A stretch of 64,000 nt of DNA, from the IMG/VR virus record IMGVR_UViG_3300023174_000079, positions 1-64,000 of that record, one strand, 5' to 3'. A program made the translations under genes and the position numbers. Numbering within the stretch: position 1 is the first letter of the stretch; each line of letters opens with the position of its first letter. Source of the DNA: a virus. The notes under the pieces were generated by a model. The model saw nothing but the letters and a program-made list of their open reading frames with translations, searched no databases and had not been told where the DNA came from. Shown piece by piece: positions 1 to 64,000 of this stretch.

Positions 1-382
1 TGATGGAGCTGCTTCAGCTTATCCAGAGCAGTATTCAAAGTGGTTGAATGTATTGAAAGAGAAAGCTGAAAGGTTAACAAAAGATGTTAAAGTTGATTTA
101 GACAAACCTCTAGATGAACAGTGTGATGATAAAACAACAGCTGAGAACTTAGAAGAGAGGTTTGATGAAGAGAAGAATATCTTAGACTATTTTAATAAAG
201 TTAAGGTTACAACTACTACAATAGGAGAGCAGGAGGACAAATGGAAGTGTCCATGTAATATTTGTAAGGAAGGTAAAGTCTCCTGGGAACAAGCTGCCTC
301 TGATTTAGCTCTAAAGATAATAAAGCTTGAAAAACAAATAGAAGAGCTTAAAATTGTAAATATATGCCAAAAGCCACTTTAG
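1..382 (+). CDS. Hypothetical protein, 5' end outside window
   Basis: The reading frame is open from base 2 through the left edge, so this is the C-terminal 126 residues of a longer protein. The visible part is acidic and helical, with a Cys-Pro-Cys-x-x-Cys cluster near its middle that could bind a metal, followed by a Lys/Glu-rich coiled-coil-like tail. I do not recognise the family. Its last 19 bases overlap the next gene in another frame, which suggests one plus-strand operon. Confidence 0.7.
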   Translation, partial: DGAASAYPEQYSKWLNVLKEKAERLTKDVKVDLDKPLDEQCDDKTTAENLEERFDEEKNILDYFNKVKVTTTTIGEQEDKWKCPCNICKEGKVSWEQAASDLALKIIKLEKQIEELKIVNICQKPL

Positions 383-600
383 AATATAACTTAGATTTAC
401 CAGAAGATCTTGAAGAATTTGAACTAGCTAGTAATGCTAGAAAGTATTCTTTAGTGCTTTGGGAACTAGACCAGTACCTTAGAAACTTTGTCAAGTATCC
501 ATCTGATAAAGAGGATCCTATTCTCACTGATACTATGGCTAAGGTAAGAGATGAGCTTTGGAGGCTCTTGAATGAGCATAACTTGGATTTAAATTTATGA
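364..600 (+). CDS. Conserved-type small phage protein
   Basis: A 78-residue acidic protein with no recognised enzyme motif. The pattern ELASNARKYSLVLWELDQYL followed by a short acidic helix looks like a small helical family I associate with phages, but I cannot name it. It starts inside the end of the upstream gene and its stop overlaps the ATG of the following mini-gene (ATGA), so translation is probably coupled. Confidence 0.7.
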   Translation: MPKATLEYNLDLPEDLEEFELASNARKYSLVLWELDQYLRNFVKYPSDKEDPILTDTMAKVRDELWRLLNEHNLDLNL

Positions 601-686
601 AAAAAAGAATTCCAAAATATGGCTTACTAGGTATGCCAATGGTTATAAAATGGATAAGAGATAGAAAAGAAAAAGAAAATAAATGA
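597..686 (+). CDS. Very small basic protein (29 aa)
   Basis: This ORF begins in an ATGA overlap with the previous gene and encodes 29 residues: MKKRIPKYGLLGMPMVIKW followed by a Lys/Glu/Arg-rich tail. Support is limited to the tight coupling and its fit in an otherwise non-coding gap. No function is proposed. Confidence 0.4.
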   Translation: MKKRIPKYGLLGMPMVIKWIRDRKEKENK

Positions 687-697
687 GATTTTAATCA

Positions 698-904
698 ATG
701 AAACCAGAATGGGAAATCAGATCTGATAGAGAAGGTAACTTTGATGAAGTTGTTGCCGAAGATGCTCAATTTGTCCATCTAGAAAGAATGGATCAGGATA
801 GATTTTGGCTTGGAATTACTCTTCAGGATGGCTCAAGAATTACAGCTAACCTATACATTAATAATGGCATTCTAAAGCTGAGTGCTGAGAGAGAAGAGCT
901 TTGA
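698..904 (+). CDS. Hypothetical small acidic protein
   Basis: A 68-residue protein with no signal peptide, Cys cluster or known motif. The second half (FWLGITLQDGSRITANLYIN) has the alternating pattern of a small beta-rich domain. Its TGA stop lies inside the -35 hexamer of the promoter for the next gene. Function unknown. Confidence 0.65.
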   Translation: MKPEWEIRSDREGNFDEVVAEDAQFVHLERMDQDRFWLGITLQDGSRITANLYINNGILKLSAEREEL

Positions 905-929
905 CAAGCCCTCCTAAAGCATATAGAAT
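901..929 (+). promoter_or_regulatory. Early sigma70-type promoter, copy 1
   Basis: TTGACA at 901-906, a 17-base spacer and TAGAAT at 924-929. The +1 expected seven bases after the -10 falls on the A of the ATG at 936. The spacer and -10 (CTCCTAAAGCATATAGAATA) recur at 1183-1211 and 2281-2309. Confidence 0.85.
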
Positions 930-935
930 AAGATT

Positions 936-1199
936 ATGAATGAATTAATAGAAAAATGGAAACCAGCAATGGTGTTTAAATTCAAAGATGGATCTTTTGT
1001 ACCAGAAGACAAATACCAGGAATGTGCTGAAAAACTAGAAAAGTTTCAACAAAAATATGGAGACAGAACAATTATGCAAGATCTTATCTATATGACTGTT
1101 GATAGCTATGCTAGAGGGGATGGAAAGTTTAGTGGTGGTATTTTTGAAGTCTTTGAAGACCATCCAGAATTAAAGAACAAACTTGACATCTCCTCCTAA
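936..1199 (+). CDS. Hypothetical early protein
   Basis: An 87-residue protein of unknown function with a central Lys/Glu-rich helix and no membrane segment. It starts exactly where transcription from the promoter at 901-929 should begin, so its message should be leaderless. The stop codon lies in the spacer of the next copy of the same promoter, so each small gene here forms its own transcription unit. Confidence 0.7.
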   Translation: MNELIEKWKPAMVFKFKDGSFVPEDKYQECAEKLEKFQQKYGDRTIMQDLIYMTVDSYARGDGKFSGGIFEVFEDHPELKNKLDISS

Positions 1200-1211
1200 A
1201 GCATATAGAAT
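1183..1211 (+). promoter_or_regulatory. Early sigma70-type promoter, copy 2
   Basis: TTGACA at 1183-1188, a 17-base spacer and TAGAAT at 1206-1211, nearly identical to copies 1 and 3. The expected +1 near 1218 leaves a 12-base leader before the ATG at 1230. A GATAAATA box at 1214-1221 could give late expression too. Confidence 0.8.
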
Positions 1212-1229
1212 AAGATAAATATATAATAC

Positions 1230-1592
1230 ATGAAAAAGACATTACTCTTCACTGCATTATTAGCCCTATGCTCCACAGCTTTTGCTATTATTCCAATATC
1301 AACTCCTACCCCCACACCAGCTCCAACAGCTACACCAACTCCTACTCCTACACCAGCTCCAACAGCTACACCTACCCCAACACCTGCTCCTACCCCAGTG
1401 TGTGATCCAGAGGATGATGGAGATGATGAGTGTATTGAACATAATCTCTCCTTTGAACAGTGTGAAGAGTGCTTTGATAAGGAATTAAAGGATATTAAAA
1501 ATAAAGCAGAAGACAAGAAGAAGAAAGATGATAAAAAGAAGAAAGACTATGACAAGAAAAAGAAAGAGCATGATGATAAGTGTAAGCACTAG
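1230..1592 (+). CDS. Secreted Thr-Pro repeat protein with charged tail
   Basis: This 120-residue protein starts with a clear signal peptide (MKKTLLFTALLALCSTAFA, cleavage near residue 19). A run of Thr-Pro and Ala-Pro-Thr repeats (residues about 24-56) follows, then an acidic stretch with four cysteines (CDPEDDGDDEC, QCEEC), and a tail of Lys/Asp repeats ending in a further Cys. The layout suggests export to the periplasm or cell surface, with the Thr-Pro segment as a stiff stalk. I recognise no family. A long antisense frame exists only because of the repeats and is not a gene. Confidence 0.75.
   Translation: MKKTLLFTALLALCSTAFAIIPISTPTPTPAPTATPTPTPTPAPTATPTPTPAPTPVCDPEDDGDDECIEHNLSFEQCEECFDKELKDIKNKAEDKKKKDDKKKKDYDKKKKEHDDKCKH
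1306..1395 (+). repeat. Short tandem repeats coding Thr-Pro/Ala-Pro
   Basis: Imperfect direct repeats built from CCTACACCAGCTCCAACAGC-type units encode the proline-rich stalk of the secreted protein. Such tracts are prone to length change by slippage or recombination. Confidence 0.75.
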
Positions 1593-1607
1593 TCTATAAA
1601 AAGGTGC

Positions 1608-1636
1608 TTAATTCCTCTTCTTAAGGTCTGTAGAAT
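1608..1636 (+). promoter_or_regulatory. Diverged copy of the early promoter
   Basis: TTAATT at 1608-1613, a 17-base spacer and TAGAAT at 1631-1636. The spacer begins CCTCTTCTTAAGG, a diverged form of the CCTCCTCCTAAAG of the other copies. The expected +1 is about 1643, a few bases before the start codon. Confidence 0.55.
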
Positions 1637-1647
1637 AGGCATCAGTG

Positions 1648-2277
1648 ATGGATTTCAAGAATTATTATAAAATTACTCTTCAGAAGATTAGTGAAGAGAT
1701 CGAAAAAGATAATAAAATTTCTCTAAACAAAAAACCTTTATTCGAGTCACCAATGCATCATGAAGCAGAGTTTTTTAATCATTTAAATGATATTAAAACA
1801 AATCATCCATTTGCATTAGAAATGATAGAGGATGGTAAATTCATTGAAAATGTAACTATTAATGATGCAACATATAAGCTATATAGAACTTTTGAAGAAG
1901 TTTATACTTGGGATATTTTTATTAGTGGAGAAAGTGGTCATGAATTAATATCAGCATTTATAAGATACACACCAAAACGAGGAATGATAGTGATAAATGG
2001 ACTTTGGCAGATCAATATTATAGTTGGTTTGGTAAGAGGGCTAATTAATGACTATTATTCAAAGCATTTTTCAGTTCTTGAATCTGATGCTGTTGCAAAT
2101 AACAAAGGTAAGAAATTCTATCAAAATTTAGCAAAGGAATATATCCAGCATGGGAAGGGTGTTACTGTGATTATTAATAATAAAGAAATTCCTTATAAAT
2201 TAGAAGATGCTGAATCATATTGGAAGAGTTCTAATGATGTACAAAGTTCTGATAAAAAGATAAGATTTTATTTTTAA
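1648..2277 (+). CDS. Hypothetical phage protein, possibly GNAT-like
   Basis: A 209-residue protein from the ATG at 1648 (an in-frame GTG at 1645 is also possible). The C-terminal part, with FSVLESDAVANNKGKKFYQNL, resembles the pattern S-D-x(4)-G-x(3)-W/Y-x-x-L found in phage proteins sometimes annotated as acetyltransferase-like. I see no acetyl-CoA-binding loop that would prove this. It follows a diverged early promoter and precedes the APS kinase promoter. The role is uncertain. Confidence 0.55.
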   Translation: MDFKNYYKITLQKISEEIEKDNKISLNKKPLFESPMHHEAEFFNHLNDIKTNHPFALEMIEDGKFIENVTINDATYKLYRTFEEVYTWDIFISGESGHELISAFIRYTPKRGMIVINGLWQINIIVGLVRGLINDYYSKHFSVLESDAVANNKGKKFYQNLAKEYIQHGKGVTVIINNKEIPYKLEDAESYWKSSNDVQSSDKKIRFYF

Positions 2278-2280
2278 TTC

Positions 2281-2309
2281 TTGACACCTCCTCCTAAAGC
2301 ATATAGAAT
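2281..2309 (+). promoter_or_regulatory. Early sigma70-type promoter, copy 3
   Basis: TTGACA at 2281-2286, a 17-base spacer and TAGAAT at 2304-2309. The predicted +1 is 2316, the A of the second in-frame ATG of the APS kinase gene. This favours that ATG over the one at 2310, which lies upstream of the predicted transcript. Confidence 0.85.
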
Positions 2310-2315
2310 ATGTTT

Positions 2316-2837
2316 ATGAAGCCTACTGTTGTTTGGATTACTGGTTTATCAGGTGCAGGGAAAACAACTGTAGCTAATGCTTTGTATGAAAAATGTATCT
2401 TTCAATACAGAACAGGTCTAGTTGATGGTGATGCAATAAGGGCAAAACATGATAAGCCTGTTGGCTTTGATATGGAGAGTAGGGGAAGAATGGTTAATGA
2501 GGCCATTTATATGACAAAGAATATGATCTGTTTTCAAAAAGCTAAACTTGTCATTGTTGCTATGATTTCCCCTCTTAGATCTATGAGAGATAGTGCTAGG
2601 GACATCCTTACAAAGTATTGTGAAGCAAACTTTATTGAGGTCTATATGGATACACCTCTTGAGATTTGTGAAGAAAGAGATCCTAAGGGACTTTATAAAA
2701 AAGCTCGCGCAGGCGAAATTAAAGACTTTACTGGAATTGATTCGATCTATGAACCAGCAACACACGCAGAAGTTATAGTTCCTTTTAATTATACAGTTGA
2801 TCAAGCTATTGAGATGATATATAATACAATTTTATGA
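2316..2837 (+). CDS. cysC: Adenylylsulfate (APS) kinase
   Basis: This enzyme phosphorylates adenosine 5'-phosphosulfate to PAPS in sulfate activation. The 173-residue protein has the Walker A loop GLSGAGKT (residues 10-17), the VDGDAIR substrate motif (about 37-42), the ISPLRSMRDSAR segment (about 85-95) and the family's C-terminal GLYKKARAGEIKDFTGIDS region. This is close to the normal length of a single-domain CysC. In a phage it is an auxiliary metabolic gene, and supplying PAPS or aiding host sulfur metabolism is my inference. Start at 2316 is chosen from promoter geometry; it overlaps the next gene by four bases (ATGA). Confidence 0.9.
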   Translation: MKPTVVWITGLSGAGKTTVANALYEKCIFQYRTGLVDGDAIRAKHDKPVGFDMESRGRMVNEAIYMTKNMICFQKAKLVIVAMISPLRSMRDSARDILTKYCEANFIEVYMDTPLEICEERDPKGLYKKARAGEIKDFTGIDSIYEPATHAEVIVPFNYTVDQAIEMIYNTIL

Positions 2838-3331
2838 CTAAGAAAACACTACAACCTACTAATGACCTTTATATTCAGTTCACGGAGGATGAGCTCAATC
2901 AAATTGGAGCAGGACCTGGGACTAAGCTTTCTGTAAAGCATAATGATGATGGCTCTATTGAGCTTCGTCCTTATGTTAAGATGGAGATTGAGATTTCAGA
3001 TTGGTCGAGAGAAGTTCTCGAGATGCTTATTACAAAGTCCTGTGAGGATGATGTTTCTGTTAATGATGTTATTAATGATTTGCTGAAGCAATCACTCGAG
3101 CAGTATCCTACTGAGGATAATCTTGAACAGGCTAAAAAGGAGCTTCTCTTAGAAAAAGACTATCTATATAGTGCTAGTGTTAATGCAAATTCTATTAATA
3201 GCGATACTAGTATTACGGGTAATCAACAGTATAGTGCTACAGGTAGCGATATACTTTATAGGGTGCCTGAAAAATCAACTTTTAAGGGCCTTGAAAAACC
3301 ATATTGGTTTGATATTGGGTGTGATGTATAA
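2834..3331 (+). CDS. Hypothetical protein with AbrB-like and RHH-like segments
   Basis: A 165-residue acidic protein. Residues about 12-48 (LYIQFTEDELNQIGAGPGTK then SIELRPY) resemble a swapped-hairpin AbrB/MazE-type fold. Residues about 50-92 (EIEISDWSREVLEMLI then VSVNDVINDLLKQSLEQY) resemble a ribbon-helix-helix pattern. The tail is Ser/Asn-rich and ends in KPYWFDIGCDV. It overlaps cysC by four bases and so shares its message. DNA binding is inference from pattern only. Confidence 0.55.
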   Translation: MTKKTLQPTNDLYIQFTEDELNQIGAGPGTKLSVKHNDDGSIELRPYVKMEIEISDWSREVLEMLITKSCEDDVSVNDVINDLLKQSLEQYPTEDNLEQAKKELLLEKDYLYSASVNANSINSDTSITGNQQYSATGSDILYRVPEKSTFKGLEKPYWFDIGCDV

Positions 3332-3368
3332 GGACTAGATTATTGAGTCTCGCTTACTAATTAATAGT

Positions 3369-3950
3369 ATGAAGAAGTTACTATTACTTTCACTATTGCT
3401 TATTGCAGGGTGTACCGTTTATACTGAAAAACAATCTGAAGCTCTTAGTCAAAATGTCTATGCCGCGAATGATTCATTGAATAAAGCAAGAGTCGATTTA
3501 GCTTATTATTATTCTAACGAAACTACAAGGCTTGTTAAGCCTCCGAAGAAGAGAATTGACATTCAGTCTATCTATCAAGCAGGTGAGGTTGTTAAGGACG
3601 CTAAGGCCGGCGAAAAGACGAGGGTTGTTATTGTTCCTAGTCAATATAAAGGCGATAAGGTTGTTGTTGTCGATTCAGTCGAGTATCAAGATCTATTAAA
3701 GGTCAAGGCTATCGCCGAACAATTAAAGAAAGATAATGCAAATCTTGCAAGTGCTAAGGAAAACACAGATAAGGAATTGGCAAAGCAGGCGGAATACAAT
3801 AACAAGATGATTAAAGATCTCAATCATCTTCAAGCTGAGGTTTATAAGAAAGACCTTGCCATTTTGTGGAGAAACATTATTATTATTAGTTTATTCGGGC
3901 TTATTGGTGGGTATATCTACCTGCGAATGAACAAGTTATTCATGTTTTAG
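3369..3950 (+). CDS. Probable unimolecular spanin (lipoprotein with C-terminal TM)
   Basis: The 193-residue protein starts with a type II signal peptide and lipobox (LLIAGC, Cys15), so the mature N-terminus should be lipidated in the outer membrane. A long helical, Lys/Glu-rich periplasmic part (about 20-160) follows, then one C-terminal membrane helix (about 169-185, RNIIIISLFGLIGGYIYL) for the inner membrane. This layout defines u-spanins such as T1 gp11, which fuse the two membranes in the last step of lysis. The holin-like and endolysin genes lie just downstream. The main alternative is an ordinary membrane-tethered lipoprotein. Confidence 0.7.
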   Translation: MKKLLLLSLLLIAGCTVYTEKQSEALSQNVYAANDSLNKARVDLAYYYSNETTRLVKPPKKRIDIQSIYQAGEVVKDAKAGEKTRVVIVPSQYKGDKVVVVDSVEYQDLLKVKAIAEQLKKDNANLASAKENTDKELAKQAEYNNKMIKDLNHLQAEVYKKDLAILWRNIIIISLFGLIGGYIYLRMNKLFMF

Positions 3951-3970
3951 TGGAAAAACTATAACCCGTG

Positions 3971-3978
3971 CATAAATA
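3971..3978 (+). promoter_or_regulatory. Late promoter box CATAAATA
   Basis: A T4-type late box (consensus TATAAATA) five bases before the ATG at 3984, placing the expected +1 at or within a few bases of the start codon. Confidence 0.65.
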
Positions 3979-3983
3979 TATGC

Positions 3984-4112
3984 ATGGATAAATTTTTAAA
4001 AATAATTTCATCTGTGGTTGATTCGGTAACTAACTGGATCAGTCTCCACCCTAAAACTGCTCTCGCTATTACGATTTTTATCGTTGGCTTTATCATCGGC
4101 TCTCTCTTTTAG
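3984..4112 (+). CDS. Small one-TM membrane protein in lysis cassette
   Basis: A 42-residue protein, MDKFLKIISSVVDSVTNWIS then LHPKTALAI, with one strong hydrophobic segment (about residues 25-42, AITIFIVGFIIGSLF) at its C-terminus. It follows the spanin and has its own late box. It may be a holin, antiholin or lysis accessory peptide; no family was recognised. Confidence 0.6.
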   Translation: MDKFLKIISSVVDSVTNWISLHPKTALAITIFIVGFIIGSLF

Positions 4113-4130
4113 TAGAGCCTTTTAGCAATT

Positions 4131-4238
4131 ATGTACGACGAACGCACACGCTCATACTATCCCTATGTTCTGTTATACGGGTATAGCTTATTTTTAGGTT
4201 ATCAACTAGCCCACGCATTACTTTATCATTTAGGATAA
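4131..4238 (+). CDS. Tiny hydrophobic protein (35 aa)
   Basis: This ORF encodes 35 residues rich in Tyr and Leu (SYYPYVLLYGYSLFLGYQL). It could form a short membrane helix or amphipathic peptide. It lies between two small membrane-protein genes in the lysis region, and its stop overlaps the late box of the next gene. Support is context and lack of any other content; no function is proposed. Confidence 0.45.
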   Translation: MYDERTRSYYPYVLLYGYSLFLGYQLAHALLYHLG

Positions 4239-4241
4239 ATA
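4234..4241 (+). promoter_or_regulatory. Late promoter box GATAAATA
   Basis: The box ends six bases before the ATG at 4248, supporting that ATG over the in-frame TTG at 4245. Confidence 0.6.
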
Positions 4242-4247
4242 TTATTG

Positions 4248-4691
4248 ATGTGGCAGAATATTGCTAATATAGGACAGACCGTTAGTGCTTTTTTGACGAA
4301 CGGAAAAGCACCACCTAATACTCCGTCTGAACTGCAAAAGCAGATGGAAGACACAAATCATCTGTCTTCTAAAAAGTTTTTTATCATTTTTAGCTCTTTG
4401 TTCATGCTTGCGTTTGTATTCTATACAAGCGTTGGATTACTTTGGGTTATCCCTAAGGCACCAGAAATTGTTTCAGCTTTTGTTACAATTTTTACAAAGA
4501 TGATAGAGATCTTTGGTGTTATTATTTCTGTTTACCTCGGTGCACAAGGTTTAGTTGATTTGAGATACAATAGTACATCCAATGCAAGTACAGAAGGTAT
4601 ATTAGAACAAAAAGAAGTTAATATTAATGAAACCATATTAACTAATAATGCAAAAGAAGATGACTATAATATTACAGGAGTTAATGTATGA
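4248..4691 (+). CDS. Two-TM holin-like protein
   Basis: This 147-residue protein has a polar N-terminal region, two membrane helices (about residues 44-68, FFIIFSSLFMLAFVFYTSVG, and about 75-97) and an acidic hydrophilic C-terminus. Two helices with a charged tail, directly upstream of and overlapping an endolysin gene by four bases, fit a holin that opens the inner membrane at lysis. The family cannot be named from sequence alone. Confidence 0.55.
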   Translation: MWQNIANIGQTVSAFLTNGKAPPNTPSELQKQMEDTNHLSSKKFFIIFSSLFMLAFVFYTSVGLLWVIPKAPEIVSAFVTIFTKMIEIFGVIISVYLGAQGLVDLRYNSTSNASTEGILEQKEVNINETILTNNAKEDDYNITGVNV

Positions 4692-5299
4692 AATTACCTT
4701 CACCTAAGGCTCTAGCACTAATATTGGAATATGAGGTCGGTGGTGGTAAGAGTTACTACGATAAATATCTCTCTAAGCCTACTTGGCCCGGTGGGGCCAG
4801 TGGTATGACCCTTGGAATAGGTGTGGATTGTGGATATTATACACCCGCTGAGCTTGAAAAGTTGTTTAACTTTCTTCCAAGTAATCAATTAGAGGTAGTA
4901 AAGGGAGCTTCTGGAAAAACAGGTCAAGCTGGTAAAGATTACACTACTAAACACAAAAATGATGGCATTGTCGTTACCTGGGATCAAGCTATTAACATAT
5001 TCAATCAATTAACTTGGCCAAAATTCGCAAAACTTGCAGAAAAGGCGTTTCCTGGACTTGATCAATTATGTGATAACGCGTATGGTGCTATTGTGTCTCT
5101 AGTATTCAATAGAGGTTCATCTATGACAGGGGATAGTCGACAGGAAATGAGAAATATACGTGATTTAGTTCCGAAAAAGGATTATAAAGGTATAGCAACA
5201 GAACTTAGAAAGATGAAACGTCTTTGGGCCGGTAAAGGGCTTGATGGATTACTTGAAAGACGTGAAGCAGAAGCTAATTTAGTTGAAACTTGCGCTTAA
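4688..5299 (+). CDS. Endolysin, lysozyme-like (GH24-type superfamily)
   Basis: This 203-residue protein should cleave peptidoglycan. Near the N-terminus it has E-V-G-G (Glu16, the likely catalytic acid), then WPGGASGMTLGIGVDCGY, where Thr41 and Asp47 fit the lysozyme-like Glu...Thr/Asp active-site layout. Near the C-terminus it has GAIVSLVFNRG and LDGLLERREAEANL, the usual ends of this fold. There is no signal peptide, so it needs a holin, and a holin-like gene overlaps its start. A GGAG Shine-Dalgarno precedes the ATG by seven bases. Confidence 0.8.
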   Translation: MKLPSPKALALILEYEVGGGKSYYDKYLSKPTWPGGASGMTLGIGVDCGYYTPAELEKLFNFLPSNQLEVVKGASGKTGQAGKDYTTKHKNDGIVVTWDQAINIFNQLTWPKFAKLAEKAFPGLDQLCDNAYGAIVSLVFNRGSSMTGDSRQEMRNIRDLVPKKDYKGIATELRKMKRLWAGKGLDGLLERREAEANLVETCA

Positions 5300-5500
5300 A
5301 TGAGCAATTTAATTAGTGAATTTTTTGATTTTAATGGACCATGTCCAGATAATGTCCCTAATTGTCAGGAACTTCGTGAACAATATCAAAAAGATATACA
5401 GACAGTACGCGATTATGGCTGTCGGCCGTGTGCTGAAACTAGGATTAAAGTGAAATATATGGAAATAGTCTGGAACGCTTTTATGGCAACGCTAGGCTAG
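5300..5500 (+). CDS. Hypothetical small Cys-containing protein
   Basis: A 66-residue protein starting directly after the endolysin stop. Four to five cysteines (GPCPDNVPNC, YGCRPCAETR) could form disulfides or bind metal. Its TAG stop interlocks with that of the minus-strand gene in a CTAG overlap at 5497-5500. Function unknown; co-transcription with the endolysin is likely. Confidence 0.6.
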   Translation: MSNLISEFFDFNGPCPDNVPNCQELREQYQKDIQTVRDYGCRPCAETRIKVKYMEIVWNAFMATLG

Positions 5501-5973
5501 GGTATATGTTTAAACGCTCTATAGTATTTATAAAATTTTGACGCGTAAGTACGCTCAAATTGACGTGCATCAATCTCACATTCGTTCCTATAATAAGCGT
5601 TAGTGTTCCGTTCAACGTCATCATCGGTATAATTAATCTTCGAGGTCCCCACTTTGTATACTCTTGATTGCATCCAATGTCGAAACTCGTGAAGAAAATG
5701 ATTAAAGAAAGCTCTCTTTCGCTGTATTTTTGATGGTCGATTGCTGCGTGTAGGGTTACCACATAGACGTATTTTATCTGTCTTAAAAGTGTAATCACTG
5801 AAATCTGCATTATGCATAATCTGCAATGTTAAGACTTTACGTCTTGTGCTTATAGTAGGTTCAAGCTCGGCGAACAACAAAGAAATAGCGGCCTCCATAG
5901 CGTTTAAGTTAACATCGTTTTCTTTAAACCATGGAACAGAGTTCTTTGTAGGCTTTAGCTTGAATACAATCAT
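5497..5973 (-). CDS. HExxH zinc metallopeptidase-like protein
   Basis: The 158-residue protein contains HFLHEFRHWMQ, with the zinc-binding helix HEFRH at residues 95-99. NECEIDARQFE (Glu131/Glu133) follows about 35 residues later and could give the third ligand, as in gluzincin-like folds. No signal peptide is seen, so it should act in the cytoplasm. It is the only minus-strand gene in this plus-strand block. Substrate unknown; a structural zinc site without peptidase activity is an alternative. Confidence 0.6.
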   Translation of the reverse strand: MIVFKLKPTKNSVPWFKENDVNLNAMEAAISLLFAELEPTISTRRKVLTLQIMHNADFSDYTFKTDKIRLCGNPTRSNRPSKIQRKRAFFNHFLHEFRHWMQSRVYKVGTSKINYTDDDVERNTNAYYRNECEIDARQFERTYASKFYKYYRAFKHIP

Positions 5974-6013
5974 AATGGATTATTAGCTGTATATGGTATA
6001 ATATATTATATTA

Positions 6014-6208
6014 ATGGAAAACACAACTGAAAACAATGACGTAATCGAAGTAGTCACAGAACTTACAGTATCTGATATAAAAACACTGGATTTTATCCTC
6101 GATGCGTGTCTAAACGCAAAAATGTTTGCCGATCAGAGCATACCTGTCGTGGAGCAATTAAGCACAAAACTTAAACAGCTTGTTGGTAATTTAGAACGCT
6201 CCTCGTAG
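6014..6208 (+). CDS. Hypothetical small acidic protein
   Basis: A 64-residue acidic helical protein with no motif recognised. A TATAAT at 5997-6002 lies 11 bases upstream, but no good -35 is seen. It is divergent from the metallopeptidase-like gene. Confidence 0.55.
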   Translation: MENTTENNDVIEVVTELTVSDIKTLDFILDACLNAKMFADQSIPVVEQLSTKLKQLVGNLERSS

Positions 6209-6230
6209 GAGATGTTGGTTGATATTATTC

Positions 6231-6237
6231 TTAAATA
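6231..6237 (+). promoter_or_regulatory. Late promoter box TTAAATA
   Basis: The box lies eight bases before the ATG at 6246 and supports that start over the upstream in-frame TTG at 6219. Confidence 0.45.
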
Positions 6238-6245
6238 TATGTATA

Positions 6246-6452
6246 ATGTCGACATTAACGTCTATAGCTTCAGTTTGTGAAGAGTTTACAGATACTATTC
6301 TTGTAGATAAAAAAAAGAATAGTATTATTGTTAATGTTAAAAAGCAATGGTTCGCTACACTTAATAGACGTCTTCTATCAATGCACTGCACCCTTGTGCA
6401 TAAGACACCTATCAGTACCGGGTATACCTGTACATATGTTTATTCAGAGTAA
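6246..6452 (+). CDS. Hypothetical small protein
   Basis: A 68-residue protein (MSTLTSIASVCEEFTDTILV then a short basic region and STGYTCTYVYSE). It has three cysteines and no membrane segment. The start at 6246 follows a late-type box. Function unknown. Confidence 0.5.
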   Translation: MSTLTSIASVCEEFTDTILVDKKKNSIIVNVKKQWFATLNRRLLSMHCTLVHKTPISTGYTCTYVYSE

Positions 6453-6455
6453 ACG

Positions 6456-6484
6456 TTGATATTACGTAAGGTATCTGTTATAAT
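6456..6484 (+). promoter_or_regulatory. Early sigma70-type promoter
   Basis: TTGATA at 6456-6461, 17 bases, TATAAT at 6479-6484. The expected +1 near 6491 is two bases before the ATG at 6493. Confidence 0.8.
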
Positions 6485-6492
6485 AATCGGAT

Positions 6493-7179
6493 ATGCTAGT
6501 TTTTGATCCTATAGCTCACTCCTATAAAAATGAATTTACAGGAGAAATATATACTTCCGCTTCAGCAGTTCTTGCTAAATTTAAGAAACCGTTTGAAGCT
6601 GATATTATCGCTGAACGTGTAGCAAAAAAAAGGAAGTGCACTGTTGCTGAGGTAAAGGCAGAGTGGAAGCAGGCAAACGACTTTAGTAAAACATACGGCA
6701 CTGAAGTTCACGCTGTTATTGAACAGTACAATAAGATGGGTACATACGATATAAAATACGTTGATATTATTCAGGCTTATATAGATCTTGATCTTATTGA
6801 TGCAAAGCGTGATAATATTTTATCTGAGCAACAGGTATATAATCATGAATACAAAATTGCAGGGACTGCAGATATTATTCGCTTAGAGGATAAAGGTGGG
6901 TTTAGTGTTTTTGATTTTAAAACAAATAAAAAGTTTAATCTCTACAGTCAATATAATGACTACTTACTCTCACCTGTTGATCATCTTCCTGCATGTGAAT
7001 ATTCAAATTACGCTCTTCAGCTCTCTCTCTACGCTTTTATGTATCAGGGTATTACCGGGCGCCGGGTCAATCAATTAGGTATTATATATTTTGATCGCGA
7101 AGCTTGTAAATTTACTCATTACCCGATAAATTATATGAAGCATGAAATTCTTTCTATGCTCAATTATATTAAAAACTAA
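6493..7179 (+). CDS. PD-(D/E)XK superfamily nuclease (RecB/Cas4-like)
   Basis: This 228-residue protein has the ordered motifs of a RecB-type nuclease domain: GTEVHAVIE (His73), SEQQVY (Glu113), AGTADII (Asp127), VFDFKTNK (Asp141-x-Lys143) and YALQLSLYA (Gln176). Together these form a two-metal DNA-cleaving site. In phages such proteins act as exonucleases in recombination, host DNA breakdown or end processing; which applies is not shown. It is driven by a strong early promoter and is followed at once by a co-oriented unknown gene. Confidence 0.85.
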   Translation: MLVFDPIAHSYKNEFTGEIYTSASAVLAKFKKPFEADIIAERVAKKRKCTVAEVKAEWKQANDFSKTYGTEVHAVIEQYNKMGTYDIKYVDIIQAYIDLDLIDAKRDNILSEQQVYNHEYKIAGTADIIRLEDKGGFSVFDFKTNKKFNLYSQYNDYLLSPVDHLPACEYSNYALQLSLYAFMYQGITGRRVNQLGIIYFDREACKFTHYPINYMKHEILSMLNYIKN

Positions 7180-7650
7180 ATGAAATTTATTGATCAAATT
7201 CTGCAAAACAGTCAGATTAAAGAAGCTAAGCTTTATGGTCCGTCAAAAAAAGCAGCCGAAAGACCGGAGACTGGTGTTACTATTCAAACACCGGCCGCGT
7301 TTCATGTTATTAAGGATTGTGCAACACTAGCTAACAAATATTTACCTCATTTTGTCTTTGGTCATTACGCTAATCCTTTTGAAGTATTAAAGGGTAAGTT
7401 TACACAAGAAGATATAGCAGAGTTTGTCAATGAAGCAAATTCTGATATTGTATTAAATCAACTTCTTGCCCTTATTGTCGGTAAAATAAACTTAACCTTA
7501 CCGCAGTTAGTCCAAACACCTTCTACATCCGTGAGTAATGTTACAAGTTCATCGGATCCCTACGGTGATTATGAATCCTATAGTGATATAGTGCCTGTAG
7601 CTACTCAGGATACAACCACTTTATTATGTAACGCCTTCGGTGTTCGATAA
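7180..7650 (+). CDS. Hypothetical protein
   Basis: A 156-residue protein beginning directly after the nuclease stop, so probably co-translated with it. The N-terminal part is helical; the C-terminal third is Ser/Thr-rich (SVSNVTSSSDPYGDYESYSD) and likely disordered. No family was recognised. A role with the nuclease is possible from context only. Confidence 0.6.
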   Translation: MKFIDQILQNSQIKEAKLYGPSKKAAERPETGVTIQTPAAFHVIKDCATLANKYLPHFVFGHYANPFEVLKGKFTQEDIAEFVNEANSDIVLNQLLALIVGKINLTLPQLVQTPSTSVSNVTSSSDPYGDYESYSDIVPVATQDTTTLLCNAFGVR

Positions 7651-7656
7651 TAAATA
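7649..7656 (+). promoter_or_regulatory. Late promoter box AATAAATA
   Basis: A late-type box nine bases upstream of the ATG at 7666; it overlaps the stop codon of the upstream gene. Confidence 0.55.
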
Positions 7657-7665
7657 ATTAAAATA

Positions 7666-8025
7666 ATGAAATTGTTAACTCCTTTCCTCAAGATTCAAAA
7701 TCAGCTAAGAATCTTTCACTGGCAGACCTCTAGTTATGCCCAGCACAAGGCTTTTGGAAAGGCTTATGAGAATCTCGATGGTTTTATCGATGAGTTTGTT
7801 GAGATTTTTATGGGTAAGTACGGTCGTTCTAAAGCAGCTACTAGTTATAGTATTGAATTAGATAACCTTGGGAACGATTATCTTGAAGTTGTTAATAGTT
7901 TTATCGCCTATCTTATTAGTATTACTGATGAAGTCGACTCTGTTAACGATACTGATCTTCTCAATATTCGTGATTCTATGGTTGGTGAGCTCAATCGCTT
8001 GAAATATCTTCTTACGCTCAATTAA
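7666..8025 (+). CDS. Dps/ferritin-like helical phage protein
   Basis: This 119-residue all-helical protein has FHWQTSSYAQHKAFGKAYEN and FIDEFVEIFMGKYG, matching a Dps-like family common in marine phages (I associate it with DUF5856). The His, Asp and Glu in these helices sit where the Dps ferroxidase ligands occur. Iron binding or DNA protection is family-based inference. The gene has its own late box. Its TAA stop interlocks with that of the convergent virion gene (TTAA at 8022-8025). Confidence 0.6.
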   Translation: MKLLTPFLKIQNQLRIFHWQTSSYAQHKAFGKAYENLDGFIDEFVEIFMGKYGRSKAATSYSIELDNLGNDYLEVVNSFIAYLISITDEVDSVNDTDLLNIRDSMVGELNRLKYLLTLN

Positions 8026-11000
8026 GCGGTCACGTCGTATCCCCAAGTGTATGTATTATCGTTGATATCGATACGACCTGCAGCAGAGCCAACTGCTGTA
8101 TAGGTATTGAGATACGGGCTACCGACTCTTATACTATTTGGTAGTTGGTTGCTGAAATTTATATTATAAACATCTGTTGCAGGCTTGTGTAGTGTACAGG
8201 TTATATTGTGTACATCGTTTTGTGTGTATTGGAAGCGTATTGTAATTATGTAGAAGCAATTAGCTGTATCTTTTCCAAGATACGTAAGTGTATATAATCC
8301 GGTTTCCTTACTATAGTTAAGAGTTGGCTTTTCAATTTTTACTATGTTTAACTCTAATCCTTTTCCGTATAAAGAGAAAGCGCTTAATTCGCTAAAGGTC
8401 AAGCTAGAGTCGTTCTTTTGCGGAAAGATTTGATTTATTTGCTCGGTAACCAAATCAAGTATATATATTGTTGGATATATAGCTTTGTAATTTGAAGCGC
8501 TCAAGTTATTATGGTGCAGTGTGGTAGCTGCTACGGTGAGTAAATTTGTGTCTTCATCAAACCAGACAGTTGAAAACTTTTCAAGTTCAGGCTGATTGCC
8601 GCGATTTAAAATAATAGGAGGTGTCCGTGAAGTTGTAATAGCGTTCACATTATAGTCATATTGTAGCTTATTGAAAATTAAATAATTCTCCGTTTCAATC
8701 TGTAAGGTATCAAAATAAACGTCAAAGTTAATTGTATTACTATACACTTCATTTTGTATAGCACTGGGTAGAGATGCAAAGACTGCACTCAATGCTGTAG
8801 ATAGTGGTCCGGTGAAGGTGCTGTTAGCGTTTCTAAAATAGAACTCCCCGTGCTCGATATTTTTTGTATAGTAGAGAGAATTCTTTGTTACATTAATACC
8901 GGAGAGTGACTGATTAAGGACGGTATCAGTATTAGCAAGTCGGGCGTTAACAAAGTTTGTTGGTTCGTTATATTGATAATTATATGTGATTACATCACAC
9001 GGTCCGGCGTTAATGTTATAATCCCAGAATGCACCGCCATCGTATGTATCTGTAATATAAAAATTGTTTAAACTATCGCTTAGGAATTGAGCTTGATCGG
9101 TAAAATTCGCTACCCCTATTGGACTATTGGGCTGAGGCGCACCATCGGCAAGAGTATTATAGTAGAGATAGGAGTCTGTTGGTGTATAGCCGCTTTGATC
9201 GCTCGGAACGTCTGGTAATAGGGTATTATCTGGTTTTGTAAAGTTTACCCCGTCACCTACTGAGCAATCGTAAGTATCAGGATTTGCGTATCCGTATGCT
9301 GTATCATTTGTTTTAAAGTCATATGATTCTAGTACTAATGCTATTCCACCATCGTTAAATGTAGCTCCATTATCTAGATAACTTGTACCGTATATAGTTG
9401 TTGTAGGCTGTGCATTATAAATTGGTATATTACCACTGCTATCAACATGCTCGTCGATACTCGTTTTTAACACGACACCGGAGTAGTTAAGAGTTGTTCC
9501 ATAAGGAATATAGTTAACATTCTGTACGTTTGTTTTAGCTACATACCAACCAGGCCAGTTTGCATCTGCTGCAGTTAAATTAAAGACAAAGCTATCAAAA
9601 ACAAAATCTAAAAATTTAGTGGCGTGGGTGATAGTGTTAAATTGTTTATTTACGGCTGATTTATAAAGGCCGTACTGATTACCGTAAATATCACTCTTAA
9701 ACTGTACAAGGGTTTTATTTATCGGTAAAAGTGTACTCTCTCTCTGATCAATAGGAAATTGATTAATCAGTACAAGTGGATAAACATCAATATTACTCCA
9801 TATTGTATCTTGATCCCCGGTAAAAAAGTCCTGAGGATCAGCGTATCGCTGAATACCAAAATCAGTATAGTTTAATGTCTGTTCTCGTGTCTGATATGCT
9901 CTAAATGTCTGAAAACATGGATCACTTATCACATCACCCATTCTATATTGATTACTATAATCAATTTTATTAAAATAATTTTCTTCTAAAAATGTTAGTG
10001 GTGACTGAAAATCGAGTTTTGTGTTACCAGAGATATTACCATATTTCGATGGATCTGGGAAGTAGTAAACAGAGTTTGGTTGCAGTTTGGCTAGGTCAAT
10101 TTTTGATGTAAAATTGAAGTTTGTAAAATTAGCTATACCGATTTTATCAGGTTTAAAAAATAAGCCGATTTCTTTTTCTGTCTTTAAAAATTCTTGACTC
10201 GGAACAGCTGCAATAGTGGGATAGCGCTTATTAAGAAAATTTGCATAGTCATTATTTGCTGTAAAGAGGACACCAGAGGTAAATGTAGAGTTAGTGCTAG
10301 TGGCAATATAATAAAAATCTGTTCCGATGTACTTACTAATTTCCTGACTTATGGTTTGTAAATTGAGGTTATTAATGTTACCGTCATTAACAGTAGATAT
10401 GAAATCACTATCTTTGAGTAAATTGAGTTGATTGGAGTTTACTAACGGGTCAATTGTAAAATTATTAGTACCGAGCTCAATAGCATAAAACGGATAGCTA
10501 AGAATAGCTTTAACAATACTCTGATTAATATTAAGAAAGAGATAAGGGTCAATTTCAGACTGATTAAGGCTAAAGAAATCATTTCTTAATCCGGTAGTTA
10601 CATTATAAGCGGAAGCTGGTAAAGTCGGGCTTATATCGTAGTAATCAGTATACGTGTCGTACAGATCCTCAATATCAATATTAATATTACCACTAATATT
10701 TGATATAGGTAAATTAAGCGTGCTTAACTTTGTTGCAATGTCTTTGGTTTGAAGAGCGTTGACAAAGCTAACATATAGTAAATTCTCAATACCTAAATTT
10801 GAACCCTTGAGATTGTATTGTAATGTTGCAGTTTGAGCTTCATCGCGTAGGGTACTATAGTAAATACAGATATCTTTTATTTTTTTAGCAATGAACGGAA
10901 CAATAATTGCTAGATCACGGCTATTGGTAATATCTATATTTTGAAGATATCTTTGCTCGTCATCTGATGTATAATTGAGTACGATTTCGTTGATTAAATT

Positions 11001-11246
11001 TGTATAATAGGCCTGTACACCAGCAGAAGCCTGTTCAACGCTTACGCCCTTAGCAGCGTACCAGTTATTAAGATAGGATTGGTATCGATTTAGGAATTCG
11101 CCTGTTGTTGTGAATAATTGTGTATTATACTTGAGCCAATCGGTAAATGTAAGAGGCTGTAAACGATCAATAGGATCGGCTGGTGGTACGATCGCGGTAA
11201 TCGAATTGCTGAGTCTTTCATCTATAAATTGTAGGGTCTCGGCCAT
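8022..11246 (-). CDS. Large virion protein, probably baseplate or tail-associated
   Basis: This 1074-residue protein is rich in Asn, Thr, Tyr and Ser with almost no Cys, typical of beta-rich tail proteins. The N-terminal 180 residues are more helical (LQPLTFTDWLKYNTQ), as in a docking domain; the rest looks like repeated beta structure. It is the last gene in the gp25, gp6, PKD/LamG row and has its own late box, so it should be a late structural protein at the baseplate periphery. Its place recalls T4 gp7/gp8/gp10, but I see no convincing homology. Confidence 0.6.
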   Translation of the reverse strand: MAETLQFIDERLSNSITAIVPPADPIDRLQPLTFTDWLKYNTQLFTTTGEFLNRYQSYLNNWYAAKGVSVEQASAGVQAYYTNLINEIVLNYTSDDEQRYLQNIDITNSRDLAIIVPFIAKKIKDICIYYSTLRDEAQTATLQYNLKGSNLGIENLLYVSFVNALQTKDIATKLSTLNLPISNISGNINIDIEDLYDTYTDYYDISPTLPASAYNVTTGLRNDFFSLNQSEIDPYLFLNINQSIVKAILSYPFYAIELGTNNFTIDPLVNSNQLNLLKDSDFISTVNDGNINNLNLQTISQEISKYIGTDFYYIATSTNSTFTSGVLFTANNDYANFLNKRYPTIAAVPSQEFLKTEKEIGLFFKPDKIGIANFTNFNFTSKIDLAKLQPNSVYYFPDPSKYGNISGNTKLDFQSPLTFLEENYFNKIDYSNQYRMGDVISDPCFQTFRAYQTREQTLNYTDFGIQRYADPQDFFTGDQDTIWSNIDVYPLVLINQFPIDQRESTLLPINKTLVQFKSDIYGNQYGLYKSAVNKQFNTITHATKFLDFVFDSFVFNLTAADANWPGWYVAKTNVQNVNYIPYGTTLNYSGVVLKTSIDEHVDSSGNIPIYNAQPTTTIYGTSYLDNGATFNDGGIALVLESYDFKTNDTAYGYANPDTYDCSVGDGVNFTKPDNTLLPDVPSDQSGYTPTDSYLYYNTLADGAPQPNSPIGVANFTDQAQFLSDSLNNFYITDTYDGGAFWDYNINAGPCDVITYNYQYNEPTNFVNARLANTDTVLNQSLSGINVTKNSLYYTKNIEHGEFYFRNANSTFTGPLSTALSAVFASLPSAIQNEVYSNTINFDVYFDTLQIETENYLIFNKLQYDYNVNAITTSRTPPIILNRGNQPELEKFSTVWFDEDTNLLTVAATTLHHNNLSASNYKAIYPTIYILDLVTEQINQIFPQKNDSSLTFSELSAFSLYGKGLELNIVKIEKPTLNYSKETGLYTLTYLGKDTANCFYIITIRFQYTQNDVHNITCTLHKPATDVYNINFSNQLPNSIRVGSPYLNTYTAVGSAAGRIDINDNTYTWGYDVTA

Positions 11247-11251
11247 GGAAA

Positions 11252-11259
11252 TATTTAGC
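11252..11259 (-). promoter_or_regulatory. Late promoter box GCTAAATA
   Basis: On the minus strand the box ends five bases before the ATG at 11246, in the short gap between two large virion genes. Confidence 0.6.
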
Positions 11260-11263
11260 TATT

Positions 11264-14200
11264 TTAGCTGTTGTACGTAATGTTAGCAGCTGAAGTAAAT
11301 AACCGCAGCCCCATAGTCAGCTCATAGCTAAGTAAGCTTTGTACTATACCGCTATCTGAGCTCCAATTACTATAGGAACTATTAGTAGGAGATAGTGTTG
11401 TGTAGGGATCATTCCAATTAATAACGTTATCATAATACGTATTATTAAAAACCGGATTATAGTTATAAAATTTATAGAAATTATTAATTTGTGTACCAGT
11501 AATAGTATCTGGTACAACTAATCCCCAACCCCAGTCGGGTATATATGAGGATAATGGTATAACCTCATCTGTGTTATAGTAAGCAATAAGATTATTATTA
11601 ATAAGCTTAAAATTATCAGAGAATAACTCCTGTGCTACAATAGGTGTTCCATTTGTAAATACGCCCGTGAGCGGGTCAATTTGTGATCCTAAATTAACAC
11701 CGTATGTACTATTAGATATAATTGTACCTTGGGTGTTAAAATTTTGTGTAAATTTATTATTATTACCCCAGAGTGTGCTTTGTTTGATGGAGAGTAAATC
11801 TACTAAACGACGAAGCTGTGGAGGTAAGGTGAGATTGTATTGATCAAACTCTACTGTTAGCTCTTGACAAAAAGAAATTAATTCATTAATATTAGCTTTT
11901 GATATATCGGCGTTATTATTAACAAAGTTTGCAATCTTTTCGTATACTGTTTTACCAAGCTCGTAAGGCTGGGCATCTAACCCACCTACAATAGCTCCTA
12001 GAAATTGATCAAAGAAAACTTGTTTATCGAGAAGAGTCTCTTGATAGCGTAGGGAATCATAAAAACCTGCTGCATTCCAATTTTCATTAACCTTAGCGAT
12101 ATTATACTGACCGGTACTGGGATAGATATTAAAGAGATTAGAAGCTCCTGTAATAGTACGAATTGTACTAACGGGGGCTGCATACTTGTTTAACCAATTA
12201 TAACCATTCCAGTCACCATATGCTTGAAATTCTTTGAGACCGTCACTATAGCCGTATTGATTGTTAGCTACATTAATTGGTGTTGTGTAGCTACTAATTA
12301 CAGGTAGTCCTGTTGTAGGGTAAGTTAGTGGTAAGGTATATTTCGGATTTAACACATCTGTTGTGATTAAATTTGCATCAAAAACATACAGGTTTTTATC
12401 AAAATTATTAATGACCCAGATATCGTTTGATGTGTCACATGTTATACCACCAATGCTACAAATATAGTTTGTAGTATTATTGCCAAGACCGGCTATATAA
12501 TTAGTTGTTTGTTTTGTAACGCCGTCGATCTTAGTAAGTGTTTCGGCTCCTTGAATGACCCAGGCATTTTGATTACCGTCAATAGTAAGATTACCAATTT
12601 GTTGAAATCCGCTTAACGGGAAACCAGATATTAAATTACCGCTGATATCAAATTTGTAGAGATAGTCATTTCTATTACTAAAACCAATACCTTGGGAATT
12701 ATGGTTAATAGCTGTGACCCAGACGTTACTATTTCTGTCAATCTGAATTTGTTCAGGTGATATGCCACTTGGGAAAATAATTGACGTAAGAATTGTTGCA
12801 GTTGTCGTAAAATTATTTTCTCCTTGATATTTTATTAAGGCACTGTAATCAGGGTGAGTATAAGCGACCCAGAGATTATTATCAATATCTGTATCAATAG
12901 AAGATGGGAGATATAAATCTTCTCCAGCAAAGCCGCTCAGACTATTATAATCTGAGCTCAGCGTAGTTACATTGGTTGCAGTTGTCGGTGACGCTATTGT
13001 TGTAACGAGCCCTGATGCAGTATCAAGCTTAATTACCACGCCGCTATCGATAAGAGAAGCCCATAGATTGTTTTTTCTATCTAGTGTGAGGTCGTTTGGT
13101 GAGGCGGCTGAAAGACTATTAAGAGTGAACGGATAGCGGTAATCAACAATTGATGTTTGGTTATTAACAAGGGTAACCATTGCAGATAATTGATATGTCG
13201 TTAAGAGATTGCCGTAGATATCATATTTTAATATTTGGTCTCCTACAGGGTCGGCAAACCAAGTTTGATAATCATTATCAGCTCCTGCTCCTGATGGAGC
13301 TACAGCTAAGGCATAAACGTTATTTGCATTTATATTAAATTTTGCACTGTTTGAAAATGTAATAGTGGTGAGATTATTATACCCGTTAATATTTTCTTGA
13401 CGAAGAACTCTAATAGCAGAATCGTACTGTGGAATAGTTATCCAATTAATAAGTGTGTCTTTGAGGTAATAAGGTTGGTCTTTAACATTAACAGAGGCTG
13501 TTAGATAGCAATTTTCTGTACTTTGTGAAGCGATAAAATATCCCTTATAGAAGGCACCAATTGATTGTGGTACCTGTGAACTAAAATCTTCGTAAAATTT
13601 GACACCGTCAAGTATGAAGGGCCCACCTGAGACGGCACTAAGTGTCGTGTATATAATGGTACCAACAGTAAAATCAGTATACGGTAGTCCGATACCGTTA
13701 TTGTATAGACTAGTTACTTCAGCTTCAGATAAGGCTCGGCTCCAAACGCCAGTTTCATCAATGCTTCCCCAAAATGAAGCATCTGGAGGTGTAGCAACGG
13801 AAGTATATTCATCACCACCGATTCCCCAAAAAGTATCTATATTCGCTAAATTCCCCAACCAAGCGCTATTGCTATCTACAATACTCCCATCAACATAAAA
13901 AACAATTGTAGAACCATCGTATGTTAATACAAGATGATGCCAATTATTGTCTCCATAATCAAATGGCTCTGATTGAAAAGCATTCTCATCGCCGTTGATG
14001 TAATAAAACAACCCACCATAAGGAGGGTTGATGTTTATGTTGGCTATATTTGATCCACCACCACTAGGGCCAGATTGACCAACTATTGTTGCTTGAGATG
14101 TGTTTGCATAATCTGCGTTATCATATTTAACCCATACAGATATAGTAAAGGCGGAACGACCGCCAAGAGTAAAAGAATTATTCGATAGATAATTGCCACT

Positions 14201-15553
14201 CCCATTATATACAGCACCATCGCTAATAATACCGGTTCCATTGGCAACGCCACCGTTGTTTGTTAGTGTATAACCATTTCCAGTAGAATCAGACCAACTA
14301 GAGTCATCTAGTGTCCAGTAAGCTAAGAGATTGTCAGGTAATGTGTTGGGTTCGTAGCTTGTTACTTGATATGTATATGTCGTCGTCGGATTATATACAA
14401 CAACATCTGTCTGAACATCATAGTAGAGTTGCGGTGTGATAGAGGGGTTCTGTACTACGGAGGAGGATAGAGGTGGGTAGTTTTTTGTGGTAAAATCTTC
14501 AGAATCCTTAAATTTAATAACGTATGGAATTTCTGTATCCTGCCAGCTAATAGGCGGTATATCAAAGGTATGATCCACAGGAGTACCTTCTCCATCTATA
14601 CCGGTAGTAGTGATTGAAAGATGATCTGCAGGATTATAACGAGTCTTAACACTAGCAAATACTGCAGGATCTATATTTTGAAACCCCTGTGGTGGGTAGC
14701 TAATATAGTCAAATGCGTTTGTACGGTAGGTAAATGCATCGTTAAATTTTGAATTATCAATTGATGCGAAAATTATAATAGGACTACTCTCTGTTAATAA
14801 ATTTGTCGGTATATCATCTGTATACCAGAACTGACATGATCCTGTGACCCCAGTTAATACGCTTCCAGGGTCTGTGGCATTACAACGTTGAAGTTGATTG
14901 TTTTGTATATTGGCGTAAATTTCTGTTACTGTAGGTTGTATGCTCTCAATAGTAACGTAATCGATGTTTCCATTAATAGTTGAAAGAGTATAAAAGCGAC
15001 TCAACGTTCTGAGATGCGACCATTTGTCGAGTCGAGTTTGTGGTATGTAATTATATGCACCGCGGGCTCCAGAGGCATATAAATTAATTGTATATCCCAT
15101 GGCGCTAAGTGCGGGGTAGTCTTGCCAGCTAAAATATGTATTAATCGTTAGTGGGTCAATTAATTTACCAACAGGTATATCGTAAATTAAGCTTTTGTAA
15201 TCCTGAAATGCAATTTGTGTTGATATGTAATTAAAAATCTGAACAGTAGCTGAATACGTGCTATCGTATGCGTTACCAAAGCTATCGAAAATTGTTAACG
15301 TGACGTTGTATATACCCGGCCATTGATAATGGTGGGTTGGGTTTAATTCAGTTGATGAACTACCGTCACCAAAATCCCAATGCAGTGTCTTATTTGATAT
15401 GTTTGTAGCTCCAGAAAGAACCGAGGAGGTAGTAAAGTCTGGTATAAAGGTAAGCGGTGTATTGCTTAGAGTATACGAAGATAATACGTTGCTGTTAGTA
15501 TAGTCAACAACATCATAATAAATGTATGTGTAGTTGGGTGTTATTGTTGACAT
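11264..15553 (-). CDS. Giant baseplate/tail protein with PKD, LamG-like and propeller repeats
   Basis: This 1429-residue protein carries a PKD domain near residues 30-105 (WDFGDGSSS then YNVTLTIFD) and a LamG/concanavalin-like domain near 405-620 (LLAYWTLDDSSWSD; WHHLVLTYDGSTIVFYVDG; ALSEAEVTSLYNNG). At about 730-1080 it has five or more NHL/SMP-30-like blades recurring as N-x-W-V (NNLWASLIDSG, NNLWVAY, SNVWVTA, QNAWVIQG, NDIWVINN). The last 300 residues have no domain I know and may anchor it to the wedge. PKD and LamG modules suggest glycan or surface binding. The gene lies directly after gp6, in the place of T4 gp7, but homology to gp7 is not established. Confidence 0.75.
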   Translation of the reverse strand: MSTITPNYTYIYYDVVDYTNSNVLSSYTLSNTPLTFIPDFTTSSVLSGATNISNKTLHWDFGDGSSSTELNPTHHYQWPGIYNVTLTIFDSFGNAYDSTYSATVQIFNYISTQIAFQDYKSLIYDIPVGKLIDPLTINTYFSWQDYPALSAMGYTINLYASGARGAYNYIPQTRLDKWSHLRTLSRFYTLSTINGNIDYVTIESIQPTVTEIYANIQNNQLQRCNATDPGSVLTGVTGSCQFWYTDDIPTNLLTESSPIIIFASIDNSKFNDAFTYRTNAFDYISYPPQGFQNIDPAVFASVKTRYNPADHLSITTTGIDGEGTPVDHTFDIPPISWQDTEIPYVIKFKDSEDFTTKNYPPLSSSVVQNPSITPQLYYDVQTDVVVYNPTTTYTYQVTSYEPNTLPDNLLAYWTLDDSSWSDSTGNGYTLTNNGGVANGTGIISDGAVYNGSGNYLSNNSFTLGGRSAFTISVWVKYDNADYANTSQATIVGQSGPSGGGSNIANININPPYGGLFYYINGDENAFQSEPFDYGDNNWHHLVLTYDGSTIVFYVDGSIVDSNSAWLGNLANIDTFWGIGGDEYTSVATPPDASFWGSIDETGVWSRALSEAEVTSLYNNGIGLPYTDFTVGTIIYTTLSAVSGGPFILDGVKFYEDFSSQVPQSIGAFYKGYFIASQSTENCYLTASVNVKDQPYYLKDTLINWITIPQYDSAIRVLRQENINGYNNLTTITFSNSAKFNINANNVYALAVAPSGAGADNDYQTWFADPVGDQILKYDIYGNLLTTYQLSAMVTLVNNQTSIVDYRYPFTLNSLSAASPNDLTLDRKNNLWASLIDSGVVIKLDTASGLVTTIASPTTATNVTTLSSDYNSLSGFAGEDLYLPSSIDTDIDNNLWVAYTHPDYSALIKYQGENNFTTTATILTSIIFPSGISPEQIQIDRNSNVWVTAINHNSQGIGFSNRNDYLYKFDISGNLISGFPLSGFQQIGNLTIDGNQNAWVIQGAETLTKIDGVTKQTTNYIAGLGNNTTNYICSIGGITCDTSNDIWVINNFDKNLYVFDANLITTDVLNPKYTLPLTYPTTGLPVISSYTTPINVANNQYGYSDGLKEFQAYGDWNGYNWLNKYAAPVSTIRTITGASNLFNIYPSTGQYNIAKVNENWNAAGFYDSLRYQETLLDKQVFFDQFLGAIVGGLDAQPYELGKTVYEKIANFVNNNADISKANINELISFCQELTVEFDQYNLTLPPQLRRLVDLLSIKQSTLWGNNNKFTQNFNTQGTIISNSTYGVNLGSQIDPLTGVFTNGTPIVAQELFSDNFKLINNNLIAYYNTDEVIPLSSYIPDWGWGLVVPDTITGTQINNFYKFYNYNPVFNNTYYDNVINWNDPYTTLSPTNSSYSNWSSDSGIVQSLLSYELTMGLRLFTSAANITYNS

Positions 15554-15561
15554 TCGTAGTA

Positions 15562-17430
15562 TTAGTTAACTAGAGATTGAATAGAGGGGGTATTAACGAC
15601 AATTTGATTAATAAAATTAGTCGCGTCCTTAAGATACGGAAACTTAAAGTAAGGTAACGGTGTGTTCTGTGAATGTACACTTATATCGTTGTAGGGGTAG
15701 ATGGGATTGTAAATTAACAAGCTAACACCCGGGACTTTAGTAATCTGACCGTTAGCGTCTGTATATTGTGTTGAGACGCTTGTAACACCTTCAATACCTA
15801 AGATTTGATTAGTTATTTCATTTATATCAATAAGAAGACCGAGGTTATCGTTTGTAGTAGCAAAATAATTTGCAAAGACACCGGCAATTAACTTCTTAAT
15901 CGCTACAGCGTCGTTTCTAGATGTAATGTCTCGGGTAACTACTAGATTAGTACTATTGGCAACCGAAGGCGTAAGAGCAATATTAGGTGTATTGACACCA
16001 AGTGCCACCTCAACATAAACAGGGTCATTAACGATTAATTCGGCTGTTGTTAGCTTAACGTTCTGAAGATCGTTTAAGATAAGTTGTTTCTGTGCGTTAT
16101 TGAGATAGTTTACTCTTGTAGTAAGAGAAGATATTTTTACTAGTTTTGGTACTGCGTAGATATATACGTTGTTGAAATTACTCGTATCAGCAAATTTCAC
16201 TTGATTAAAGAGTACTCGAGATTGAACGTTAGGTTTTGTTACACCGAGATCAAAATAGTATTTTAAATGACCGGAGATATAATCCCAATTACTTACAACA
16301 CGGGTCGATGTAATTACATTACTAAAGTTTTTATTGATATAGTTAGTAAAATCATCAGGTGTAATAAGTCTGTACTGACTTCTAAAAGTATTTGGTGCAT
16401 TAAGCTTAATGCTAGCTGCGTTTTCAGCGGCAATAAAATTAGTAGAAGGATCAGTATTCGAAAATGTAATATTAGAGGACTGCTGCGACGTGATGATGTT
16501 TAAATTTACCGGTATTACATCAGCTTTAATATTATTAAAACGCTGGGTATTAAAATAGAATAAAGGCTTGCTATTCAATAAGCCTGGTCCAACCTGACCC
16601 TTTGTACCAGCGGATTCAAGATAATAAATTGCAACCTGCGCGTTAGGAATAAGCTGTTGACCGGTTACATTATTACCAAACTTAATTTCATAGCGACCGT
16701 TTTCGTTTAATCTTATTTCATATTTTGTGGCAGTTGATTTTTCCAAGAAAAGAGATTGCGTTGGCGTCCAGAGAGACCATTTTGCATTAGGATCGATACT
16801 ATTCTTTACATATACATCAATATTAAAGTGATCGACAATTACATTTTGTGCGTTAGTGCCAACAACGGTTAGTATAACGGTTTCAAAAGGAGCTCCGGCT
16901 GCAAGATACGCTGGGTATTCAGTGTACGTACCTTGATAGAGTAGATTATTATCTTGTAGTTCTGTAAGAACTGTAGATGTATTGTTTGTGCTATTGCTTG
17001 TAAATGTTACGTCTTTATTAAAGGAATAGTTGGTACCATTGATATTGAAATACGAATAGCGTGGAATGGTATACGTACCGTTAGGTAGATTATTATTCGC
17101 AGAAGCCTTAAACGGTAAAATAGCTGTTTGATAGCCAATAGGATTATATCCAATAAGTTTAACGATCTTATTAATATTTTCGTAAAGCTCAGCTGTAGAG
17201 AACGTTGCTTCAGCGCTTGTTCTGTTCAAATAAAATAACAGAACGTGATAGGCATAGGCAATGATATCAATAACGGAGGATAAATTACTACCCTCAAAAC
17301 GCTGATCGGTATAAGCGTTTGTTGAATTAAGCCTTGCAATAATAAGGTTTTTTAAACTCAACGCATCAAATGCTGCGTACCCATTTACAGGTAAATTGAA
17401 ATCATTAAACTGGTTGTTATTTGTAGCCAT
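15562..17430 (-). CDS. 6: Baseplate wedge protein gp6 (baseplate J-like)
   Basis: This 622-residue protein matches T4 gp6, the ring-forming wedge component. The N-terminal part has LSSVIDIIAYAYHVLLFYLN then AELYENINKIVKLIGYNPIG, the usual gp6/gpJ start, and a central beta region has ENGRYEIKFGNNVTGQQLI. The later TPDDFTNYI and the C-terminal INEITNQILGIEGVTSV are also typical of the family. It lies directly downstream of gp25, as in T4-like phages, with a six-base gap. Confidence 0.85.
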   Translation of the reverse strand: MATNNNQFNDFNLPVNGYAAFDALSLKNLIIARLNSTNAYTDQRFEGSNLSSVIDIIAYAYHVLLFYLNRTSAEATFSTAELYENINKIVKLIGYNPIGYQTAILPFKASANNNLPNGTYTIPRYSYFNINGTNYSFNKDVTFTSNSTNNTSTVLTELQDNNLLYQGTYTEYPAYLAAGAPFETVILTVVGTNAQNVIVDHFNIDVYVKNSIDPNAKWSLWTPTQSLFLEKSTATKYEIRLNENGRYEIKFGNNVTGQQLIPNAQVAIYYLESAGTKGQVGPGLLNSKPLFYFNTQRFNNIKADVIPVNLNIITSQQSSNITFSNTDPSTNFIAAENAASIKLNAPNTFRSQYRLITPDDFTNYINKNFSNVITSTRVVSNWDYISGHLKYYFDLGVTKPNVQSRVLFNQVKFADTSNFNNVYIYAVPKLVKISSLTTRVNYLNNAQKQLILNDLQNVKLTTAELIVNDPVYVEVALGVNTPNIALTPSVANSTNLVVTRDITSRNDAVAIKKLIAGVFANYFATTNDNLGLLIDINEITNQILGIEGVTSVSTQYTDANGQITKVPGVSLLIYNPIYPYNDISVHSQNTPLPYFKFPYLKDATNFINQIVVNTPSIQSLVN

Positions 17431-17436
17431 AATGTA

Positions 17437-17937
17437 TTATTGAGAAGTATAAGCAAACCCTGAAGTACTTAATACACCGTTCAGGTAAAAACTAGTTGTA
17501 CCAATTGACGGTACTCTAAAGGTAATTGTTATGGTATACTGTTGGTATTCAGGTTGCGCGATAACAGTAACTTTAATTAAAGAAATTCTCGGCTCAAATG
17601 TCGAAATACCTCTTACAATTTCATTACCGATTAAATTTGCCATATCCTCGTCACATGACTCGAAGAGATATTGAACTAAATTTAAACCAAAAAAGGGATT
17701 AAGAATTTTTTGACCCGGAATAGTTAAGAACAAATTTTTAATAGAATTTTTTATAGCACCGAGGTCATAATCCGCAACAATATCAACGATTTCTGCATCT
17801 TTTAATAGCTCGTTATGCTGGGTATAAGAGCCATAAGGTGGATTGCGGTATACCGGTGTAAAATCTAAATGTAAATCACTGTATGTATAGCCGTTGTTTG
17901 TCTTTTCAGCTAGTGAATTAAGTTTGATAGTCGCCAC
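17437..17937 (-). CDS. 25: Baseplate wedge protein gp25
   Basis: This 166-residue protein belongs to the gp25/W family of sheath-initiating baseplate proteins. The core DYDLGAIKNSIKNLFLTIPG followed by NPFFGLNLVQYLFE is the family signature. The GTG at 17937 is preferred over an in-frame TTG at 17967: it gives the normal length and lies five bases after a late box, while the longer start would place that box inside the coding region. Confidence 0.9.
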   Translation of the reverse strand: MATIKLNSLAEKTNNGYTYSDLHLDFTPVYRNPPYGSYTQHNELLKDAEIVDIVADYDLGAIKNSIKNLFLTIPGQKILNPFFGLNLVQYLFESCDEDMANLIGNEIVRGISTFEPRISLIKVTVIAQPEYQQYTITITFRVPSIGTTSFYLNGVLSTSGFAYTSQ

Positions 17938-17942
17938 ATATA

Positions 17943-17950
17943 TATTTATT
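17943..17950 (-). promoter_or_regulatory. Late promoter box AATAAATA
   Basis: Read on the minus strand, the box is followed by TATAT and then the GTG of gp25. It decides the start of that gene and probably drives gp25, gp6 and the next gene. Confidence 0.65.
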
Positions 17951-17992
17951 AGTGTTTTACGTTTCAATACATTGGTTTATTGGTCCTTGGAC

Positions 17993-18000
17993 AATAAATA
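17993..18000 (+). promoter_or_regulatory. Late promoter box AATAAATA
   Basis: The box lies nine bases upstream of the ATG at 18010, divergent from the gp25 late box 43 bases away. Confidence 0.6.
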
Positions 18001-18009
18001 ATATTACAC

Positions 18010-18609
18010 ATGAATAAGCGTTTTTTAAAGCTCTATGAAAGCTGGTTAACCCGATATAACCACGGTGGTTTTCTTCAGGGTGATATTGTTAAGTTTAAGG
18101 TCAATGCTTTAAAGCACGATTTCGTCGAAACCCAGGCTGGCGACCTCGTTAAGAATATTGAAGACTTGATCAAGGATGGCCGTACTCTTAGGGTCACAAA
18201 CGTTATTAATAAATTTCCTGCCGTCATGGGTACTGGTAACCCTGATAATACAGGCCCGAACTTTACGGTAGAGGTGGGTCTCGATGAAGGTGGCGGGAGA
18301 ATTTACAAAACAGCTATTGTACACGTCGGAATGCTTGATAAGATTGATACTGTCCCTGGACTTGAAGAGGTACCTGACAGAAACAAGTACGACAATAAAA
18401 TTAAGATTAAGCCTGTTGAAGTTAAAGACGAAGCTGAAGAAGTTCCCTTCTATTCACCGGCTCGTACCCGTACAGCTGATCTCGGTGGTAATAAATTAGC
18501 ACCTACAGAGTCTAAACTCAAGAACGTTAATACTACTATTCCTTCAGGTAAGAATTATATTGATAAGGATCCTGCTGTATATACAGCGAAGTATCTTCCT
18601 AAAGCTTAA
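18010..18609 (+). CDS. Unknown late protein with capsid-targeting-like N-terminus
   Basis: A 199-residue protein of unknown family. It starts MNKRFLKLYESW, with L-Y-E fitting the (L/I)-x-E site cut by the T4 prohead protease. A small beta domain follows (HGGFLQGDIVKFKVNALK; FTVEVGLDEGGGR), then a Lys/Pro-rich tail. It is a single plus-strand gene between minus-strand blocks, has its own late box and overlaps the clamp loader stop by 11 bases. Packaging in the head is inference. Confidence 0.6.
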   Translation: MNKRFLKLYESWLTRYNHGGFLQGDIVKFKVNALKHDFVETQAGDLVKNIEDLIKDGRTLRVTNVINKFPAVMGTGNPDNTGPNFTVEVGLDEGGGRIYKTAIVHVGMLDKIDTVPGLEEVPDRNKYDNKIKIKPVEVKDEAEEVPFYSPARTRTADLGGNKLAPTESKLKNVNTTIPSGKNYIDKDPAVYTAKYLPKA

Positions 18610-19531
18610 TTTCAGATAGCTGAATTAAACAAGCGTAGCAATTAATCTCCTTATCAACAACAAAGGAGTCCCTGTAGAGATACTCAGATATCGTAAGAAG
18701 ATAAAAGCGCTTTAGATCAGGATTTGTCTCGGTTTCGTCTACATGGTTAAATAGATTACGAAGAAGCGAGGTATAGTCAGAGTTAAATGTGTGTTCGCTC
18801 TCAATTAATGCCTTCCTGAGGGTTTCGACATTCTTCTTCTTTACTTCCTTAAAAATAAGATCGAGCACTTTGTTATTCTTTGTATCATTCAATACAAGAG
18901 TACCAGAGGAAGAGAATTTCTGTAATTCATTAATACACTTACGAAGATCAGGGTATGTGCCTTTAATAAACTCTACAAGCTTAACTCTTTGATCATCAGG
19001 TATTGTTATATTTTCCTGCTTTAATATACTAGCACACCTTTTAACTGCTAAATCCAAGGGCGGGGTAAGGTCAAAGCTCTGACACCTACTCTGTAGTGCT
19101 GGAATAATTTTATATTTGTAATTCGCTGTAAGAATAAACCGAGTAATACCGGCAAACTCTTCCATCGTGTTTCTAAGGGCACGTTGTGCGTCAATTGACA
19201 GCCCATCGCACTCATCAAGAATAATAACTTTAATCTTACCATCAATACTCATAGTTTGTGCGAAGTTCATTACCTTATTTCTAATTGTATCAATGCCGTT
19301 TTCATCTGAAGCATTAATATAAAGGTACTGACACTCCAAAATATCATTTACAATAATCTTAGCGGCAGATGTTTTACCAATACCCGCAGCTCCAGTAAAT
19401 AGTAAGTTAGGAATCTCTTCTTTATTCTTAAATGAGAGTAGAGATTCCTTAGTAAACGGAGTACTAATAAAATCTTTTAGGATACGAGGTCTATATTTTT
19501 CCGTCCAAAGATTTGAAAAATCGTAGCTCAT
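18599..19531 (-). CDS. 44: Clamp loader large subunit gp44 (AAA+ ATPase)
   Basis: This 310-residue AAA+ protein should load the gp45 clamp onto primer-template DNA. It has LWTEKYRP at the N-terminus, Walker A GAAGIGKT (47-54), Walker B ILDECDG (DECD at 106-109), sensor TAN and the RFC-type SRC motif (148-150). Start at 19531 is chosen because it follows the dUTPase stop by one base and gives the standard N-terminus; the ORF extends upstream to 19552. A separate gp62 small subunit was not recognised in the window. Confidence 0.95.
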   Translation of the reverse strand: MSYDFSNLWTEKYRPRILKDFISTPFTKESLLSFKNKEEIPNLLFTGAAGIGKTSAAKIIVNDILECQYLYINASDENGIDTIRNKVMNFAQTMSIDGKIKVIILDECDGLSIDAQRALRNTMEEFAGITRFILTANYKYKIIPALQSRCQSFDLTPPLDLAVKRCASILKQENITIPDDQRVKLVEFIKGTYPDLRKCINELQKFSSSGTLVLNDTKNNKVLDLIFKEVKKKNVETLRKALIESEHTFNSDYTSLLRNLFNHVDETETNPDLKRFYLLTISEYLYRDSFVVDKEINCYACLIQLSEIKL

Positions 19532-19532
19532 T

Positions 19533-19985
19533 TTATTTACCAGAACTACCAAATCCCTTACTACCTCTTTCGGTCTCTTCTACTCTACCCCACTCTACAG
19601 GCATGTGAATATTCATATAGATGACAAATTGTGCAATACGATCACCGGATTTAACTTCATAGTCAACATCTGTATGATTATAGAGCTTAATACCAGCATC
19701 TCCACGGTAGGCGTTATCAATAATACCAGGATGAGCTGAAACACCGTGTTTAAAGCCTAAACCACTACGGCTTTCTACTTTAACCCAATAACCTTCAGGA
19801 ATATAAGCAAATTTTAAACCTACCCCTACTACACTGCTGCCTCGGGCAGGAATAATCTTATCTTCAATACTATAAACATCATAACCAGTATCGGATTCAT
19901 GATTCTTAGCAGGAAGCTTGGCAAGCTCGTGGGTCTTTTCAAACTTTAAAATCGGAAGATATTGAATATTAGGATCTATAGACAT
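19533..19985 (-). CDS. dut: dUTP diphosphatase (trimeric dUTPase)
   Basis: This 150-residue enzyme hydrolyses dUTP to dUMP, keeping uracil out of DNA and feeding dTMP synthesis. All five motifs are present in order: DTGYDV (32-37), SRSGL (72-76), GIIDNAYRGDAGIKL (87-101), GDRIAQFV (114-121) and RGSKGFGSSG (140-149). Motif V is complete, so the protein should be active. It is the first gene of a two-gene unit with the clamp loader. Confidence 0.95.
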   Translation of the reverse strand: MSIDPNIQYLPILKFEKTHELAKLPAKNHESDTGYDVYSIEDKIIPARGSSVVGVGLKFAYIPEGYWVKVESRSGLGFKHGVSAHPGIIDNAYRGDAGIKLYNHTDVDYEVKSGDRIAQFVIYMNIHMPVEWGRVEETERGSKGFGSSGK

Positions 19986-19993
19986 ATAACACT

Positions 19994-20021
19994 ATAATAT
20001 TATACCTTTATTTAAAATCAA
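19994..20021 (-). promoter_or_regulatory. Early/middle promoter for dUTPase and clamp loader
   Basis: On the minus strand: TTGATT, 16 bases, TATTAT, then eight bases to the ATG at 19985. The leader should be about one or two bases. Confidence 0.6.
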
Positions 20022-20026
20022 CAGGA

Positions 20027-20034
20027 GATAAGTA
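20027..20034 (+). promoter_or_regulatory. Possible late box GATAAGTA
   Basis: A variant late-type box ten bases upstream of the ATG at 20045. A GGAGA just before it is too far from the ATG for a normal Shine-Dalgarno. Confidence 0.3.
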
Positions 20035-20044
20035 TATCTACAAT

Positions 20045-20512
20045 ATGGATGAAGAGTTAAACGACGAAGTAGGCTCATTACTCGATCAACTTCAAGCAGT
20101 TAGTACGAAGGTTGAGCAGGTAAAGAAAGAGCGGGACCCAATTACTAAGGAAGAGCTTGAGAAGTTTACCATTGAGAAGGGCGCTGCTTTGGTTGAGGAT
20201 GCTCTTGACATGGTAGCTACTGTAAAGGACTTTATTATTTCGGCTCCTAATGCCGAAGATGTTGAAGCTCTAGCAGGATTAATTAAAGCAGCTTCTTCAG
20301 CTATTGATTCCCTTAATCATCTTACTGTTGCAGACAAGCGTTCAAATACTTCTATTAAACTCAAGGAGATGGATATTGCATCCAGAAAAGAGCTTCAACA
20401 GACAAACATCGAGCATAAACAACTTGCTACAAGAGAAGAGATTTTTAAAATGCTTGTTGACAAAGCAAAGCCTATTGAAGCTGAGATCGTTGAAGATAAG
20501 CGTATTAATTAA
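20045..20512 (+). CDS. Helical protein, candidate terminase small subunit gp16
   Basis: A 155-residue, almost wholly helical acidic protein. The central stretch (VEDALDMVATVKDFIISAPN, then AEDVEALAGLIKAASSAID and SLNHL) has the spacing of the oligomerising helical hairpin of T4 gp16: two long helices joined at a conserved Asn/Asp with an acidic tail. No helix-turn-helix is obvious. It is not next to terL, so the call rests on pattern alone; a scaffold or coiled-coil protein is a fair alternative. Confidence 0.4.
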   Translation: MDEELNDEVGSLLDQLQAVSTKVEQVKKERDPITKEELEKFTIEKGAALVEDALDMVATVKDFIISAPNAEDVEALAGLIKAASSAIDSLNHLTVADKRSNTSIKLKEMDIASRKELQQTNIEHKQLATREEIFKMLVDKAKPIEAEIVEDKRIN

Positions 20513-20520
20513 GTCGCCAT

Positions 20521-21765
20521 TTATTGTTGCGGTGTTCCTGACGGGGCCGGTGCACTCTTCTTACCATTCTTTGCATTCTTCTGTGATGTCGGACTCTTGT
20601 CACATACCGTTAATTCCTTGACAACTTGTTGATAGATGTCTTCAGGCTTAGGTAATGTTTTTGCTAATTGTTTAACAATATTGAATTGATTAGTAATATT
20701 TGATTTAATGTCTTCGTACTCTTTCTTTAACCATCTACTTATATCTTCAGGTTTCGGAAATTTAAAGTTTGTAATATCTTTTAAAGTTGGTGGGTTAAGA
20801 ATCGGTAGAGTAAAGTTACAAACAATGCCTTTAACTTGCTTCTCAAGAGTTATTAACCCAGTAAGACTTGTCGGAGGACCAGAGCTTGCGACATTAGCTG
20901 CTAGACTAAAGAGATCGCCAAGTGATCCAAGAGATAGTGATGGTAGATCACCTTGTAGTTGAATACTGTTAGCGAGTGTTTGCTGTAGGACGTTCGTCGC
21001 CGTACCGACAGGATTTGTAAGAGCACTTACCACGCTACTTCCGCCAGGTATATTACCTAAGGCGTTTGTAGCAATATTGAACCCTGGTAGATTTGCAATT
21101 TGTTGATTAATTGTAGAGAACGGCAACTTATTTTGTAGTTCACCTTGGAGTACAGCTGTCCCGGTACTTGCAAGATTACTAAACAACTGCGATGTTGGTG
21201 TTTGTAAGAGACTTGTATATTGTGTCAATCTACCGCCAAGAACGCCTGTAAAAGCATTTGTACCAACACCGTATTGTTGTATGAAAGCATTTTGTGTAGG
21301 TGTTGTACTAGGTGCAGCATTTGCTGCAGTTGTGCTTGCTACTAATGTAGCTGCTGCTGTTAATACCTTTACTGTTCGATCCGGGGCACCTATTGTCGGG
21401 CTATTAATTACCTTGTAGGTAGGCGAGATTGCAGAAAGCGATGCAATAGATCTATATGGCATGGACCCGTCAGCATTAATTCTCTTACCGAGATAATCTA
21501 CCTGGATAAATGTACCTTCGACGTTTTGTGCATATGACCAAGGTGTAACAAATTGTTTATTACTATAAGACCCTTGATTCTTATTTTTTAAAGCAATTGC
21601 TCCTGTCTGTGTTGGTGCATACGCGGCAAGGTTAGTATTCTGACTAAGAACAGCACTCACCGAGGGCTGTAGGCTAGTAAAATTTGGCGTTATACCAGGC
21701 GTTGGTAGATTCAGTATAGAAAAATTACCCGCGTTATTGAAAGCTAGTGTTGTATCGTCTGCCAT
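20521..21765 (-). CDS. Probable baseplate/tail hub structural protein
   Basis: A 414-residue protein rich in Ala, Thr, Pro and Asn. The middle is low-complexity (TAAATLVASTTAANAAPSTT), and the C-terminal part is helical and charged (PKPEDISRWLKKEYEDIKSN). It is the last gene of the hub operon, after the cell-wall-hydrolase hub protein. A clear AGGAGG Shine-Dalgarno seven bases before the ATG overlaps the end of that gene. A virion role is inferred from position. Confidence 0.55.
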   Translation of the reverse strand: MADDTTLAFNNAGNFSILNLPTPGITPNFTSLQPSVSAVLSQNTNLAAYAPTQTGAIALKNKNQGSYSNKQFVTPWSYAQNVEGTFIQVDYLGKRINADGSMPYRSIASLSAISPTYKVINSPTIGAPDRTVKVLTAAATLVASTTAANAAPSTTPTQNAFIQQYGVGTNAFTGVLGGRLTQYTSLLQTPTSQLFSNLASTGTAVLQGELQNKLPFSTINQQIANLPGFNIATNALGNIPGGSSVVSALTNPVGTATNVLQQTLANSIQLQGDLPSLSLGSLGDLFSLAANVASSGPPTSLTGLITLEKQVKGIVCNFTLPILNPPTLKDITNFKFPKPEDISRWLKKEYEDIKSNITNQFNIVKQLAKTLPKPEDIYQQVVKELTVCDKSPTSQKNAKNGKKSAPAPSGTPQQ

Positions 21766-21768
21766 ATA

Positions 21769-23424
21769 TTATCCTCCTGTTGTTGGGCTCGGTATAGGTG
21801 TTGATTTTATTGACGCTACTGGTGTATTTTGCTGGTTAGATGTTCTTACTATAACAGTTGAATTCGGATCGTTACCTGTTAATCGATTGTAAATTTTTCC
21901 AACTGTTGGTATCCAACTTGAATTTGTACCGTAAAAATCGTTAGCCGCTCCGACTGGTGAATATATATTTCCAATTTGACCTATTGTAGTGGCATTTGCA
22001 TAATATCCGCTTGGATTAGCTAGCGATTTAGCTTGTTGATTAATAGATGCGGCGACAGAGCTAAAGCTATATAAAGGGCCACGATCGTTTGAAATTCCCA
22101 TCGCATTATTTCCTTGTAAGAACGCTCGAGATGTACCGCCGCCTGTTTCATTTATAGAAATTGCTGCAAGAAAATTAGGATCAATATTATATTTTTGACC
22201 AGCGTTAATAAAATCCTGTGCATATGGTTTAAGATTAGATGGCAAAGCATCAACGTTAAGCGTTGTACTCCCACCTGATGAACCGCTGCCAGCTAGGATA
22301 TTAACTCCTATAGATGAAGCATCCGTCTGCAGACCACCGCTGCCTATATTACCAATACCTGCATTACCACCGGCAACCGTATCACCTACATCTATTCTAT
22401 ACTGCTGGTCGACAATTTGCTGCGTAGCTGCTGCGTCATTAGCCTGTTGCTGAGCTATAGCTGCTGCAGCTGCAGCATTAGCGTCAGACGTAATGACAGT
22501 AAAGTCCATATCGCTAGATGCTAATGGGAAAATATCACGAAGATTTAAAGCTGTGGTGTTACCAATGTTATTGAGATACTGTACAAAGCTAAATGTCTTT
22601 GCTTGTGTAAAGACTGTAGCTAATTTATTTTTTAATTGATCTAATATTTTATTAATACGTACAAACGTAGGTAGGTCGTTAATTAAATTGCAACCATGTG
22701 ACGTTGTAGCATCGGCAGCTATATTTTGCTGTAGAGCAACATTTGAATATCCTATATTCATTAAATTGCGTCTCATGATTGTAGTGTTCTTTTGACTCAA
22801 GTTATACATTACATTTCTAGTAATAGAGCTAATCTTATTATCAGTTGATGCTGCAATAGGAATCGGTACACCGTAATAGCCTTGACTGATATCAAACAAA
22901 GGAAGGGTATTGTCAAGCTGTATAAACTTTGAATTTGCAATTATACCTATACTGTCACTTACGACCTTTGGATAATTAAATTCATGATTAGTAAAATTAG
23001 CTACATTTTGTGCAAACAATGAGGCTCCGGGTATATAATTCGGAAGTAAAAATGTGTTATAATGATCTTTTGCGGATTTATATGCTGTTATTTCTTTGTT
23101 ACTATACGTAGCTTTTTGATACCAATAAAGAACCGCGTCTAGAGAAAAATCCGGCTGGTTGATATAATTGTTTAAAGTATTAAAGAAATTATTAACAGCG
23201 GTTATCGTATCACCTTGTTTAAAAGCGTTACGGTAATCCATATTTGCCTGTAATTCACTAGCAGGCATAATATCTGGGGTTAACAATTCTCCAATTGTTG
23301 TATTTTGTTTGTCAACTAATTGATTATATGTATCAGCTATATCAATATCAGCAAATTCCGGAGCAATGGTAATGGTATTATTATTCGCACTACGGGGGGT
23401 ATAAACTTTTGAAATAGTACTCAT
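21769..23424 (-). CDS. Baseplate hub protein with C-terminal peptidoglycan hydrolase domain
   Basis: This 551-residue protein ends in a lysozyme/glucosaminidase-like domain (about residues 394-521). That domain has FLAAISINETGGGTS (probable catalytic Glu near 426), AFLQGNNAMGIS and a final WIPTVGKIYNRL. The N-terminal 390 residues are unlike T4 gp5 and probably bind the baseplate; an Ala/Gln-rich linker (about 320-345) separates the parts. It should be the functional counterpart of T4 gp5, opening the cell wall under the tail. It is coupled to the gene upstream. Confidence 0.7.
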   Translation of the reverse strand: MSTISKVYTPRSANNNTITIAPEFADIDIADTYNQLVDKQNTTIGELLTPDIMPASELQANMDYRNAFKQGDTITAVNNFFNTLNNYINQPDFSLDAVLYWYQKATYSNKEITAYKSAKDHYNTFLLPNYIPGASLFAQNVANFTNHEFNYPKVVSDSIGIIANSKFIQLDNTLPLFDISQGYYGVPIPIAASTDNKISSITRNVMYNLSQKNTTIMRRNLMNIGYSNVALQQNIAADATTSHGCNLINDLPTFVRINKILDQLKNKLATVFTQAKTFSFVQYLNNIGNTTALNLRDIFPLASSDMDFTVITSDANAAAAAAIAQQQANDAAATQQIVDQQYRIDVGDTVAGGNAGIGNIGSGGLQTDASSIGVNILAGSGSSGGSTTLNVDALPSNLKPYAQDFINAGQKYNIDPNFLAAISINETGGGTSRAFLQGNNAMGISNDRGPLYSFSSVAASINQQAKSLANPSGYYANATTIGQIGNIYSPVGAANDFYGTNSSWIPTVGKIYNRLTGNDPNSTVIVRTSNQQNTPVASIKSTPIPSPTTGG

Positions 23425-23425
23425 A

Positions 23426-25312
23426 TTATTGTCCGTTTGATACGAGACCGATTAGCTCGTTGTGTTGATTTACTGTTGGACCGAGTTCAGTGAGTGTCGT
23501 TGTTCCGCCGCCGGTTACGAGATCAAGAGTAACAGGATTCAATGCTGCGAAGATAGGATTAGCTGCAGCTGTTCCTACTATACCGCCATTTGCTTTTACT
23601 ACCTGATTTTCCATACCATAAGTGTCTTCAAGTTGATCGAAGTTATATACTTTAATACAGCAAAGATCGTTATAGTACTCATTGCCAATAAAAAGATGTT
23701 TAACTTCTATAATAATATATATACCTAAAAGTTTATTGTCAAACTTACTAGCAGGTATTGCACCATCTCTATCAATGCCAATAAATTCACCAGCCTGGCG
23801 GTGGGTTGAACCTTGTAGGCGGAAACTTAGTAAATTATTGGTAAAGACGCTAGCGTATAAGAATTCATTTCGACCGGAAGCTAAACGTTGATCGGCACTT
23901 TGTTCAGCTGTTGAGAACACGTTATTAACGTTTTTATTTCTATATCTTAATTGACCGGGGGCAAAATTTGCAAAAGGAGGCTTACCGCTACCTGCCTTAC
24001 TATTCATATAATTGACATAGTTTTGCTGATATGTTTTCATAGCCTGGGCTATGCCGTTTCTTTCTATGTCAATTTGAAATTGTTTATTTTCATAATCATA
24101 GCTATGAACCAAATAGGGAACTAGTTTTCTTTGAGCATGTAAGGCTGACATACTATCAAAGGAAAAATTCTTTATCGTACCAATTCGAATAAAAAGACCG
24201 TTAGCTGGAGTAAAATAATTAATTCCTTTGCCCTTTCCGTCCTCATTTGTGTAACCACCAATCTTAATTGTTTCAACATACAGCTCACCAGGACCATCGG
24301 TCAATGCGTCGTATGCTTGTCTGAAATATTGAGATAAGCTTTTAAAAGTCCACGTGCGTGTGTTTCTATCGAGTTGTAGAAAACATTGGTCGAAATTACT
24401 TTGCGTATTTGATACGTGCCGAGAAAGAATATAGTCAATACAATCGGTAGCCTTGTAATTGGCAGGAGTAGAGAAGAAAATATTTGTACCGCCTATGTCC
24501 CAATCAATATTTTGATTATCAATATCAGATTGTGATAATGTTGTAGTATCATTATTTCCGGGTATATTAATGGAAAAATCGATAGGATAATTTTCGTTGG
24601 GTGGAAACGTGGCTTTAAGAAATTCCTTTAATGCAATTCCTGTTGGTATTGCACGGTCTTTATTATCGGCATTTTCAGTAAATGTTGAACCAGTAGCGTT
24701 CTGAGTAGTTTGATTATAGCCTGATGTTGTAGCTGCAAACGTAGCTGTAGTAAACGGAACGTTTTTCTCAAGCATTAATTGATAGTATAGGTCCCAAAAA
24801 TATAACTTCTTTGATTTTAGTCCTGTATTATTATCCACTATTTCTTCAAAATCGTAAATAGCAAAATCAAAATTCATATAAAAGAACTTTCGTCCTTGTT
24901 CAGATCCTAACCCGTTGACCATAGTGCCATCAAGTCTAGGCATAATATCGACGCGTAAAATGTCGCGACCCTCGCCACGAAATAAAAATCCAGCGTCAAT
25001 ATTACTCAATGCACCGTCAGTAGTATCGTAATAATTACTATCAGCTGATTGCCCGGCGTTATTATAATAACGCGGATCACTATAAGGATCAGCAACTGGA
25101 GTGTCGCGTTCGATAATATCGAATGAGTTATTGATTACTATATATCCTTGTTGATAAAAATTATTAAGCGTATCGCTAATAAAAAATTCCTGAATAGCGG
25201 ATGGCTTGATATCTTGGGCTCGAGACTTATCACCAGCAGCACTAATAAGGGTTATCTTAAAAAGATAATCAGTGTTATTAATTAAATGATTATATGCTAC
25301 ACTAGGGGTCAT
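23426..25312 (-). CDS. Baseplate hub protein, gp27-like by position
   Basis: A 628-residue late structural protein. The N-terminal part (YLFKITLISAAGDKSRAQDI then GYIVINNSFDIIERD) and FFYMNFDFAIYDFEEI look like the tube-like domains of T4 gp27-type hub proteins, and the size is larger than T4 gp27 (391 residues). It lies just upstream of, and is coupled to, the hub hydrolase gene, matching the T4 gp27-gp5 partnership. Hub identity is mainly positional. Confidence 0.5.
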   Translation of the reverse strand: MTPSVAYNHLINNTDYLFKITLISAAGDKSRAQDIKPSAIQEFFISDTLNNFYQQGYIVINNSFDIIERDTPVADPYSDPRYYNNAGQSADSNYYDTTDGALSNIDAGFLFRGEGRDILRVDIMPRLDGTMVNGLGSEQGRKFFYMNFDFAIYDFEEIVDNNTGLKSKKLYFWDLYYQLMLEKNVPFTTATFAATTSGYNQTTQNATGSTFTENADNKDRAIPTGIALKEFLKATFPPNENYPIDFSINIPGNNDTTTLSQSDIDNQNIDWDIGGTNIFFSTPANYKATDCIDYILSRHVSNTQSNFDQCFLQLDRNTRTWTFKSLSQYFRQAYDALTDGPGELYVETIKIGGYTNEDGKGKGINYFTPANGLFIRIGTIKNFSFDSMSALHAQRKLVPYLVHSYDYENKQFQIDIERNGIAQAMKTYQQNYVNYMNSKAGSGKPPFANFAPGQLRYRNKNVNNVFSTAEQSADQRLASGRNEFLYASVFTNNLLSFRLQGSTHRQAGEFIGIDRDGAIPASKFDNKLLGIYIIIEVKHLFIGNEYYNDLCCIKVYNFDQLEDTYGMENQVVKANGGIVGTAAANPIFAALNPVTLDLVTGGGTTTLTELGPTVNQHNELIGLVSNGQ

Positions 25313-25314
25313 TG

Positions 25315-25677
25315 TTAATTAAGAGAAGCGTCAATTTCCTTTAAGATATCAGGGATATACTCAGGCTTAATTAGCTTTATTGTTGTTCCGGCTTTAAGTG
25401 TTTCAAATGGGTTAAAAATATTATTAATTAATAAAATTAACCACCAAAGCTCAATAGTCTGGTAGGCATTAAAACTAACCATTGTCCAGGGCTGGGATTG
25501 CTGAATTGTTAGATAAAAAAGGGCGCGCTTGTCTAGCTTCTCAGGCAAAAAAATTGACTGTACAAGATTATAAAAGTACTGATTATCGTTGGTTTGGTAC
25601 ATTTTAAATATCTTCTCGTACCGATACATATTTAAATTCGGTAAGCTAGCTATAGAATTTTGATATTGCCCATCCAT
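25315..25677 (-). CDS. 53: Baseplate wedge protein gp53-like
   Basis: A 120-residue protein whose C-terminal half, ELWWLILLINNIFNPFETLK then AGTTIKLIKPEYIPDIL, matches the conserved LysM-like end of gp53-type wedge proteins. The Tyr/Phe-rich N-terminus (YFYNLVQSIFLPEKLD) also fits. It is somewhat shorter than T4 gp53 (196 residues). It has its own late box and precedes the hub gene by two bases. Confidence 0.65.
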   Translation of the reverse strand: MDGQYQNSIASLPNLNMYRYEKIFKMYQTNDNQYFYNLVQSIFLPEKLDKRALFYLTIQQSQPWTMVSFNAYQTIELWWLILLINNIFNPFETLKAGTTIKLIKPEYIPDILKEIDASLN

Positions 25678-25683
25678 ATAGAT

Positions 25684-25691
25684 TATTTAAA
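25684..25691 (-). promoter_or_regulatory. Late promoter box TTTAAATA
   Basis: On the minus strand, six bases before the ATG at 25677; it likely drives the gp53-like and hub genes. Confidence 0.6.
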
Positions 25692-25722
25692 GCAATCTTT
25701 AAGTTTTGATACTTAAAAGTAG

Positions 25723-27225
25723 CTATTGGGCGAAAGGACCGAGGCCGGTACCTGGGTATAGAGTATTTGCAGAAGGTTGTTGAACGCTAGGATTTGTATT
25801 TAAACCAAAATTCGTTGAGGACGCATGAGTGGCAGCATAGAAGGGACTACCGGCTGCAGCCGCGGCTGGTAGTCCACCTGGTGCGTTTAGAATGGTATCA
25901 ATATTAGTAGATGTTCCTGCTTTAGATGTTCCTGTTTCCACGAGATTATGGGGTCCTATCATATGTTGCATGAAGTTCTTTGAGTTTGCAACTAAACTCT
26001 TAAGAGTAATTGTTACTTTATAGGCATCAGGTATGATAGTAGGAATGGACTGATAACCTACAGCTGATGCTAGAGCCTGGCCTGCAGCACCTAAATCAGA
26101 CGATACTGTATCAGCTGTTGGTACATTAATATTCAATTCACGTCTTGATCCCATGAATTCAATATTCAATGCCTGAATAGAGCAATACGGAAAATATTTA
26201 ACACCAGGTATTTCAACCTGGTAGATGACAGGCTGATCAACAGTATTGGCACTTGTTTTTCCTGGTCTGTTTTGATAAAGAAGCAAGAACAAGAATTGCC
26301 AATTTCTCACGACATCGTCGTAGGTTACCTGACCGGTATTAATTAATGGAAACTCAACAGTTATATCTTCACCTTCAGTCGGGTAATTATAAAATTTTGT
26401 TTTCTCGATGTATGTAATTTGTGCTGAGTTATTTAGGGACGCAAGTATTCCTGCTGCTGATGTAGCAATATCGGCTCCAGTTCCTATTAATGATGGTCCA
26501 ATAGATGTACCGACGCCACCGGAGTCGGAGAATGAGTTTCCTTGGGTGGCTTGATTGTTAGTAAAATACGGTAACACATAAACCCAACCCGTAGGATCGG
26601 TTAGATATAGATTTCTATAAGGAGCCAGCCACGGACTACTATTGACTGTTGGATTATTATCATCGGCAAAAGTTGTATTTAGAAAATCTTTAACTTGTGC
26701 GCCAGCTGCTCCGAAAACATTAGTAAATCCCTGTACAGTATCGTTATTTGCGCTATAAGCCTGTACCTTACTGTTTGCATCTCTTACAAGACCGCTGCCT
26801 GCATTTACAGCAGCCTTTGCTGCGTCGTTTATAAAATTTTTCGCAGCATCTGGTATAAGGCTTGATAAAAATTGTGTAAGTTTAAGATTTTTATTGATTT
26901 GGTTTAGATTTTGTAAGGTCTGTTGACCGCCGCTATATGCTTGACCAAGGGAATATTTTAATTGCGATACTAAAGCGTTTGTTCTTAATTTACGCTCGGT
27001 GAGAATAATTCTTGGAGTCTCGGCGCGCGCCACGTCCCCAACGGGTGAGTATGTCCAATAGAAATCACGTACCACGTTAACGAGATTGGTAAGTGATGTT
27101 CCACCTGGTGCTGTATAATTACTAGCTAACGCTCCGTTGGGCTTAATAGTAGGTAATGCAATAACTTCAGGTGTTATTCCGCCTGTAGTTGCTGAGCTAT
27201 TGAATCCCCAGAGGTATTGTGCCAT
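25723..27225 (-). CDS. Tail tube/baseplate connector protein (gp48-like by context)
   Basis: A 500-residue protein with a helical middle (about residues 85-185) and a beta-rich C-terminal half containing YPTEGEDITVEFPLINTGQ, CSIQALNIEFMGSRRELNIN and PDAYKVTITLKSLVANSKNF. The last resembles the tube-fold strand pair found in gp48/gp54-type tube-cap proteins. It sits between the tape measure and the gp53-like gene, the usual place for tube-baseplate connectors. The exact T4 counterpart is not certain. Confidence 0.5.
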   Translation of the reverse strand: MAQYLWGFNSSATTGGITPEVIALPTIKPNGALASNYTAPGGTSLTNLVNVVRDFYWTYSPVGDVARAETPRIILTERKLRTNALVSQLKYSLGQAYSGGQQTLQNLNQINKNLKLTQFLSSLIPDAAKNFINDAAKAAVNAGSGLVRDANSKVQAYSANNDTVQGFTNVFGAAGAQVKDFLNTTFADDNNPTVNSSPWLAPYRNLYLTDPTGWVYVLPYFTNNQATQGNSFSDSGGVGTSIGPSLIGTGADIATSAAGILASLNNSAQITYIEKTKFYNYPTEGEDITVEFPLINTGQVTYDDVVRNWQFLFLLLYQNRPGKTSANTVDQPVIYQVEIPGVKYFPYCSIQALNIEFMGSRRELNINVPTADTVSSDLGAAGQALASAVGYQSIPTIIPDAYKVTITLKSLVANSKNFMQHMIGPHNLVETGTSKAGTSTNIDTILNAPGGLPAAAAAGSPFYAATHASSTNFGLNTNPSVQQPSANTLYPGTGLGPFAQ

Positions 27226-27230
27226 ATTAG

Positions 27231-27238
27231 TATTTAAT
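27231..27238 (-). promoter_or_regulatory. Late promoter box ATTAAATA
   Basis: On the minus strand, five bases before the ATG at 27225. Confidence 0.6.
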
Positions 27239-27264
27239 ACCTATATAAAAAGCTAGTGATACTT

Positions 27265-29586
27265 TTACTGGCTATAGCTTCTATCACTAAAGCTCTTTCT
27301 TGTGTCACGGCTTGTAGATTGCTGTGTATTTAAAGACCAGCTAGAAGCATTAACAACATTTATAGGGCTGCTTACGTTGGATAAATTTTTATTAATAGCT
27401 TCTATTAAATCCTTAATACCTGTTGTTTGCTTGCGTGCTTCAATTGCTATATCTTTAAGATATGTTGTGTGGCCGCCGAGGGTATCGTTCATATCTCCCA
27501 TAGTATCTGAAAAAACTGTTGGTTGTGGTGTTAAGCTAACTAGACTTTCTGGTACAGTATTAATATCAAAAGCTTGTCTTCTTGTTTTTTCGAGATTTGG
27601 ATATTTTACACCAGTCTGTAGAGATGTTTGTTTTTTAATTTGATCTGTATCTTCACCAAACATTCTAGCTTCTGTAATACGATCAGCTTCAGCTTTTGCA
27701 GCCTGTAATCTGGTTATTTGTTCATTCGTTTCTTTAAGTTCTTGCTCCTTTTTTGTTAATCCTATTTCTGTCCTTCTTTTAGCTAGAGCGTCTTTCGCAG
27801 ATTCCAAGTCACGTTTTGTGCTCTCTATTCGCTCTTTTTCTACTTTAGGGTCTTGCTGTAATTCTTTTAATTGCTGAGTCAACTCATTGACACTCGTTTG
27901 TTGCGCTATTAATACAGTATCACCTTCAGTAAAGCTGCTTTCTTTAGCGCTTATCTCACGCTGTAAGTCGAGTGCTTTTTTCTTAGTCTGTAGATATTCA
28001 AGCGCTTGTTTTTGCTTATCCTTATCAGCTCCTTCTGGGGTTTTACTTATTTGTTCAGTGAGATCGCTAATTTCTTGTGCATATGTAGAGCTCTTTCTTC
28101 CGGCTTGACTTCCGTATCCAAATGTACCTTTTGTTAAGGCCCAGGTTATTCTTGTAGCTTGCATTGCTGGGGAATCACCCTCTTTAATACCTGCATCTTT
28201 TATTGTTGCCATGATGCCGGCGATCGGTCGGAGCATGCCTGCGATAGGTGAAGCAGCGTCGTCAAGATAATTCAGTGCTGCAGCTTGCTTGCCAGCGTCA
28301 CCTGAAAAAACATTAGCAATAGCATTAAGCACTTTACCTGTTGTCATGAAAACACGTAATACACTATGAAATAAATCAGATACGCTCTGTTTTATATTCT
28401 TAAAAGCAGTGTTAATAATATCTCCAATATTTATAGATGTGCCATCGGGTGCTGCTTCTCGTGCTTCTTGGCCAAGCTTACCTTCAAATATATTTTCTGT
28501 TAAACCGGTAAAAAAATCTGCTACAGGTGTAAGCATAGGAAAATATTGCGATAATACAAACCAACCTTTTTTAATGCCTATTTCTGTACCTTCACCGAAT
28601 AGGCCAAACGCTTCTTTTAAATGATCATATACTTCTACAATAGGGTGAAATAGGTTATCAAAGCCCTTTGATACAGCTTTCTTTAATCTCATCCAAGCGC
28701 TTTCAAAACTAAATCCTTTTTCAAATGCTTGTATACCACCTGGAGCAAGAAATTGTTTCTTAGATGTACCACCGAGAATATTAATTATATCCTCGCCGAA
28801 AGGTAACGCGAAAGCAAGATGCTTGAGACCCATCTTCCAGTCACCTTTTATAAAAGATTTAAATGCATCATAGACATCAAATAACCGACCAACGACAGGC
28901 ATATTTCTTAAGAAGTCTTTAATTTTATCTATAGAAAGTTTACCTGCTAAATTCTTTAGTGTAACCCCGAGTCCATCTTTCTGCACACTCTCCAAAAATT
29001 GTCTTGTCGGCCCAAATGCCATCGCAGCATATGATAAAGCAGCAAAGCCACCAACAACAGTAAGTAAGGGACCGAGAAAACCAAATACACTCCCTAATAA
29101 CCCTCCTTTGCTTCTTGAGTCTTCATCCTTGCGTAATCCTTGAATTTCTTTTAAGAGAGCTCCAATTTTAGTTTCAACGCCGAGAATACCTTTTATGGAT
29201 TGCTTCTCAGCTTTGGAAGGTTGTCTTAATAATGGGTCGTTTTTACGATCAGTTTCTTTTTGCGGGGTATCTTTTGCTACAAAGGAGCCGGAGATTGCTT
29301 TAAGTCCATCTTGAACAGTTTTTTGTAATCTCTCAGCATGTTCAATTTGTTCGTTCTGACCGGCAATAACAACATTAATAGCACCTGTCTGTTGATCGGC
29401 AGCAGCTGCTGTAATTGTTGCTAGATCATTTATAGCTACTTTAACAGATGCGATTCGATCAGAAAATCTATCAAGCTTTTCAGTTACAACTCTTTCAATT
29501 TTTGATAAAAGAGATGTCTGCTGTTCTAAGGGTATTCTAAATTCACCAAAAGCAGCATTAAATTGATCGATTGTTATACCTTCCAT
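27265..29586 (-). CDS. Tail tape measure protein (gp29-like)
   Basis: This 773-residue protein combines long coiled coils at both ends (about 20-130; about 500-660, with Glu/Lys/Gln-rich repeats) and a central hydrophobic region (about 165-190, SVFGFLGPLLTVVGGFAALS). Further amphipathic helices follow, a layout typical of tape measure proteins that fix tail length and enter the host membrane. It lies between two gp26-like genes and the tube connector gene. The ATG at 29586 is preferred over the in-frame TTG at 29589 because a perfect TATAAATA box ends six bases upstream. Confidence 0.75.
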   Translation of the reverse strand: MEGITIDQFNAAFGEFRIPLEQQTSLLSKIERVVTEKLDRFSDRIASVKVAINDLATITAAAADQQTGAINVVIAGQNEQIEHAERLQKTVQDGLKAISGSFVAKDTPQKETDRKNDPLLRQPSKAEKQSIKGILGVETKIGALLKEIQGLRKDEDSRSKGGLLGSVFGFLGPLLTVVGGFAALSYAAMAFGPTRQFLESVQKDGLGVTLKNLAGKLSIDKIKDFLRNMPVVGRLFDVYDAFKSFIKGDWKMGLKHLAFALPFGEDIINILGGTSKKQFLAPGGIQAFEKGFSFESAWMRLKKAVSKGFDNLFHPIVEVYDHLKEAFGLFGEGTEIGIKKGWFVLSQYFPMLTPVADFFTGLTENIFEGKLGQEAREAAPDGTSINIGDIINTAFKNIKQSVSDLFHSVLRVFMTTGKVLNAIANVFSGDAGKQAAALNYLDDAASPIAGMLRPIAGIMATIKDAGIKEGDSPAMQATRITWALTKGTFGYGSQAGRKSSTYAQEISDLTEQISKTPEGADKDKQKQALEYLQTKKKALDLQREISAKESSFTEGDTVLIAQQTSVNELTQQLKELQQDPKVEKERIESTKRDLESAKDALAKRRTEIGLTKKEQELKETNEQITRLQAAKAEADRITEARMFGEDTDQIKKQTSLQTGVKYPNLEKTRRQAFDINTVPESLVSLTPQPTVFSDTMGDMNDTLGGHTTYLKDIAIEARKQTTGIKDLIEAINKNLSNVSSPINVVNASSWSLNTQQSTSRDTRKSFSDRSYSQ

Positions 29587-29592
29587 CAAAGA

Positions 29593-29600
29593 TATTTATA
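29593..29600 (-). promoter_or_regulatory. Late promoter box TATAAATA (consensus)
   Basis: A perfect T4 late consensus on the minus strand, six bases upstream of the tape measure ATG at 29586. Confidence 0.75.
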
Positions 29601-29610
29601 ACAAAATATC

Positions 29611-30366
29611 TTAAACAGTAAAGAATGACCCGTCAATATCAATAGTTACATCATCTACCTTGAGATAGAGAGTCTCAAGATTTCTATAATTTTTGATAAA
29701 ATCAAGTACTTTATTAACTACGCTTGACGGGAGCTTTTCTACTATAGCAATTCTATCAGCTACTTTAGTTGAAGCAAAGGATATAACTGTTGGTGTCTCA
29801 CCTGCATTAATATTAATATCGGTTATAAACTTTGTAAGTTCATATACAAAAAGCTCACCGATTACTGCTTTAAAATCTGAATCCTGATTTTTCTTACCGA
29901 GGGCAAAGCTGTTAAGGTCATTATCGACACCAAGTGATGGTGCTTTAACTTTAACGGTAATATTTTTATCAATAATTACACTTTCAAGAGGGTAGTTCCT
30001 AATCTGCACGTTTGGAACGTTGTCAACAACTTTATTAAGATCAATTGTTTTGTCTTGAATTAAGACTGTACTCTCTAGCGCTTTAGCACGAAGATTAAGA
30101 GCAATTATACTCCTATCAATAGTTAAGAGCTGATTGATATCCAGTGTATCAAGAATATTGTCCTTAATAATATTATAAAAATAAGAATTAAAGGAAAGCT
30201 TGGTTAAGCTCTCATCAATTGATGACGTAAGAAGTCCTTTTTGCTGTTTGAGATTGAGTGCTTTAAGCTTGACTGTCTTTTGTAGAGATGGAATAAAAAC
30301 GTCAATTCCGCTTTCAATGCTAATTGTCTCAAGCTGTTTTAAAACATCACTAATATTACTACTCAT
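29611..30366 (-). CDS. gp26-like baseplate hub assembly protein, copy A
   Basis: A 251-residue protein whose start (FIPSLQKTVKLKALNLKQQK) and end (EKLPSSVVNKVLDFIKNYRN, then IDIDGSFFTV) match the pattern of T4 gp26/gp51-type hub assembly proteins. It is a paralogue of the gene upstream, which has YLPSLNKSVKLTELKFTAFK and DQLPAAVYKDAKQHLYKIQE. A TATATATA-type box precedes the start. Family identity is moderate; the paralogy is clear from the aligned motifs. Confidence 0.6.
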   Translation of the reverse strand: MSSNISDVLKQLETISIESGIDVFIPSLQKTVKLKALNLKQQKGLLTSSIDESLTKLSFNSYFYNIIKDNILDTLDINQLLTIDRSIIALNLRAKALESTVLIQDKTIDLNKVVDNVPNVQIRNYPLESVIIDKNITVKVKAPSLGVDNDLNSFALGKKNQDSDFKAVIGELFVYELTKFITDININAGETPTVISFASTKVADRIAIVEKLPSSVVNKVLDFIKNYRNLETLYLKVDDVTIDIDGSFFTV

Positions 30367-30371
30367 ACTAT

Positions 30372-30379
30372 TATATATA
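30372..30379 (-). promoter_or_regulatory. Variant late box TATATATA
   Basis: On the minus strand, five bases before the ATG at 30366, in the same position as the other late boxes. Confidence 0.4.
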
Positions 30380-30396
30380 CCTAAAAACTAATTTTA

Positions 30397-31287
30397 TCAA
30401 GCCGGTGTTCCTATATTAGCAGGTACAGCAAGTGGATTACCACTTACCGGTTTCTTTTCAGCTTTCTCTCTATTAGCTTGTTCTTCTTTATAGAGGTTTA
30501 TATAGAGTAGAAGTTCAGCAAGAGTTGATTGCGAAACTAAATCGTAAGATAGATGAAGCTCTTTAAGTAAAAAATATTCAATCTCATAAATTGATGTAAG
30601 ATCTCGTTTAAAGCAAAGTTTTAAAAAGTCGAGTGTTGACTTTGTTAATAGGTTTGGTGTAATTTGGATCTGATCTTTCTGATTGTTAAAATCCACGGAG
30701 AGTAAAGAGAGCTTACTAATTTCTTCTTGTATTTTGTAGAGGTGTTGTTTTGCGTCTTTATAAACTGCTGCCGGTAACTGATCGATAATATCCAAAATAT
30801 TTTCTGTATAGTTTTTATCGCCGATACTAAGCTGTCTTATGGTTGAGAAAATAGACTCGTTATTTGATTTAAAATAAAACTGTGTAGGTATACCATAAGT
30901 TATTTTTAATTTACCGTATTCGACGACTGTATTATTGAATTTATTATACAAGTCCATACTGTCTATTTTTTCAATAATATCGTATATCTTAAATGTGAGG
31001 TTTACTGTACTTCCGTTTTCAGGGTGCATTACAGTCAGCTCAAGAGAGGGCTGTATACACATTGCCCTTATTGTTAGCAATATAATCAATTTGTCTAAAA
31101 ATGTAATATTACTGACATCGTCCACACAATGCTCTTTAATGAGACTATCGAAAGCATCAGTAATGAGTATATCGTTATCGTTTGTTATTAATTTACAGAG
31201 CTGTTTAAAAGCGGTAAATTTTAATTCTGTTAATTTAACGCTTTTATTAAGGCTGGGTAGATAAGCTGTATATACAAACTGACTCAC
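30397..31287 (-). CDS. gp26-like baseplate hub assembly protein, copy B
   Basis: A 296-residue paralogue of the next gene. Shared features are the N-terminal (Y/F)-(L/I)-PSL-x-K-x-VKL-x-x-L motif and the (D/E)-x-LP-x-x-V motif near residue 190. It adds a C-terminal extension ending in a Lys/Pro-rich tail (AEKKPVSGNPLAVPA). It starts with GTG, preceded by a CTTAAGTA late-type box six bases away. A role in hub assembly is inferred from copy A and from position before the tape measure. Confidence 0.5.
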   Translation of the reverse strand: MSQFVYTAYLPSLNKSVKLTELKFTAFKQLCKLITNDNDILITDAFDSLIKEHCVDDVSNITFLDKLIILLTIRAMCIQPSLELTVMHPENGSTVNLTFKIYDIIEKIDSMDLYNKFNNTVVEYGKLKITYGIPTQFYFKSNNESIFSTIRQLSIGDKNYTENILDIIDQLPAAVYKDAKQHLYKIQEEISKLSLLSVDFNNQKDQIQITPNLLTKSTLDFLKLCFKRDLTSIYEIEYFLLKELHLSYDLVSQSTLAELLLYINLYKEEQANREKAEKKPVSGNPLAVPANIGTPA

Positions 31288-31293
31288 AAGGAA

Positions 31294-31301
31294 TACTTAA
31301 G
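31294..31301 (-). promoter_or_regulatory. Variant late box CTTAAGTA
   Basis: On the minus strand, six bases before the GTG at 31287; it matches the usual box except G for A at one position. Confidence 0.4.
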
Positions 31302-31323
31302 ACATGTGACGAAAGACTCAAAT

Positions 31324-32217
31324 TTAAACAGTATTATATCCTTTAAATAGGCTTGGATTACCTACTTGAGGTGCTCCGTTTTGTGCAAAATTATTAATAA
31401 TATCAGTAATTGGTAAGTATAGATTATTGGATACGGTGTAGTTTGAATATGTCCAACGAGTATTATATGTAATCATTTTTTCTTCTGCGTATTCAAGTGA
31501 CTCTTCACCCACAGTAAATGGTACACAGTTATAAAAATTCCATATCTTTCTAGGAATCATTGATACACCGGCTCGAGAGCGTGTATATTGTAAAATATGC
31601 ATATTAACTTTCATGTTTTTATTGATCTGGTTGAGATCAAATGGATTTCTAGCAACCATGCCAAAATGTGCAGCAAGAATAACCCAGGGTCGGATAACAA
31701 AATCAATAAACGATGTATTTGTTTCTCTAAAGCTAATATCTAATACAGGTGCATCTGTGTTTCTTGCGCCTCCAATGACACCGGGTAAGAATCCTCTATT
31801 GTTATCAACGTGAGCTGTCTCTACGGTAAATGACTCGTTAGGAATTGTAACTGCAGCAGCAAATAGACAGCCGATTACTTTTTGTAAGGGAAAGGAAGTG
31901 AGAATATTTTTAGCTCCATCAATATCAAACCCTTGTTTTGATCCATCTGTACGCTCAAGTCCTTGAATAATAGAAGTGTTAAGACCTACAGGATAGCTAT
32001 CAATAAGTACGATCCATTGAGTAGCCATGGGGAGTGCAGTAAACCACGACTCCATTTGTGTTAGGAAATAATCTCTTGTGCTGATAATAGGTACAGCAGG
32101 TAGATTTAACCCAAAAAGCTGAGATACCTGAGGTGCAAAAAGAGGATTAGCCCCGGTACCGACTCCAATAAGATTCTGACCTAAGCTATCAAGTGCACTA
32201 CTAAAAGGATCGTTCAC
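31324..32217 (-). CDS. Baseplate tail-tube initiator, gp54-like
   Basis: A 297-residue protein with a tail-tube fold signature: DISFRETNTSFIDFVIRPW, VILAAHFGMVARNPFDLN and IPRKIWNFYNCVPFTVGEES. These resemble gp54/gp48-type proteins that start tube polymerisation on the baseplate. It is immediately downstream of the tube gene gp19. Translation starts at GTG five bases after a late box. gp48 is the alternative identity. Confidence 0.6.
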   Translation of the reverse strand: MNDPFSSALDSLGQNLIGVGTGANPLFAPQVSQLFGLNLPAVPIISTRDYFLTQMESWFTALPMATQWIVLIDSYPVGLNTSIIQGLERTDGSKQGFDIDGAKNILTSFPLQKVIGCLFAAAVTIPNESFTVETAHVDNNRGFLPGVIGGARNTDAPVLDISFRETNTSFIDFVIRPWVILAAHFGMVARNPFDLNQINKNMKVNMHILQYTRSRAGVSMIPRKIWNFYNCVPFTVGEESLEYAEEKMITYNTRWTYSNYTVSNNLYLPITDIINNFAQNGAPQVGNPSLFKGYNTV

Positions 32218-32222
32218 CTAAT

Positions 32223-32230
32223 TATTTAGC
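32223..32230 (-). promoter_or_regulatory. Late promoter box GCTAAATA
   Basis: On the minus strand, five bases upstream of the GTG at 32217. Confidence 0.6.
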
Positions 32231-32244
32231 TTAGGTAATTGAAT

Positions 32245-32808
32245 TTAGGATGTCCTCGTAAAGTAATGATATGCCATTGTGGCGGTGAAGTCAATGGTCT
32301 GACCAGTACCACCGGCGATATTATAGCTGAGAGCACCGACGCTACGTGGTGAAACACCGATGAGACTATATTCAGCGACACGATTCAACTTGTTATCAAG
32401 CTGAAGGAGGTTGATAACGGATGTCTGCTTAGGCGTAAGATAATCACCGGTGCTGTTAGCGTCATCGAATGTATAACGCGACCAATCTTCAAACTTCTGT
32501 CTGATCTGTGATTGGGCATCAGCGTAGAATGTCATGCTATAGCCTTCTGAGCCGGGATAGGTTGCATTACCAGGAAGATTGAAGTTGAGTCCCATATAAG
32601 GAACAGCAACGTTAGTGATAGCTCTTTCAGGTAATGTAGCTGTCTTAACATAGACAAGATCGGTATCACCGAACTGGATTGTTTGCCCGGCTGCGTTTGT
32701 TGCGCCGCCTGTTGTAATCGACAATACACGGAAATTAAAATCACGTGCGAAGTCTCTTGCAGCTGCTGTACTGTAGAATTGATTGATCAGTTGGTTTGTA
32801 TCGGCCAT
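32245..32808 (-). CDS. 19: Tail tube protein gp19
   Basis: This 187-residue protein matches gp19, whose hexamers stack into the tail tube. It has the N-terminal helix (FYSTAAARDFARDFNFRVLS), the middle strand pair (VKTATLPERAITNVAVPYMG) and the family's YSMTFYADAQSQIRQKFEDW segment. Length is slightly over T4 gp19 (163 residues). It lies directly downstream of the sheath gene, the normal T4 order 18-19, and has its own late box. Confidence 0.9.
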   Translation of the reverse strand: MADTNQLINQFYSTAAARDFARDFNFRVLSITTGGATNAAGQTIQFGDTDLVYVKTATLPERAITNVAVPYMGLNFNLPGNATYPGSEGYSMTFYADAQSQIRQKFEDWSRYTFDDANSTGDYLTPKQTSVINLLQLDNKLNRVAEYSLIGVSPRSVGALSYNIAGGTGQTIDFTATMAYHYFTRTS

Positions 32809-32817
32809 ATGTGTAAT

Positions 32818-32825
32818 TATTTAGT
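32818..32825 (-). promoter_or_regulatory. Late promoter box ACTAAATA
   Basis: On the minus strand, nine bases before the ATG of gp19 at 32808. Confidence 0.6.
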
Positions 32826-32828
32826 TGT

Positions 32829-35165
32829 TTATGCTACGATCTCAGAGAAGTTTTGATTTGTTCTTGTAGCGTAGAAGTTAACAAGTACATACTCCGCAGT
32901 ACGGACTGGCTTGATGTAGATATCAACAACAAGCGAGTTATCATCAATAACAGCGGGTGTATTGTTACGTTCATCACAGATTAACAAGTAATCATAGAGA
33001 CCGGCTGAGTTCTTTGCATTGTCAAAGATTGGTGTGAGAACGTTCTTAACTTGAGTTCTTGTAAAGAGTGTATTAGGTTCGAATACATAGTTTCTTGCAA
33101 CAAGATTTGTCTGATTTTCAAGTGTTAAGAACAACCTGCGGACGTTAATACGATCGAAAGCGCTTGGAAGCTTTGACATGGTCTTCTGACCATAAACGAC
33201 ATAACCTTCGTTCGGGAAGAACGCGACTGGATTGAGAGAGATCTTATAAAGTTGATCGCGCTGCTTTTGCTTAGGATAGACAGCAATGTCAGTAATACCG
33301 TTAACAACACCGCGACGGAAGCCAGCAGGAGCTGTCCAAGGCTGGTAGTTGGCGTCGGTGTTAGCCATGATAGCTGCAGCAAATCCTGAGAACGGTACCC
33401 AAACGAGTCTGCTTGAAGATTGGTCAGGTACTTGTACTGCGTTTGCATATACAGCTGTGTAGCTGTTATTGATAAAGCTAAACTGGTTATATAGCGGCCA
33501 GTAGATATTTGTGCTAAAGTCCTTATTAGGATCATCAAGAGTCTTAACGCCGTTCTGAACAAAGATGTTTGTAAGAGGGTCGGCGATGAAGAGGTGATCT
33601 TTGCGCTTGTTTGCTGTGAAGTTAACGAACTGTGAAGCAACAGCCTTGTAGTTAAGTGCAATTTGAGCACTAGCACCTGTACCATCTTGTGCTGTTAATG
33701 CATTGATATCTGTACCGGTATAAGGAACGCTATCATCGAAGTAACCAGAGGTTGTCGGGTTGAAGGAATTTGCGTAAATTGTACCAAGACCGGCTTCAGT
33801 TACAATGGATAGCGGATAGAGATCGGCATTATCCACGAGGTTGAGCATATTGTTAACCTTTGTAGGTACATCGCCGATAACTTTTGTTGTAACATTTTCA
33901 ACAGCGTAGTCACCGAGAGCGACAAGACTATTTGTTGAGCCGTATTGTGTAATAAGTGCGCTATAGGTAGCGGATGTTGCGCCAGTGCGGGTCGCAAAAG
34001 CGATATCATTGGCGTCGGTTCCAAGAGGCGTAGCGCGTGCACTGTTTAAGAAACGAACACTCTTGTTAGGCACGCCGCTAAGGTTAAGCCATGATGTTGT
34101 ATTCTTATTGGAGATATAAGGATTAACAAGGGTAATGATGTTATTGGAATTGTTTTCAACTTGCTCAATGAAATAGCTTGTTGCAGGCCCACCGTTTGGG
34201 TTGTTGATTTGACGATAGTAATCAAGCGAGGCGTTATACCCTTCCTGTAAGACGTAGTCAAGCTGGATGGTGTCGGGTGAGAATACAGATTGACGGAGCT
34301 TAAATACACCGATATTAACTGTATCGTTAAATGCTGTTGACGATGTATCGAATGTCGGGATATTTTCCACAACTTCAGAAATACTGCCGTTAGCGCCAAG
34401 TGTTGTAGCAGAGAGCGAGAATGTTAAACGCTGACTTGGAACAGTTACGTAGTTGCCTGGCGTGATGAATCCGTTTGTATTAACAGATTGAACGGAGTTG
34501 AAATCATCAAATTGTGTGGCTGGGTTAAGAGCGGTATTGTCAGCAAGAGCTATATATGTACCTTCAAAGCGGCTGTTAACAGAGGCTTGGGCTTTATTAA
34601 GAACGATTAAGCCAGCATTAGCTAATTGCGATAATGAGCTAAATGTTGCTTGACCGCCGCTAGCGCTCCATGTATAGGCGTCGCCTCGAAGAACGGAAAG
34701 GTAATCAGATTCGTTTAGTGTAACGTGTGTTGGCGCGCCAAAGAAGTATGTAACACCTGCAGTAGAGACGGAATAGTTGAGCGTTGATGATGTAAGAGTA
34801 ACGACTGCTGTTGAGGCGGGGTTAGCTGAAAGTGTAGCAGTAACTACGGGATAAACAAGGGCACTGTACTGACTTGTTGTACCGAGACCGGCTCCACCAC
34901 CGTAGGGAATACGATAGCAAGTAACATTAGCAGGTGACTGAAAAACGGCTTTTGCAGACTGATAGAAGTAACGCTCAGCTGCGTTTGTAGGTGTACCGAA
35001 AATCTGTTCAAATTCAGATAATGTGCTTACCTGAACAGGATCAGAGGAAGGGCCCTTAGGAGCGAAGCCGGGAATTAAGATATTTGTTGATGAGGCGAGA
35101 TTTGCTCTAAGTGAAAGATCGACTTCACTAATTTGTACGCCGGGACTTTGAATTGTACGTGCCAT
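32829..35165 (-). CDS. 18: Contractile tail sheath protein gp18
   Basis: This 778-residue protein should form the contractile sheath. The start (TIQSPGVQISEVDLSLRANL, then TNILIPGFAPKGP) is the conserved N-terminus of T4-type sheaths. The C-terminal region has FAAIMANTDANYQPWTAPAG then GVNGITDIAVYPKQKQRDQL, NPVAFFPNEGYVVYGQKTM and INVRRLFLTLENQT, the conserved sheath core. Length is near the 659 residues of T4 gp18 plus a longer outer domain. It has a CATAAATA late box. Confidence 0.95.
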   Translation of the reverse strand: MARTIQSPGVQISEVDLSLRANLASSTNILIPGFAPKGPSSDPVQVSTLSEFEQIFGTPTNAAERYFYQSAKAVFQSPANVTCYRIPYGGGAGLGTTSQYSALVYPVVTATLSANPASTAVVTLTSSTLNYSVSTAGVTYFFGAPTHVTLNESDYLSVLRGDAYTWSASGGQATFSSLSQLANAGLIVLNKAQASVNSRFEGTYIALADNTALNPATQFDDFNSVQSVNTNGFITPGNYVTVPSQRLTFSLSATTLGANGSISEVVENIPTFDTSSTAFNDTVNIGVFKLRQSVFSPDTIQLDYVLQEGYNASLDYYRQINNPNGGPATSYFIEQVENNSNNIITLVNPYISNKNTTSWLNLSGVPNKSVRFLNSARATPLGTDANDIAFATRTGATSATYSALITQYGSTNSLVALGDYAVENVTTKVIGDVPTKVNNMLNLVDNADLYPLSIVTEAGLGTIYANSFNPTTSGYFDDSVPYTGTDINALTAQDGTGASAQIALNYKAVASQFVNFTANKRKDHLFIADPLTNIFVQNGVKTLDDPNKDFSTNIYWPLYNQFSFINNSYTAVYANAVQVPDQSSSRLVWVPFSGFAAAIMANTDANYQPWTAPAGFRRGVVNGITDIAVYPKQKQRDQLYKISLNPVAFFPNEGYVVYGQKTMSKLPSAFDRINVRRLFLTLENQTNLVARNYVFEPNTLFTRTQVKNVLTPIFDNAKNSAGLYDYLLICDERNNTPAVIDDNSLVVDIYIKPVRTAEYVLVNFYATRTNQNFSEIVA

Positions 35166-35171
35166 ATAAAG

Positions 35172-35179
35172 TATTTATG
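35172..35179 (-). promoter_or_regulatory. Late promoter box CATAAATA
   Basis: On the minus strand, six bases upstream of the sheath ATG at 35165. Confidence 0.7.
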
Positions 35180-35205
35180 GACATCGGGAAATATTTTTTT
35201 AGCTT

Positions 35206-35829
35206 TTACAGACTTTCTATTTCGTAAATGGGTGTTACAATGAGCTGGGAGTAGCTAATGGTCATTGTCGACTCAATTGCACCTCCATCCTTGTAGTTGT
35301 ATGAAATGCCGCCGAGATTTGTAGGGAAAGCATCAATATATTTGAACTCTATGACACGCTTATTATATTCATCAAGGCCGTATACGGATATTGTTGTTTT
35401 ATATTGACTATATTGGCCTTTAGCAGCAGATTCGACGACGGTTTGAGTAGGATATGTTAAATCGGTACTATCATAAGTGTTCAATTTATCGTCGTTTAAC
35501 AGATTGAGCCAGGTATAGATAACCCAGTAGTTATTAAACCGATTATCCACAATAAACTCCACTGTAACCGGTGGATAAGGATCGCGGGCGTGCGACGTTA
35601 CAGTTTGTGTCTGCCCGGCGTACCGATTTTGTACTGCAGGGACAGAGATTTCTGGAATTACTGTTCCTGCTACAGAAAACTGCATAGTATCAGGTAAGAT
35701 ATTAACATTATCCCGTACAAATTTTGATGTAATCTGCTTTAAAGCAGGTGGTACATCGAGGACAAGAAGAAATTTATCTTTCCTTGAAAGGTTGAACGGA
35801 CTTTGTGTATAATCAATAGCGTTTGACAT
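35206..35829 (-). CDS. Tail-tube-fold structural protein
   Basis: A 207-residue protein with FLLVLDVPPALKQI, a VAGTVIPEISVPAV strand, then VTVEFIVDNRFNNYWVIYTW and SVYGLDEYNKRVIEFKYIDA with an IESTMTISYSQL end. This is the pattern of tube-fold proteins related to gp19 and gp54. It lies between terL and the sheath gene, where T4 has no tube gene. A tail terminator or second tube-like protein is the best guess. It follows the terL C-fragment by four bases. Confidence 0.55.
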   Translation of the reverse strand: MSNAIDYTQSPFNLSRKDKFLLVLDVPPALKQITSKFVRDNVNILPDTMQFSVAGTVIPEISVPAVQNRYAGQTQTVTSHARDPYPPVTVEFIVDNRFNNYWVIYTWLNLLNDDKLNTYDSTDLTYPTQTVVESAAKGQYSQYKTTISVYGLDEYNKRVIEFKYIDAFPTNLGGISYNYKDGGAIESTMTISYSQLIVTPIYEIESL

Positions 35830-35833
35830 AAAA

Positions 35834-37042
35834 TTAGCCTAATAATTTCCAGCCCTGTTCTTCCATATCATTAATATCAGTTTTTTCCGGTGAATCACCG
35901 ATATCAAAAAGAATAGGCATTGGTGTACCTTCTTCCTTATGTTGTTCATTATTGTACATGGATGTAGGGTTAATAAAATATTTAATACCGTAATCCAGTG
36001 ATTTAATATGAAGCGGTCGTTTATTATCATCTAAATCAACTATCTCATAATACTTCTCTGTAATCTCATTTTCTAAAATCATTAACGACCAAATTAAACT
36101 CATGACTCGGTCATCGTGGTTACCGTTACCGGGTTTTGTCGACCAGGTACCATTAGGATAACGAACAAAGTTTTTTATCTCCATTAACGTCTTAATGTCT
36201 TTAATTCTTACAACGTTGAGTTCGTTCATCCAATAACGCATATTCATGACACCCTTATATTTTGTATTAGTGTGCGCTACAACCCCTGGTTTATTGAAGA
36301 CTTTGTCACCTGCTTTTGACCCGTATGTTACAATATTCTCATATCCAATATTATTTTTTAATTGATCAACAACCTGCGCGCCGCAATTATTTCTCTCAAT
36401 TAAAGCTGGAGGATTACCCCAATGCTGTAGGATTTCATGTAATTTTGTTGTAAAATTGTACGGGCTAATGTCATTATTATGGTAAATTGCCACTTGTTCT
36501 ATACTACGTAAATCAGTAATATCCAGAACTTGGATAACCGAAGCTGCTTCCTTTACACCTTCTGCTACGTCAACGCCAACTACATAAAGACGTTCTTTAT
36601 CTGGTTCTTTCCAGAGAAGATAATGACCATCGTCAAAAACAAATGTTGGTTCTTGGCATTCAGCCTTTAACTGATCGAAGAAAGCTTCATCAATAGCGCT
36701 TTCACCAGACTGTAAAAAGCAGTTATGTACATGTATATCGTTGGCGTAATATGTATTGCCGTTAGATACGTTTATAAGATCATAAACATCCTCGTAACCG
36801 TCAGGTTGAATATCTGTAATGAGCTCTGTCTTTTTATTCTTAAGTTCAAGTACATCACCCACTTTAAGTGTATTAGCTAAAACAGGTTCACCTTTAATAA
36901 CAAACGGGTGATCATATGTTACCCTTATCTGTTTATTTAATGTATTAAATTTTAGTACAGGTTTGTGAAGTTTACGTATACCCTCAAAAGACATGTACCC
37001 ATTTGGTGTCAAGACTTTATAATTACTTTTATTTATTTTCAT
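35834..37042 (-). CDS. 17: Terminase large subunit gp17, C-terminal half fused to split C-intein
   Basis: The 402-residue product has a 107-residue C-intein followed by a 295-residue C-extein. The extein carries the nuclease half of the terminase: VVGVDVAEGVKEA (acidic metal-binding residue), ALIERNNCGAQVVDQL and HDDRVMSLIWSL. Trans-splicing with the N-terminal gene would join FGN to CFLQSGES and restore a terminase of about 573 residues, near the 610 of T4 gp17. The ATG at 37042, which overlaps the endonuclease gene by 14 bases, is preferred over 37066 because it starts the intein fragment directly. Confidence 0.9.
   Translation of the reverse strand: MKINKSNYKVLTPNGYMSFEGIRKLHKPVLKFNTLNKQIRVTYDHPFVIKGEPVLANTLKVGDVLELKNKKTELITDIQPDGYEDVYDLINVSNGNTYYANDIHVHNCFLQSGESAIDEAFFDQLKAECQEPTFVFDDGHYLLWKEPDKERLYVVGVDVAEGVKEAASVIQVLDITDLRSIEQVAIYHNNDISPYNFTTKLHEILQHWGNPPALIERNNCGAQVVDQLKNNIGYENIVTYGSKAGDKVFNKPGVVAHTNTKYKGVMNMRYWMNELNVVRIKDIKTLMEIKNFVRYPNGTWSTKPGNGNHDDRVMSLIWSLMILENEITEKYYEIVDLDDNKRPLHIKSLDYGIKYFINPTSMYNNEQHKEEGTPMPILFDIGDSPEKTDINDMEEQGWKLLG
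36722..37042 (-). other. Split intein, C-terminal fragment (107 aa)
   Basis: Residues 1-107 of the downstream terminase gene. Visible blocks are VLTPNGYMSFEGI near the start, block B VTYDHP (T-x-x-H), VGDVLEL, block F VYDLINVSNGNTYYANDI and block G HVHN, with Cys as the +1 extein residue. Since only block A is missing, this is an atypical split with a long C-part, as in the AceL-TerL type from Antarctic lake metagenomes. Confidence 0.9.
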
Positions 37043-37976
37043 AATCCCATATAATTTTAAAATCACACTTCAAGTGATCTTGTATTTCCTTTTGTCGGTT
37101 TGTGTCTCTCTGTTTTTGAGCCTCGTATGTATGATAGTGTTCGTATACTTCATATATGGTATTCGTTTCGTGGCAGTAGCCGTCTGGATAATATCCTATA
37201 ATAGAGAAATTTCTATCAATTTTACAATTATCAATTTTTTCCTGCTCATTGAGCAATTGCGTTTCATGACGTCCTATTGCATGAAACTTTGTATCTGCAC
37301 GGGATGCACGTTTTTGGTAAGCGATTCTACCTGCGAGTTGACGTTTTCTTCTTCTTTCTAGATTCTGTTCGGGTAGGTAGCGTAGCATATAAAATTTTTG
37401 CTCCCAGTCTTCACCGTATAAATATTTAAAATGGTCTTTAGAATTTGGACCAAGAGCGCAACCACGACGCTTGCAGTAGGATTTTTCTGTAATTTTTCGC
37501 TCTGTGGGTGAAAACATAATATATGTTCCACAGCGGCAGTAGTGTTTGCTATCGAATGTAAAATTATATTTTCCAGCGATTAATAGTCTAAATGATAGTG
37601 TAAATCTAGGATGCCTGCAGTACATCTTATATTTGTCTGTATAATAAAACAGTGCTTTGTATAATTCAGGATTATCTTTAATGAGTGTGCGTCCCTTTGC
37701 CTTGCCGAGATATTTTGTATAGTGGTAATTGCTGCTGTTTAGTATGTCGTGGAGCTGTAATTGTGTATATGTTACTTCGATTGAATTTAATTTATTTTGT
37801 AACTTATGATAATACTGCTTTGTTCTCTCTGCGCAGGCTTTCAATGTGCCTGAGCCGTATGTACCGTATTTTAGATAATTGGTCTCACGTCTCTTTAGAT
37901 TAGCTGCAATTTTTTTTTCAGGATCTATGTCATAATAGGTCAAATAGTTCCTTGATGGTAATTGCTTGTTGCTCAT
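37029..37976 (-). CDS. Homing endonuclease, Vsr-like/EDxHD family, inside the split terminase gene
   Basis: A 315-residue protein encoded between the two terminase fragments, overlapping the first by 47 bases and the second by 14. The C-terminal 58 residues have the Vsr-like pattern GYYPDGYCHETNTIYEVYEHYH (Asp265, Glu276, His280/His282), then RDTNRQKEIQDHL and IIWDYE. A likely zinc ribbon lies at Cys147, Cys149, Cys168 and Cys173. Free-standing nucleases of this family were described within genes fractured by split inteins. It probably cuts intein-free terL alleles so that the whole insert is copied in. It has no intein blocks of its own. Confidence 0.8.
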   Translation of the reverse strand: MSNKQLPSRNYLTYYDIDPEKKIAANLKRRETNYLKYGTYGSGTLKACAERTKQYYHKLQNKLNSIEVTYTQLQLHDILNSSNYHYTKYLGKAKGRTLIKDNPELYKALFYYTDKYKMYCRHPRFTLSFRLLIAGKYNFTFDSKHYCRCGTYIMFSPTERKITEKSYCKRRGCALGPNSKDHFKYLYGEDWEQKFYMLRYLPEQNLERRRKRQLAGRIAYQKRASRADTKFHAIGRHETQLLNEQEKIDNCKIDRNFSIIGYYPDGYCHETNTIYEVYEHYHTYEAQKQRDTNRQKEIQDHLKCDFKIIWDYENK

Positions 37977-39897
37977 TATTATTATTTATTACATCAAGAT
38001 TACTTTCCCCGGTTACACAATTACCGAACTCCTGGTCGAATTTTTCTCTACTGCCCATCTCACGGATTGTCTTGTTCTTCCATTTTTCATCCCTACCAGG
38101 AACCTCCCACCAGTCAACACGTTCTGCCTTCCATCCATTGTGTTTTTCTGGATCTTCTTCCATAGCTCCTTCATAAAGTTCATGAAACAGATTACCGGTT
38201 CCATTAGGTGTACTAGCTACGAAAATTTTTGATTTCTTAGAAGATGAAATAATAGGGTAGACAGAGGCCCAGAATTCTTCAACAAGGTGATTATCGATAA
38301 AGGCTAACTCATCTAATAGGACAACATTTACGGAATCGCCGCGGCCGGCGTCACTGCTTGTTGTACTAATACCAATACTTGAACCATTAGCTAATGACAT
38401 CGATGTTTTACCGTACTCAACAACACCAGGCTTTAGATAATTCGGTAATTTTTCATAAGCCATCCTAACGCGCTTAAAAATATTAATAGCGGTTGATTCT
38501 TTGTTAGCAACAATAAGAACGCGTTGATCGGGTTGAAAACATACTATCCAGAGAGCGTATATAGTAAAGAGAGTAGTATTGTGTGTGGGTATTAACTGCT
38601 TACCAGCGAGATATAAATTATCTACACTATCAACAGTAATACATCTAACAGGTACCGACGGCACTTCAACAATTTGTTTTATATAATGCCATTGTGCGCG
38701 AAGATGCGACTGTACAGTAGGCGGCTTTACCTGAATTCTACTACGCTTAAACGGTAGACGACATACAAATTCTATTGGCTTAAATGTAACGATAGCGGAG
38801 ATATTACATTCAACGCCTCTCAATTTAGGTACATACTCTTTATATGTAACTTTATATCCAAGACTAGTTATGAGCTCTTTAACCTGCTTGGCTAATTCTA
38901 AATTTGTATTATAAAAACATGCATTTCCTCTATCATTAATATACCCATCACTATCAATAAGCCCTTGTAGTAGAGCGAGTCGCTGCTGTCTGCTTGCAAG
39001 CATGTACTCATTAGGAATATGCTTATTGTTTTTTAGGTTATTGTTTTTGATTAATCCGGATAAACTTTCTGTGTGTAAATTTTTTGTTGATGTTATTCTC
39101 AACGTATATACCTCTTTCTTATATTCATGTAAAATTAATTTGTCGAATTGTTTTTGCTGTGTATTAAGAATATCTATAATTTCGTGTATATCTCGTCTAC
39201 CTACAGTTATAGTACCACTAGCACTCGCTCCGTCCCCTAGCCACAATCCAAGCACATAAGGCTCAATAGGTAGTTCCTTTTCAATTCCCGTTACTCCGTT
39301 TATACATACAGGTATTCTATGATTAGGTTCTTTGCAGTATGGCGCGTATAATGTATCGACAATCTGCTGCGTAGTTTTTACTGTACCACTTGTCTTTCTT
39401 TCATTTCTCGATTCTGTAAACCATAGATGATCTGCATCGGCAATAATTTCCTCACCATTATCAAATATTACTTTATAACATTTACGGTTATCAAGGGTCT
39501 CGTGGGCATGCACGATGTTGCAAGGTTCACCATCAGCTCCGTATACTCGATCGCCTTTCTTAAGCTCACCCATTGTTGACCACCCGGATGTGGTTAATAT
39601 CGGCGTATCTAGTGCAAGTGCCTTACCACTCTGTCTACTTGATAACATACATACAAATCGATTATCACGGAGCGACCGAAGGATGCGTTTTTGATAGAGA
39701 TGGAGTTGTATTTTTATCTTACCTTCATCAAGATTTGTAATATAAAAGAAATTTTCAGCAAAATATAAAATATTTTTTTTACATTTTTCTATATCCTTTA
39801 TCCACTCTGGATTCGAGCTATAGTCAAACAAAGCATCCGGTGTCGGTAAGCTTTCATTACCTAGATAAAACTGCTGTTTCTCTTTTTTAGTAGCCAT
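37930..39897 (-). CDS. 17: Terminase large subunit gp17, N-terminal half with internal class 3 intein and split N-intein
   Basis: The 655-residue product has, in order, extein 1-92 ending in SSRQSGK, a 348-residue intein (93-440), extein 441-626 and a 29-residue N-intein (627-655). Removing the first intein restores the Walker A SRQSGKTTL. The second extein has Walker B VVLLDELAF and motif III STPNGTG of the packaging ATPase. Thus the ATPase is encoded here and the nuclease in the downstream fragment. Both cis-splicing and trans-splicing are needed to make a whole DNA-packaging motor. Confidence 0.92.
   Translation of the reverse strand: MATKKEKQQFYLGNESLPTPDALFDYSSNPEWIKDIEKCKKNILYFAENFFYITNLDEGKIKIQLHLYQKRILRSLRDNRFVCMLSSRQSGKALALDTPILTTSGWSTMGELKKGDRVYGADGEPCNIVHAHETLDNRKCYKVIFDNGEEIIADADHLWFTESRNERKTSGTVKTTQQIVDTLYAPYCKEPNHRIPVCINGVTGIEKELPIEPYVLGLWLGDGASASGTITVGRRDIHEIIDILNTQQKQFDKLILHEYKKEVYTLRITSTKNLHTESLSGLIKNNNLKNNKHIPNEYMLASRQQRLALLQGLIDSDGYINDRGNACFYNTNLELAKQVKELITSLGYKVTYKEYVPKLRGVECNISAIVTFKPIEFVCRLPFKRSRIQVKPPTVQSHLRAQWHYIKQIVEVPSVPVRCITVDSVDNLYLAGKQLIPTHNTTLFTIYALWIVCFQPDQRVLIVANKESTAINIFKRVRMAYEKLPNYLKPGVVEYGKTSMSLANGSSIGISTTSSDAGRGDSVNVVLLDELAFIDNHLVEEFWASVYPIISSSKKSKIFVASTPNGTGNLFHELYEGAMEEDPEKHNGWKAERVDWWEVPGRDEKWKNKTIREMGSREKFDQEFGNCVTGESNLDVINNNNEQQAITIKELFDLL
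37933..38019 (-). other. Split intein, N-terminal fragment (29 aa)
   Basis: The last 29 residues before the stop, CVTGESNLDVINNNNEQQAI then TIKELFDLL. Cys1 follows FGN of the terminase and only block A is present. Its short length marks an atypically split intein. Confidence 0.9.
38578..39621 (-). other. Class 3 intein with LAGLIDADG endonuclease in terminase Walker A
   Basis: 348 residues between SGK and TTL of the P-loop. It starts with Ala (ALALDTPILTTSGW) instead of Cys/Ser and ends THN. Trp67 (DADHLW, block B), Cys327 (VRCITVD, block F) and Thr346 (PTHN, block G) form the WCT triad of class 3 inteins. A homing endonuclease domain lies between, with LAGLIDADG motifs VLGLWLGDG (Asp130) and LLQGLIDSDG (Asp225). 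No frameshift or missing catalytic residue is seen, so splicing and cleavage should both work. Confidence 0.92.
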
Positions 39898-39901
39898 TTA
39901 G

Positions 39902-39909
39902 TATAAATA
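39902..39909 (+). promoter_or_regulatory. Late promoter box TATAAATA (consensus)
   Basis: A perfect late box ten bases before the ATG at 39920, lying in the 22-base gap between the divergent terL and plus-strand genes. No good separate promoter for terL was seen. Confidence 0.7.
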
Positions 39910-39919
39910 ATTAGGCAAT

Positions 39920-40771
39920 ATGAATAAAGCACGCAATCTCGTTGAAATTGGTGAATTCTACGCCTCAACAGTACTTACTGAAGGTAAGAAGAATTTCCCG
40001 CCTAAGGACACTTTCGCTACATCTGGTAAGAAAACATCTGATGCTGTATTACCTAAAGGTTTAAAGACAAAAGCTTATGATAAGCGCGGGCCTTTAAGCA
40101 ATAAAAATGAAGAAGCTCTCGTTAAGCCTCTTGAGGCTAAGGACGCCAAGGGTAAGAATACTTTTACTGGAGTTGAAAATCTTTCGTTGGCCCCAGAAAA
40201 AATGGAAGTGGAGACTATAAATAATTTTATGAACAAATCTATTTTTGATCGCCTCTACGAGGACGTTATGTCCGACAATATCAATTCACCTGCTGACGCT
40301 GAACAGCACGACGCCGAAGCTCTCGACCTTCCTGGTACAGAAGAGCACGAAGGTGAAGTAACAATTACCCTTGATCGTGAACTTGCTACTAAGCTTCACG
40401 ACGTTCTTATGGCCGTTCTCGGTTCTGAAGAAGAGCATATCGGTGATGAAGAGGGTGAGCTCGAAGGTGAAGAAGCTGAAGAGTGTGATGATACACTTCC
40501 TGAAGCTACCGAACTTAAGGAGCTTCCTACTAGCGCTGGTACATCACTTCAATCAAAGAATAATAAGGTTGGTGACGTAACTGCAAAGAGCGTTGATGGT
40601 AAGCACGGCGACGGTACTGTTGACAATAAGGTCGATGGTAGCGGTAAGCCTATCAAGGATATCAAGATCGGTGCCGGTGTTAAGGCCGATACAACAGCTG
40701 TTAGTGGTAAGAGTAACGTCGTTGCTTCTTCAAAGACCTCTAAGGTTGGTACATATCTTGCCGGTAAGTAA
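39920..40771 (+). CDS. Acidic late protein, probable head-associated or scaffold-like
   Basis: A 283-residue protein of unknown family. The N-terminus ends in STVLTEGKK, with L-T-E a possible prohead-protease site (Glu21). A second segment near residue 105 (SIFDRLYEDVM, L-Y-E) looks like the start of phage core or head proteins. A very acidic stretch follows (EEEHIGDEEGELEGEEAEE), then a Gly/Lys/Asp-rich tail. It has a consensus late box and a strong terminator behind it, so it is a single-gene late unit. A head role is inference. Confidence 0.55.
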   Translation: MNKARNLVEIGEFYASTVLTEGKKNFPPKDTFATSGKKTSDAVLPKGLKTKAYDKRGPLSNKNEEALVKPLEAKDAKGKNTFTGVENLSLAPEKMEVETINNFMNKSIFDRLYEDVMSDNINSPADAEQHDAEALDLPGTEEHEGEVTITLDRELATKLHDVLMAVLGSEEEHIGDEEGELEGEEAEECDDTLPEATELKELPTSAGTSLQSKNNKVGDVTAKSVDGKHGDGTVDNKVDGSGKPIKDIKIGAGVKADTTAVSGKSNVVASSKTSKVGTYLAGK

Positions 40772-40794
40772 TATATAAAAATAGATTATAAATT

Positions 40795-40824
40795 AAAGGG
40801 CCTTAGAATAAGGCCCTTTTTTTT
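40795..40824 (+). terminator. Rho-independent terminator
   Basis: An 11-bp stem (AAAGGGCCTTA / TAAGGCCCTTT) with a GAA loop, followed by T's to 40824. It ends the 39920-40771 transcript. The late box of the next gene begins two bases later. Confidence 0.9.
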
Positions 40825-40825
40825 G

Positions 40826-40833
40826 TATAAATA
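40826..40833 (+). promoter_or_regulatory. Late promoter box TATAAATA (consensus)
   Basis: A perfect box abutting the terminator T-tract, five bases upstream of the GTG at 40839. Confidence 0.75.
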
Positions 40834-40838
40834 TATCT

Positions 40839-41186
40839 GTGAAGAGCTTTAAAGACTTTATTTTCGAAAGGTTTAATCCTCATTTTAATAAAAAGACAGG
40901 TGAGGCAAGACAGCACCGTCATATGGCTAATATGATTCCAGATGTTAATTCGCATTCTGCTACAGGTGGAAAGACTGTTCCTGAGTACTGTAAGCATGAT
41001 AATAACGCTGTACAAGAATTTGAAACACTTAAGACGATGAACAAAGGTACAAAGACGATTAATCTTGCTAAAGCTCGTAAACTTAAGGATCAATTTAATC
41101 TTAGTGAGTTCAAAGGTACCCTTGGCAACACAGGGATACATTTAGCTCCACATCATGAACCAGGTTTCTTTACGCTAACCAAATAA
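40839..41186 (+). CDS. Unknown late protein with T4-like capsid-targeting N-terminus
   Basis: A 115-residue basic, His-rich protein. Its start, MKSFKDFIFERF, closely parallels the capsid-targeting peptide of T4 internal head proteins (MKTYQEFIAEA), and I-F-E fits the gp21 protease site. The body has a small domain with HLAPHHEPGFF at the end. It starts at GTG five bases after a consensus late box. The stop overlaps the gp14 start (TAATG), so both proteins come from one message. Confidence 0.6.
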   Translation: MKSFKDFIFERFNPHFNKKTGEARQHRHMANMIPDVNSHSATGGKTVPEYCKHDNNAVQEFETLKTMNKGTKTINLAKARKLKDQFNLSEFKGTLGNTGIHLAPHHEPGFFTLTK

Positions 41187-41923
41187 TGACTATTGATACA
41201 AAAGATTTTTATACCGGTAATCCGACCCCGCAAATATATCCTGCGAGCATTACCTATACACCTAATCCGTGTATACGTTTTACTGATAAGACGAATAATC
41301 AAAACGAACGCATTTTATACGCTAATTATTGGCAAGAGCAACTTAGCTTATACGGTCAACAGGTTCAGTATTATGTAAACACATTCAATACATTATCAGC
41401 TGATATGTTATATGGTGAGCAACCAACTCAGCAATTTGCGCCTCCGTTACCAATTATTTTTGGCATTAACTTAAACGAAAACGCTCTTATGCTTAGTAAG
41501 TATGGCTTACTCTCTGAGGATGAAGTTACAGCATTTGTACCGTATAATAGTTTTTATGCTACGTTTGGTAGTGGTTCAGAGCCAAAATCTGGAGATGTAT
41601 TTCAACTATCGGAATACGGTAGTGATCGTGTTAATGGTCGTAATGGTAATTTTTATGAGATCACAGAGCGTCTTGACCAGGATATCGCCCAGATTAATCC
41701 TCTCGCCGGTCACTACGTTTGGTTGATTAAAGCCAAGCGATTTGAATGGTCGTTTGAGCCCGGGTTATCAGGTGAAGCTGTTAATCAACAAGTATTCGAT
41801 GACACGCGAAATCCTACAGCGTCAGGAGCACAGAAACCTTATAGTTACAGCGCTGATATAGAGTCAAAATCTGTTTTTGATTACAGTCTCACAGATTATG
41901 GATCTGTATACGGTGGGTATTAA
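41186..41923 (+). CDS. 14: Neck protein gp14
   Basis: This 245-residue protein matches T4 gp14, which closes the filled head and joins it to the tail. Signature stretches are YGQQVQYYVNTFNTLSADML then YGEQPTQQFAPPLPI, ENALMLSKYGLLSEDEV, FQLSEYGSDRVNGRNG and DIAQINPLAGHYVWLIKAKR with SFEPGLSGEAVNQQVFDD. Length equals T4 gp14 (256 residues) within a few residues. It is on the plus strand, unlike other tail genes. Its TAA interlocks with that of the convergent gene (TTAA). Confidence 0.92.
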   Translation: MTIDTKDFYTGNPTPQIYPASITYTPNPCIRFTDKTNNQNERILYANYWQEQLSLYGQQVQYYVNTFNTLSADMLYGEQPTQQFAPPLPIIFGINLNENALMLSKYGLLSEDEVTAFVPYNSFYATFGSGSEPKSGDVFQLSEYGSDRVNGRNGNFYEITERLDQDIAQINPLAGHYVWLIKAKRFEWSFEPGLSGEAVNQQVFDDTRNPTASGAQKPYSYSADIESKSVFDYSLTDYGSVYGGY

Positions 41924-42192
41924 ACATCAACCTTACCCGTTTCCGCTGTATAATCCGGCACTACTTCGTTACGTAATTTAGCAATAAAATTATCCGCAGT
42001 TTTACTTGATTCAAAAGAAAGCACAACACGTGAACGATCCGTGCCATCAAACGTATAGTTTAAAACACTATTAGTTAGATTAATATTAATGAGTTTGTAT
42101 AAAACATTAATATTAAAAGAATTTTCTAATGATCTAAATCCACGACGAGGATCAGGTCTTACACTGAAGCTGGTACCGATGATGTAGTGCAT
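41920..42192 (-). CDS. Hypothetical small protein
   Basis: A 90-residue protein with an alternating strand pattern (NINVLYKLININLTNSVLNY) and a helix near the end (SSKTADNFIAKLRNEV). Function unknown. It is the last gene of a five-gene minus-strand cluster whose members overlap by 14-44 bases; its start lies inside the upstream gene. Confidence 0.6.
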   Translation of the reverse strand: MHYIIGTSFSVRPDPRRGFRSLENSFNINVLYKLININLTNSVLNYTFDGTDRSRVVLSFESSKTADNFIAKLRNEVVPDYTAETGKVDV

Positions 42193-42467
42193 GGGAGTTT
42201 TGGAGCAGTAATAGCGTTGTTAGTTTCAATTTCATCAAGATCGGATTTCATAGAGAGAAAGCGCTCTTCAATATATTTTTGAAATGCAAGTGGTTTGATC
42301 CAATCAACATCATTTTCAATTGAACGTTTTTTGAGCTGCTCAACGCGCTTACTTACAATCTCTACGCCTTCTAGAAGGCACAACCAGCGTGCATACTCGT
42401 CGTATGACATATTAAGCTCTGTATTATCTCTTAGTGATATTGATTCGTTTGATAGTGTCGATGACAT
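42159..42467 (-). CDS. Hypothetical helical protein
   Basis: A 102-residue acidic, helical protein (MSYDEYARWLCLLEGVEIVS then a coiled segment). It has no recognised motif and overlaps both neighbours, so it is co-transcribed with them. Confidence 0.6.
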   Translation of the reverse strand: MSSTLSNESISLRDNTELNMSYDEYARWLCLLEGVEIVSKRVEQLKKRSIENDVDWIKPLAFQKYIEERFLSMKSDLDEIETNNAITAPKLPCTTSSVPASV

Positions 42468-42882
42468 ATCCGAGTATTATGTATGAAATTCGCTGCACGT
42501 CAAGAATATTCTTCTCTTCATTAAAGTAATTTAATAACGTGTGTATGGCATCAATATTCTGTATCGCACCATTAATGGATGTATTGAGAGCTTTAATTAA
42601 TTCACTTTTATGCTCATCTTTAATCTTTGATATCTGCACTGTCTTTGTAAGAGTATCAATATAAAGAAGAAGTAAGTTCTTTATAATGTTCTTGTCTGAC
42701 GATGTATCCTTTTTATAAAAGATAAGACCTTCTTCAAGAGACTTATAACTTTGAAGATCTAATTTTTGTCTAAGAGTACCTAAGATATCATCAAATGAGA
42801 TGCGCTGTGACTCTGTAGCTACAGCGAACCTATCTGCTATACCTTCTTCGGTTAAACTATTAATACTTTCAGGAATCTCCAT
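42424..42882 (-). CDS. Hypothetical helical protein
   Basis: A 152-residue all-helical protein with many Ile, Leu and Lys residues and no membrane segment. It overlaps the upstream membrane-protein gene by 14 bases and the downstream gene by 44. Function unknown. Confidence 0.6.
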   Translation of the reverse strand: MEIPESINSLTEEGIADRFAVATESQRISFDDILGTLRQKLDLQSYKSLEEGLIFYKKDTSSDKNIIKNLLLLYIDTLTKTVQISKIKDEHKSELIKALNTSINGAIQNIDAIHTLLNYFNEEKNILDVQRISYIILGYVIDTIKRINITKR

Positions 42883-43300
42883 TGTCAGTAATAATTAAGG
42901 GTACAGGTGCAGGGAGTGTAACATTAGCGATAGTCTCAGTGACGAGGGCAGTTTCCGTAGCAATATAAACGCTCACGTTCTTCTGGCAATAATCGCATTT
43001 GTAATTGTTATTTGTATTCAAGACAATAGGGACGAATTCTGTCTTCTTGAGTGAGCATGGACACGTAACCTCAAGACCCTGCAGGCTAAACTCTTTTATT
43101 CTCTCGTTTTCGAGTTTTTTATTTTTTAATTCTATGTAAGCACTGAGTGCTGTAATGAAAGCATAATAAGCACCGAATTGTATGATTACACCGAGAGGGA
43201 TACCTATGAATAGAGAAACACCAAAGCGCTTTAAGAGTAAACCAAATAAAATAGCGGTAATAACAAGCGCAGTTAATTGCGATAAAAGTCTACTAAGCAT
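42869..43300 (-). CDS. Two-TM membrane protein with zinc-ribbon-like domain
   Basis: A 143-residue protein with two N-terminal membrane helices (about residues 5-22 and 28-52, VSLFIGIPLGVIIQFGAYYA). A soluble part follows with CPCSLKKTEF and CDYCQKN, which look like a four-Cys zinc ribbon. It could tether a small zinc domain to the inner membrane. Its ATG lies six bases after a TATTAT -10 box, so the message should be leaderless. Family unknown. Confidence 0.6.
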   Translation of the reverse strand: MLSRLLSQLTALVITAILFGLLLKRFGVSLFIGIPLGVIIQFGAYYAFITALSAYIELKNKKLENERIKEFSLQGLEVTCPCSLKKTEFVPIVLNTNNNYKCDYCQKNVSVYIATETALVTETIANVTLPAPVPLIITDNGDS

Positions 43301-43306
43301 TATATT

Positions 43307-43334
43307 ATAATAATGTAGCAGCTGCTAAAATCAA
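43307..43334 (-). promoter_or_regulatory. Early/middle promoter for a four-gene unknown cluster
   Basis: On the minus strand: TTGATT, 16 bases, TATTAT, then six bases to the ATG at 43300. The expected +1 is the start codon itself. Confidence 0.65.
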
Positions 43335-43720
43335 GCGTCTTTAGCATTCTTGTCTATTACAACAAATATCTGCTTGAGTTCTTTTAGAGAATTATTAAGA
43401 CAATTAACAATTAATTGTAATTCTTTTTGTGCCTTTTCGTCTTCTCGTACGAGAGGGTTTTTTAATGCAATTTTAAAGTTAGCAATCGCGCTTGTTGTAT
43501 TAGTAATTAGATCACCAAGAATTGATACAGTATTAGGAATTGGATATGGAATTACATTACTAGCACGTGCATCGTTTGGATTTTGAGTTCTATATCCTTT
43601 ATCGTTACCAACAAGATCGTTAAATTTCATTTTGATGGCTCCAAACTCACGTGCTGCTTGACCTGATACCCACCTATTATACATTGAAACTGTATCTTCA
43701 AATAGAACCTTCTTTTTCAT
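43331..43720 (-). CDS. Hypothetical late protein
   Basis: A 129-residue protein with a helical C-terminal half (LQLIVNCLNNSLKELKQIFV). The start, MKKKVLFEDTVSMYNRW, has L-F-E near residue 8 and may be another prohead-protease-type leader. A late-type box lies upstream. Function unknown. Confidence 0.5.
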   Translation of the reverse strand: MKKKVLFEDTVSMYNRWVSGQAAREFGAIKMKFNDLVGNDKGYRTQNPNDARASNVIPYPIPNTVSILGDLITNTTSAIANFKIALKNPLVREDEKAQKELQLIVNCLNNSLKELKQIFVVIDKNAKDA

Positions 43721-43727
43721 GTAAAAT

Positions 43728-43735
43728 TATTTAAT
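43728..43735 (-). promoter_or_regulatory. Late promoter box ATTAAATA
   Basis: On the minus strand, seven bases before the ATG at 43720; divergent from the plus-strand late box at 43742-43749. Confidence 0.5.
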
Positions 43736-43741
43736 CTTCAA

Positions 43742-43749
43742 CATAAATA
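43742..43749 (+). promoter_or_regulatory. Late promoter box CATAAATA
   Basis: Followed by CTATT and then the ATG at 43755. CATAAATACTATT matches the extended T4 late consensus. Confidence 0.7.
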
Positions 43750-43754
43750 CTATT

Positions 43755-44159
43755 ATGAGTTATTTTAAGTCGAGATTTGATTATATTTTAGAAGCTGATG
43801 TTACACCGTCTCCAGAAGCTGCCCCTGCTAATGATCAGGAAGCTATGGCCCAGCAGTTAGACACAGCTAAGCCTTCAGATTTCGATGTTAAGGCAGCGGA
43901 AAGACAAACCCGTATTGATCATGTCAAGGTAAATCAGATTAATACGCTCAATGAATGGATTAAGCAGATTGACGCTTTTGTTGTTTATCTTAACGATACA
44001 GACAGTAATTCAATTCAAATTCAACTTCATTCCGCTCCTTGTGATTCAATGTTTGAAAATATTGCAAGAAGTGAAAAGAAGAGGATATCACGTCTTGCAG
44101 CTGATCTCGGTACCCTTGCACAAAACTTTAAGGGATATCTTGCTTCCGCTAACGATTAA
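43755..44159 (+). CDS. Unknown late protein with capsid-targeting-like N-terminus
   Basis: A 134-residue protein starting MSYFKSRFDYILEADV, where I-L-E (Glu13) fits a prohead-protease site. An Ala/Pro-rich linker and a helical C-terminal domain follow (IARSEKKRISRLAADLGTLA). It is a single late gene whose TAA interlocks with the primase stop (TTAA at 44156-44159). A role inside the head is inference. Confidence 0.55.
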   Translation: MSYFKSRFDYILEADVTPSPEAAPANDQEAMAQQLDTAKPSDFDVKAAERQTRIDHVKVNQINTLNEWIKQIDAFVVYLNDTDSNSIQIQLHSAPCDSMFENIARSEKKRISRLAADLGTLAQNFKGYLASAND

Positions 44160-45190
44160 TCTTTAATCTCAGACATTAAAAGCTTTGCTTTTAATCCGGT
44201 ATAGGAATTACTAATAATAAACTTCGGAGATATTTGGTTTATATTTGCAGCTAAGCAAACGTCGTTAATATCTTTACACGATCTGCCTATCTTTTCCGGC
44301 CAGATAAAAACCGTCTCATTCATATCAATTAGACGCTTTGTCTTGACTCTACTAGCTTTATCTTGCCATTGACTATCAAGTACCCAAATTCGCTTAAATA
44401 GATTGAAACCATTAATCTGCGATTGTTGTAGACTAGAAAACATATTATTGCTATTTTCTTGAATACCTGCTACGGCTGTCCCATTCTTGACGAAGAACGC
44501 ATCAATTGGTCCTTCAAAAACAAAAATATAATCGAGCTCAGGATCAATATTGTTGAGGTTGTAGAGTGACTTTTCTCCGTTTATCTTACTAAGGTATTTT
44601 GGAAGCTTGTCTCCAGATTGATTTAAAATCGTCCTTGATTGATAAAAAACGATTTCATCTTTCTCATCGTAGAATGGTATAATTAATCTATCTTTATGTA
44701 CCCTGTCTGTAAGAGATAGCCAGAGTGATTTAGGCCTATTAACAGCAGTATCTAGCTTCCGTGCCTTAATTACTTCAATAGCCTTTTGTACCACAGCATT
44801 ATTTTTATGGTAATTAATTTGATGATCGTCGAATAAATTAATGCAGTCAAGCGGTAGCTTATGTATAATTTTAACCGGATCTGGTTCAGCTTTATCTGTA
44901 GAGATATCGGTGGGTAAAATATCATATGTTCTAACTTCTTTTATAATTTCCTCGTACGTCTGATTAGATACTTCTTGAATCCATTTTAATGGCTTACCAA
45001 ACCACCCACAGTTATGACAGCAAATAATGTTATCTTCAACAAGATAGTAACACCTACGCTTTTTTAGCCATGATGAACCTTCACGACATATAGGGCATCC
45101 CGCCTCATATGTATTTGATGACTTCTTATACTTCGGATAGCCTGCATATTGATAGTACTTCTGTACAATATATTCCTGAGGAAGTATCAC
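44156..45190 (-). CDS. 61: DNA primase gp61
   Basis: This 344-residue protein should make RNA primers for lagging-strand synthesis with gp41. It has an N-terminal zinc finger (Cys32, Cys35, Cys58, Cys61; CPIC and CHNC) and a TOPRIM-type motif FVFEGPIDAFF (Glu226). IWVLDSQWQDKASRVKTKRL then carries the downstream acidic site. Length equals T4 gp61 (342). It starts at GTG, which coincides with the expected +1 of the promoter upstream. Confidence 0.9.
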   Translation of the reverse strand: MILPQEYIVQKYYQYAGYPKYKKSSNTYEAGCPICREGSSWLKKRRCYYLVEDNIICCHNCGWFGKPLKWIQEVSNQTYEEIIKEVRTYDILPTDISTDKAEPDPVKIIHKLPLDCINLFDDHQINYHKNNAVVQKAIEVIKARKLDTAVNRPKSLWLSLTDRVHKDRLIIPFYDEKDEIVFYQSRTILNQSGDKLPKYLSKINGEKSLYNLNNIDPELDYIFVFEGPIDAFFVKNGTAVAGIQENSNNMFSSLQQSQINGFNLFKRIWVLDSQWQDKASRVKTKRLIDMNETVFIWPEKIGRSCKDINDVCLAANINQISPKFIISNSYTGLKAKLLMSEIKD

Positions 45191-45196
45191 GCCATT

Positions 45197-45224
45197 AGTA
45201 TAACGACGTTTTTAAATAAAACAA
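45197..45224 (-). promoter_or_regulatory. Early/middle promoter for primase
   Basis: On the minus strand: TTGTTT, 16 bases, TATACT, then six bases to the GTG at 45190. Confidence 0.6.
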
Positions 45225-45229
45225 GATTA

Positions 45230-45418
45230 TTATGCCTTAGCTTGTTTATTGATATCCTTTATAGAAACAATGCCCTTGTGAACAAAGACCCCGGAAGCAG
45301 GATCTGTATATATCGCTTCGGTGATTTCCTGATTACCCTTAATATAGGTTCTAAGTGTCGGACGAATTGGTTCACCGCTAATTGGAGACTGAATGACTTT
45401 TGGTTGGATAATATCCAT
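45230..45418 (-). CDS. Hypothetical small protein
   Basis: A 62-residue protein, MDIIQPKVIQSPISGEPIRP then a strand-rich middle and a Lys-rich end. The regular strand pattern and fit between neighbours support it as real. Function unknown. Confidence 0.55.
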   Translation of the reverse strand: MDIIQPKVIQSPISGEPIRPTLRTYIKGNQEITEAIYTDPASGVFVHKGIVSIKDINKQAKA

Positions 45419-45426
45419 ATATTTAC

Positions 45427-45741
45427 TTAGTCTTCAGTATCTTCTAATGCTAGAACTTTAGTTTTGTTCTTATTATACTGCTGCATACATGTTTTAAACA
45501 CATATGCAGGAAGCTGCTCGACAATGTCGACAATTCCACTTTCGATACCGGAATCAAACTTATCAATAGGTATTTTTCTAATATCCATATCAGGTAATAC
45601 CAAAAAATTATAATTAAAAGAATCTTTTTCTACGTAAACTAATAATTCACCTAAGTATTTACCTGCTGTAATAGCGTAAATAAAGGATTGGCGTGGATGC
45701 TTTTTCGTTAAAAAGGATTTAATCCTGATCAGGTTCTTCAT
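45427..45741 (-). CDS. Hypothetical protein, possibly related to the gp26-like pair
   Basis: A 104-residue protein. Its C-terminal part, IVEQLPAYVFKTCMQQYNKN, resembles the (D/E)-x-LP-x-x-V motif of the gp26-like proteins at 29611-31287. The N-terminal half differs, so the link is weak. It overlaps the upstream gene by 23 bases. Confidence 0.5.
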   Translation of the reverse strand: MKNLIRIKSFLTKKHPRQSFIYAITAGKYLGELLVYVEKDSFNYNFLVLPDMDIRKIPIDKFDSGIESGIVDIVEQLPAYVFKTCMQQYNKNKTKVLALEDTED

Positions 45742-46027
45742 TCTCTATATGACTGTGAAAGAATTTATTAATGAGAGTAACAAGGGAATCTGCTTCTTGC
45801 TGATTATGTGCGGAAATGCATTGAATGGGTTCTCCATCAAACGTATAACCGAGAATAATAAAGGACGTTAGATACTCTTCAACCTGAGTTGAAAGGGTCT
45901 TCAGATCTTTTTTAATACCGTTTTCACGAGTAGCGAGATTTTCTTGCAACGAAGAAATCATTGCCTTGCGGAGTACTTCCTTGTCTTCAGGGTTTAATTT
46001 AACCTCCGATTTCTCCGATTTCTTCAT
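45719..46027 (-). CDS. Hypothetical charged protein
   Basis: A 102-residue Lys/Glu-rich protein with a C-terminal helix (ADSLVTLINKFFHSHI). The ATG at 46027 is chosen because GGGAG lies seven bases upstream; the frame extends to 46063, which would deepen the overlap with the upstream gene. Function unknown. Confidence 0.55.
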   Translation of the reverse strand: MKKSEKSEVKLNPEDKEVLRKAMISSLQENLATRENGIKKDLKTLSTQVEEYLTSFIILGYTFDGEPIQCISAHNQQEADSLVTLINKFFHSHIENEEPDQD

Positions 46028-46415
46028 TTTTTTCTCCCTGTTGTTCTGACTCTTGTCGCTCATTGTTAATATTTATCCTCTTGACAAGATATCTCGATTT
46101 ACCGTGATAGTTGATATTATTTGATACTCCGCGAGTAATGAGATAATCAATAATTACTTCAATACTGTCGGTTTTAATACTATAATTCTTGGGTATCTTG
46201 CAACCACCGTCATTCAGTTCAAATAAGATTTCACCTAAATCATTTTTATTGGCATAGCATGTAATCATTGCAGATGACTCGCTAGGATTCACCATTACTG
46301 TCCATCGGCGTGGATCGCCTTTAGCATATACCGAAAATAAACGAATAACAACAAAACCGTTATCACGGAGTCGTTTAATAAAATATCCTGGTGTTTTTAG
46401 TTTGTTGTTGCTCAT
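45999..46415 (-). CDS. Conserved-type hypothetical protein beside the clamp
   Basis: A 138-residue protein. The N-terminal domain (KTPGYFIKRLRDNGFVVIRL then DPRRWTVMVNPSESS) is a compact alpha/beta pattern, followed by a second helix and a Glu-rich tail (QQGEKNEEIGEIGG). The gene is six bases behind gp45, so it belongs to the replication operon. Function unknown. Confidence 0.6.
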   Translation of the reverse strand: MSNNKLKTPGYFIKRLRDNGFVVIRLFSVYAKGDPRRWTVMVNPSESSAMITCYANKNDLGEILFELNDGGCKIPKNYSIKTDSIEVIIDYLITRGVSNNINYHGKSRYLVKRININNERQESEQQGEKNEEIGEIGG

Positions 46416-46421
46416 AATTTT

Positions 46422-47156
46422 TTAATTTTGTATTGCTGAAACAATAAACTTTATGTTTGTTGCTTCATTATTAGTATCAAGAGTTAAAAGACCGCGGGAG
46501 GACGCGATACTAGCTGTCAATACCTTGTATTTCATACAAGAAATTATTCTAAATAATTCAAATTTCAAGGGTATATAATTACTAATTTGTTCGCCCTTAT
46601 AATCTTCAGATATCTTAATACCATAGGAGTCGGTATTTGCTCTTGTCTTATCTGTTAACTCACCAAAAACGCTATCATCTTTAAAAGAAATATAAATCTT
46701 ATCAGTCTCTGTAGCTATAGAACTACCTTTAATAAGTGATACTACAGATGTATATGGAATGGTAAATGTACCATCAAAGGGTAATTCTTTTAATTTTTCA
46801 AGATTAATCTGCTTAGGCGTTTTAATAATATTATCATCAAATAGGTAGTATTTAAATCTAATCGAAGGTGATTCAAAACCGATATGATTAGTAGAAATAT
46901 CTAAAGCACATCCTTTATCTTCAATACAAGAAAGAACTCTACAGAGTTTTTTTAAATCTGGTATGTTAAGATTTTTCTCTATTCCAGACAGTATGTTAGT
47001 GTATACAGCATGAACTACTAGAGTATTGTCCCCGGTCGCAATGATAGCGGAAACGTTTTTTGATGTAAGCTTTAATACAGCGCTATCAGCAACACGACTT
47101 AGCGGTGTTAGGAAGTTATTAAGAAAATCTTCTCTATCCGGTATAGTAAGGATCAT
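46422..47156 (-). CDS. 45: Sliding clamp gp45
   Basis: The 244-residue protein matches T4 gp45, a trimeric ring that holds gp43 on DNA and activates gp55-dependent late transcription. It has the alternating strand and helix pattern of clamps, including LKLTSKNVSAIIATGDNTL and the C-terminal KFIVSAIQN. The length (T4: 228) and the place near gp32 and the primase support the call. A TATAAT-like box lies three to nine bases upstream of the ATG. Confidence 0.85.
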   Translation of the reverse strand: MILTIPDREDFLNNFLTPLSRVADSAVLKLTSKNVSAIIATGDNTLVVHAVYTNILSGIEKNLNIPDLKKLCRVLSCIEDKGCALDISTNHIGFESPSIRFKYYLFDDNIIKTPKQINLEKLKELPFDGTFTIPYTSVVSLIKGSSIATETDKIYISFKDDSVFGELTDKTRANTDSYGIKISEDYKGEQISNYIPLKFELFRIISCMKYKVLTASIASSRGLLTLDTNNEATNIKFIVSAIQN

Positions 47157-47198
47157 GCTATTATATTAGATTCTTTATTCGCTTATACCAGCGGTAAA

Positions 47199-47660
47199 TT
47201 AATCCTTTTTTTTAGTGTCAGTAAGCTGAAGAAGCGTTTCTTCAATAAAAGAAAGTCTCTTTTCCAGACGCTGAAGCGAATCAAAGATGCGTTCAGAGAG
47301 TGGGCTCGTTTCAAAATTAAATTCAAGCTGATTTTGGTCAATCGCTACAGGTTGTTGTGCGACAACTGGCTGAACGCTAACCGGTGGATTAGTAGTCTCA
47401 ACACCTGCAAGATCGGGCTGTAATGTGTTGTGTACGGTAAGTTGTGGCTGGGATTGTGGAGGTGGGGTTTGTACCGGTGTGGATGGGATACTATTAATAA
47501 CAGCTGTAGGATTAAGAATCATACCTTGTAGCGTATTATTTTTTGCTACAAGATTTTTATCAAGCTCTTTTAAATCTCCAGTAACATGCTGACCCATAAA
47601 TTGCAGGGTCAACATCTTAATTTGCTCTGGAGTCAGCGCTGCGTCATTAAACGTATCCAT
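47199..47660 (-). CDS. Hypothetical protein with Pro/Gln-rich linker
   Basis: A 153-residue protein with a helical N-terminus, a Pro/Gln/Val-rich middle (about 55-105) and a C-terminal coiled coil (SERIFDSLQRLEKRLSFIEE). The start overlaps the gp32 stop by one base (TAATG), so it is translated with gp32. Function unknown. Confidence 0.6.
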   Translation of the reverse strand: MDTFNDAALTPEQIKMLTLQFMGQHVTGDLKELDKNLVAKNNTLQGMILNPTAVINSIPSTPVQTPPPQSQPQLTVHNTLQPDLAGVETTNPPVSVQPVVAQQPVAIDQNQLEFNFETSPLSERIFDSLQRLEKRLSFIEETLLQLTDTKKKD

Positions 47661-48526
47661 TAATCTTCAAGTCCCTTGAGAAGGTCTGCAATTGAATCAT
47701 CATCAAGACTAGTAGGAGCTGCTTTTTTCTCGACAACAGGTACTGTAGTAGGCTTTGGTGTCGTTGTAATCTTAGGGGCAGCAGCAGGTGTTTCTTCAGC
47801 GTCTTCAACATCAGATGTGCAGAAGTAATGAGCATTAAGAATATCCTTAAGCTCATCATAGCTCTTGACAGTAAGATAAGATTCGAGATCAAAAATATTA
47901 TTATAAATCTCATCATAAGAATCGGCATCCAGACCGGTAACAGCCTTAGGAAGAGCGAACTTAGATGATACATAGGTCGGGTAATCGCCTTGCTTCTCTA
48001 CCTTGATACGGAAGCTACAACCGTTAGGTGAAAGATCGAAGATACGAGGTCCAAAGTCTGCTGCATCTTCACCTTCAATAGCATCCATAATAATCTTATT
48101 AAGTTGACGGCCAAAGCGAAGAACCTTGATGGTGCCGTTATTCTCAGGACGAACTGGATCGTTCTCTACGTAGACGTTGATCAACCAGCTCTCCTTACGG
48201 TTAAGAGCACGAGCCTTGTCCTTCTCTTCTTCTGTGCCATTACGACGGATACGATATCCCTCTTCAGCGATAGGATCGCGCTGGTTCCAAGTAGTAGGAC
48301 TAATTACGTTAATTAACTTACCATCTGCAAAGCTATTCCAAGCATATGAATAGTAGTGAAGAAATGTCTTATTAGGATCCTTAACGTTAGGAAGAAGACG
48401 AACGGTATAAGTGTTTCCTACTTCGGTTTTAAGGTAGTCCTTAAACTTTGTATTACTTCCCTCAGTATTTTTAGTGAGGGCTGACTTAATGCTATCGAAC
48501 ATGGATGTTGTGAATGAGGAGCTCAT
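47660..48526 (-). CDS. 32: Single-stranded DNA-binding protein gp32
   Basis: This 288-residue protein should coat ssDNA in replication and recombination. The OB-fold core has TYTVRLLPNVKDPNKTFLHY, ESWLINVYVENDP, LRFGRQLNKIIMDAIEG and GCSFRIKVEKQGDYPTY. A Pro/Thr-rich linker leads to an acidic tail (DDDSIADLLKGLED), the usual protein-binding end. The Cys/His zinc site of T4 gp32 is not evident, as in other distant relatives. It lies downstream of the gp59-like gene, the T4 order. Confidence 0.9.
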   Translation of the reverse strand: MSSSFTTSMFDSIKSALTKNTEGSNTKFKDYLKTEVGNTYTVRLLPNVKDPNKTFLHYYSYAWNSFADGKLINVISPTTWNQRDPIAEEGYRIRRNGTEEEKDKARALNRKESWLINVYVENDPVRPENNGTIKVLRFGRQLNKIIMDAIEGEDAADFGPRIFDLSPNGCSFRIKVEKQGDYPTYVSSKFALPKAVTGLDADSYDEIYNNIFDLESYLTVKSYDELKDILNAHYFCTSDVEDAEETPAAAPKITTTPKPTTVPVVEKKAAPTSLDDDSIADLLKGLED

Positions 48527-48540
48527 AGTTAATTTTGTTT

Positions 48541-48569
48541 AGTATATGTTGTGGGTTTTGTATAATCAA
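48541..48569 (-). promoter_or_regulatory. Early/middle promoter for gp32
   Basis: On the minus strand: TTGATT, 17 bases, TATACT, then 14 bases to the ATG at 48526, giving a leader of about eight bases. Confidence 0.7.
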
Positions 48570-49222
48570 GTAGTTTTTTTATTTTTTATTTTTTGTATTC
48601 CAAGCTCAACTAACGTTTTTGCTTTTTTTGAAGCAAAAAACTTTAATCGAAACGTAGAAAGATTATTAAGAAAATCGTCGCCTAGAATAAATTTTAAGAG
48701 TTCAGAATCTTGAGCTCTTATACTACGTTCAAAGGCTTGAAATCCAAATAAGCTATAAACATTTACTCTATGTTCTTTAAGATGCAAGATATAGGAAGCG
48801 TTATTGCCTGTTTGATGTTGAATATATTCAGATATATCAATTTCATGCTCTATACAGAAAGAAGAAATATATTTTAAAGATTCAATAATATTTTTTAATT
48901 GTTCGTTATTATCCGGGTCAAGCATTTCCTGTTTTTTCATAAACAGTGTATATGCTTTTGTTGCTTTTAGCGTGGTGTAGTAATCTAATTCAAAATGCTC
49001 TTGATCAGAATAAATCTCATACGGAGCTTTGATAAAATTCTCTAACTTAATGTGCGGAAACTTAGCTAAGAAAATTGCTATCTTCTTTGAACTATTAATG
49101 TATATATCGTTTAAATTACTAAAGTCTTTTCTATATTTAAAAGGTAATCCCTTTCTACTGCGGGAGATTCTAAGATGAGTATTATAGATGTGTTGCTCGA
49201 AATCTGTTAGAGATGCCCCCAT
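48566..49222 (-). CDS. 59: Replicative helicase loader gp59-like
   Basis: A 218-residue helical, basic protein (T4 gp59: 217) directly upstream of gp32, as in T4 (33-59-32). It has LTDFEQHIYNTHLRISRSRK then GLPFKYRKDF, matching the N-terminal pattern of gp59-type loaders, and an aromatic-rich C-terminal half. It should load gp41 onto gp32-coated DNA. The call rests on length, place and pattern. Confidence 0.65.
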   Translation of the reverse strand: MGASLTDFEQHIYNTHLRISRSRKGLPFKYRKDFSNLNDIYINSSKKIAIFLAKFPHIKLENFIKAPYEIYSDQEHFELDYYTTLKATKAYTLFMKKQEMLDPDNNEQLKNIIESLKYISSFCIEHEIDISEYIQHQTGNNASYILHLKEHRVNVYSLFGFQAFERSIRAQDSELLKFILGDDFLNNLSTFRLKFFASKKAKTLVELGIQKIKNKKTT

Positions 49223-49224
49223 CC

Positions 49225-49512
49225 CTACATTGTAATCTTCTTTTTTGTATTATTCAAGTATTTCATTACATACTTACTTTTATGTAAACTTGGGTCAAAA
49301 GAAAGAAAAGCCTGCACAGCAGCGAAATCACTGTTTGCATCACAGTAGTGTTTGAAGAGATCTCGTAGAGGCTTGTTTTGCAAAACCAAAAGAAAGACAT
49401 TTGCGAGATTTAATTTCTTTGCATGAATTAATGTTACAAAGGAACAAAACGCAAGAAAGAGATGATCTCTTTCATAATCTATAAGTGTGCCTTCTTCTAA
49501 TATACGCTTCAT
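49225..49512 (-). CDS. Hypothetical protein at the gp33 position
   Basis: A 95-residue helical, basic protein just upstream of the gp59-like gene, where T4 has gp33, the late-transcription coactivator. Sequence similarity to gp33 is not obvious to me, so the identity is positional. Its start codon lies within one arm of an 11-bp inverted repeat. Confidence 0.5.
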   Translation of the reverse strand: MKRILEEGTLIDYERDHLFLAFCSFVTLIHAKKLNLANVFLLVLQNKPLRDLFKHYCDANSDFAAVQAFLSFDPSLHKSKYVMKYLNNTKKKITM

Positions 49513-49551
49513 TGATTTAACTAATTATCAATAAAGTATATTAAATCAATG
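49510..49551. repeat. Perfect 11-bp inverted repeat over a start codon
   Basis: CATTGATTTAA (49510-49520) and TTAAATCAATG (49541-49551) are exact complements, 20 bases apart. One arm holds the ATG of the gene at 49512; the other lies just beyond the gp41 stop. It could be an operator or an RNA hairpin that hides the start. Confidence 0.75.
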
Positions 49552-49554
49552 TTT

Positions 49555-50868
49555 CTAATTAGAAAGAGCTGCTAAAGCGTTTACGGTACTTGTACTAGCC
49601 TCAGTGTCGTTTAAATGTTCATCCTCTGATAGAGTAAGCGTTGAATAATCTATGCGGAGAACACACTGTCCAAAGTTTTGACCAAACCGATTCTTCATCA
49701 TACCCATTTTTATGACGCCAAGCTCTCTATCTGTTGTTTCCTGCCAAATGCTCATGATAACATCCGCTGTCATCGCAAGTCCAGAGCTCTCCGAGATTGT
49801 CTCCATTCCTGGATCTGATACACCAAATCCACTTCTATTGACTTGGGTTGCAGAAATTATCGGGCAGTTAAAGATATATGTTAATGCTCGAAGCTGCTCG
49901 GTAATTTTTTTTACCTTTTCGTAGCTATTACCTTCTCCTGGATATGTAAGAAGATTGACATAATCGAGTACAATTGCGTCAAATTTTAGACCCTTGTCAC
50001 GGAGTTTCTTAATATATGACTGTAGAAATCCAACAGTAATGGTCGACGGGGGGAACTCCTTAATAAGAATTTTCGCTTCAGGATTATTATCGGAGTATTC
50101 TTCAAGTGAATGCTTAAGTGTAGGTAGTTCAGTTCTTAGCTTACTAAGAGGAATCTTTGTAATACTAGAACTAATTCGTTGCGCGTAGATTACCTCAGGC
50201 ATTTCAAGGGAAATAAGTAATACGTTCTTACCCTGTTTGGCAATATTAATTGCTACATTACCAAGAAAGATGCTTTTACCGATATTTGTTTCACCTGTGA
50301 AGATATAGAGTGCTCTACCATCTTGCAAGAAGCCACCGCCAATTTTTTCGTCTAACCATGTCCAGCCTGTTGGTATATAATTAATTTGCGTACTTAGAGT
50401 ATCGACAAGCTTATCCACGTCCTCGAGAAGATCTAAACCAATCTCTGTCGTTAATGAGATATTGCATGATTCTTCAAATTTCTCTAAAATCTTTGCCGTA
50501 TCCATATCCGGCTTTTCAACAACCTCAAGCATTGTATGATATACGGCTTTTTCCTTTAAGAACGTTTCTGTATTTTTATACAATTCATCAGAATTTATTT
50601 TTAAGTCAAGATCCTTAAATGCCGCGACTGTTTTTACATAAGAATCTTTTAATTCTTTAGTCGTTAAAAGTGACTTAATTTCGGTATTCGTAGGACAAGC
50701 GTTACGGCGATTAAAAAAATCTTTTATGATCTCAAAGATAGGTTTGATATCTTTATCTTTAAAAAAGATTGGCTTTACGTAATCAACAATAGAAGCGAGA
50801 TAAGTCTCGTCAGTTAGCGCCTTACACACCATCACCTTCTCAAAATAATCATGATCAATACTAGCCAT
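49555..50868 (-). CDS. 41: Replicative DNA helicase gp41 (DnaB family)
   Basis: The 437-residue protein has a helical N-terminal domain and a RecA-type motor with Walker A GETNIGKS (192-199). It also has LLISLEMPEVIYAQRI, Walker B DAIVLDYVNLL and SATQVNRSGFGVSDPGMETI, which carries the H3/H4 regions of DnaB. It should unwind DNA at the fork with primase gp61. Length is near the 475 of T4 gp41. No intein is present here, though gp41 is a known intein site in related phages. Confidence 0.95.
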   Translation of the reverse strand: MASIDHDYFEKVMVCKALTDETYLASIVDYVKPIFFKDKDIKPIFEIIKDFFNRRNACPTNTEIKSLLTTKELKDSYVKTVAAFKDLDLKINSDELYKNTETFLKEKAVYHTMLEVVEKPDMDTAKILEKFEESCNISLTTEIGLDLLEDVDKLVDTLSTQINYIPTGWTWLDEKIGGGFLQDGRALYIFTGETNIGKSIFLGNVAINIAKQGKNVLLISLEMPEVIYAQRISSSITKIPLSKLRTELPTLKHSLEEYSDNNPEAKILIKEFPPSTITVGFLQSYIKKLRDKGLKFDAIVLDYVNLLTYPGEGNSYEKVKKITEQLRALTYIFNCPIISATQVNRSGFGVSDPGMETISESSGLAMTADVIMSIWQETTDRELGVIKMGMMKNRFGQNFGQCVLRIDYSTLTLSEDEHLNDTEASTSTVNALAALSN

Positions 50869-50876
50869 TATTCTCT

Positions 50877-50882
50877 ATTATA
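50877..50882 (-). promoter_or_regulatory. -10 box TATAAT before gp41
   Basis: On the minus strand, eight bases before the ATG at 50868. No convincing -35 is seen 16-18 bases upstream, so this is only a partial promoter match. Confidence 0.4.
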
Positions 50883-50898
50883 ATACTATCTGTAACGA

Positions 50899-51588
50899 TT
50901 AATAGCTAGCATACTCTTGTAAAAACTTTGTTTGATTTTCTGCAAATATCTTGTCATTGAGGTCTCTTAACCCTGGTGAGTTATGGTACGTAAGAATCGG
51001 AATAACACCAAGTCGGAGTTTCTTTTTATTTGCATCTAAGCAGCTTGAAAGATCATAGTGATGAAAGGTATAGTTTTCATTAAACTGCCAACCTACCTCA
51101 ATAGCCTTCTTTACATTTAAGGACATAAAAGCACCGTCAATGAGAGCGACTCTAGCTGGGCTCGGGCCAAAATTTGTAATCGAAGTAGTTCTACCATCAG
51201 GGAGGTAATGACCGGCAAATCCTCTCAAATTACCTCCTTGAAAGCCACCACACATAACATGCCAGAGGGCAGGTGCTTTGAGAGCCGGATTCAAACCTCC
51301 TGCGACACCAATTAGATCATACTCTCTATGCGCCTCTTCAAGCTTAAAGATAAATCCAGCGTCGTCAATCCACATATCATCGTGCACAAAGAGTACATAA
51401 TCATAAACAGGGTTCTCATATAAGAACTTGTTGTAAGCTTTACCGAGTCCGGTTTTATTTTGGGTAATAAAATGTGTTTTATCAAGTAGTGAGAGATTTG
51501 TTATTTTTTCGAGTTTAGCTAAACATTTATAGAGTAGCGTTTGTTTATAATCCGCTACTTGTGTGCATGATACAATTGCAAATGTCAT
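50899..51588 (-). CDS. Glycosyltransferase, GT-A-like
   Basis: This 229-residue protein has a nucleotide-sugar-binding type core: MTFAIVSCTQ, then YDYVLFVHDDMWI, where H-D-D fits the DxD metal-binding motif. ALIDGAFMSLNVKKA and FHHYDLSSCLDA follow the family's acceptor-side pattern. It overlaps the amidotransferase gene by four bases (ATGA), so the two are co-expressed. The sugar and acceptor (DNA, virion protein or host surface) cannot be told from sequence. Confidence 0.7.
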   Translation of the reverse strand: MTFAIVSCTQVADYKQTLLYKCLAKLEKITNLSLLDKTHFITQNKTGLGKAYNKFLYENPVYDYVLFVHDDMWIDDAGFIFKLEEAHREYDLIGVAGGLNPALKAPALWHVMCGGFQGGNLRGFAGHYLPDGRTTSITNFGPSPARVALIDGAFMSLNVKKAIEVGWQFNENYTFHHYDLSSCLDANKKKLRLGVIPILTYHNSPGLRDLNDKIFAENQTKFLQEYASY

Positions 51589-52268
51589 AAAATAAAAAAC
51601 GGTGAATTGTTTGTAAATCCCCCGACAGACGTTAGACCTTCTGGTGTGACAAGATATAATACTCCCTCCTCTAGAGGTGTTAGTCCGTCATCTGGAAGAG
51701 ATGAAATTGTATTATCTAGTATATTTGCGTAGAGTGTACTACCAGATCGTGCTATATAAACATTATGCGATTCTTTATTATAGATCCAGAGTCCGAAGGT
51801 ACCTTCTAGCTTTGATAGAACTTTACAAATTATATCTACTTCGTTAACAATTTCTTCTGAATACTGCTCGAGTAACGCGGGAATTACGGATGAATCAACT
51901 TCATTAAAACTTTCTTTGTTTCGTATCTTTGTTTTAAGCTTAGTGTCGTTAGTAAGTACCCCGTTATGCGCTACAACCCAAGAACCGCAAGCAAATGGGT
52001 GTGATGTTAGTTCATCGAACTCGCGTTGTGAGCTAGTGGGGGCTTGGGTGTGTCCCATAAAATAATAAAAATCAGATGGCTTCATTTGAATATCAATATT
52101 ATTGATGATCATATTTTTCGAAAGCTCTACTGTGCCTTTGGCTTTCATAGCCGCGTCGTATTTGTAACTGAGAAATAAAGCTCCGTAAGCAAAATTGCCT
52201 CTTTCTTTATTCTTATTATAAAGCTTCATATATTTGCTAAAATCGCTAGCAGTAAAGATTCCACACAT
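51585..52268 (-). CDS. Class II glutamine amidotransferase
   Basis: A 227-residue single-domain enzyme of the Ntn-hydrolase type that frees ammonia from glutamine. Cys2 (MCGIF) is the nucleophile after Met removal. The GHTQAPT and HPFACGSWVVAHNGVLTND motifs bind glutamine and shape the oxyanion hole. There is no fused synthetase domain, so it must work with a partner. Candidates are the coupled glycosyltransferase or QueC encoded 0.9 kb away; archaeosine-type Gat-QueC fusions are known. This partnership is inference. Confidence 0.85.
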   Translation of the reverse strand: MCGIFTASDFSKYMKLYNKNKERGNFAYGALFLSYKYDAAMKAKGTVELSKNMIINNIDIQMKPSDFYYFMGHTQAPTSSQREFDELTSHPFACGSWVVAHNGVLTNDTKLKTKIRNKESFNEVDSSVIPALLEQYSEEIVNEVDIICKVLSKLEGTFGLWIYNKESHNVYIARSGSTLYANILDNTISSLPDDGLTPLEEGVLYLVTPEGLTSVGGFTNNSPFFIL

Positions 52269-52277
52269 TATGAATAT

Positions 52278-52305
52278 ATTATACCCTCAAGAATAAATAA
52301 TTCAA
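52278..52305 (-). promoter_or_regulatory. Early/middle promoter for amidotransferase and glycosyltransferase
   Basis: On the minus strand: TTGAAT, 16 bases, TATAAT, then nine bases to the ATG at 52268. Its -35 end overlaps the plus-strand late box at 52292-52299 and its downstream bases. Confidence 0.65.
52292..52299 (+). promoter_or_regulatory. Late promoter box AATAAATA
   Basis: Nine bases upstream of the ATG at 52309, inside the divergent early promoter of the amidotransferase gene. Confidence 0.6.
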
Positions 52306-52308
52306 GAC

Positions 52309-53208
52309 ATGAATAAAGATAGTCACTTAATTTTTGAAGCATATCGTAAGCGTTTTGTTACCGAAGCTCCTATTAGTGCCGAATATGAGCCTTTTGCTGC
52401 AGCCACTAAAGGAGCTATTGTAGGTCGGGGAGGAGATACATATCTTTTTTCAGATTTAATGAAGAAAACCGGTAAATCGTCTGATGAGGTCGTAGAGATG
52501 ATTGTAAAGCCTGTCTTTGATGCTCTTTTCCCTGGTGGTCGTTTTGATGCGGAAGGGTCAGAAAAGGAGCAATTAAACAGCTTACAAACTGCTATTCATA
52601 GTGAGCTCGTTCATCTTGGATATCCCAAGGCTCGTGCTGGTTATACAGCTCGTATTATTAAGAACGCTGTAGCCCCTGCTGTTAAATTCCTTAGCGACAA
52701 GGCAGAAAGTGGTGATGCTGTTAATCACGACGACGTTGAGGATGCCGTTGTTGGCTCAATTGAAGACACAAACGATCAAGCAGGTCAAGAGCTTAAAGCT
52801 GCCCCAGCTGATCACGGTCATACAGCCTCAAACGAAGATAGAGAGACAAGTGCATTAATCCAACATACCGTTGATCAAGTTGGTGACGGTATAAATGAAA
52901 ATGAGCTTGTCGATGCTTTAAAGCAGTTTGTAGTTCAAAAGGACCCTGAAGTAAGCGAAGCGAGAGCAACTGGTCGTGTCCGCGGTATTATTAGTAAGCT
53001 TGTTACATCGAAAGTTCTTGCCAAGAGGGGTAATATTATTGAACCAGGTGACAACGCTGATGAATTTGCTGAGAAGGGTGATCTTTCACTTGTATCAGTC
53101 GATCCTGAAGAATATGCAGCTCGTGAATTTGGTGTGGGTAGTAGGCCTACAACAGGTCGCCAGGTGTTTGGCGGCGAGAGCGGGCGCCATGGCGTCGACT
53201 TCGGTTAA
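52309..53208 (+). CDS. Unknown late protein with capsid-targeting-like N-terminus
   Basis: A 299-residue acidic, helical protein starting MNKDSHLIFEAYRKRFVTEA, with I-F-E (Glu10) as a possible prohead-protease site. Two similar helical segments (about 50-130 and 180-240) may be winged-helix or repeat units; the second has SEARATGRVRGIISKLV. The C-terminus is Gly-rich. It is a lone late plus-strand gene whose TAA interlocks with the queC stop (TTAA). Function unknown. Confidence 0.55.
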   Translation: MNKDSHLIFEAYRKRFVTEAPISAEYEPFAAATKGAIVGRGGDTYLFSDLMKKTGKSSDEVVEMIVKPVFDALFPGGRFDAEGSEKEQLNSLQTAIHSELVHLGYPKARAGYTARIIKNAVAPAVKFLSDKAESGDAVNHDDVEDAVVGSIEDTNDQAGQELKAAPADHGHTASNEDRETSALIQHTVDQVGDGINENELVDALKQFVVQKDPEVSEARATGRVRGIISKLVTSKVLAKRGNIIEPGDNADEFAEKGDLSLVSVDPEEYAAREFGVGSRPTTGRQVFGGESGRHGVDFG

Positions 53209-53939
53209 GCCAGCAATCTATCCCAAGGAATGTCTTTAGAATAAGATATCGGATCCTTGATACCAGCCTGAATAAAACCCTGTAATCTTAAAGAGCATGC
53301 GGTACATTCACCGCACGCAAGATCCAATCCTTCATAACAGGTCCACGTGCGACTAAAGTCGACACCAAGCTCAATCCCCATTTCAATAATTTCTTTCTTG
53401 GACTTATTAATTAACGGAGCTTCGACTTTTATCTTGTTTCTCCTGTTAAGAGCAGTGATATTGTTGATTGCAGAAAGGAACTCTGGCGACCCATCCCAAA
53501 ATCCTGCGACACTATCGGCTTGCGCAGCACCATGGTAGACAGTCGTAGCGTCAAATTGCTCAGCAAACGAGCAAGCAATACTTAAAAGCATCATATTCCT
53601 AAAAGGTACGTAGTTTTGATTTTGGGGATCACCCATGACGTCTTTCGCTTTAGCAACGTCAATCTCACGATTGAGCAAGGCTGAATTCTTGATCAAGTCA
53701 AAAAACGGAAGCTTAACTACTGTGTTAAAACACACATTTTTTTCGTCATCTCCCTCTCGAATCACGTTAATTTGATAGTCAGCGCACTCAAGCTCTTTCC
53801 TGTGTCTCTGACCGTAGTCAAACGAAATTGCGTAGACGTTATCAAAATTAGATGCAGCGTGATGTAGTAACACTGTACTATCCATCCCACCGGAAACCGG
53901 TACAATAACTCCAGTTTTTACGTTATTCTCCTTGTTCAT
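53205..53939 (-). CDS. queC: 7-cyano-7-deazaguanine (preQ0) synthase QueC
   Basis: This 244-residue protein should turn 7-carboxy-7-deazaguanine into preQ0 using ATP and ammonia. It has the PP-loop SGGMDST (16-22), SFDYGQRHRKEL, NYVPFRNMMLLS and the zinc-binding Cys set in WTCYEGLDLACGECTACSLR. ATG 53939 is chosen since it gives the family N-terminus; the frame extends to 53966 inside uvsX. It overlaps uvsX by 17 bases. In phages QueC is used to make modified DNA bases or queuosine; no transglycosylase is in this window. Confidence 0.92.
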   Translation of the reverse strand: MNKENNVKTGVIVPVSGGMDSTVLLHHAASNFDNVYAISFDYGQRHRKELECADYQINVIREGDDEKNVCFNTVVKLPFFDLIKNSALLNREIDVAKAKDVMGDPQNQNYVPFRNMMLLSIACSFAEQFDATTVYHGAAQADSVAGFWDGSPEFLSAINNITALNRRNKIKVEAPLINKSKKEIIEMGIELGVDFSRTWTCYEGLDLACGECTACSLRLQGFIQAGIKDPISYSKDIPWDRLLA

Positions 53940-55059
53940 CAGAAATCGCTTCAAGCTCATCTTCAACAGTAGGACTACCGTTGTATTTGTAATCTTCTGC
54001 TAGCTTCTTGTCAAGTTCGGGGATGATAAAGTCTTCAAAGAATGATGCATCTTTAACAAAATTCTTAGCATAACCGAGTTTATCACCCTTTTTATACTTA
54101 CCACTATCTACACCGACGAGATATGTGGATCCAGTCTGCTCAACAATACCACGTGCTGCTGCCATCTGTAACAACCCACTGTACTTGTTAAGTCCTGACT
54201 TAAAGGAAAGGTACATTTCTGCCTCTAAAAACGGTGGGACAAAGCGATTTTTCACTGTTAGTGCACGAAGTGTGACGCCTGAGTATTTGTTAGCCTCAGC
54301 AAGCTTATCAGTCTTAAGATTACCTGAATCACCCTCTCCCTCCTTCTCATTACGCTTGGCAAGCTGTACCAAGATACTAGCCATATATACAGGTCCTGAC
54401 CCACCAGACTGTGTTTTTACAAGTGTTGGAAACATAGCACCGGGATCAGAGTAAGTATGGTTAGTGAACATGATCGTTACACCGGCCTTACCTGCTTTAT
54501 AGGTAAGCGTACGAAGCATCGACTTAAGCGACTTAGCACGGGTACCCATATCCATAGCTGATTTATCCTTAGCAATATCATCAATTTCCTTCTGTGATGA
54601 AAGGTTACCAAGACTGTCAATACTGATAATAAACTTACCTTGCTGATTGCTTTCAATAACACTATCAAGGAATCCAGAGATCTGATTACGGCATTGATCA
54701 ACTGTATAAACTGGTACATATTTCGTCTTACTAGCATCGAGACCTACTCCCTTCGTCGAACTCTCATCAATAGCAAACTCTGTATCGAAGATGACAGGAA
54801 TAACGCCTTGCTTCTGAGCATTAGCGAGAATCTTATTCACAACAAATGTCTTACCAGTCATCGACTCACCTGAAAACCCTACAATTCTACCCTTAGGTAT
54901 GCCTCCTTTACGACAGCTACCGCCAAGAATAGCATTGAGCGCGTAACACCCGGTATCATACCAAGTATCAACATTTGACAATGCATTCTCATCAAGCATC
55001 GTTGCTTCGCTATTCATTGAATCAAGTTTCTTAAAAATATTATCAATCTCTTTACTCAT
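53923..55059 (-). CDS. uvsX: Recombinase UvsX (RecA-like)
   Basis: The 378-residue protein should form filaments on ssDNA and start strand invasion in recombination-dependent replication. Visible are LNAILGGSCRKGGIPKGRIV, Walker A GESMTGKT (64-71), VIFDTEFAID, Walker B KFIISIDSLGNL and MFTNHTYSDPGAMFPTLVKT with SGGSGPVYMAS. The acidic tail (EDELEAISDEQGE) is as in T4 UvsX (391 residues). It has a good sigma70-type promoter three bases from a leaderless start. Confidence 0.95.
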   Translation of the reverse strand: MSKEIDNIFKKLDSMNSEATMLDENALSNVDTWYDTGCYALNAILGGSCRKGGIPKGRIVGFSGESMTGKTFVVNKILANAQKQGVIPVIFDTEFAIDESSTKGVGLDASKTKYVPVYTVDQCRNQISGFLDSVIESNQQGKFIISIDSLGNLSSQKEIDDIAKDKSAMDMGTRAKSLKSMLRTLTYKAGKAGVTIMFTNHTYSDPGAMFPTLVKTQSGGSGPVYMASILVQLAKRNEKEGEGDSGNLKTDKLAEANKYSGVTLRALTVKNRFVPPFLEAEMYLSFKSGLNKYSGLLQMAAARGIVEQTGSTYLVGVDSGKYKKGDKLGYAKNFVKDASFFEDFIIPELDKKLAEDYKYNGSPTVEDELEAISDEQGE

Positions 55060-55068
55060 ATAGTACCT

Positions 55069-55096
55069 ATTATACTGTCATATTATTTGTAATCAA
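55069..55096 (-). promoter_or_regulatory. Early/middle promoter for uvsX
   Basis: On the minus strand: TTGATT, 16 bases, TATAAT, then nine bases to the ATG at 55059. Confidence 0.75.
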
Positions 55097-55102
55097 GAGC
55101 AT

Positions 55103-55138
55103 AAAATAAAAAAAACGCCCGACCTAAGCCGGGCGTTT
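55103..55138 (-). terminator. Rho-independent terminator
   Basis: On the minus strand, AAACGCCCG and CGGGCGTTT form a 9-bp stem with an eight-base loop, followed by TTTTTTTATTTT. It ends the gp43 transcription unit before uvsX. Confidence 0.9.
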
Positions 55139-55168
55139 AATCTGGTTTCTTTGAGAGCAGATTACGGT

Positions 55169-55528
55169 TTACTCATCAAAAAGCTTTACAACTGCAGGCT
55201 CGGTAGTCGGTGTAGCTGCAGGAGCTGTAAAGAGCTTGCTATACTGATCAACAAGACGAGGATCATTGTCAACATCGACGCCGACAACAACGTTAGCATA
55301 GTGATACTTCCAAGTCGTGCCATTCTCCTTTGACTTATCACCGACGAATTCGCGGAAATAAAGAGGAATAGTCTGAACGTTAAGCTGACCCTGTTGAGTT
55401 GGCTGGACGTGAATAATAGCGGGGTTCTTTACAAGAAAGGACGCACCGTTGTCTACATCACCAACAGCCTCGCCAATAATAGTGCGGCCGATGTGATCAA
55501 TGAAGGTAAGAAGTTTTGTTTCGCTCAT
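55169..55528 (-). CDS. Conserved-type small phage protein, Sm-like pattern
   Basis: A 119-residue protein whose first 70 residues (KLLTFIDHIGRTIIGEAVGD, SFLVKNPAIIHVQPTQQGQL, IPLYFREFV) look like a small beta-barrel found in many T4-like and other phages, often beside replication genes. The tail is Ala/Pro/Thr-rich and ends in VVKLFDE. It is the last gene before the terminator. Function unknown. Confidence 0.65.
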   Translation of the reverse strand: MSETKLLTFIDHIGRTIIGEAVGDVDNGASFLVKNPAIIHVQPTQQGQLNVQTIPLYFREFVGDKSKENGTTWKYHYANVVVGVDVDNDPRLVDQYSKLFTAPAATPTTEPAVVKLFDE

Positions 55529-55565
55529 ATCTCTTATATATTAAGCTATCGATTATTAAAATCAA

Positions 55566-58154
55566 CTAATTCATGCCAAGAAGATCGAAAAGATCAATTT
55601 GTACGTCATTACCGGGCTTCTTTACTGTCCAGTTAACTGCTTCATAAAAACGCTCAATAACTGAATAGATAATCTTTTCAAACATCTTCTCATAGTCGAT
55701 CTCAAACACTGATTGAAACTCCTTTGGATAGTAATATTTGTATCCTACAACAGATAGACCGAAACTATTTGGCTTCTTAACCTCAAAGAAGCGTACCTTA
55801 TCACCTGACGCCATCTTCTCGTATTTTCTTTCAATACCAAATCTATCAAGAAGAATATTATGGTAGTACGCAGCTTTAACATGCTTAGGCATTCCTTTTA
55901 CTGTCTCAAAGCCGCTGCATCGGTTAGCGTATTTTTCATATCCTTTTACACCCATCACAAATGCAATGTCCTCGAGAGGTAAACTCTTAAAGATTTCATA
56001 CGTCTCGTTAAATATTTTATTTGTCATTGTGTAGTCTTTGGTAAGAAGCATTGTTTCAATAATCTTCTTTACATAAGGTTTGATAGGAGCAGGCATTGTA
56101 GTACGTACTACTTCAACGCCTGTATACTTAAACTTTTTACCTGGTATACCTTCAACGTCGAGAGTATGTAGAACATAGCGCTTCTTAGCTAAGAATAAAC
56201 CTACATCTGCAATCGCTTCACGTTTGAACACTAGACGGCAGTCCTTTGATCCTAAAGAACTCTTTCCCCATACAATAATCTCCTTATTTAAATGATCTTC
56301 AATTTCTTCGACTGCCTTATAGTACTCAGGTGCAACATTACCGTCTTTATCAAAGACGGGTATTTTTTTCGCTTTAACTAAATGCTTAATAGAAATGTAG
56401 CTAGAGTCGGTATCGTTATAGATAATAGGAGAATTCTCTTGCAATTCTTCATCGGATAACCCGGTATTCGTTTTAATATAATCCGTTAAGATACGATTAG
56501 ATTCCTTAATAACTGCTTGACCTGTAAGCGTGATTGAATTTGCTAAATCGTCATCTCCAAGTGGACTGTGTTTGTTACCGAAGTATCCATATACAGTGTT
56601 CATCAAGATCTTTATTGTATGTTGACGAATATTAAGCCGATCTACTTCAACTTGAAGATCTTTATATTCCTGTGTATCATCCTTAAGAGTAACAAGCTTC
56701 TTTTTAGCTTTTGTAAGCTGCTTCTTTACTTCAACACGCTTACTGTAATAGTAATCAATTGTATCAGGAATGATGCCTTTCTCTTTTTGTGTAAACAAGA
56801 TCTTAGCTCTTGAGATAGCTATCTCTTCCTGCTTAACAAACGAAGCAAACTTATCATGATTGAGCGTAAAAGTCTGCCCATTAACATGCTTGATTGTTAT
56901 ATCTTTTTCTGTACTGTTAACAATCTTCCCGACTTTTGTCTCGGGTGAAAGATTTAACGTGATCATCGTGTTTGGATACAGGCTATTTGCGTCAAGAGAT
57001 ACTATATGCTCTTGGAATCCTTTCTGAGGATCGGCAACATAAGCGCCTTCGTTCTTTGGACCTTCTTTAACATCTTTAACAAACGTAGGGATACGCTTAT
57101 CTTTTAACCGAGCTCGTATGGAGCAAAGCCCGGTAATGACTGACAGTGATCCTAGAGCACCTTCAAACGTCGTAAGACCAGCGTACGCGATCATTCTCAA
57201 TAATTGAATGTACTGAAGTTTTTGTTCCAGTCTTACAAGCAGATTAACGTCTTGAATATTGTAATCAACGAATGTATCCCAATCACCATCTGCTAGTTCT
57301 GTAAGATTTTGATCACCGTAATCAATCTTTCTCTCCTGTAATTCAATTTCACCGATTGCATCTAGCTTATAGGACTCGCGTAATGTCTGACAAAAGCGCT
57401 TATAGATATCGAGATAATCTACACAAGAAAGCCCTTCAATGTGCCATTTGACTTGCTCTCTACCATACTTTCCCATAAACGTTCTTGAACGTAATGAACC
57501 TGCAGGAGAAAGTCTTTGCATAGCCTCTTCGCCAAGAACCTTTCTTACCCTATTAATAACATACGGTACGTCAAAGAACTCTGAGTTCCATCCTGAAAGA
57601 ATATCTGGATAATCTTTGCTAAAGAAATCTACAAACTTACGTAGTAATTCCTCTTCAGTCTTACATGCTATATAAACAACATCAGATGATTTAGCTGTAT
57701 AAGGCTTAAGTCCCCAAGAATAAAATTTCTTCGTAATTGTATCATAAATGGTAATAATATTAATTGTATCGTTCGGATCTTGGGGATCAGGAAATGCATC
57801 TGGTGAATAGGTCTCGATATCGATAAAATGTACCTTCAATTGATGCTTTGTAAAATCGGGCTTTTCATTCTCTTGCCAGTATGCATCGATTAAGAACTGT
57901 TGATAGACGTTAAAGTTTTCAAAGACTCTTGTTACTTTATTATCCTTAAGATACCGCGAACGATCGTATTGATTCCTAAATCTCTTCTTCTTTAACTTAG
58001 TATTGAAGATGCTCATAGCATCAGGAGCATTATTTGTCTCAAGATAAATGTATGGCTCGTACGTAGAGGGTATTGTTATTCGTTTACCGTTTTCATCCCA
58101 AGTATGAAGGTAAATTGTCTGTTCTTGCGGAGAGTATGAAACGTTCCTATACAC
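55566..58154 (-). CDS. 43: Family B DNA polymerase gp43
   Basis: This 862-residue replicative polymerase has 3'-5' exonuclease motifs (FIDIETY; SGWNSEFFDVPY; YNIQDVNLL) and polymerase motifs A (SLDANSLYPNTM), B (KILMNTVYGYFGN) and C (YNDTDSSY). Length is near the 898 of T4 gp43. The C-terminus (QIDLFDLLGMN) fits a clamp-binding peptide. It starts with GTG at the predicted +1 of its promoter, so its message should be leaderless. No intein is present. Confidence 0.97.
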   Translation of the reverse strand: MYRNVSYSPQEQTIYLHTWDENGKRITIPSTYEPYIYLETNNAPDAMSIFNTKLKKKRFRNQYDRSRYLKDNKVTRVFENFNVYQQFLIDAYWQENEKPDFTKHQLKVHFIDIETYSPDAFPDPQDPNDTINIITIYDTITKKFYSWGLKPYTAKSSDVVYIACKTEEELLRKFVDFFSKDYPDILSGWNSEFFDVPYVINRVRKVLGEEAMQRLSPAGSLRSRTFMGKYGREQVKWHIEGLSCVDYLDIYKRFCQTLRESYKLDAIGEIELQERKIDYGDQNLTELADGDWDTFVDYNIQDVNLLVRLEQKLQYIQLLRMIAYAGLTTFEGALGSLSVITGLCSIRARLKDKRIPTFVKDVKEGPKNEGAYVADPQKGFQEHIVSLDANSLYPNTMITLNLSPETKVGKIVNSTEKDITIKHVNGQTFTLNHDKFASFVKQEEIAISRAKILFTQKEKGIIPDTIDYYYSKRVEVKKQLTKAKKKLVTLKDDTQEYKDLQVEVDRLNIRQHTIKILMNTVYGYFGNKHSPLGDDDLANSITLTGQAVIKESNRILTDYIKTNTGLSDEELQENSPIIYNDTDSSYISIKHLVKAKKIPVFDKDGNVAPEYYKAVEEIEDHLNKEIIVWGKSSLGSKDCRLVFKREAIADVGLFLAKKRYVLHTLDVEGIPGKKFKYTGVEVVRTTMPAPIKPYVKKIIETMLLTKDYTMTNKIFNETYEIFKSLPLEDIAFVMGVKGYEKYANRCSGFETVKGMPKHVKAAYYHNILLDRFGIERKYEKMASGDKVRFFEVKKPNSFGLSVVGYKYYYPKEFQSVFEIDYEKMFEKIIYSVIERFYEAVNWTVKKPGNDVQIDLFDLLGMN

Positions 58155-58160
58155 ACCAAT

Positions 58161-58189
58161 AGTATACTACCACTAATTATTGCAATCAA
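58161..58189 (-). promoter_or_regulatory. Early/middle promoter for gp43
   Basis: On the minus strand: TTGATT, 17 bases, TATACT, then six bases to the GTG at 58154. The -35 overlaps the stop of the upstream glycosyltransferase gene. Confidence 0.75.
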
Positions 58190-59424
58190 GCCTTAATACC
58201 ATTAATAGCATTAAGCAACTTTCTATCTTTATGACCGAAGGGAAGTGTATGAAGCTCAACATATTTGTTGATATTGTCCTCGTTCTCTAACCAACGATCT
58301 TCAGCCATCTTACGCATTTTAGCAGATATGTTCATATATCTACCTTTCTTAGAGAGAACATCATCCACGATATCAATCATCTCCTCACCGGTGTCAAACT
58401 TATACGGCGCGTTTTCGTACGTAACAAGATTCTGACAGGCAATTGGCAAACCGTAGCAGCATGCTTCGACGAGCTTAAGATCAGATTTTGCTTTGTTAAA
58501 CGTATTATCCTGAAGAGGAGCGACCATCATCTGGACATTCAAGCTAGCAATCTTTTCTGGATATCTATAGAGGGTCTCCCATGGGTGGTATTCAAACTCT
58601 TTGCTCTGAATAAGATCATGAAGTGGTAGTGGGTATGCACCGAGGAATACCCACTGATATTTGTCCTTTGTTGCGCGAATTACCTGATTAACATGCGCAA
58701 AGTCATCATTTTGTCCAACACGATTATCAACATCAAAATGAGCTCCAGAGCCGGCGTAAAGAATTCGAGGCTTCTTTTGATAGCGATCGTAATTATCTGA
58801 AATTTTCTTTTCGTTATAGAAGTTTCCCATCCAGAATTTTGGCGGGTAATTAGGAATAACAGTAACGTTCTTGTTAGCAGTTTTACCCATATAGTACTCT
58901 TTCATGAAATCACAGGTTACTGTAATCTCATCGCACAGCTCCATAATCTCTTGTGCTGTTTTGCGAATTTCAGGATTAACAAAAGCTGGCTTGAACTTAT
59001 TGTACTCGGGAATATCTTCACTAAACACGAGATCATCAATCTCGTAAATAATTCTAAAACCTAATTGCTTACTAAGCTCTTTAAGAAATTTAACAAATTG
59101 AAGCTGATGCGGCGTGGCTTGACGTTGAATGCGTACGCATTCTGTTCCTCGAAAATAATTCGGATCAAAACACATCATCGTACTACCGTGTACAACCATC
59201 TTTTGATGAGCGTTTAAGATATGTTCAGGCCAAATCAATCGCCAAAATCCACAACCGCTATAATCTGCATAGTAATTCATTACTCGTTTTAACGAGAGTT
59301 CAGGAGGTTGTGGTAGGGCCTCGGGTACAGATTGTTGTATAGGCTGCATCCCGAATGGCGCCACAAAGGGAGAAGTGAAAGGTGAGGCAAAGGGCGATGC
59401 AAACGGGCTCGGTGTCATGTTCAT
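58186..59424 (-). CDS. Glycosyltransferase, GT-B-like (family 1/4)
   Basis: A 412-residue protein. The GT-B core shows IIYEIDDLVF, ITVTCDFMKEYY, VTVIPNYP, a second domain with KPRILYAGSGAHFD and YQWVFLGAYP, and the C-terminal donor motif KSDLKLVEACCYGLPIACQN. Residues 6-24 are a short repeat of Ser/Ala-Pro-Phe units. It lies between gp46 and gp43 in the replication operon, which hints at DNA or early modification, though a virion or surface target is equally possible. Confidence 0.8.
   Translation of the reverse strand: MNMTPSPFASPFASPFTSPFVAPFGMQPIQQSVPEALPQPPELSLKRVMNYYADYSGCGFWRLIWPEHILNAHQKMVVHGSTMMCFDPNYFRGTECVRIQRQATPHQLQFVKFLKELSKQLGFRIIYEIDDLVFSEDIPEYNKFKPAFVNPEIRKTAQEIMELCDEITVTCDFMKEYYMGKTANKNVTVIPNYPPKFWMGNFYNEKKISDNYDRYQKKPRILYAGSGAHFDVDNRVGQNDDFAHVNQVIRATKDKYQWVFLGAYPLPLHDLIQSKEFEYHPWETLYRYPEKIASLNVQMMVAPLQDNTFNKAKSDLKLVEACCYGLPIACQNLVTYENAPYKFDTGEEMIDIVDDVLSKKGRYMNISAKMRKMAEDRWLENEDNINKYVELHTLPFGHKDRKLLNAINGIKA
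59350..59409 (-). repeat. Tandem repeat coding Ser-Pro-Phe-Ala units
   Basis: About five copies of a 12-base unit encode SPFA, SPFA, SPFT, SPFV, APFG at the N-terminus of the GT-B-like protein. It may be a flexible interaction tail. Confidence 0.7.
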
Positions 59425-59428
59425 ATAA

Positions 59429-61240
59429 TTATATGGCAGTGTCTACGTAATCAACGCGTTTTGTAATACCATTACTCTTTTCCAGGAAAATAACATCACC
59501 GGTAGCTGCTTTCACGCTTTCTTTACGGTGACTGATAACCATGATGCTTTCGTTATATTTTTCAACACGCTCCTTCAGTACATTAATAACAAGTTCGATA
59601 CCACGAGCATCTAAACTCGAATCAAATAGTTCGTCGTAAATACTAAAGTTAAAACATACATCACCCTGTAATCTACGCATATCCATGAATGTAAAGAGAC
59701 AAGCAAGGTCCATATTCTTTCTCTCAGCTCCGCTAAAATTAAAATACGAACGCTGTGCTCCTTTAATATCAACGATTTCCTCTTCAAAATATTCATTAAA
59801 CGTACAAATACAGTTGGCGTCCATTTTCTGAAGATAGTAAGCAAGTTTGCTATTAAACAATTGAAGTATTTTCTTAACAATATATGACTTTACACCTTCC
59901 TCTGAGACAACAAATTTTACAACATCTAATACGTTTGTTGTTTCTTTAATTGTTTCAAGACCAGTTGTCAATCTTGTAAGCTCTTGCTGCTTTTCATCGA
60001 TTAATGTATCAAACTGCGTTGACGCTTGCTCGAGATCTTTTAAATCCTGATCAAGCATTGTTTGCCATTCATTTAATTGAATTAAACGTGCTTGTCGATT
60101 TTGTTGATCTTTTATTTCGAGATTATATGCATGAATACTATTTTCTAATGTACTGATCTTAGTGTTGACATCATTACGCTTTAAAACAAGTGTCGACTCA
60201 ATATCAGTCTGGTCATTAATAATTTGTTTATGATCTTCAATGTCGTTAGTAAGCTTCTGCTTTTCCTTCTTAATATGGTCCTTATCAGTTTCTTTGATCG
60301 AGCGTAAACATGTGGGGCATTTATCTTTATCTGTACCTACGGCATTTATTTGTTTTTGAATTTGTGTTATCAATGTTTGACTCTCACTTCTTGTGTGTCT
60401 ACAAGCTTGTATCTTATCATCGACTTTAGTATTAGCATCTTTGAGCTTGGTGATAGCAGCATTAATATTATCAATACTTTTTTCTTTAAAAGAATTTATT
60501 ATTTCTGTCACTTCAACAATTTCTTTAGCATTATTAATCTTTCGTTGTGTGTACTTTTCATGCTTTTGCTTTCGTTCATCAAGAGTATTGTCTCGCTGAC
60601 GAATATAGCTTCTAAGAACCTTATCTACTTCCTCATACCTAGTACCTTCAATATCAAGAGATTTTTTATTTTCTGTTACATCGGCTTTTAACAAGGTCGA
60701 CATATTACTGAATACACCGAGATTAAAAATATCTTCAATAAATTTTCTCTTTTCTTGTTTCTTTTTCGCCATAAACGGAGTAGTGTTGTTTATGGTCATA
60801 ATCACACAATTCTGAAATATTTCAGGCGTGCAATTAAACTTCTTCATAATGAAGTTATTTGTATTTGAAATACTATCTCTTGTTTTATCCTCATCGTTAA
60901 TATAGATAAAGCATTTTGAGGGCTCTAATGTACGTACAATTTTAATATTTTCAATGGTATCAAATTGATTAATTGTTGCTTCTAATATAACTTCGCAGTT
61001 TTTCTTGTTGATGCTATTAACAATAAATTCTTTTTTAAGATCTCTAAGTGTTTCACCAAATACAGCAAAGTTGATAGCATCAGCTATTGTCGATTTACCG
61101 ACACCATTTTGTCGATCCTCCTTGTCTTTATTGATACCTGTAATAATATGGAGACCACGTTTAAAGTCTACAGTAACAGGGGCATTACCGACGGAGAGAA
61201 AATTCTTTATCGTTATATTTTTGAAATTAATTTGTTTCAT
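59429..61240 (-). CDS. 46: Recombination nuclease subunit gp46 (SbcC/Rad50-like)
   Basis: This 603-residue ATPase pairs with gp47 to resect DNA ends. It has a split Walker A (GINKDKEDRQNGVGKST, 35-51), long coiled coils with a zinc-hook CPTC (near residue 307), the ABC signature NFSGAERKNMDLACLF and Walker B FSIYDELFDSSLD. Length equals that of T4 gp46 (560) plus a slightly longer coil. It overlaps gp47 by four bases (ATGA). Confidence 0.95.
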   Translation of the reverse strand: MKQINFKNITIKNFLSVGNAPVTVDFKRGLHIITGINKDKEDRQNGVGKSTIADAINFAVFGETLRDLKKEFIVNSINKKNCEVILEATINQFDTIENIKIVRTLEPSKCFIYINDEDKTRDSISNTNNFIMKKFNCTPEIFQNCVIMTINNTTPFMAKKKQEKRKFIEDIFNLGVFSNMSTLLKADVTENKKSLDIEGTRYEEVDKVLRSYIRQRDNTLDERKQKHEKYTQRKINNAKEIVEVTEIINSFKEKSIDNINAAITKLKDANTKVDDKIQACRHTRSESQTLITQIQKQINAVGTDKDKCPTCLRSIKETDKDHIKKEKQKLTNDIEDHKQIINDQTDIESTLVLKRNDVNTKISTLENSIHAYNLEIKDQQNRQARLIQLNEWQTMLDQDLKDLEQASTQFDTLIDEKQQELTRLTTGLETIKETTNVLDVVKFVVSEEGVKSYIVKKILQLFNSKLAYYLQKMDANCICTFNEYFEEEIVDIKGAQRSYFNFSGAERKNMDLACLFTFMDMRRLQGDVCFNFSIYDELFDSSLDARGIELVINVLKERVEKYNESIMVISHRKESVKAATGDVIFLEKSNGITKRVDYVDTAI

Positions 61241-62295
61241 ATTTCGCTTGCGCGTTTATATAAATCAGCACAATACTTGATTATATTCTCTTTGTTGTCA
61301 ATATCTAGCACGTTAATAAATTCCTCAATAGTTGCCTGCATATTCACCCCAGTTGATTCATAACCCTTATCGTCAATATTGTAATTATTTTCCGTATAGG
61401 TATAATCTGTAGTAAATGCTAATGGCTTATAGACAGAAAACTTTTGAATTAAAGCGTCAATAGCATCACTATTTGCTTTCTTATCGACAACAAATTTAAC
61501 AAAATTACCGTTAACCATTTCATTAATATCTGCGCCAGTCAGCGACTTAGCGTTCGTCAATTCAGTAAGTGATATCTTTCTGTGCTTTGGTGATATATTA
61601 TTTTCAAAGAAATTATAATTTAGTGTTTCAAGGTCGAGAGTATAATACCCTTTAATACCACCTAGGTCGCCAAAATCCATCTCAAACGGATTACCGACAT
61701 ATACGATTGTACCGTCATTATATACTCTTTCGTCTCTAAGATGGAAGTGACCTGACATCACAAGCTTTGCTTTAGTAAGCAGATCACGAGTCTTAGTACC
61801 GTGATCACATGTCTTAAAGCTGTTCATTTTAAAGCTCTCAATTTCTAAATGCCCAAAAATAGCATCAGATTTTGGTAAATCTGAAATATCGCCTCCCCAG
61901 GGAATAAATGTAAACGTCTTGCCAAAGAGAGTACTCGTTGTTGTTTCACTAATAACAGTTAAATTTTTTCTACCACTAAGAATGGATAATGAATTAACGT
62001 CGGAACGATCCTTATAATAGGCGTCGTGGTTACCGACGATCATAACTACATTAAACTCACTTAGCTTATCTAAAACTAGACTTGCAACATGTAATGTAGA
62101 AACGGATATGTCACTTCTATGATGATAGAAGTCACCAAGAAATAAGACATCTCTAATATCTTGCTTTTTAAGCTCCGATACAAACCAATCACACCATTCT
62201 AGAGCAACTTGATGCCATGTAGTAGAATCAAGATGTACTCCTAAATGTAGATCGGAAAATATAGCTACTTTTGATTTGTTTAAAAATAAATCCAC
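61237..62295 (-). CDS. 47: Recombination nuclease subunit gp47 (SbcD/Mre11-like)
   Basis: The 352-residue calcineurin-like phosphoesterase has the five metal motifs: FSDLHLG (Asp15, His17), FLGDFYHHR, VGNHDAYY, FGHLE and MSGHFHLR. It should be the nuclease of the gp46/47 complex. It starts with GTG two bases after the gp55 stop. Length is near the 339 of T4 gp47. Confidence 0.95.
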   Translation of the reverse strand: MDLFLNKSKVAIFSDLHLGVHLDSTTWHQVALEWCDWFVSELKKQDIRDVLFLGDFYHHRSDISVSTLHVASLVLDKLSEFNVVMIVGNHDAYYKDRSDVNSLSILSGRKNLTVISETTTSTLFGKTFTFIPWGGDISDLPKSDAIFGHLEIESFKMNSFKTCDHGTKTRDLLTKAKLVMSGHFHLRDERVYNDGTIVYVGNPFEMDFGDLGGIKGYYTLDLETLNYNFFENNISPKHRKISLTELTNAKSLTGADINEMVNGNFVKFVVDKKANSDAIDALIQKFSVYKPLAFTTDYTYTENNYNIDDKGYESTGVNMQATIEEFINVLDIDNKENIIKYCADLYKRASEI

Positions 62296-62297
62296 AA

Positions 62298-62909
62298 TTA
62301 TTCGTCAGCGTCATCACCTGTGGGCTCAATATAAATATGAGCACCGTTATTTTCTTCAGGGTTAAGCATTAATTCTGTATAGACTTTTTCTCTATACTCG
62401 TTAATGGCTTCATGATGCTTCTTTTCTTTTTTAATTCTATTAATAAAAGCGTGAAATGCAATAGTAGTGAAATATGAAAACGGACTAAATCCACAATCGA
62501 TCTTAAACTTCTTATTCTTTAATGCTGAAAACATCTTAACAACAGCATCGCCGACCATATCTTCCTTATACGAATAATTTAAAAAATTAGGGGCATAAGA
62601 AAGACCGTTGGCTATTTTATTAATACTTTCACACAGCTTATCAGTCATTGTGTCTGTTTTATAGTAGTTTCTTATTTCGTCTTCGAATTCTCGGCTATTG
62701 ACGTAATGAACCTTATCCTTTGGCTTGATCTTTTTAGGTGTTTCAACTTCATCAGCAATAGGCAGCGTCTGAATAATCTCTTGTGGAAGAACCTCTACGA
62801 TATCTTCCTCCTCGGATGTGAGATTAAGATCTAAGATAATAGGATCAGCTTTAGCCTTCTTACTTTTCTTCGATTTCTTTGATTGCAAATGGGATGTGTT
62901 CTTTTTCAT
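62298..62909 (-). CDS. 55: Late-promoter sigma factor gp55
   Basis: A 203-residue minimal sigma factor. The N-terminus is Lys/Ser-rich with an acidic stretch. The core (EDEIRNYYKTDTMTDKLCES, SYKEDMVGDAVVKMFSALKN then FKIDCGFSPFSYFTTIAFHA) matches sigma region 2 as in T4 gp55 (185 residues). With the clamp it should direct host RNA polymerase to TATAAATA boxes, many of which are found in this window. It overlaps the uvsW stop by 50 bases. Confidence 0.92.
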   Translation of the reverse strand: MKKNTSHLQSKKSKKSKKAKADPIILDLNLTSEEEDIVEVLPQEIIQTLPIADEVETPKKIKPKDKVHYVNSREFEDEIRNYYKTDTMTDKLCESINKIANGLSYAPNFLNYSYKEDMVGDAVVKMFSALKNKKFKIDCGFSPFSYFTTIAFHAFINRIKKEKKHHEAINEYREKVYTELMLNPEENNGAHIYIEPTGDDADE

Positions 62910-64000
62910 AAAGTGCTTGTCGTTTTAATGCATGTGCAGCGCTATAGCGGAGATCATCAGTAATATCAAATATTATAAGCTTAGTTTTATCTTTATGCAA
63001 CCTAAGACCTCTACCAATCGATTGAACAATTTTTATCTTGGCCTTACCACCGCATGCAAAGATTATATAATGTAAATTTTTAATATTGATTCCGGTTGAG
63101 AAGATTTTTGATATAGCTACTACCACGACATTGCTATTAGTCTCCATGAGCTGTCTGACTCTATCACGCTCCTCTACTTCAACTTCTCCGCGAATAAAAA
63201 AGCATTGTTTCTCAGGCATCATACGCTGAACGATATCGAATAATAGTTCGCCGTGTTGGATATAATCAACCATTATAAGAGAATTTTGATTCAGACCCTT
63301 AGTAAGCTTTGCAATGAGTTCGTTTCGAAAGGTGGAGGTCGTGAGGTATTCTAGTTCTTCTCTATATGCATTTCCGCCATCAGTTTTTTTTGGTACGTTC
63401 TTATGTAAAAGTTTAATAACCTGAATTGATGCATTACTTACATAGTTATCTTGTCTTAGATCGTAGCTATTTTTTTCATAGATAACCGGGCCAATCTTAC
63501 CGATAATATTCCATTGATCTAAGCTCTCCTCAGGCATTGTACCTGTAAATCCAAACCTATAAGGTGTTTTAATTTTCTTAAGAATATCGTTTACTTTATT
63601 ACCTTTACGAATTTTATGTACTTCATCGACAATTAACAGGTCGATGTCCTCCAGCCAATCTAAATTACTATTTTTGCTTTGTAAGATACCAAGATTTGAT
63701 ACAATTACGTTAGATGATAGATCTAAATCATCGTCACCTGTCCATTTTGAAACTTTAAATGGTACACCGTAATCAATAAAATCTTGATAGGTCTGCGATG
63801 CAAGACCACGATCTGGTACAATAAAGAGACATTTAAAGTCTTGTTTATTGTATGGTGACATATAGAGTCGATAGACTTTGGAAATTAGTGAAGCTGACGT
63901 TAGTGTTTTGCCACCTGCAGTAGCAAGAATAATAGTACCCCTTCCATTAAAAAGACATTCCTTTACGATATCTTCTTGATAGTCTCTAAGGCTTAATTTA
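62860..64000 (-). CDS. uvsW: Recombination helicase UvsW, 5' end outside window
   Basis: The frame is open through the right edge, so the N-terminus is missing; about 380 residues are visible. A SF2 helicase core is clear: LRDYQEDIV, Walker A ATAGGKT, LLIVDEVHKI (DEVH box), FGFTGTM (motif III), then VVVVAISKIFSTGINIKNL and IVQSIGRGLRLHKDK (motif VI). It should unwind branched DNA and R-loops as T4 UvsW does. The Met at 63861 is internal, not the start. Confidence 0.95.
   Translation of the reverse strand, partial: KLSLRDYQEDIVKECLFNGRGTIILATAGGKTLTSASLISKVYRLYMSPYNKQDFKCLFIVPDRGLASQTYQDFIDYGVPFKVSKWTGDDDLDLSSNVIVSNLGILQSKNSNLDWLEDIDLLIVDEVHKIRKGNKVNDILKKIKTPYRFGFTGTMPEESLDQWNIIGKIGPVIYEKNSYDLRQDNYVSNASIQVIKLLHKNVPKKTDGGNAYREELEYLTTSTFRNELIAKLTKGLNQNSLIMVDYIQHGELLFDIVQRMMPEKQCFFIRGEVEVEERDRVRQLMETNSNVVVVAISKIFSTGINIKNLHYIIFACGGKAKIKIVQSIGRGLRLHKDKTKLIIFDITDDLRYSAAHALKRQALYEKEHIPFAIKEIEEK

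What the first reader, a model, noticed from the sequence alone, without database searches (positions are those of the whole stretch)
35834..39897. Terminase gene fractured by an atypically split intein with an EDxHD endonuclease gene in the break
The upstream terminase gene ends in a 29-residue N-intein (only block A, Cys1 after FGN). The downstream gene starts with a 107-residue C-intein (blocks B, F, G, then HN and Cys+1). Between them lies a separate gene for a Vsr-like/EDxHD nuclease that overlaps both (47 and 14 bases). Removing the intein pieces joins FGN to CFLQSGES and gives a normal-length terminase. Short-N/long-C terminase inteins of this type (AceL-TerL) and fractured genes with EDxHD nucleases are known mainly from metagenomes. 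A full phage context with the nuclease still in place is valuable, and the fragment could be a new fast-splicing intein.
Basis: partly seen in the sequence, partly recalled or inferred. Interest (0 to 1): 0.93.

Follow-up and report, generated by a model that had tools for sequence, protein, structure and literature searches.

The report
Phage packaging gene broken by inteins
A virus of bacteria makes its DNA-packaging motor as two separate proteins that a split protein-splicing element (an intein) should stitch together, with a DNA-cutting gene in the gap that probably copies the whole element into relatives that lack it; the arrangement is real and mobile but belongs to a known kind.

Summary
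Both halves match the two chains of Cat, the consensus of the AceL/GOS-TerL inteins. Missed: a second, contiguous 348-residue LAGLIDADG intein in the Walker A motif; only its removal too gives a normal 573-residue TerL.

Relatives give independent support. Near relatives (exteins 84-98% alike) lack the element and read EFGN|TFLQSGES at the exact site. About ten other contigs carry the same three-gene layout; others have a decayed nuclease or none. N-intein, nuclease and C-intein are under strong purifying selection (dN/dS 0.02-0.08 against L090). The element is sister to one in a distantly related TerL, while the window's TerL groups with empty ones (AU p = 2.6e-5): it moves. The nuclease shows the E-D-H-D order of EDxHD/Vsr enzymes, but sequence did not tie it to I-Bth0305I.

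Cultured phages already show split terminases, and this window is itself metagenomic. New member of a known kind. Splicing and cleavage remain untested.

The parts
39622..39897 (-). TerL extein 1 (92 aa), up to Walker A ...SSRQSGK
   Evidence: Contiguous match to intein-free relatives L010-L013
38578..39621 (-). Contiguous intein in Walker A (348 aa): Ala1, LAGLIDADG homing endonuclease, ends PTHN, +1 Thr; W...C...T residues of class 3 inteins visible in the sequence
   Evidence: Pfam LAGLIDADG_3 6.7e-9 and Hom_end 1e-4; PDB replicative-helicase inteins 6bs8/6rix E 6e-25 to 2.5e-23; same intein 79% in L015
38020..38577 (-). TerL extein 2 (186 aa), rest of the ATPase domain, ends FDQEFGN
   Evidence: Terminase_6N E 1.5e-11; 94-98% identical to intein-free L010-L013
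37930..38019 (-). N-intein, 29 aa, Cys1 (CVTGESNLDVINNNNEQQAITIKELFDLL) plus stop
   Evidence: 90% identical in L090; N-intein profile hits CatN 6dsl_A E 3.2e-5
37029..37976 (-). Free-standing Vsr/EDxHD-like nuclease, 315 aa: N-terminal helical part, Cys4 (CxC...C....C) region, C-terminal nuclease with E238-D265-H282-D291
   Evidence: Invariant residues over 19 relatives; AF2 pLDDT 87.8; best PDB fold match Vsr 1vsr, not significant; dN/dS 0.05 against L090
36722..37042 (-). C-intein, 107 aa, with block B TYDH and C-terminal HVHN
   Evidence: CatC 6dsl_B E 5.4e-14; catalytic His and Asn conserved across 13 C-inteins; dN/dS 0.02 against L090
35834..36721 (-). TerL extein 3 (295 aa, starts CFLQSGES), nuclease domain, plus stop
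   Evidence: Terminase_6C E 1.1e-5; 84-89% identical to intein-free L010, L013, L037
36719..36724 (-). C-terminal splice junction Asn|Cys+1; the empty site in nearest relatives reads EFGN|TFLQSGES

Best explanation
The terL gene of a T4-like phage has been invaded by a mobile atypically split intein of the AceL/GOS-TerL (Cat) kind. The ATPase half is made with a 29-residue N-intein tail and the nuclease half with a 107-residue C-intein head. The two halves bind, fold into one HINT domain and trans-splice by the class 1 route (Cys1, Cys+1, His-Asn), joining EFGN to CFLQSGES. A second intein in Walker A must also splice out, in cis, to give the 573-residue terminase. The overlapping gene in the break encodes a Vsr/EDxHD-like homing endonuclease. 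It probably cuts terL copies that lack the element, at or near EFGN|TFLQ, so that repair copies N-intein, nuclease and C-intein as one unit. Shown by sequence: the anatomy, homology of both intein halves to Cat, the empty site, purifying selection on all three parts, conflict between element and host-gene trees, and decayed or nuclease-free versions. Inferred: trans-splicing, DNA cutting and the cut position.
For: Anatomy. Both halves match the two chains of Cat 6dsl. Exact empty site in L010-L013 and L037. Same layout in L090, L091, L096-L100, L102, L103, L045 and L053. Decayed nuclease in L114-L116, none in L055 and cultured EniLVp02. dN/dS of N-intein 0.08, nuclease 0.05, C-intein 0.02 against L090. 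Extein tree places the window among empty relatives (SH-aLRT 99; 100/100) while its element is sister to that of L090 (97/97); AU rejects window plus L090 as one host clade, p 2.6e-5. Distances are element 0.26 against extein 0.73; in the pair L045/L053, whose exteins also pair, they are 0.18 and 0.185. Nuclease-domain relatives sit next to homing-type DNA-binding parts. No Rfam intron in the window.
Against: No activity data. Shine-Dalgarno-like sites upstream of the nuclease and C-fragment starts are weak. Nuclease-to-Vsr fold similarity is not significant by E-value. The extein backbone is poorly resolved where L090 and L091 join, so donor and direction are unknown, and synonymous sites are near saturation, so the transfer is not recent.
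Confidence: 0.85

Rival explanations
1. The two TerL halves work as a gene in pieces: ATPase and nuclease domains assemble without covalent joining and the intein remnants are dead.
For: The break falls between the Pfam ATPase (Terminase_6N) and nuclease (Terminase_6C) domains.
Against: Cys1, block B His, C-terminal His-Asn and Cys+1 are all present and conserved; dN/dS of the intein parts is 0.02-0.08, which dead remnants would not show.
Confidence: 0.04
2. The middle segment is an RNA intron carrying a homing endonuclease and the transcript is spliced.
For: ICP1 terL and other phage genes are spliced this way (PMC10448857).
Against: No group I or II intron matched by Rfam anywhere in the window; the flanking 29 and 107 residues are both homologous to the solved split intein Cat and selected as protein.
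Confidence: 0.02
3. The nuclease no longer homes but serves packaging or DNA repair, with the intein kept passively.
For: HNH nucleases beside terminases can help packaging (discussed in PMC10448857); the nuclease is intact and selected.
Against: Several split TerLs lack it (L055, EniLVp02) or carry a GIY-YIG or decayed one instead; near relatives without the element keep an uninterrupted terL with no nuclease in it.
Confidence: 0.08
4. The three frames are a sequencing or assembly artefact of one reading frame.
For: The record is metagenomic.
Against: Independent contigs L090, L091, L096, L097, L099, L102, L103, L045 and L053 show the same three frames.
Confidence: 0.01

Closest known systems
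AceL-TerL / GOS-TerL / Cat atypically split TerL inteins
   Same: Short N-intein and about 104-115-residue C-intein in phage TerL (25/104, 37/115, 30/104 in PMC11766414; here 29/107); both halves match CatN and CatC; Cys1/Cys+1 as in AceL
   Different: Element still carries its nuclease gene; its insertion point (site A, N|CF) is one codon downstream of the other TerL lineage compared here (site B, |CxF), and the nearest empty gene has Thr, not Cys, at +1
Fractured genes with EDxHD homing endonucleases (Dassa et al. 2009, 10.1093/nar/gkp095; not held, known from citations and memory)
   Same: Gene broken by a split intein with a free-standing Vsr-like nuclease gene in the break
   Different: This nuclease has a Cys4 zinc-ribbon-like middle part and a YEVYExxH motif; it looks closer to the CapR-plus-EDxHD/Vsr-like outgroup described in PMC12350094
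Vibrio phage Va1 terminase (MK387337, cultured)
   Same: Split TerL intein with a nuclease whose N-terminal/Cys4 part is homologous (hhalign 96.5%, E 8.9e-10)
   Different: Nuclease is fused in frame to the C-intein; insertion site one codon upstream
Providencia phage PSTRCR_127 and Serratia phage 92A1 terL (cultured)
   Same: Three-gene layout: TerL-N with N-intein, separate nuclease-like gene in the break, C-intein with TerL-C
   Different: The middle gene is GIY-YIG-like (read from its sequence), and the insertion site is further upstream (EH|C)
Pseudomonas phage MIJ3 split DNA polymerase B (PMC6892783)
   Same: Cultured phage gene split by an intein with a free-standing homing endonuclease between
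   Different: Other host gene, HNH nuclease

Membership tests
AceL/GOS/Cat-type atypically split TerL intein (class 1) | Sequence homology of both halves to the Cat consensus | tested here: met
   CatC 6dsl_B E 5.4e-14 for the window alone; CatN 6dsl_A E 3.2e-5 with the N-intein profile; the single 29-mer alone found nothing
AceL/GOS/Cat-type atypically split TerL intein (class 1) | Split after block A: short N-half, about 100-residue C-half, on separate genes | tested here: met
   29 and 107 residues in separate ORFs
AceL/GOS/Cat-type atypically split TerL intein (class 1) | Catalytic residues Cys/Ser1, block B His, C-terminal His-Asn, Cys+1 | tested here: met
   Sequence and alignments A2 and A5
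AceL/GOS/Cat-type atypically split TerL intein (class 1) | Protein trans-splicing | not testable with these tools
   Needs expression and mass spectrometry
EDxHD homing endonuclease (I-Bth0305I / Vsr-like) | Ordered catalytic E, D, H, D in a C-terminal nuclease domain | tested here: met
   E238, D265, H282, D291 invariant in 19 sequences; which of them are catalytic is inferred
EDxHD homing endonuclease (I-Bth0305I / Vsr-like) | Vsr-like fold / similarity to I-Bth0305I (3r3p) | tested here: inconclusive
   1vsr best PDB match, prob 0.85 but E 0.32; 3r3p_B TM (target) 0.50, E 2.6
EDxHD homing endonuclease (I-Bth0305I / Vsr-like) | Detectable sequence homology to the solved member | tested here: not met
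   No PDB match with profiles A1 and A4; direct hhalign 0.1%. The 3r3p stretch used covers only part of the domain, so this test is weak
Homing endonuclease (any family) | Interrupts a gene of which nearby relatives have an uninterrupted copy at the exact site | tested here: met
   L010-L013, L037
Homing endonuclease (any family) | Site-specific cutting of the empty allele | not testable with these tools
   Needs purified protein
Group I/II intron | Intron RNA structure around the break | tested here: not met
   Rfam gathering thresholds: no match in the window

The most novel reading that the evidence does not exclude
Two lineages of split TerL intein plus Vsr-like nuclease occupy insertion points one codon (3 bp) apart in the same gene, and the insertion codon is inherited with the element (two clades, 100/99 support). 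The nuclease lineage would thus set the splice codon even where, as in the window's nearest relatives, the native +1 residue is Thr and must become Cys on homing. Such serial homing can cut TerL into four polypeptides, one contributing only 11 residues (related contigs).
Probability: 0.5. Interest if true: 0.7.

Novelty: new member of a known kind. Interest (0 to 1): 0.5.

Why it matters
The set gives apparent stages of a homing cycle in one gene (empty, occupied with intact nuclease, nuclease decayed, nuclease lost), with an exact empty allele to use as target. It supplies about ten new natural pairs of short N-inteins and long C-inteins with native exteins for protein labelling work. It also gives a concrete system to test how a nuclease with a Vsr-like domain recognises its site when a sister lineage uses a point 3 bp away.

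Tried and rejected
Near-identity search of phage records with 20 kb: no match, so the phage has no close cultured relative there. Nuclease profile in bacterial and archaeal genomes: no relative. Second copies of nuclease or C-intein in the 119 kb record: none; the Pfam intein model rings only at the Walker A intein. RNA intron: rejected. Single N-intein against PDB: nothing; the profile of 13 worked. A degenerate search with the 13 C-inteins could not be run because no block was conserved enough. Dassa 2009 and the I-Bth0305I paper are not held. AceL-TerL letters (recalled from memory) were not found in held papers, so membership was tested through the Cat structure instead. In the 75-row tree L096 and L114 join on long branches and were not relied on.

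Full report
What was checked. The window is the first 64 kb of an IMG/VR virus record of 118,973 bases. The surrounding genes are those of a T4-like myovirus: tail tube and tail sheath downstream of terL, and elsewhere DNA polymerase B, a RecA-like protein, a gp32-like protein and a DnaB-like helicase. No phage record is close at DNA level.

Anatomy. On the minus strand the N-fragment (39897-37930) ends in CVTGESNLDVINNNNEQQAITIKELFDLL, the nuclease ORF runs 37976-37029, and the C-fragment starts at 37042 with 107 intein residues ending in HVHN before CFLQSGES. It missed that the N-fragment also carries a 348-residue contiguous intein in Walker A (39621-38578) with a LAGLIDADG domain, matching solved replicative-helicase inteins (6bs8, 6rix). 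It begins with Ala, not Cys, and has W (DHLW), C (VRCITVD) and T (PTHN) where class 3 inteins carry their WCT triplet (motif described in PMC5050341; the position match was read by eye). The three exteins sum to 573 residues. The split falls between the Terminase_6N and Terminase_6C domains.

Intein identity. A profile of 13 C-inteins finds CatC (6dsl_B) first, E 2.5e-27; the window C-intein alone finds it at 5.4e-14; the N-intein profile finds CatN (6dsl_A) at 3.2e-5. Cat was designed from GOS-TerL and AceL-TerL (PMC11766414). The catalytic His, His-Asn and Cys residues are present and conserved.

Empty site and mobility. Five relatives (L010-L013, L037; exteins 84-98% alike) have an uninterrupted ...FDQEFGN-TFLQSGES.... 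Over that stretch the window protein differs only in having Cys for Thr at +1. L090 carries an N-intein 90%, nuclease 78% and C-intein 84% identical to the window's, in a TerL whose exteins are only 57-76% identical. In the element tree the window and L090 are sisters (97/97). In the extein tree the window sits with empty L010 and L013 (100/100), and forcing window plus L090 together is rejected (AU p 2.6e-5). Element distance is 0.26 against extein distance 0.73; in L045/L053, whose exteins also pair, the two are 0.18 and 0.185. The element therefore moves between terL genes. Synonymous sites are near saturation, so this is not recent.

Stages. The same three-gene layout is in L090, L091, L096, L097, L098, L099, L100, L102, L103, L045 and L053 (L100-L102 are near copies of one another, L104 and L105 are L053 and L045 again). 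L114-L116 keep the split intein with an 86-residue nuclease remnant that lacks much of the domain. L055 and cultured EniLVp02 have the split intein with no nuclease. This is what a homing cycle predicts.

Two sites. Elements of the window, L090, L091, L096 and L097 lie at N|CF (site A); those of L099, L102, L103, L053 and L045 one codon upstream at |CxF (site B). The two sets are two clades with 100/99 support. The sample is small (five each), and the placing of the N-junction in L103, L045 and L053 (Ser1 reading) was made by eye from the sequence.

Nuclease. 315 residues; AF2 mean pLDDT 87.8, pTM 0.63. E238, D265, E276, E279, H282 and D291 are invariant in 19 relatives, and C147, C149, C168 and C173 in the 11 TerL-linked ones. 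Vsr (1vsr) is the top PDB fold match, but E 0.32; I-Bth0305I is at E 2.6. The best viral fold match, A0A410T6L6 (761 aa, E 6.9e-6, unnamed), has the length of the Va1 fused protein. The N-terminal and Cys4 part of the Va1 nuclease is homologous. In further contigs (L092, L106-L113) the same C-terminal domain sits next to other DNA-binding parts of homing type. PMC12350094 describes a large group with CapR-like domains followed by an EDxHD/Vsr-like domain; this nuclease fits that description, but I did not test it against their profiles. I therefore call it Vsr/EDxHD-like rather than a tested member of the I-Bth0305I family.

What is known. Split TerL inteins occur in cultured phages: PX29 (annotated N-intein, GIY-YIG and C-intein), PSTRCR_127 and 92A1 (three genes), VP-1, 1.244.A, Va1, EniLVp02. 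A free-standing nuclease in a split-intein gene is published for MIJ3 PolB (PMC6892783). The kind is known; this member, its empty site and the site-shift pattern are new as far as the searches here show.

Limits. No splicing or cutting has been shown. 'Fast-splicing' is unsupported. The phage's host is unknown. The literature held here is open-access only, so novelty beyond it could not be checked.

Noticed in passing
L103:366-6243 (also L118:1-4247, L119:2416-8127, L122): TerL carries two split inteins 11 codons apart around Walker B: a 155-residue polypeptide is C-intein + CLVIDEMAFIE + N-intein. L103 has three split inteins with three different nuclease genes in the breaks (GIY-YIG, TnsA-like, Vsr-like), so TerL would be joined from four polypeptides; L118 adds the Walker A intein. 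Joined exteins match intact relatives. More surprising than the window itself.
   Followed up: partly
L132:1035-6284 (Campylobacter phage vB_CcoM-IBB_35, HM246721): In a cultured phage, terL reads as a Walker A intein plus two split inteins around an 8-residue Walker B extein (NHN|CNIIVVDE|CLEYDT), with GIY-YIG-like and MobE-like nucleases. The published reading was one intein and one intron (PMC3322345).
   Followed up: partly
window 38578-39621 (-): Contiguous 348-residue LAGLIDADG intein in TerL Walker A with class 3 features (Ala1, W-C-T), related to replicative-helicase inteins; present in L015, L020, L022, L028, L053, absent from L010-L013.
   Followed up: yes
L079:3523-6488, L121, L123-L126: Another split intein in TerL between SVN and CLVIDEMAF with a GIY-YIG nuclease gene in the break.
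   Followed up: partly
L053, L045, L103, L120: N-intein reads as Ser1 (QEFN|SCSAETL...), with Cys+1, the combination reported for GOS-TerL in PMC11766414.
   Followed up: no
L114:4192-5192 and L116: TerL with two split inteins; the nuclease of the terminal one is reduced to an 86-residue remnant.
   Followed up: partly
window 59429-61240 and 61237-62295 (-): Rad50/SbcC-like protein with zinc-hook motif next to a calcineurin-like phosphoesterase, probably a T4 gp46/gp47-type pair.
   Followed up: no
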